Of a stretch of DNA of 23,471 nucleotides, positions 1 through 23,471 are shown one piece after another. Source of the DNA: Spirogloea muscicola (taxonomy: Eukaryota; Streptophyta; Zygnematophyceae; Spirogloeales; Spirogloeaceae). Position numbers and translations under genes: made by a program. The stretch lies in the NCBI GenBank assembly GCA_009602725.1, contig WELB01000223.1, forward strand, positions 133,558 through 157,028. The letters are read 5' to 3'. Every line of letters begins with the position of its first letter. The stretch's first letter is position 1. The notes under the pieces were generated by a model. It made no database searches, had not been told where the DNA came from, and was given only the letters and a program-made list of their open reading frames with translations.

Positions 1-453
1 GCTGCCCGTGAAGACAGGAGGCGCTTGGTAGGGGAGGACGAGCTCGGCTCCCGCCGGGGTAGAGGAGGCCGGGGCGCCCGAGGCCGCCGCCGCGGGGCTT
101 GAAGCGTCGGGAGGAGCAGCTGTCGCTGGCGCAGGCACGGGGAACTGCTGCCCAGCCGAGGGTGACCGGGGGAACTCGGCAGCGGCGAGGCAACCAGAGG
201 GGCGGGGGCAGGGTCTGGCGCGGCCTTGAGCGTGGCGCCCGAAGAAGCCCCGGGGCCTGGCGCGGCCATGAGCTCGTCGGCGCCAGCTCGCCAGCCGGCG
301 GCAGCGGGGGGCGAAAGGACCGCCGCCGCCGCCGCGGCGGCGGCGGCGGCGGCGGCGCGGGGGGCAAGCGCGGGCGCCCCAACAGAAGCAAAGCAGCAGA
401 AAGAGGTCCGGGCTTCCGGACGTTTGGTTGACCCCGAGACTCCCACGTGGCAT
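1..453 (-). CDS. Possible divergent gene, 5' part only (low confidence)
   Basis: On the minus strand an ATG at 453-451 opens a frame that stays free of stops to the window edge (151 codons). It begins with a short hydrophobic run (LFLLLCFCWGARA) that could be a signal peptide, continues through an arginine-rich stretch encoded by a GCC/GCG triplet repeat, and ends Ala/Pro/Ser-rich (for example PVPAPATAAPPDASSP and ELVLPYQAPPVFTG). If real, it would be transcribed away from the lectin-LRR gene, with about 260 bp between the two start codons. DNA this GC-rich has few stops in any frame, and two plus-strand frames are also open here, so chance is a serious alternative. I recognise no family. Confidence 0.2.
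   Translation of the reverse strand, partial: MPRGSLGVNQTSGSPDLFLLLCFCWGARACPPRRRRRRRRGGGGGPFAPRCRRLASWRRRAHGRARPRGFFGRHAQGRARPCPRPSGCLAAAEFPRSPSAGQQFPVPAPATAAPPDASSPAAAASGAPASSTPAGAELVLPYQAPPVFTGS
318..358. repeat. GCC/GCG triplet repeat
   Basis: A run of GCC changing to GCG triplets, in a very GC-rich stretch. Read on the plus strand in one frame it gives polyalanine. It is the main cause of the long open frames in the first 500 bases. Confidence 0.7.
444..449. promoter_or_regulatory. G-box-like CACGTG upstream of the lectin-LRR gene
   Basis: The palindrome CACGTG lies about 265 bases before the plus-strand ATG at 715, and TTGACC (W-box-like) occurs at 428-433 and 514-519. In plants these match bZIP/bHLH and WRKY core sites. 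Cores this short occur often by chance and I see no clear TATA box, so this is only a candidate promoter region. Confidence 0.2.
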
Positions 454-714
454 AAGTGCACGAGGTGGCGGGAAGGCGAGAGGGCTGCCCCCGAGAAGGT
501 AGAAGACTTTTAGTTGACCCGGAGTAGAGGAGGAGCTTCGCGCAGCATCAGCTGGGTCGAATCCGACGGCTGCTGTGGCTCCCTGGCCGCCCTCAGAGTT
601 CGAATAAGTGGGCCAGATCCGGCGGCACAGGCTGGCCGGCTCGTGCGGATCTTCCCGCGTCCCCGAGACTGTGGCCGAGACACTGCGAGAGCCGCCTCCT
701 GGGCGCGCGCGGCC

Positions 715-3700
715 ATGGCGGCCATGGCGGCGGCGGCGGCTGCGGTGCTCTTGACTCTATCGGCCGCATTGGCGGACGGCGCCCGGGAGGCGGCTTCGCC
801 TGAGGGCGGCGCCTGCCTGCCGGGCTTCGCGCTGGGGCCGCGCTCCGGGGCATGCCTGCTGGCGGCGCCCGGCCCGGCGACCTTCGGCCAGGCCGAGGCG
901 GAGTGCCAGGTCTCTCCATTCCCTGCCGTCACTCCTTAACCGCTCGAGCTCTCGCCTCGCCGTCGTCGCCACCGTTGGTGCCACCATTGACGCCCTGCCT
1001 CGTCTGCAAGCACAGCGTCGTGGCGGCCGGCTGGCGACGCTCCTGGGGCGCTTGGCGCTCGAGGACGCGGCGGAGCTGTGCCGAGCGTTACCCGGCGGCA
1101 CTGGCGACGGTGGGAGCAGCGGGTGCCTCGTGGGCGCCACGCGTGGGCTACAGCCAGGTGCGCAGCTCACACGATACCAGTACGCTATTACCATTGGCCC
1201 GTGTTGCAGAGTCGCCCGATCCGATTTCTGCTACTTACGTCAACACGCGCGCCTCTGTGGCTTTCGCTCCGGCAGGCCCGCCATGGAGGTGGACGGAGCC
1301 CTGCGCCTCCTTCTCCACGGACCTGTGGCTGGCCACTACGACGCCGTCGGCAGCCTCTCCTTTGATGACCGGTGAGCTCCACTGCACCCAACTTGGCGCC
1401 CACTCGCTCCCGCGCTGTGGCTTGCGCCGCAGAGGAACGATCCCTTTGCTGAAGACTGTGGTGGGTGGCATGCAGTGCGGCCACTGCGATGGTGGCGGCA
1501 AGACGAGCTGCAGCAGGCAGCCGCAGCAGCAGCAAAGGCAGTGGGCCGCTGTGCTCATGTGGTGCCAGAGGCCGGTAGGGCCCACGCCGGCCTGGTCCCA
1601 GTGGCGTGCGCCTCGACAGCGCCATTCATTTGCTCGCAGTCGGCTTGCAGCGTCACGCTGTCATCGGCCGTCAGTGCCACCTCTCAGGGCCTTTTTAAGT
1701 GCTGCTTGGCGTCGGCCACGCCCACGGCGCTGGTAGTGACGGCGAGCGGCGGCACTTGAGAGTGGAGTCGAAGACGTCAAAGACTAAAAAGAAGACAAAG
1801 AAAACTAAGAAGTCGAAGGAAAAGCCGAGCGGCACGAAGCACGATGGAAGACCGCGGCACAGCTGCAATCACCACCCTGGCCACCACCACGTCCGCTGCC
1901 TGGTGAGGGGTGCCCGCTCTGCTTGCTGCAGCCACGGGAGCGTTGTGGGAACTTGAGCTTTGTCTGTAGAGTCTGGGCCTGCACACAATAGGGCCTGCTG
2001 CAGGAATGAATATGCAGAAGATTGCCGACACTGATACTCCATACTGTGGTGCCGCTGCAGCCGCCGCAGATGCCACCGCCAACAGGGAGGGCGCCGGCAA
2101 AGATGCCGCAGTCGCCTCCAACATCAAGCAGGCCTCTTTCACCCAAGCGGCTGTCCATGCCACCACCTCCTCGCCGCTCGCCTCCTCCAAAGCTACAATT
2201 GCCTCCATTGCTCAAGCTACAACCGCCTCCGCCCAAGACGCACAGGTCCCCACCGAGTGCGGCGGCGGCGCCGCCCTCATCGAAGAAGCCTTCCCGTTTT
2301 CGGCCAGTGAGGGCCTCCACACCTCCTCCAACAAAGGCCATCCCACCTCCTCCCTCTGTCAGTAAGCAGGCCCAGGCGGGCGTGTCGCTACTGGCCTTCA
2401 AGGCCGCTGTCCGAGATCCCCACGGCTACCTCACCAACTGGATCGGTACCACACCGTGCGCCTCACATTGGAATGGAGTCTTCTGTGAGGACCAGGCTGT
2501 GGCCGCTGCTAGCCTCCCACCAGCCGAGGCCTCAGCATTTGGGGCCAGACTGGCAGTCAGGGCTGTGGCGGCGCAGACTCAGGTGGTCGTCGCTGGCCTG
2601 GACCTCAACGGCTTTGGCCTTCATGGCTACGTTCTGCAGTTCCTGCGCAACCTCCCGGTGAGCACCGGGAGCTCTCCTCTCAGCATGCATATTCACAACT
2701 CTGCTGCAGCGTGGATGAGCAGTGCCTCGCAGAGACTTTGCAGCCTGGCAATGTCGAGCTTGTTGGTGTGACCTGGCGGCTTGCATGACCTCAATCTCCA
2801 CCAGAAAGACCGGAGGATAAGGAAAGAGCAGAAAGGGCAGAAGGTCCAGAAATTGAAGATGGCTGGAGGGGAGAGAGATGGGGGCATGCAACTGAAGGAC
2901 ATTGTCGGCTGTGTCAATCTCTGAACATGTCGATGTGGCTCTAATAGCTCCTCTGGTTCACCATTGTGCGCAGGACCTGGGCTTCATCCATGCAAGCCAG
3001 AACTTCTTCGTCGGCGCACTGCCAGATCTAAGCGGACTGAGTCTGCTCGCTGAAATTGACTTCTCGCTTAACCTCCTCAACCATCGCTGTTCAGCACGCG
3101 GCTGGACGTGCTCGCCGTGAACAACAATGCCCTCAAGGAGCCGATCCCAACCAATCTGGGGTCCCTCCCGGTCTCGTTCGCCGTTCTCGCCCACAACGCG
3201 CTCCGCGGGCTAATCCCCGCCAGCATCGGGCAGCTCGCGCCGACGTTGTCGGAGCTTGTGCTGCTCGACAACGGCCTCATTGGTGGCCTCCCCGTAACCA
3301 TCACCCAGCTCCGCTCCACGCTTGTACTCAACTTCGCTGACAACCGCCTCAACGGTGGCCTCCCCCTCAACATTGGCAATCTCACAAGCCTCGTCCAGGT
3401 GACTGGCCAACTTGTTGTCCTCGTTGCTGTTATTCTGCCCTGAACAGCTCTGACGGCTCGCAGCATGGCCTCCAGCTGGACATTGCGGGCAACCGCTTCG
3501 CAGGCAACATCACCACCTCGGGGGTGTTCTTCTTACCTAATCTGCAGGTACATCTCCCACTTATGTGCCCTTCTGCCAAGAAAGCCAAATTTGCAGGTTG
3601 ACCAACACTATCTCTCCTTGGACCTAGCAACATGAGGCGAGCTGCTTGGGGCTAGTCATCACTGTACGTTCCTCGGCTGGTGTGCCAAAGAGCATGCCCA

Positions 3701-5700
3701 GTGCGGCTGCTGCTTCTTGCCTTGGTGCTTCTTCCTCGTTTCACGTGCTGCGCTCAAGGAAATTGCTCGGCTCTTGCAGCTATTCAACTATAAAGACAAC
3801 TCTTTTGTGGGCAAGCCGCCACCCAATACAACAATTGACGTTGTCATTGGCGAGGATTGCAGCAGCGGTCACTGCCAGGCATTTGGCCCACCACCTCCTG
3901 GTAATTGGTATCTAGTCTAGGCCTCTCTACTGCTTTCACAGTAGGCTGATTCTATGTGTAGGTGGTTGAGAGCTGCTCAAGTGTTGCTTCGAATATTAAC
4001 GGGGTTTTTAGGCTGTCAGCGCTGTCAGATCTTGTTAGAACAATCTGTGCCAAGTCTTCAGCAATGTGGCAATTCACTAGGGGCCACCAGTTGACATCGC
4101 AGATGCTGTCTTTTGCTGCCACAGTGGGTGCAGTTCTGCAACCTCCAAACCCAGTTGCGCTGCTATCCCCACCTCCACCTCCATCGCTCTCTCCACAGGT
4201 GCCATCATTATTACCCTCGCCAACAACATCATCCCCACCGTTGCCGGCCCCGTCCAGTCCGCCGCCACTGCCATCGCTCCCAGCCCTACCTCCACCACCA
4301 TTGCCTCTCAGTGGAGCATCTCCGGCCTCTCCACCTTCGCCTCCAATAGACCCATCTCTACTGTCTCCGCCGCCGCTGCCACCTTCGCCGGGGCTCAGCC
4401 CGCGTTTGCTGCCGCCATTGGCACCGCCACCGCCACCGCCATTGCCTGAGCTCCTGCCGACGCCACGTCCGCCGCCATTCCCCCCACTATCCCCGCCACC
4501 ACTGACCTTGCTGTCGCCCTCAGTGGTACCCTTCCCACCGTCTCTAAAGGCACCAAAAGTGCCGCCTCCGGAGTTGCTTTCTCCGCCCCGTTTGCCGCCG
4601 CCCCAGTCTTCCCTGCTGCCGCCATCAATTTCACCGCCGCTTCTGGCCCCTCTGTCATCGTCTCCTTCCCAAGCGCCTCCCCTGCCACCGCCACCAGCAT
4701 CGTTTACGCCACCACTCCCGCACCCGCTACCCCAACTGTTGCCTCCGCCGCCGTCGCCCCCAGTGGTGCTTCCTCCTCCAACGCCTCCCCCACCATCACC
4801 GCCACAATCGCCGCAACCACAACAGCCTCCCCCGCAGCCACCATTGCCACCACCATTCTTGGTGCCACGCCCTCCGTCGCCACCGCCACCTTCCCCTCCA
4901 TTGTCGCCGCCACCACCACCACCACCGCCGCCACCACCACCACCTCCTGGTAATTTTCATCCAGTCTAGACCTCTCTATGGCTTCCACAGTATGACACAT
5001 TGGTGGTCAAGAGCTGCTAGAGTGTTATTTCGGATAATTTAAGGGGTTTGCGATAAGCCTGTCAGCGCTCTTAGATGTTGTTATTCTCAAACTGTGCCAA
5101 ATCTTCAGTAGAGTGGCTGACCAATAGAGCAACCTGTTGACATCTCACATGCTGTCCTGTGCTGCCACAGTGGGTGCACTTTTGCAACCGCCACCCCCAG
5201 TTCCATTGCTATCCCCACCCCCATCTCTCCTGCCGCCGCCACCGTCGCCGTCGCCGTCGCTCAGCCCGCCTTTTCTGCCGCCATTGGCGCCACCACCTCC
5301 GCCGCCTGAGCTCCCACCGCCGCCACCTCCGTCATTCTCGCCACCATCCCCGCCCCCGCTGGCCCAATCCTCGCCTCCGCTGCCGTTGCCCCCAGTGGCA
5401 CTTCCTCCGCCAATGCCTCCTCCACCATTACCGCCACCACCACAGCCTCCTCCGCCGCCATCACTGCCACCACCATTTTTGGTGCCACCCCCTCCACCGT
5501 CATCACCGCCGCCTTCATCGCCGTTGCCGCCGCCACCGCCACCACCGCCAACGCCGCCATCTCCGCCACCGTCCCCGCCGCCGCCGTCACCGCCGCCGCC
5601 GTGGCCGCCGCCACCCTCACCACCGCCGCCTCCGCCGCCACCGTCACCGCCACCGCCGTCGCCGCCGCCGCCGCCGCAGGAGCACATCTGGCCCGCATGA
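715..5700 (+). CDS. Secreted C-type lectin-like / Pro-rich / LRR / extensin-like protein, multi-exon
   Basis: Proposed exons: 715-909, 1016-1157, 1276-1371, 1455-1902, 2061-2657, 2974-3398, 3464-3547, 3780-3900, 4125-4949, 5171-5700 (TGA at 5698-5700). All introns are GT-AG and phases match, apart from two frameshifts. Domain order: signal peptide ([10 protein letters not shown]), C-type lectin-like domain, Lys-rich then Pro-rich linker, LRR N-cap ([19 protein letters not shown]), plant-type LRRs (for example [12 protein letters not shown]), a Cys-containing end (GEDCSSGHC), then two SPPPP-rich exons. LRR-extensins are wall-bound regulators of growth; C-type lectin-like domains bind glycans or proteins. 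A surface or wall role is my inference. One frameshift falls at about 1690-1740 and another at about 3060-3108, so this is either a decaying gene or one with assembly errors. The acceptor of exon 4 is uncertain. A two-gene reading (lectin, then LRX) is possible, but the LRR half has no signal peptide of its own and joins the lectin half in phase 0. Confidence 0.65.
766..1659 (+). other. C-type lectin-like domain (exons 1-4)
   Basis: The hallmarks appear in order across four exons. They are an opening CLPGF with a second Cys (GACLLAA), the helix FGQAEAECQ, the GGRLATL strand crossing the 909/1016 junction, SSGCLVGAT in place of the usual W-I-G core, [10 protein letters not shown] resembling the W-x-W-x-D-G loop, FSTDLWLA, and the final Cys pair in RCAHVV and [13 protein letters not shown]. 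The length of about 200 residues with an Ala-rich insertion is long for this fold. The canonical calcium motifs (EPN or QPD, and WND) are not obvious, so calcium-dependent sugar binding is not supported. The same exons occur in the inverted paralogue. Confidence 0.7.
1770..2366 (+). other. Lys-rich then Pro-rich linker between lectin and LRR parts
   Basis: After the lectin domain comes a basic run ([15 protein letters not shown]), a Cys/His-rich piece ([14 protein letters not shown]) ending at the donor GTGAGG after 1902, then exon 5 from 2061 with PPP-rich sequence ([17 protein letters not shown]). The junction is phase 0 on both sides. An Ala/Thr-rich frame through the same Pro-rich DNA is also open; this follows from the CCN composition and is probably not used, because only the Pro frame runs on into the LRR cap. 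Confidence 0.55.
2370..3900 (+). other. LRR N-cap and plant-type leucine-rich repeats
   Basis: Exon 5 ends with an LRRNT_2-like cap ([16 protein letters not shown], then [12 protein letters not shown]) and a first repeat ([15 protein letters not shown]). Exon 6 (2974-3398) holds about six repeats with the plant consensus LxxLxLxxNxLxGxIPxxL. Exon 7 (3464-3547) adds [12 protein letters not shown] and exon 8 (3780-3900) a final degenerate repeat plus GEDCSSGHC. The frame slips inside exon 6: FSLNLL is read in one frame and [14 protein letters not shown] in another, with the slip between about 3060 and 3108. The exon is 425 nt where neighbouring phases require a multiple of three, consistent with a one- or two-base indel. 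Confidence 0.7.
3890..5700 (+). repeat. Tandem duplication of an intron plus an extensin-like exon
   Basis: Two units share the same layout. Each starts at a CCACCTCCTG exon end followed by the donor GTAATT and an intron of about 220 bases with similar text (CTAGACCTCTCTA or CTAGGCCTCTCTA near its start, GCTGCCACAG at its end), then an exon beginning TGGGTGCA with VGAVLQPP or VGALLQPP. Unit 1 exon is 4125-4949; unit 2 exon is 5171-5700. Both exons are Pro/Ser-rich with SPPPP blocks typical of extensins, which are hydroxylated, O-glycosylated and cross-linked in walls. Both splice in phase 1, so the copying kept the reading frame. Only unit 2 ends in a stop codon. Confidence 0.75.
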
Positions 5701-5742
5701 TGCCCCTAACCCTAGAATTCAAATCTAAATCCTAAACGCCAG

Positions 5743-5829
5743 GGCGCGCTGATGGACGCGCTACTGGAGCACGGCGCGGCCGCCTGCAGCGTGGAGGACG
5801 CACACCTGGGGACCGCCGCCGAGCAGGAG
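5743..5829 (+). CDS. Lone exon resembling the start of ribosomal protein L11 methyltransferase (PrmA-like)
   Basis: Twenty-nine open codons lie between an acceptor-like CCAG and the donor GTACTC. The peptide includes ALMDALLEHGAAACSVEDA and GTAAEQE, which resembles the N-terminal ferredoxin-like domain of PrmA proteins (a DAL-x-ALLE-x-GA pattern, then a V-E-D strand and GT-x-AEQ). PrmA trimethylates ribosomal protein L11 from S-adenosylmethionine. No other PrmA exon, such as the SAM-binding domain, was found nearby. It may be an orphan exon left by rearrangement, the start of a gene lost from this locus, or a chance match. Confidence 0.35.
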
Positions 5830-5887
5830 GTACTCGATCCTGGCCCCTCAAACACAAAGCCTTAACCCGGTCACTACATCAAAGGCA

Positions 5888-6301
5888 GTGTTCGGCCTAA
5901 GCATTAGCCCGTCTCCGCTGCCGACAACCACCATGGGTGCCAGCTGCCACAACAATGCCGCCACTGGCACACCATTATCCTGCCGTAACTGCCGTAGTTA
6001 CTGTGAAGCTGCCAGTCACGTGAACCCCTGGCCGAGCAGGCCTGGCGCCTCCGAGCTCACCCCGCGCGAGCGANCGCCGCCGCCGCCCTCGCCGCCGCCA
6101 CCCTCGCCACCTCCGCCACCGCCGCCACCGTCACCGCCACCGCCACCGCCGTCGCCTCCGCCGCCACCTCCACTCGGGTACTATGACGTCGGCGGGGGCG
6201 GGGAATATGGGGGCGGCTGGAACTATGGGGGCGGCGGTGGCGATGGCGGCGGCGGCGCCGATGGTGGCGGCGATGGTGGCGGCGGCAGCGGCAGTTATTA
6301 G
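5888..6301 (+). CDS. Pro-rich then Gly-rich wall-type reading frame, hypothetical
   Basis: The frame ends at TAG 6299-6301. After a Cys-containing start of no known family comes PPPPSPPPP-type sequence from about 6075, then an abrupt change to a Gly-rich tail with Tyr (GYYDVGGGGEYGGGWNYGG). The composition matches structural wall proteins (extensin plus glycine-rich protein). One undetermined base lies at 6074, exactly where the Pro-rich part begins, so the upstream join is unsafe. It could be a further exon related to the extensin exons at 4125-5700, or the tail of another transcript. The true start is not visible. Confidence 0.35.
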   Translation: MFGLSISPSPLPTTTMGASCHNNAATGTPLSCRNCRSYCEAASHVNPWPSRPGASELTPRERXPPPPSPPPPSPPPPPPPPSPPPPPPSPPPPPPLGYYDVGGGGEYGGGWNYGGGGGDGGGGADGGGDGGGGSGSY

Positions 6302-6854
6302 TAACTGGGCAGCAGTGTTGGCGGAGGCGGCGATGGTGGTGACGGTGGCGGTGGCGGTGGCAGTGGCGGCAGCACTCGTGGTGGCAGAACAGGCTTGCAT
6401 GGATGAAGTCCTGCGCATGGCGGCCAGCAGGGACAGCGTAAGGGTCACATGAAATGCACCACGGGTTGCCATCATCAGGACCGTCCCTCCCTCTACTGTC
6501 TTTGCCGTTTTTCTGTCCTCCGACCTCAACCCCTGCTTGAACGCCTCGCTCCAACCTCTCTCCCTCGTCTTTCTCCCTCCCTATTCTGCCAAGCTATCTC
6601 TCCCCCGTCCCTCCAGCCTCTGTCACTCTCCTCTGCTTCCTTCCCCGGTGCCTCCCATTCTCCCTGCTCCTCAATATACCTCCACTCTTCCTGTCTGTCC
6701 TTGCCAAATGCTGTATAGTGCTGATAGTTTAGGCCGCGTTGGCAGACATAATAGCTGGACAGGCTACCAAGCACTCGAATGACATTTATTTTGGGGGCTT
6801 CTGCAGACAGACAACCGCACTTGCTCGGAAATAGCTCTGTAGTATTGATCATCA
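6302..6854. other. No gene recognised; GGC-rich then pyrimidine-rich DNA
   Basis: The first 150 bases continue GGT/GGC-rich low-complexity sequence. About 6470-6715 is pyrimidine-rich on the plus strand (many CTCCCT runs). The remainder, up to the end of the inverted paralogue near 6855, holds no convincing exon on either strand. Confidence 0.5.
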
Positions 6855-8512
6855 CGATCTTGCGAGAAAGCGCGGAACGTAGATGCGCAGGCCGAAGCCG
6901 TTGAGGTCCAGGCCAGTGACGACCAGCTGCGTCTGCTGCAGCTCTGGCCGCCAGTGTGGCCCCAAATGCTGACTCCTCCACTGGAACACCTGTGGCGGCC
7001 ACCGTCTGATCCTCACAGAAGACGCCAGTCCAGCTGGAGGCGCATGGTGTATCACCAACCCAGTTGGCAAGATAGCCGCGGAGGTCGCGCACGGCGGCCT
7101 TGAGGCCAGTATCGAGCCCCCTGCCTGGGCCTCCTTGCTGATAGATGGAGGGGGTGGGGAGGCCTTCTTCAGGGGAGGAGGAAAGGTCCATCTTGGTGGA
7201 GGGGGGGGGGGGGCCTCATCGGCGGCGGTGATGGCCGTTGCCCCCTCGGCGGGGGGCTGCGTGTCTTGGGTAGCGGAGGTGAGCGTGCTTTCTGAGGCGA
7301 GCGTGGCTTGGGCGGAGGCGACCGGCGGGGAGGTGAGGGCTGCGACTGTCGCTTGGGTGGCGGTGACCTCCTTGGCGGTGGCAGCATCCGCGACGTAGGT
7401 GACGGCGGCCTCCTGGGTGGCGGTGGCGGCCGCAGCGGCTGGGAGTAGCACGCCAAGCGGCAAGCCACATCAGCGCCTGCCACCTTTTCCAATTTCAGTC
7501 ACCGCAGCTGGCCACATTGGCCAACCGGAGGCTCGTGACTTCATGGCATGGAGTTGGCAGCAAGGTGAGGGGCCCTCACGGGACAACGGACGCGGTGACG
7601 ACCGGGGTGGTGGTTGCAGCTGTGCTGCGGGCTTCCGTCGTGCTTTGAGCTGCTCGACTTCTTCTTCTTCTTCGACTTCTTCTTCTTCTTCTTCTTGGAC
7701 TCCGCCATTTGCCGCTGCTTGCTCGCACCGCTGGCCCTGGGGGCGTGGCCACCAGCGGGCAGCGCCACAGCAAGCCCCTGAGAAGTGGCAACAAGCGACG
7801 CCGGCACTGCAGCGCTGCAGGCTGTCTGCGAGCAGATGAAAGGTGCCGCCCCGGCACACGCCGCTGGAGGTAGGCCAAGGCGGCCCACGCCGGCGGCTGG
7901 CACCACGCGAGCGCAAGTGCTTGCTGCTGCCGCCATGGAGGCGGCTGCCAGCCGCAGCTCATCCTGCCACCACCACCTCCGCGACACCACTGTGTGTCAG
8001 CCACCACCAATCTTGCCTTAGCGGTAGCAGCGGCGGCTGCGTCAAACACCCTCACAGAATTACATTACCGTATGCCGTCGCCCACAGTTGTTATCGGTGC
8101 CGTTGCATCACAGAATTCATGCTGCAAACTGTGCAGCTTCTTACCATTTTTACTACTTCGGCCCTGGGCAGCAGCACTCTGTGGAGGCCAGCCACAGAGT
8201 GGCCAGCTCGTGGACGGTGGGGCACAGATCGGGACAGAAAGAGCTCACCGGCTGCTGCGAAGGCGGGCGACGCCTGCGGCGCAGCCAGCCACAGGTCCGC
8301 CGAGAAGTCGGCGCAGTGCTCGGCCCACAACCATGGCGGCCCTGTGGCTCAAGCAGGAGCCATTGTGGGTCTTCAGCGATACAAGCTTGGAAAACAGTGC
8401 GAGCTCTGCGGGCTGCCGCCACACCATGGAGGTGCGCAGAGCTGCGCACCTGGAGCTGAAGCTCGAGTGGCGCCCAGGAGGCAACCACCGGCGCCGCCAC
8501 CGTCTGGGACAA
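6855..8512 (-). pseudogene. Inverted, truncated paralogue of the lectin-LRR gene
   Basis: On the minus strand the exons of the 715-5700 gene recur in order. They are the end of exon 2 (GGCLLGAT, donor GTGCGC after 8450), exon 3 (8341-8249, WLWAEHCADFSADLWLA), exon 4 (about 8014-7580, WWWQDELR then GAAPFICSQTACS and a Lys run), and exon 5 (from 7438, PPPP-rich then the LRR cap ANWVGDTPCASSWTGVFCED and LDLNGFGL). Splice sites and phases match, including the phase-0 junction 7580/7438. Similarity stops near 8512 before exon 1 and near 6855 within the first LRR, so signal peptide, most LRRs and extensin exons are absent. At least two frame changes lie in the LRR cap and one at the start of exon 4. 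This is therefore a non-coding relic, lying tail to tail with the parent-like gene. Confidence 0.7.
7658..7696. repeat. CTT microsatellite coding a Lys run in the relic
   Basis: Thirteen triplets, nearly all CTT with one CGA, read as a lysine block with one serine on the minus strand in the paralogue. The parent-like gene has mixed AAG, ACT and TCG codons at the same place, so the pure triplet run probably expanded in this copy. Confidence 0.8.
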
Positions 8513-8594
8513 AGAAAAAGATGGCAATCACACTGGGCCACCTGGTCAGCATTGCGTGGCAGAGACATTGCTGAAACCCTAGTCCTCTTCTTCA

Positions 8595-9180
8595 GAGCAG
8601 AGCACAAGCACAAGCACGAGCACAGCGACTGCTAGCCAGAGGCAGAGGCAGAGGCTCAGAGCCAGAGGCAGCAGCGAGGGCTCTGCCGCTAAAGAGCTGA
8701 AGTACGCAGACCATCCGCGGGATGACGACTTCTTCCCGTTGGCCATTGATACCCATGGGGCGCTGGGCGCTCGGTGGCTCGAGCTGCTTACCCAGCTCGC
8801 CCGCCACACCATCGCCCGTCGCTTCCATGGGGAGCCGGTAGACTTTCCTGAAGCCGGGTCGCTGGCGCAAGTATATCGTATGCGCCTGGCCGTCTCGCTG
8901 CAGAGGTCTATGGCCCGGGCGCTGCACCTTCGTGCCGGCAGAGCCCTCGCTGCTGCCTCTGGCTCTGGCCAGGGGACCCACTTCCACGAGCCTAGCATCT
9001 CCGACCTGCGGCTGCTTAGCAGAGGTTACTGAGTGATTCGTAGCTGCTTTGTTTCTCAGTGTGCTTGTTTTTCTTAGCGCTTCCTCTGGCCCCCTTCTCG
9101 TACTCTGTTCATTCTTTTTTGGGCTGGCTTTTCCAGCCCCTATTCTCAACGGGCGAGCACTTTCCTTCTTCTGTGAAAGA
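8595..9180 (+). mobile_element. LINE-like retrotransposon 3' end, copy A (5'-truncated)
   Basis: The open frame ends at TGA 9030-9032 and holds the C-terminal tail of a non-LTR retrotransposon protein: KYADHPRDDDFFPLAID, then GARWLELLTQLAR, SLAQVYRMRLAVSLQRS and ISDLRLLSRGY. The pattern K-Y, P-x-A-I-D-T-x-G, L-L-x-x-L-A and R-L-x-V-x-L-Q-R matches the region after the zinc finger in algal LINE-type proteins, and copy G carries the matching preceding segment. The first part (about 8595-8690) is Ser/Thr/Arg low complexity. The 3' UTR after the stop has TTCTTAGCGCTTCC and the hairpin GGGCTGG/CCAGCCC at 9121-9139. No reverse transcriptase domain is present, as expected for a 5'-truncated insertion. 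Confidence 0.6.
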
Positions 9181-9245
9181 AGAAATTGCTCGCCCATGGA
9201 AAGAGAGGGGCTAGCAAAGCCAGCCCAGAAAATAATGTTCAATAC
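9106..9245. repeat. Head-to-head inverted pair of the retroelement 3' hairpin module
   Basis: The plus-oriented module (TGTTCATTC, hairpin 9121-9139, then GGGCGAGCA at 9151-9159) is followed at once by a minus-oriented one (TGCTCGCCC at 9187-9195, then GCTAGCAAAGCCAGCCC and ATGTTCAAT). The two halves together can fold back on themselves. This is probably two insertions joined at their 3' ends. Confidence 0.6.
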
Positions 9246-9842
9246 CCAAAGGCCACAATATGGTGCCGAAAAGGAGAACTACACAAGTGGACACGAAATG
9301 ATGCAGATGAAAGCTCGATATCCACGGGTGAGAAAAGCCAGCCCGGGAAAAATTGATACGGTTCGAAGGGGCCAATTACGGAGGGGTCTAAAGCGCAATG
9401 AAATGCACTGGCCGTGAGTTGCCCCAAAAAGGGACGAGCGAAGTTAGAACGTGGATGCCAGTAGGCGCAGTGGGAGCAGTGGGCCGCCACAGACGGCGGC
9501 GGCCATTGATCTGCGGCGGAAGGGTGGCAAGCGGGCGGAGCTGCCGTCTCGCGCGTCCGCCCGGGGGCCGCCAGGCTGGGCCGCCGTCCGAGCGTAGGGG
9601 CCGGCGCGCCACGGACGGGTCGGGCCAAGCTCGGCTTGATGACACGCGGTGGGGCCTGCCCCGCCGGTGCGCCGGCCCGCTCCCCGCCATTGCGCCGCCC
9701 CCCGCGCACCCGGAGCCCAGTCGTACAAGCGCTCGGAGGCGCCACTCACGGCGCTCCGCGAACTCGCAAGCTCAGTGCCGCGTCCACCCCCAATCATTGG
9801 TGACGCTGCGCCCGCTCCGGGAGTGAAATGAATGTAGCGCTC
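9246..9842. other. No gene recognised; GC-rich stretch between two LINE copies
   Basis: Long frames are open on both strands because of high GC, but none shows a known motif and no pair of splice sites stands out. A fragment at about 9325-9365 (AAGCCAGCCCGGGAA, then GGTTCGAAGG) resembles a minus-oriented 3' module. The rest may be older insertion debris. Confidence 0.4.
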
Positions 9843-10330
9843 TAGGTGGCTCGAGCTGCTCACCCAGCTCGCCCGCCACACCATCGCCCGTCGCTTCCAT
9901 GGGGAGCCGGTAGATTTTCCTGCAGTTGGGTCGCTGGCGCAAGTGTATCGTATGCGCCTGGCCGTCTCGCTGCAGAGGTCTATGGCCCGGGCGCTGCACC
10001 TTCGCGCCGGCAGAGCCCTCGCTGCTGCCTCTGGCACTGGCCAAGGGACCCACTTCCTCGTCGTTCGCACTCAGGCTCCCTCCGACTTTGTCCATTCATT
10101 TGGGCTGGCCTTTCCCAGCCACCAGTCAATCTGGCCGCGCTTTCTCATGAGCCTAGCATCTCCGACCTGCGGCTGCTTAGCAGAGGTTACTGAGAGATTC
10201 GTAGCTGCTTTGTTTACCAGTGTGCTTGTTTTTCTTAGCGCTTCCCCTGGCCCCCTTCTCGTACTCTGTTCATTCTTTTTTTGGGCTGGCATTTCCAGCC
10301 CCTATTCTCAATGGGCGAGCACTTTCTTCT
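9843..10330 (+). mobile_element. LINE-like retrotransposon 3' end, copy B
   Basis: The sequence starts abruptly within the tail domain (GGTGGCTCGAGCTGCT, nearly identical to copy A) and reads SLAQVYRMRLAVSLQRS as in copy A. The tail is interrupted by a segment of about 90 bases at 10057-10148 that breaks the frame, after which LRLLSRGY and TGA (10191-10193) follow. The same 3' UTR comes next, with the hairpin at 10283-10301. The different 5' boundary from copies A and C is what aborted target-primed reverse transcription produces. Confidence 0.65.
10057..10148 (+). repeat. Inserted segment inside copy B, shared with 12598-12690
   Basis: Relative to copy A, about 90 extra bases lie between CACTTC and GAGCCTAGC. 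They contain GTTCGCACT, GGGCTGGCCTTTCCCAGCC and TCTGGCCGCGCTT. A closely similar stretch occurs at about 12598-12690 next to copy D. Its first half resembles the family 3' UTR (as on the minus strand at 10580-10668) and its middle is the family hairpin. It lacks GT-AG ends, so it is not an ordinary intron. Confidence 0.6.
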
Positions 10331-10364
10331 CCCGAAGGGGGCAAGGGCTGTGATAAGCAAGCAA

Positions 10365-10668
10365 TGGCTGTGATAAGCCAGCCCGAAAAGAGTTGACAAG
10401 GTTCGGAGCGAAGGTAAGAGACGTTTCCAGGAGAGGGCAGTGGCTACGAGACAGAAGTGCTCGCCCATAGAGAGAAGAGCTCGCCCATAGAGGGGCTGGC
10501 AAAGCCAACCCAAAAAGAATGGACAAATAAAGCCAAAGAAAGAAGTGCCGAAGAAGGACTACACTACAAAGCACGAGACGGTGCAGACAAGGTCTGAAAG
10601 AGCCGGAGTGCGAAGGACTAGGACTAAGACATCAGCCAGGGAACGCTCAGTAACCTCTAGTTAGGAGA
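10365..10668 (-). mobile_element. LINE-like 3' UTR copy on the minus strand
   Basis: Read on the minus strand it starts AGAGGTTACTGA (the R-G-Y-stop of the family), followed by CGTTCCCTGGCTGATG and the same 3' UTR text found at 12555-12640, then TTGTCCATTC and a hairpin with its stem at 10492-10511. The module GCTCGCCCATAG occurs twice (near 10460 and 10480), so the end is duplicated. A further weak module lies at 10370-10395. Confidence 0.6.
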
Positions 10669-10679
10669 TGCAAGTCTGA

Positions 10680-10895
10680 GTTTGTTTCTCTGTGTGCTTG
10701 TTTTTCTTAGCGCTTCCCCTGGCCCCCTTCCCGTGGGCGAGCCTTCTTCTTCCCGTGCTTGCCTTTGTACTTGGCCACACATGGCCTCCCCATCTCTTAA
10801 TATACACGCATTTTCTTCCCGTACTCTGTTCATTCTTTTTTTTGGGCTGGCTTTTCCAGCCCCTATTCTCAATGGGCGAGCACTTTCTTCTAGTC
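10680..10895 (+). mobile_element. LINE-like 3' UTR fragment
   Basis: It begins TTTGTTTCTCTGTGTGCTTG and TTCTTAGCGCTTCC as after copies A, B and C, without the preceding protein tail. About 100 bases of unrelated sequence follow, then the hairpin module at 10844-10862 and GGGCGAGCACTTTC. Confidence 0.6.
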
Positions 10896-10994
10896 TGAGT
10901 AGCTAGCCGGCGGAAAGACGTCAGAAGCCCTTGCACGAGCGGCACGCTCCGAACGGCCCGCGGAACCCCCACCCGCCGGAGCCCCGGCTACATT

Positions 10995-11045
10995 AGAAGA
11001 AAGTGCTCGCCCGTTGAGAATTGGGGCTGGAAATATTCGGGTATG
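10995..11045 (-). repeat. Minus-oriented fragment of the 3' module
   Basis: On the minus strand it reads TTTCCAGCCCC, ATTCTCAACGGGCGAGCACT and a TTCTTCT tail. It is the distal half of the hairpin module only, cut within the stem. Confidence 0.5.
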
Positions 11046-11139
11046 CGGGCCCCCTGGCGCCGCCGCCAATGCCAGAAAAGGCGCGCGGCGGCAAGAAGGA
11101 AGGTGCGCAGGGCACATGAAATTGAAAGGGAGGCCGATT

Positions 11140-11520
11140 TTGGGCCTTCGGCGCGGCCCTGGCGATCGACGTTCACGCGGTTTTCGGCAGCCGCTGGCTG
11201 GATCTTCTCCAGCGGCTTGCCCGTCAGGCCATTGATCGGCGGCCGGGTCCTTTACTTATGGGGAGCCGGTTGGCTTCCCTGCAGCCGGGTCGCTGGCGCA
11301 AGTGTATCGAATGCGCCTGGCCGTCTCGCTGCAGAGGTCCATGGCCCGGGCGCTGCACCTTCGTGCCGGCAGAGCCCTCGCTGCTGCCTCTGGCGCTGGC
11401 CAGGGGACCCACTTCCAGGAGCCCAGCATCTCTGATCTGCGGCTGCTTAGCAGGGGTTACTGAGTGTCTCGTAGCAGCTTTGTTTCTGTTACTTAGCGCT
11501 TCCCCTGGCCCCCTTCTCGT
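11140..11520 (+). mobile_element. LINE-like retrotransposon 3' end, copy C
   Basis: This copy reads ALAIDVHAVFGSRWLDLL and LARQAIDRRPG, a diverged version of the copy A tail, then in a shifted frame the SLAQVYRMRLAVSLQRS block, ending LRLLSRGY and TGA at 11461-11463. It continues into the shared 3' UTR and is cut by the assembly gap. The divergence from A and B in its first third suggests an older copy or a recombinant. Confidence 0.6.
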
Positions 11521-12331
11521 NNNNNNNNNNNNNNNNNNNNNNNNNNNNNNNNNNNNNNNNNNNNNNNNNNNNNNNNNNNNNNNNNNNNNNNNNNNNNNNN
11601 NNNNNNNNNNNNNNNNNNNNNNNNNNNNNNNNNNNNNNNNNNNNNNNNNNNNNNNNNNNNNNNNNNNNNNNNNNNNNNNNNNNNNNNNNNNNNNNNNNNN
11701 NNNNNNNNNNNNNNNNNNNNNNNNNNNNNNNNNNNNNNNNNNNNNNNNNNNNNNNNNNNNNNNNNNNNNNNNNNNNNNNNNNNNNNNNNNNNNNNNNNNN
11801 NNNNNNNNNNNNNNNNNNNNNNNNNNNNNNNNNNNNNNNNNNNNNNNNNNNNNNNNNNNNNNNNNNNNNNNNNNNNNNNNNNNNNNNNNNNNNNNNNNNN
11901 NNNNNNNNNNNNNNNNNNNNNNNNNNNNNNNNNNNNNNNNNNNNNNNNNNNNNNNNNNNNNNNNNNNNNNNNNNNNNNNNNNNNNNNNNNNNNNNNNNNN
12001 NNNNNNNNNNNNNNNNNNNNNNNNNNNNNNNNNNNNNNNNNNNNNNNNNNNNNNNNNNNNNNNNNNNNNNNNNNNNNNNNNNNNNNNNNNNNNNNNNNNN
12101 NNNNNNNNNNNNNNNNNNNNNNNNNNNNNNNNNNNNNNNNNNNNNNNNNNNNNNNNNNNNNNNNNNNNNNNNNNNNNNNNNNNNNNNNNNNNNNNNNNNN
12201 NNNNNNNNNNNNNNNNNNNNNNNNNNNNNNNNNNNNNNNNNNNNNNNNNNNNNNNNNNNNNNNNNNNNNNNNNNNNNNNNNNNNNNNNNNNNNNNNNNNN
12301 NNNNNNNNNNNNNNNNNNNNNNNNNNNNNNN
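11521..12331. other. Assembly gap (811 N)
   Basis: No sequence is available. The gap sits inside the cluster of near-identical retroelement ends, a usual cause of assembly breaks. Long open frames crossing it are artefacts. Confidence 0.99.
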
Positions 12332-12391
12332 GGCGCTCCAGCTCCCCAAGTTAGCTTGTCAGATTTGTTTGTGCTCACCCGTGGGTACTAA
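12332..12391 (+). mobile_element. LINE-like tail fragment after the gap, copy E
   Basis: The last twenty codons of a diverged family tail are visible: VSLSDLFVLTRGY then TAA at 12389-12391, comparable to ISDLRLLSRGY in copy A. The rest of the copy lies in the gap. Confidence 0.5.
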
Positions 12392-12524
12392 TGTCATCTT
12401 AGGTACCTTAGATTAGGTCTCCGTATTATGTAGCATTGTTTAGTCTGCACTCGACTCTGCCTGAACAATGTATTGGCTTGAATTGGCCTCCCTTTCAATT
12501 CATGCGCCCCGCGCGCCTTCTCTC

Positions 12525-13020
12525 TCTATTCTCAATCGGCGAGCACTTTCATCCTCTAGGGGTTACTGAGCGTTCCCTGGCTGATGTCTTAGTCCTAGTC
12601 GTTCGCACTCCGGCTCCTTCAGACATTGTCCACTCCTTTGGGCTGGCCTTTCCCAGCCACCAGTCACTCTGGCCGCGCTTCTCCTCTAGGGGCGTTGCCT
12701 GGCTACAACGCCGCCGGTTCGTTAGCCCAGGTCTTCCGCATACGCCTGGCGGTATCGTCCCAACGATCCCTTGCTCACGCCGTCTACACGCGAGCAGGAC
12801 GTGCTCTGGCCGCTGCCTCTGGTTCTCGGCGGAGTGCTTCCTTCCTTGCAACGAGCTACTCCTACCTGATGTTGCTCACTCGAGGGCACTGAGCTTCCCT
12901 CGTGCGTTGTCGTGTTTGGTAGTGTAGACCTCTTTCGGCTCCTCTTTCTTTGGCTTTGAACATTGTCCATTCTTTTTGGGCTGGCTTTGCCAGCTCTCTT
13001 CTCTATGGGCGAAGCCTTCT
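12525..13020 (+). mobile_element. LINE-like composite: 3' UTR piece plus tail copy D with its 3' UTR
   Basis: First comes a UTR piece (GGCGAGCACTTTC, then GGTTACTGAGCGTTCCCTGG) with the same insert as in copy B (12598-12690). It leads into a diverged tail: AAGSLAQVFRIRLAVSSQRS, then RAGRALAAASGS and LLTRGH with TGA at 12890-12892. The 3' UTR follows, with TTGTCCATTC, a hairpin at 12978-12996 and ATGGGCGA. This is either a nested insertion or one chimeric element. Confidence 0.55.
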
Positions 13021-13279
13021 CTCGAGGCCCCAGCAAGTGGGTTCCGCTCCTACCGGCCCAACGGCTTTACAATGCCAGGTCCCTCCGCACGCTCCGCACG
13101 CGCTGTTCTCCGCACGCTCGGCCAGACCACTGTATCGTGCCGTGGCGGGCCCACCACGTGCCTCGCTCTCGAGTCAGCAGTCTCCAGCCAACCTCACTAA
13201 ATCAGGCAGTGGACGTTGCCCAGTACTTGTTGGTACAGTCCAATGATGACTCTCAGACATGCCTATAAGGGAATTGCGT
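13021..13279. other. No gene recognised
   Basis: It contains short direct repeats of CTCCGCACGC (about 13083-13120) and no convincing exon. The last 40 bases before 13280 are in frame with the YADG motif described next (MPIRELRYADG), so the end may belong to a reverse transcriptase relic. Confidence 0.4.
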
Positions 13280-13417
13280 TACGCAGACGGTGAGGTAATG
13301 CTTCTCGCCGGCAGTGGATGACACGCACTCAATTAGCGCACATGGGTTCTTTGCCGCGTGCTTCGTGAATCCCTCGTCCTTTCTGCCGTCGAGCAGCATT
13401 GCCTCACCGTCTGCGTA
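13280..13417. repeat. Inverted repeat with 35-base arms, each reading YADG
   Basis: Arms at 13280-13314 and 13383-13417 differ at three of 35 positions and enclose 68 bases. The left arm on the plus strand reads LRYADGEVMLLAG and the right arm on the minus strand GYADGEAMLLDG. Both resemble motif C of reverse transcriptases (Y-A-D-D followed by hydrophobics), with the second Asp replaced by Gly. GAATT lies just outside both arms (13271-13275 and 13421-13425). It may be an inverted duplication of a retroelement fragment, or a small inverted-repeat element whose coding look is accidental. Confidence 0.5.
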
Positions 13418-14100
13418 CCCGAATTTTTTTCATCGGCATAGGTCTGCGGTTCATCATTGGAATTCGAGAATGATTACTGGGCAACGCCACTGCATGATTG
13501 ATGCTTCACGTCATGTGCTGCATGCGACCCCAAAGGCTCTACCATCCAGCACGATACAGTTGTGGCCAATGTGAGTCACAAGAGCCCTGCAAGCTTCATA
13601 AGAAGAGGAGAGAACATCCTTGAGGATCTGTTGCTTATTAAAAAGTCGCGGTGCCTTGATTGAGCATGCAATCGCTCACTGCATCAACGTCCATGAAGTG
13701 CCTCAACAATTTTCCCGATGAATTGCAGGGATTTTTTTCTGTATGCTGTAATTTAATGTATGTCTGTCACTGGCAGTGCTTGTCTTGGCTAGACAAAGTA
13801 AGTTCTTCAATGCCATAGCTAATGTTTGCCCATCCTTCAGTCTCCATTGGTCGTCCTCTGACTTTATTCACTGAAAGCATTCTTTGAATCGTTTGAAAGG
13901 CGCCATGCTGTCCCGTTATCAAGAGGGACAACTGTCTGCTGTGTATTCTCGTGCTTATCCCTTAGACTTGGGTTTTCCAAGCGTAGCATGTACAAGTATA
14001 TGTATGATGAACAAATTGACTTCTACATAGAAGTGGCAGTACTGTGACATTCCGCATTCAATCCTCGTGCATTCTGAATATATACGACCACTGGAAAGAC
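13418..14100. other. No gene recognised
   Basis: AT-richer DNA than the regions before it. No open frame with a known motif, no clear repeat and no RNA gene was seen. Confidence 0.5.
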
Positions 14101-14104
14101 GTAT

Positions 14105-14362
14105 ATGAAGATGGATGCAAATTGTTGGCCCGTTGGCTCGTTGTGTCACACCACAGGCAGGAGAGCGAGCAAGCCAGCTTCTATGCCGTCGGGTCGCCTG
14201 CTCAAGTGTACAGGATGCGACTTGCATCTCCCTGCAGCGGTCCTTAGCATTTGCCGTCCACTTGCGGGTAGGTCGCGACTTGGCTGCTACCTGGTTCCGT
14301 CAGCGCGACGCTTTCTCTCACCAGTCATTCTGATCTGCATCCTGCTGACTGGAGGTTGTTGA
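14105..14362 (+). mobile_element. LINE-like tail relic, copy F
   Basis: The family block survives in pieces across shifted frames: GSPAQVYRMRLA, then in the next frame SLQRSLAFAVHLRVGRDLAA. It aligns with SLAQVYRMRLAVSLQRS and RAGRALAAA of copy A. The frame slips and early stops mark an old, inactive copy. Confidence 0.5.
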
Positions 14363-14518
14363 GCCTCCCACTTGCAGAAAATAAGCTCATCCAAAGAAGT
14401 GAGCTCTTTCAAAGGAAGCGGGGATTGTGAGATTACTGAGAGCCCACTTGCTGACGTCTTGGAGACTAGTATCCTGCTTTTTCCCAAGAATCTGGCACGT
14501 CTCACATCGCTCGCAACT

Positions 14519-15164
14519 CCTGGGGCCACGGACTGGCTCACAACGCACCCCATCCACAACGCTTTCAGAATCAGCCCCAAAGCATTCCGGACGCTTCTCC
14601 AGCTGTTCCTGGGGCTGCCCCCGACCTTGCCTGCTAGGAGTAACTCAGTGTGAGTGTGGCTTCCGTGCGGAGGGCGGAGACCTTGCTACCCACATGCTGC
14701 GGTGTCCCACAGGCCCTGAGGTGGTGGGCGTCCATAATTTCCTACGGGACGCCCTGGCGGGCCTGATGCGCGACGCCGGCTACCGCGCCATTGTGGAAGT
14801 AAGCAGTTTAATGCCCATCACCACGGATTCCCAGGGACGCCATCACCGTCGCACCCTGGACATTGTGGGTGTATAACCTGGCGGAGGCACACATGCCTTG
14901 GTCGATGTGTTGGTGACAGAGACATACAAGAGTTCCGCTTCGACGCACATTGCTGGCCATGGAGTGGGTGGTGCTGAGCAGCGAAAGCTCCGACACTACT
15001 CTGACTACCCCCGCAGCGATCACCTCCTACCGGCGGCAATCGACACATTCGGCTGCATCGGCCCTCGCTTTCACACCTTATTGGTGACTATTGCAGATTT
15101 GGAATATGCTCGACATGAGGATATGCTTCCAGCTCAGATGGGCATGCCGGCAGCCTACTTGTGA
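14519..15164 (+). mobile_element. LINE-like internal fragment with CxC..H..C motif, copy G
   Basis: This copy carries the part that precedes the tails seen elsewhere. First comes DWLTTHPIHNAFRISPKAF in one frame. From 14649 a second frame has the metal-binding motif CECGF...HMLRC and then HNFLRDALAGLMRDAGYR, TLDIVG, VDVLVTETY, EQRKLRHYSDYP and PAAIDTFGCIG. The CxC-x-H-x-C motif followed by an endonuclease-like D/E/K region is the known C-terminal arrangement of several LINE-type proteins. One frameshift (between about 14610 and 14649) and one in-frame TAA (14874-14876) disable it. No polymerase domain is present. Confidence 0.6.
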
Positions 15165-16379
15165 GAGACAGAAAGAACCCGTGAGGACAACCTTCGGTGC
15201 CTGCATAAGGGTCTGCAGACGACGATGTTGGCAGTGATGCTTGGGTGGCTCTAGGGGTTATCATGATGGACCAGAGCTCACTCTAGCGGCACAGTGACAT
15301 GGAGAGGGCTGGGCATGTGCATCCTTGTTTTCTGCTTGTATCAATCATCACGTCACCGGCTCCCTATACAGCCATGCATCAAGCTTTTCATGGGGAGCCA
15401 AGAAGGCCTACCCGAGGAGACCATGCGCATGGACATAGATTGCTGATCCACTATGACGAGACTTGAACAAGTTTGATGGGGGCGCCCTGCACGCACTGTC
15501 AGATGTCACAATCACTCAAAGTGCTTCTCCATTAGTACAGAAATTCGAACCAGTTGGTGTTGTGGTCACTGAATCGACACCCGACCATCCTACCACGGGG
15601 AGGCAGGCTGCCACTCCAAGCTTACTTGTGGAGCTGAGCGCTCTTTCAAGTCAAGCAAGAGGCTACTTGTGTGCTATTTTCTGAAACCTGTCAAAACACT
15701 GCATTCAGGGGACAGTGGCTCATAGTTGCAAACCATAATTAGGAGATGGGGAGATTGCGAAGTGGTCGAGCGACAGGCTTCTTGCTGCGACCTCTTGAGA
15801 AGTATGCACTCCTTCCTGCGAATAGCGGCTAGTAAGGAAAGGCCATATGTGTCAATGTGTAGTAGTGAACTTCTGATTCTCGAAGAAACTTACAGCTTAA
15901 CTGTGACGCAATTTCTCTGCCATGCACAATCTCATGGCGTGCATCAAGCGATACTGGAAACGACCAGCTGATGTCCCAAGTACAATGCTGATGACCCAGT
16001 AAATGACCTAAACTACAACACTACAGCACTCTACGTAACACTGTTGTCCTTGACGACCATCAATGGCAGCCAGGTCATTCATAATGAATGTACAAGTTTG
16101 TGGCTTTTCAGGTTGTTCATAGTCATCAAGTAATCACAACCCTCGTTTACAGCCACTGTTCCCACCAAGATAGTTGATTGGACAAAGAAGTATGAGCTGG
16201 CTATTGTGTTTCTAAGGACAACGCGACCTTGCAAGAGCATGATCAACAACCCTCCGGCAAAATTCCCGGGGATAGATGAGAGGTTTCTCTGCAAGGCACT
16301 GCCACAACATCATGCCATCCATGCCATCCATGCCAAGATAGACAACAACTAAAGATCAGTATAGTAGTCATAACCATGG
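15165..16379. other. No gene recognised; 3' flank of the DDL gene
   Basis: No exon on either strand could be supported. A 9-base tandem repeat (CATGCCATC, about 2.7 copies) lies at 16311-16334, roughly 50 bases past the DDL stop codon on the minus strand, so it is probably in its 3' UTR. No AATAAA polyadenylation signal was found close to it. Confidence 0.45.
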
Positions 16380-19300
16380 TTACCCATCTGCAATTTCGAA
16401 AGGGTTGATCGTATACTGGTCAAGCAATGCCTCCTACTTGTGCTGCACAAGTAACACCATGCTGACCTGCTGATAGAGGACGGTGGAGGGAGTCATGCCT
16501 GGTACTGTATTGGCTTCTATGACAAGGATCTGTCAAGCAGCACATGACCTGCTTCAGACATCTATTAACGTAACCTTTGGCAACCATCAATCATCACCGT
16601 GGGCCTCATGAAATAGAATCTGGACAAACAGCAGCCTTGACATGCAAAGGAGTATGTAGCATGCAATCTCAACGGTGCTGCAGCAACTTCTGTCATCTAG
16701 TAGAAGTAGCTCACAGTCACAGCCAAGTTGGACAATTCCTGCTGCACAAAGCTCAGTCGCTTATCATGTGGATAGTGATGCTGCTGGCTTACTTCACCAG
16801 TGTCAACGTGGAGGAAAGCATCCACCCGAGCAAAACCATCAAGCCCAAGGGTGTTGGCAACAAGTTCCATCCGTCTCTTTGCCCTTGCGACAACCTCTTC
16901 ACTGCATTTAGACCGGTCATACAGGTGTTACACTCTCATTGTCAAGCTGTGACGAGCTCATAGGTAACAGACTCGTTAAGTAGAATACAATCAAGTCAAT
17001 TCAAGCAAGCAGCGAGCTATGGTTGATACACTATGTCACCTATTGAAGTCTCTCGGTCTCTGTTGTGCATACCTGATGATGGAAGGTGGAGGTGGTGTGA
17101 GATTGACACCAGTGCCACCTGCCAATGACATCCTTCCATTCAAATTTAAGTCTGGTAGCAACCTTCAGTTGGACTCTGCTATCCTGCTACCATGCTGTCC
17201 AATATTTTTATAAGGACTTCATTCGGATATGCCGACCGCAAGCTAACAGCTGCTTCGGCATCATGCAGCGCGAGCAGTCTACTCGATCAGCTCAACCATC
17301 TCGAGCTTCTTATACCTTGGAACTTCTCCTCCAATGAGAGCACATCACCGCTCTCCTTCACGGTGATGCTGGGATTCAGGGCAACCATTTGGCCCTGCTT
17401 CCCGAGCACCGCTTGCGTAATCTCTATCCATCTAATTTTCCCCTTCCAGACAAGCTTCCCTTCAACATTGAAGCTGATCGGGTCTGTTTCAATGAAGGGC
17501 TCAAATAGCACTGATGAAGGAGCTGGTACGGGCATCTCAATTATTCCATTGAGCTGCACGGTGCGCAGTGACCTCATTAGCTCTGTCCCCTTCCAGTAAC
17601 TAGCAGAAGTATCTATTCAGTGCACCGCATGACTGCAATACTGTAACTAAAACATATTCAACTGTTATTCAACTGCTACTTGGTGAAGTGCATGAAGGAC
17701 AACGTCAAGAAAAGCCCTCCAGAGTGCAGTACTGTATAAGCATCCAGGTGCTGAAGTCGCTAGCTGCTTACATTCGTGAGTGAGCCAGGTAAGAGCCTAG
17801 GAGCTTCAGTGAACAGTGCCTCCACGTACGTGCCTAAATCTCGTGAACAACTGGCATTTCCAACAACAGAAATTTTGTCATCTGATCATTTGATATCTAT
17901 CACTGCAAAGACATACAATGCTAGCATTAGGTCTTCACCTATTTTCACCAGGACCTTCCATTAACCCTGAAGCAAATTGCTCATTGTCTGACTTTCTCCT
18001 TCAATTGGCAAGAAAGTGACCCACACCAATAGGATAACAGAGACAACAACAATCAACTGCCCCAAGGGTTGCAGCATGCACCTCAATCTTGCAACACCGG
18101 TTGAGCAGCCATCAGACACTGGCTTCACACACAGAGATTCAGCTCCAAGCCTTGAAGTCAAGGAGCGCCAGGTACGGTCGTTGGAGCTGTCAGCTGCCTT
18201 GCCTTTGGCTCCTCCTTGCGGCGTAAGCAGAGCGGCCAAAGTTTCCACAATTTTACTTGCTGTATGCACACCATTGCCTTCAAGCTGCGAATGAAAATAC
18301 CAGAAGGGGACAGTTAGTGGTTCGCTTGACTCAGTACCCAGTTACAATATCAGCTTACTCAAGAGAATACAAGGGCACAGAACAACACTGAGCAAATGAG
18401 AAGTAACTAACCCCTTTAAGAGCGTTGGCTGTGTCAGCCTTGTCCATACAGAGGCGAGAAGCTTTAGAGCTTGAACCTGCGAACGTGATGTGCAGCCACA
18501 CAACCACTGTAATCACGTAGTGACACCTTTGTCCTTGCTCATTGCCTAGCTCTTCCAGATTGCATTGGACTGGTGTTCTCAAACATGCTCTTATGTACTT
18601 TGTCACTGGATATTAACATGCAATGACTCATGCTCATTGTAAGCATAGAAGACGAGTACCTGTGTAGGCAACTCTGGAGCCTTCAAATAGGCTCTGCAAC
18701 GTGCCATCCTCTCCAATTCCTCCGTGCACTGCATAATTGCACACGAAGAAGGTCACTCAAGGTAACTATTGGGCTCGTATCCTGAGAGATTATGATTCTA
18801 TTGCGGATCTTGCAAGCTATGGCATTTCGAGCTTCAGCAACGTGGATTACTAGAAGGTGCAGGCTTACCAGCCAGAAAAATAACAGCCCCATTTTTCTTA
18901 GCAAGCTCAAGAATGTTCGCCAATTGTAAACGTTGAGGCATCTGCTTTTCCAGAGTACCAAGTTGCTGCTGTGCACCCGTGCTGCTTTGACTGGCTTCTG
19001 TCAAGCTCCTTACCACCTCCTCTCGGACTTGAGACATTATAGCAGCTGTTGAAGGTTCTGTTGACATCTCACAAGCATCAACAACTTCTTCCACTGTATG
19101 TCGAAGCACAGAATAATACCTGTCAGGCAGATACACATTACAATTTCATTCCAAGGCAAGAATGCAGCGAAGGGAGAGCCAGTGACTAGAGAGGGACATA
19201 GAGCCCCATATGAGCAGGGTTTGGCAGATGAATTGATCCTGGAAACTATGCAGGCTGATGGTGAGAACCACTGGCTAAGGTACAAGGATCTGCTTTCCTT

Positions 19301-19930
19301 CGCTTACTTAGCACATAGGAAGTTAAAAACCAGAGTCTGCGAAAGCACATGGAGAGCCAAGAAGATAGGACCTAACAAACTTGTATTCAGCCAGGATACA
19401 TGTAAGTTGGTACATGGCAGTTGCAACAACTTACGGCAGAGCCCATACTATCCTCTCCAAGGGACTTGCCAAACGATGATGACCATCATCACCATCTTCT
19501 TCACATAAATTGAGGTATGATGGTGATAGTAGGAAAGGACTGACTTCCAACTGCCAAAGGACCATGACACCTTGTCACTAAGTAATCTGCGAGGAGTATT
19601 AGAAGAAGCAGCTAGCTGGAAAAATTGCTGCCCTTAGGTCTCGAAGTAGAATGTATCAAATCTCCTGTAAATGACAAACATATGTCACATAGAAGCAATG
19701 TTGTCTTTCTATAAATCTGACTGCTTACAGCAGGCGTCACAACGAAATGACAACAACGTAAAAAGCATGTAGCTGAAGCTTGTCAAGAATCTAGAGCACC
19801 CAAAGTGATAAAAGAAGGTGAGGAAGCATGACATACATCATCCCAGGTTTTCAACTTAAGCCATACATTTGTACCACTCATAAGGGAAACCTGTCGTTCT
19901 GATGTGTCGCCCCCAAAGAGCACATACACG
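16380..19930 (-). other. DDL module 2 (C-terminal ATP-grasp unit)
   Basis: Motifs in order: YVLFGGDTSERQVSLMSG (about residue 475), VHGGIGEDGTLQ (about 627), VAYTGSSSKASRLCMDK, CVKPVSDGCSTGVARL (about 720), VLFEPFIETD, LNPSITVKESGDVLSLEEKF, GFARVDAFLHV, and ILVIEANTVPGMTPSTVL (about 897-914). The E-x-N-T-x-P-G-M-T signature and the GEDG and S-T-G-V loops are present, so this half is the likely active site. Exon 14 (19550-19435) codes a variable acidic loop (EEDGDDGHH) that connects two conserved parts. Confidence 0.8.
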
Positions 19931-22900
19931 GGTTGCTTGATGGGAGTCTTTGAAGTGCTTGGTACGGAATGCTGGCATGATATTTTGGCTTGTCCACAAC
20001 TTGGTAATTGTACTCCAATCCGGGAGCATGCTCTTGCTAGGATGAACCTGAGGATATCTGCATGGGAAAAGCCAACCTGCACAAGTCATCCCTTGACCCT
20101 GTCAGCGCAGGGTTGGAATGAATCATGAGATGCCTTGATGACAGTATCTGAGAAAGTCTGGTATAGACCTGCGCAGCTTGTTGGAAAAGGAAGCTTGTCT
20201 GCTCCATCCCGCTTATCTGATGGCAGCAGGCAACATGATGAGCAGTTGCTGAAGTTGCTCTACTCCGGTCCTCTTCACCATGCAGTCTGAGCTTGAAAAG
20301 AGCATGTGCAAGCTACTTAAGTGACCCATAACAACCTTACAATATTGATATCTGAGAAAACGATGGTCCCAGCTTGGCTGCTTCCCACGTACTCCATGTC
20401 ATCTCCTTTGGCAGGAAGAAGCCACCCGTCAATCCTGGCAAAGTCCCTTAAAGAAAATGCTGCAAAGAGCTTAGCAGCACCTTCCCTTACGCCAGCTAGT
20501 GCTTCCAGAGGAAACCTGGGGGGTGTATAGTAGGACACCTGCAGTTGAAGATGATACAACTGCTTACACAATTGTTGCCCAGAACAGAAATTTCTGAAGC
20601 AGAGTACAAGAAAAGTCCTGAGCCGTTTCTGGAGGTGGCTCTTACCTGCTGAGTAGGAAGATATTTACGACGATAGTCAAATATTGCAGTAGTACCCTCC
20701 TCTGCTGCGCCCTTCAGCTCAACCTGGTACGTACAAGCATATTTTCACTTACACAAAGTTCAATGATATGTAAAGAGCTCGCAAGCAGGTCAGCAGCATA
20801 AGCTTCCCAAGCTATCCCGCTCATGTCATTTCTTAGATGGCACATCTAGCCTACTTGTGTACCTCAATGGCCAACTAAGGTTAGAGTTTTTCTCGTGGTC
20901 TCTACAAATACGTCAGCAGACGAGCTCTAACATCTCAAGTGTCATTCTGGATGAGCACGAATGAAAACAAACCTCGGTAGGGAGGAGGGTGACTGGTTGG
21001 CAGCGGTCACCGAGCCCTGCGTCAAGGACAATGGCGGTGAACTCCTTCCCACCCTCAGCAAAGGCTTCCACCACAACCCTATGATCGATACCCTGAGTCA
21101 GAGACAAGGAAGAAGTAATAGCAATATCTTAGGATATTAGTGTATGAAAGCGCCAATGAAAATTTCCGGATGGGCTAAATTAGTGAACCTGCTAATGTAT
21201 AGTTGGAGTGCTAGAAATTCTGAGAGTCAGCAGGTGCCGAGTTTTATAACTTTGCAGACCAACATTACCAGGACATCTATGACTCTCTTGGCGTCATTGG
21301 CGCTATGAGAAGTGGACACAAAGCGAAGCTTCCGTGGAAGAGCTCACTTCTTATTTTGAAAACGAACTACTCTCACAGTGCCAAGCTTCAGCATCACGTC
21401 CAATACTGACCTCCTCAATCAAGGACTTGGCACTTGCAATAGTCTCCTGAATTCCAATGGCCACACTCACTCCCAAGCTTGACCCAGCCCGTGCAGGCTT
21501 CACCTATCATGTCATTGGAAGACAAATGTTTCGAAGACGTCAGTCAACCTGACTGCGTGCGGAAGTGAATGTATACAAAGACTTGGGGGTTTTCTCAGGC
21601 GTAAGCCAGAACTCTAACAATCAAGAGAGTTCAGCCACATACCACCACCCGCCCATGTTTCGGGGACAAATTTTGTTCAGCAAACCAGGTCGCCAATGCA
21701 TCCTCGTCTGCTTCATTGTCCTGCCCAGATGTAAAGCGGTGATTTCGCTATCTCATGACATTGACCAGGTCTTCGGAGTACATTCACATCCTCATTGCTG
21801 ATTGAGCAGAGCTATCGTGCCATACATTGCCATGCACAACTCCACTCAATCTAGCTACCAGGGCTGGTAATATGAAAGAATGACATTTGTAAGAAAACAA
21901 CCTCACACAGAGGCCTTGTAGCACATTATAGCACAACTTAAAAAGGTGCCACACCTGAAAGAGAAAGCTTGGAAGGGTCGCAAAACCCAGCTTTGCTAGC
22001 TCAATGGCTGCTGAATGCTAAAAGACATACATATGGTGCAATGCCATTGTCAGGACTTGTCCAAACTGACGTCAGCTATCAATTTGAGTTGCTGATTCAC
22101 ACATCCATGTTGGCGACCGAGCCTTGGCTGAGAGGTACCTTGTCAAACGCCAGAGCTGCTTTGGTAGCGGAGGTGCCAACGAAGGGTATGCCAGCACTTT
22201 CCAGAAGCTCCTGTGTGAGGAATATGCCTTGCATAAGAGCTGCTGCACAGAAAGGAGCAGGATGAAGCTATTCCTTCACTGCTGTGATGTCAATGCTACA
22301 TGAAAGGAGGAGCAATCATTGATGTCTGCATACCTGGATGCCTCCATCTTCTCCAAATTTTCCGTGCAAAGCCGGGAAGACAATATCGACACTCTGCTTA
22401 AGGTGAGCCAAGAATGCAGCATGAGACTCGAATTTGTTGGCTGTGCTGCACAGAGGACAAGCTGATACTTGTCACTTGCAGCTGCCTCAAGTGCATCTTC
22501 TCAATTGTGGAACCGGTATGGGAGTCAAGCACCCACAATTGCTGGACAATTTGTTATTGCACTCTTCAAGCAGTTCCAGACGCATGCACCAGTAAGCAAT
22601 AGGGTATAAATTCGAATACTGGCAAATGATGTCAATTGAGCAGGTCCAAAAAGAACACCTTGCAAGCTTGAAGTCGAAATCAGAGGGCGTGTTGGAGTAC
22701 ATTTGAGCGTGGGAAATGGCATACACCTGCAAGCTCCGGTCAACAAAGTAGGTGTCTATCTCCACACCCGGACCCTGCATTGCGGGCATCCGACCTACCG
22801 ACAATTAGCACATGGACTGTAGGGCCCTCAATCCACAAGACAGTAAGTACGGGCTCTGGGCATTATTGTGCATCGAAGGCCAGCACAAAGAGCAGCGGGC

Positions 22901-23471
22901 TCTGCAAACCTGCAGGTGATCCAGGATGGACCTGCCGGAGTTCAGCGATATACCCCGTTCCTCCGACGGGCCCCCGCATATAACACCCACCCGGACCACC
23001 GACGGCTCATTCTGCCTGCATGATCAGCAGGAGGATCGGGTCATCACTTATTGATGACCTTTGCAACCTTTGCGACCTTTGCTTGAGCAGTTGATCAATG
23101 TGACAGCACCTCAAGGGGAGAGAGAAGCTTAGACCACTAACACAAGCTCTTAGATCACTAACACAACCTAAAGTGTGCCTCGTCTCAACAAGAATCCGCC
23201 TCAACACGTGTCTGCAGGCTTGTCTGCAGGCCTCGAGATGCAGAGATCACGATAGTAGGCAAGGAATGGGCAGGTGCTCTCACCTGCCTGCACTCGCTGC
23301 CGTCTCCATCAGCTGCGGAAGGGCAGCCTGGCCGCTCGTCCCTGGCGCGTGGGAGCTCAGACTTGTCGGCATGCAGCTCCGAGGCGCGGCGCTCGCCAGG
23401 CGGCCGGCGGCAGCCTCGCGGCGCCGCGTGCCGAGGTGCACTCGCCGACGCCGAGGCGCCGGCTCCGCAGC
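16380..23471 (-). CDS. DDL: Plastid-type tandem double D-alanine--D-alanine ligase, 24 exons, 5' end beyond the window
   Basis: Joins two D-Ala with ATP to make D-Ala-D-Ala for peptidoglycan precursors; in plants the fused two-module enzyme acts in plastids. Exons in transcript order: >23471-23284, 23015-22910, 22774-22659, 22445-22334, 22210-22139, 22017-21955, 21720-21643, 21503-21411, 21092-20973, 20723-20646, 20538-20341, 20216-20169, 20076-19837, 19550-19435, 19119-18869, 18728-18660, 18476-18412, 18284-18082, 17850-17772, 17553-17316, 17118-17073, 16901-16793, 16529-16467, 16433-16380 (stop TAA). All introns are GT-AG and all phases match, giving 934 codons without a stop. Exon 1 codes an Arg/Ala/Ser-rich leader (RLASAAPRSCMPTSLSSH) suited to a plastid transit peptide. 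The last exon (EALLDQYTINPFEIADG) is less conserved and the least certain. The start codon lies outside the window or, less likely, is the in-frame Met in exon 1. Confidence 0.9.
19999..22982 (-). other. DDL module 1 (N-terminal ATP-grasp unit)
   Basis: Motifs in order: VGVICGGPSEERGISLNSG (residues about 70-90 of the visible protein), PALHGKFGEDGG, PFVGTSATKAALAFDK, VVKPARAGSSLGVSVA (nucleotide-binding loop), VVVEAFAEGGKEFTAIV, FARIDGW, and DINIISGMEQTS where a canonical ligase has E-x-N-T-x-P-G-x-T. The change at this last motif, which binds metal and the second D-Ala, suggests module 1 is catalytically altered, as it also looks in the plant homologues I recall. Confidence 0.75.

What the first reader, a model, noticed from the sequence alone, without database searches (positions are those of the whole stretch)
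715..5700. C-type lectin-like domain fused to an LRR-extensin: an unusual wall or surface protein
The sequence shows a signal peptide, a lectin-like fold, a Lys/Pro linker, an LRR cap and repeats, and extensin exons in one ordered series with matching splice phases. Plant LRR-extensins are known without a lectin part, and C-type lectin-like domains are rare in plants. The lectin and LRR halves join by a phase-0 intron at the same place in both the gene and its inverted relic, arguing that the fusion existed before the duplication. A glycan-sensing wall protein is my inference.
Basis: partly seen in the sequence, partly recalled or inferred. Interest (0 to 1): 0.75.

Follow-up and report, generated by a model that had tools for sequence, protein, structure and literature searches.

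The report
Lectin-headed LRR-extensin family; broken copy here
This photosynthetic organism's genome carries a family of large secreted proteins that join a lectin-like head to a plant-type leucine-rich-repeat/extensin body, and the copy in this window looks like a decayed member of that family rather than a working gene.

Summary
But the window copy does not read through: it lacks 1 base in exon 4 (stop at 1757-1759) and 85 bases in the LRR exon relative to its relatives, and ends at 5700 where copy B continues into more LRR modules. Exon 4 fits best from 1476, which makes the attractive 'EDCGGW' motif intronic.

The fusion itself holds. Of 13 copies in this genome, 5 are open from exon 2 to exon 6; splice sites of the CTLD-to-LRR join (1902/2061) are kept in 12 of 13; dN/dS is 0.25-0.50 for the CTLD part and 0.14-0.20 for the LRR part.

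The LRR block is LRX-like. Lectin identity is likely but unproven: Lectin_C at best E 0.11, below cut-off; profile score above all of 200 shuffles. Canonical calcium/sugar motifs are missing, so 'glycan sensing' stays inference. The 'inverted relic' is a copy of another clade, not a local duplicate.

The parts
715..909 (+). Exon 1: signal-peptide-like start and first strands/helix of the lectin-like domain
   Evidence: hydrophobic start in B, C, E
1016..1157 (+). Exon 2: lectin-like domain (GGRLA, CLVGATR)
1276..1371 (+). Exon 3: lectin-like domain ([11 protein letters not shown])
1476..1902 (+). Exon 4: end of lectin-like domain (C..C..PFIC) and Lys/His-rich linker; one base short near 1697-1699, stop 1757-1759
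   Evidence: 427 bases against 428 or 431 in A-E
2061..2657 (+). Exon 5: Pro/Lys linker and LRRNT_2 cap
2974..3398 (+). Exon 6: LRRs, 85 bases missing after about 3076
   Evidence: 425 bases against 510 in B-E
3476..3547 (+). Exon 7: last LRR
3780..3900 (+). Exon 8: hinge ([20 protein letters not shown]) before the Pro-rich stretch
   Evidence: Start; end read (CCTG|GTAATT)
4125..4949 (+). Exon 9: Pro-rich (extensin-like) stretch
   Evidence: Boundaries read; frame; motif counts
5171..5700 (+). Second Pro-rich exon (repeat of the exon 8 end/intron/exon 9 start), ending in a stop
8249..8341 (-). Inverted copy R, exon 3
7580..7989 (-). Inverted copy R, exon 4 (open frame)
6860..7438 (-). Inverted copy R, exon 5 (Pro linker, LRRNT_2) with a frame shift; low end approximate

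Best explanation
The window holds a pseudogenised member of a multicopy family of large secreted extracellular-matrix (wall) proteins: signal peptide, a C-type-lectin-like head without canonical calcium-site motifs, a Lys/His then Pro/Lys linker, an LRX-type LRR domain with hinge, a Pro-rich (presumably hydroxyproline-rich) rod and, in fuller copies such as B and H, further LRRNT/LRR modules, with no membrane helix seen in the frames tested. Shown: order of parts, five open copies, constraint on both halves, LRX-like LRRs, lesions in the window copy. Inferred: the rod anchors the protein in the wall; the LRX domain binds a protein or peptide partner, as plant LRX proteins do; the head binds a second wall ligand, probably not through the canonical calcium/sugar site; the whole works as a two-ended wall linker or sensor. 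The basic linker may bind acidic polysaccharide.
For: 13 loci are hit by both the lectin-like and the LRRNT query, in the same order. Open frames: B, C, E over exons 1-6, H and I over exons 2-6. Join splice sites kept in 12 of 13. dN/dS below 1 in both halves. LRX-type LRR, hinge exon in 11 of 12 copies scanned. Head: CTLD-weighted weak hits and profile comparison above 200 of 200 shuffles, twice. Lesions in W.
Against: No Lectin_C match above cut-off in any member scanned; hhalign probability for the CTLD match is only 15-22%; a reversed control gave an unrelated solved-structure hit at E 0.053. By summed score receptor-kinase LRRs rank above LRX2 (13th, 16th, 20th), and the N-terminal part alone does not single LRX out. 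No transcript data; one splice junction after the Pro-rich exon in B could not be placed. No Tyr-X-Tyr cross-link motif in the Pro-rich cores of 7 copies.
Confidence: 0.7

Rival explanations
1. Two neighbouring genes: a small secreted lectin-like protein (ending at 1757-1759 in the window copy) and a separate LRX gene starting after about 1930.
For: The window copy's own frame ends at 1757-1759; no transcript evidence is at hand.
Against: Five copies are open across the join with conserved phase-0 splice sites; the Lys/His-rich part of exon 4 is itself constrained (dN/dS 0.25-0.67).
Confidence: 0.1
2. The head is not a C-type-lectin-like domain but another Cys-rich secreted domain whose pattern imitates one; the rest (LRX-extensin) stands.
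For: All database matches of the head are below usual significance; the reversed control reached E 0.053 with an unrelated chain; EPN/QPD and WND are missing.
Against: Of the distinct solved sequences hit (6 in all) 5 are CTLDs and collinear; profile comparison beats 200 of 200 shuffles with and without codakine.
Confidence: 0.18
3. The window copy is a working gene and its lesions are assembly errors.
For: The one-base difference lies next to a T/A run (TTTTTAA), a place prone to error.
Against: The 85-base loss is not a homopolymer error, and the 3' LRR modules are missing too. 8 of 13 copies are broken, so decay is usual in this family.
Confidence: 0.07

Closest known systems
Leucine-rich repeat extensins (LRX/PEX) of land plants
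   Same: Secreted; LRRNT_2 cap, LRR block matching LRX2 in one stretch (query 73-307 to chain 72-306), Cys-containing hinge, then Pro-rich stretch.
   Different: Lectin-like head and Lys/His linker in front; further LRR modules after the Pro-rich stretch; no Tyr-X-Tyr motif in the cores counted.
C-type lectin-like domains (codakine, Reg proteins, LY75/PLA2R domains)
   Same: Order C..(S/T)F.qAeaeCq..GGrLa..C.vGa..W.W..C..LW..C..C..P.IC, seen by eye; weak matches and profile score above shuffles.
   Different: Long loops, no EPN/QPD or WND; similarity below usual significance.
MST3 and SRCR/CTL proteins of Chlamydomonas
   Same: Algal secreted proteins joining C-type lectin domains to poly-Pro stretches (PMC11015965, PMC6704257, PMC8226300; passages seen).
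   Different: MST3 has five CTL domains, Ig-like domains and a PKD2-like membrane part, and no LRX block is described in the passages seen; LRR is named there as a domain of other PKD2-like proteins, most with poly-Pro (figure legend).

Membership tests
Leucine-rich repeat extensin (LRX) | N-terminal signal peptide | tested here: met
   Hydrophobic start in B, C, E by a simple hydropathy count; no dedicated predictor run
Leucine-rich repeat extensin (LRX) | LRX-type LRR domain | tested here: met
   LRX2 and pollen LRX1 are the only chains with a single stretch passing the threshold (3 of 34; 1 of 40; 1 of 35); summed scores rank receptor kinases higher; no tree built
Leucine-rich repeat extensin (LRX) | C-terminal extensin domain with Ser-Pro3-5 repeats | tested here: inconclusive
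   Pro 51-73%, SPPP 4-21 per core in 7 copies, no Tyr-X-Tyr; in B, E and H the Pro-rich stretch is followed by more LRRs, so it is not C-terminal
C-type lectin-like domain (CTLD) | Match to the Lectin_C profile above cut-off | tested here: not met
   Best E 0.11, 13.7 bits against 22.6; 1 of 8 members at E 0.14
C-type lectin-like domain (CTLD) | Profile similarity to known CTLDs | tested here: inconclusive
   hhalign score 25.5 and 24.3 against shuffle maxima 18.7 and 20.4 (200 each), probability only 22% and 15%
Calcium-dependent sugar-binding C-type lectin | EPN or QPD, and WND, motifs (definition recalled) | tested here: not met
   None in the 8 sequences given
Calcium-dependent sugar-binding C-type lectin | Binding of a sugar | not testable with these tools
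   Needs protein

The most novel reading that the evidence does not exclude
One molecule would link a protein or peptide partner and a second wall ligand.
Probability: 0.4. Interest if true: 0.72.

Novelty: new variant of a known kind. Interest (0 to 1): 0.5.

Why it matters
A survey of 16 plant genomes found LRX genes in none of its four algae (PMC4769139, passages seen), while a Penium secretome study reports an LRX1 homologue and LRR-bearing homologues in Volvox and Chlamydomonas (PMC6027541, passages seen). An LRX-type LRR plus Pro-rich rod with a lectin-like head, in a photosynthetic genome that may be algal, would bear on when LRX-type wall proteins arose and what they first bound. The mixture of open and broken copies makes it testable by expression and binding assays.

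Tried and rejected
Exon 4 starting at CAG|AGGAACG: rejected, because the phases do not match and the residues in front of EDCGGW vary freely between copies; copies K and R carry a stop there that the later acceptor removes.

Reading straight through intron 3: rejected; the frame that is open in the window meets TGA in A, B, C and G.

Pfam Lectin_C and pherophorin searches of the genome: no match, but no control genome rang either, so they say nothing.

NCBIfam scan of the head: one unrelated match at E 0.17.

Placing the organism more closely than 'photosynthetic eukaryote' (39 light-harvesting-family matches): not done, no reference set at hand. 'Algal' is my guess from the company of features.

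Print status: searches with C-type lectin, leucine-rich repeat, extensin, LRX and alga terms (in one search only 15 of 24 papers were listed) showed me no paper describing this fusion. I saw listings, and passages of five papers; supplements were not open and most subscription journals are not held.

Full report
Where it lies. The window is G000:C223:133558-157028 in an assembly of 153 Mb and 471 contigs. 39 light-harvesting-family matches at E 1e-10 or better show a photosynthetic eukaryote; its lineage was not determined.

The observation. LRRNT_2 matches at E 5.2e-9 and LRR_1 at 3.2e-6, both above cut-off. The lectin-like part, as a hand-joined composite, gave no Pfam match at E 1 or better.

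The copies. Genome searches with the lectin-like part and with the LRRNT part share 13 loci: the window gene W, the inverted copy R (window 6.9-8.4 kb), and eleven others, A-K, which I fetched. Fragments on C22 (fetched as L012, not analysed), C17 and C193 were left out of every count. Below these, the LRRNT query finds more distant LRR genes, of which copy M is treated below. W and A-G align even in introns, and most of them in the 5' flank, so clade 1 is young.

Gene model. Alignment of both clades gives exons 715-909, 1016-1157, 1276-1371, 1476-1902, 2061-2657 and 2974-3398, with intron phases 0, 1, 1, 0, 0 in the open copies. The fourth exon starts later than a reader of one sequence would choose. 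B, C and E are open over exons 1-6. H and I are open over exons 2-6; exon 1 of H holds an N and that of I runs into an N stretch, and their starts were not seen. The other 8 of 13 are broken: W (1 and 85 bases missing), A (8 bases missing in exon 6), D (4 extra bases in exon 3), G (a base missing in exon 4 and the exon 4-5 junction deleted), F (most of exon 2 and exon 3 missing), J and K (shifted frames), R (no exon 1 found; frame shift in exon 5).

The join. GT and AG of the intron between exon 4 and exon 5 are kept in 12 of 13 copies; G has lost the place. dN/dS (Nei-Gojobori) among A, B, C, E, H, I is 0.25-0.50 for the lectin-like part (15 pairs). For the LRR part it is 0.14-0.20 among B, C, E, H, I (10 pairs); for the 5 pairs with A only the LRRNT exon could be used (0.11-0.49), and on that exon alone the 15 pairs range 0.11-0.49. 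The linkers are looser: 0.25-0.67 (Lys/His) and 0.20-0.94 (Pro) (all). The values are pairwise and not independent. Both halves look coding and constrained.

Relic and gene. Over exons 2-5 W is 93.6% identical to G (698 columns) but 67.6% to R (1201 columns); R is 87.7% identical to K (1199 columns). R is a clade-2 copy.

A third lineage. Copy M at C223:46.5-56.4 kb (L016) has two LRX-like modules in a row, a Pro-rich stretch of several hundred residues and an LRRNT/LRR module. Upstream lie a His-rich linker and an exon ending LWPAGCATPRPFLCS. Its match to the end of the lectin-like domain spans only 15-18 columns; its score, 26.35, is above all of 200 shuffles (maximum 24.66), with hhalign probability 27%. 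Pairwise BLAST gives E 0.011. A genome search with that exon found only itself and two places at E 0.3, and Pfam found nothing in it. Kinship of M's head therefore rests on position and this short match.

What the LRR block is. Against 177,635 distinct solved-structure sequences, receptor-kinase LRRs score highest by summing repeats; LRX2 is 13th, 16th and 20th. But LRX2 and the two pollen LRX1 sequences are the only 3 of 34 with one stretch that passes 1e-40 on its own, LRX2 the only one of 40 at 1e-34 for the C-terminal part, and LRX2 the only one of 35 at 1e-40 for M's first module. In the five chains printed, none of them LRX, the best single stretch has 86.6 bits, against 192.8 for LRX2's whole match. 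A short chain offers fewer registers, so part of this may be a length effect. The N-terminal part alone does not single LRX out. The hinge exon (..[20 protein letters not shown]..) stands before the Pro-rich stretch in 11 of 12 copies scanned; my pattern failed in J, and R was not scanned. Its likeness to the LRX hinge is recalled, not tested.

What the head is. Solved structures: codakine at E 0.36, the only hit of the 8-sequence profile; with copy H codakine 0.12, three Reg3-alpha sequences 0.81-0.85 and one unrelated chain 0.25; with copy E Reg4 0.063, the only hit. Lectin_C: 0.14 in 1 of 8 members, 0.11 in 1 of 4 trimmed members, over 20 residues. A hand-reversed profile gave one unrelated hit at 0.053, so such values can be chance. 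Against a profile of 11 CTLD fragments the family scored 25.5, while 200 column shuffles reached at most 18.7 and the reversed profile 14.3; without codakine 24.3, against 20.4 and 15.3. Probabilities are only 22% and 15%, and the fragments were gathered through codakine, which this family had itself picked. The matched stretch is the first third of the domain. The rest (C..C..PFIC) was aligned by eye. I take CTLD as likely, not shown.

Whole architecture. Copy B continues after the Pro-rich stretch into LRRNT/LRR modules and ends NTPPPGPA stop; H and a further 5'-truncated copy beside it end alike, E ends otherwise (APSPSPP). Maximum 19-residue hydropathy in the two long LRR frames of B is about 1.4-1.5, so no membrane helix is seen there; other exons were not scanned. 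One junction after the Pro-rich exon could not be placed.

Known context. [quoted passage not shown] more than 30 SRCR and/or CTL genes are reported in C. reinhardtii and a 16-gene orthogroup in E. debaryana (PMC8226300, passage); SRCR proteins of C. reinhardtii carry lectin and Hyp-rich domains (PMC6704257, passage). LRX was found in none of four algae in one survey (PMC4769139, passages), but an LRX1 homologue is reported in Penium (PMC6027541, passages). Lectin plus Hyp-rich is thus known in algae and LRX in plants; their union is what I did not find in print.

Mechanism. Inference throughout: the Pro-rich rod embeds the protein in the wall, the LRX block binds a protein partner as plant LRXs do (FERONIA binding LRX4 is cited in PMC6704257, passage), and the head contacts a second ligand. 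The missing calcium motifs argue against classical sugar binding by the head.

Noticed in passing
window 15480-22452: A stretch of about 7 kb is 83.8% identical to contig C345 downstream of copy E (7144 aligned columns), so gene W and its right flank are part of a segmental duplication.
   Followed up: partly
window 19783-20085, minus strand: An exon matching the N-terminus of D-Ala-D-Ala ligase (E 3.4e-6, 28 bits, below the cut-off of 34.6).
   Followed up: partly
window about 8760-12900: The same short coding-like segment (..LELLTQLARHTIARRFHGEPV.. VSLQRSMARALHLRAGRALAAASG..) recurs several times among palindromic repeats, with an assembly gap at about 11521-12331; perhaps transposon remains.
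   Followed up: no
window 6073-6301: A Pro-rich run passes into a Gly-rich one (..PPPLGYYDVGGGGEYGGGWNYGGG..) in an open frame just after the Pro-rich exons.
   Followed up: no
window 3880-4200 and 4920-5200: The end of exon 8, its intron and the start of the Pro-rich exon are repeated in tandem.
   Followed up: no
contig C137, joined locus L008/L014, oriented about 10.0-14.6 kb: A further copy lacking the 5' part lies directly behind copy H and looks more like clade 1 than clade 2.
   Followed up: no
L016, just before the first lectin-like exons of copy M (about 1.2-1.4 kb): A long run of A follows an N stretch; possibly an assembly artefact.
   Followed up: no
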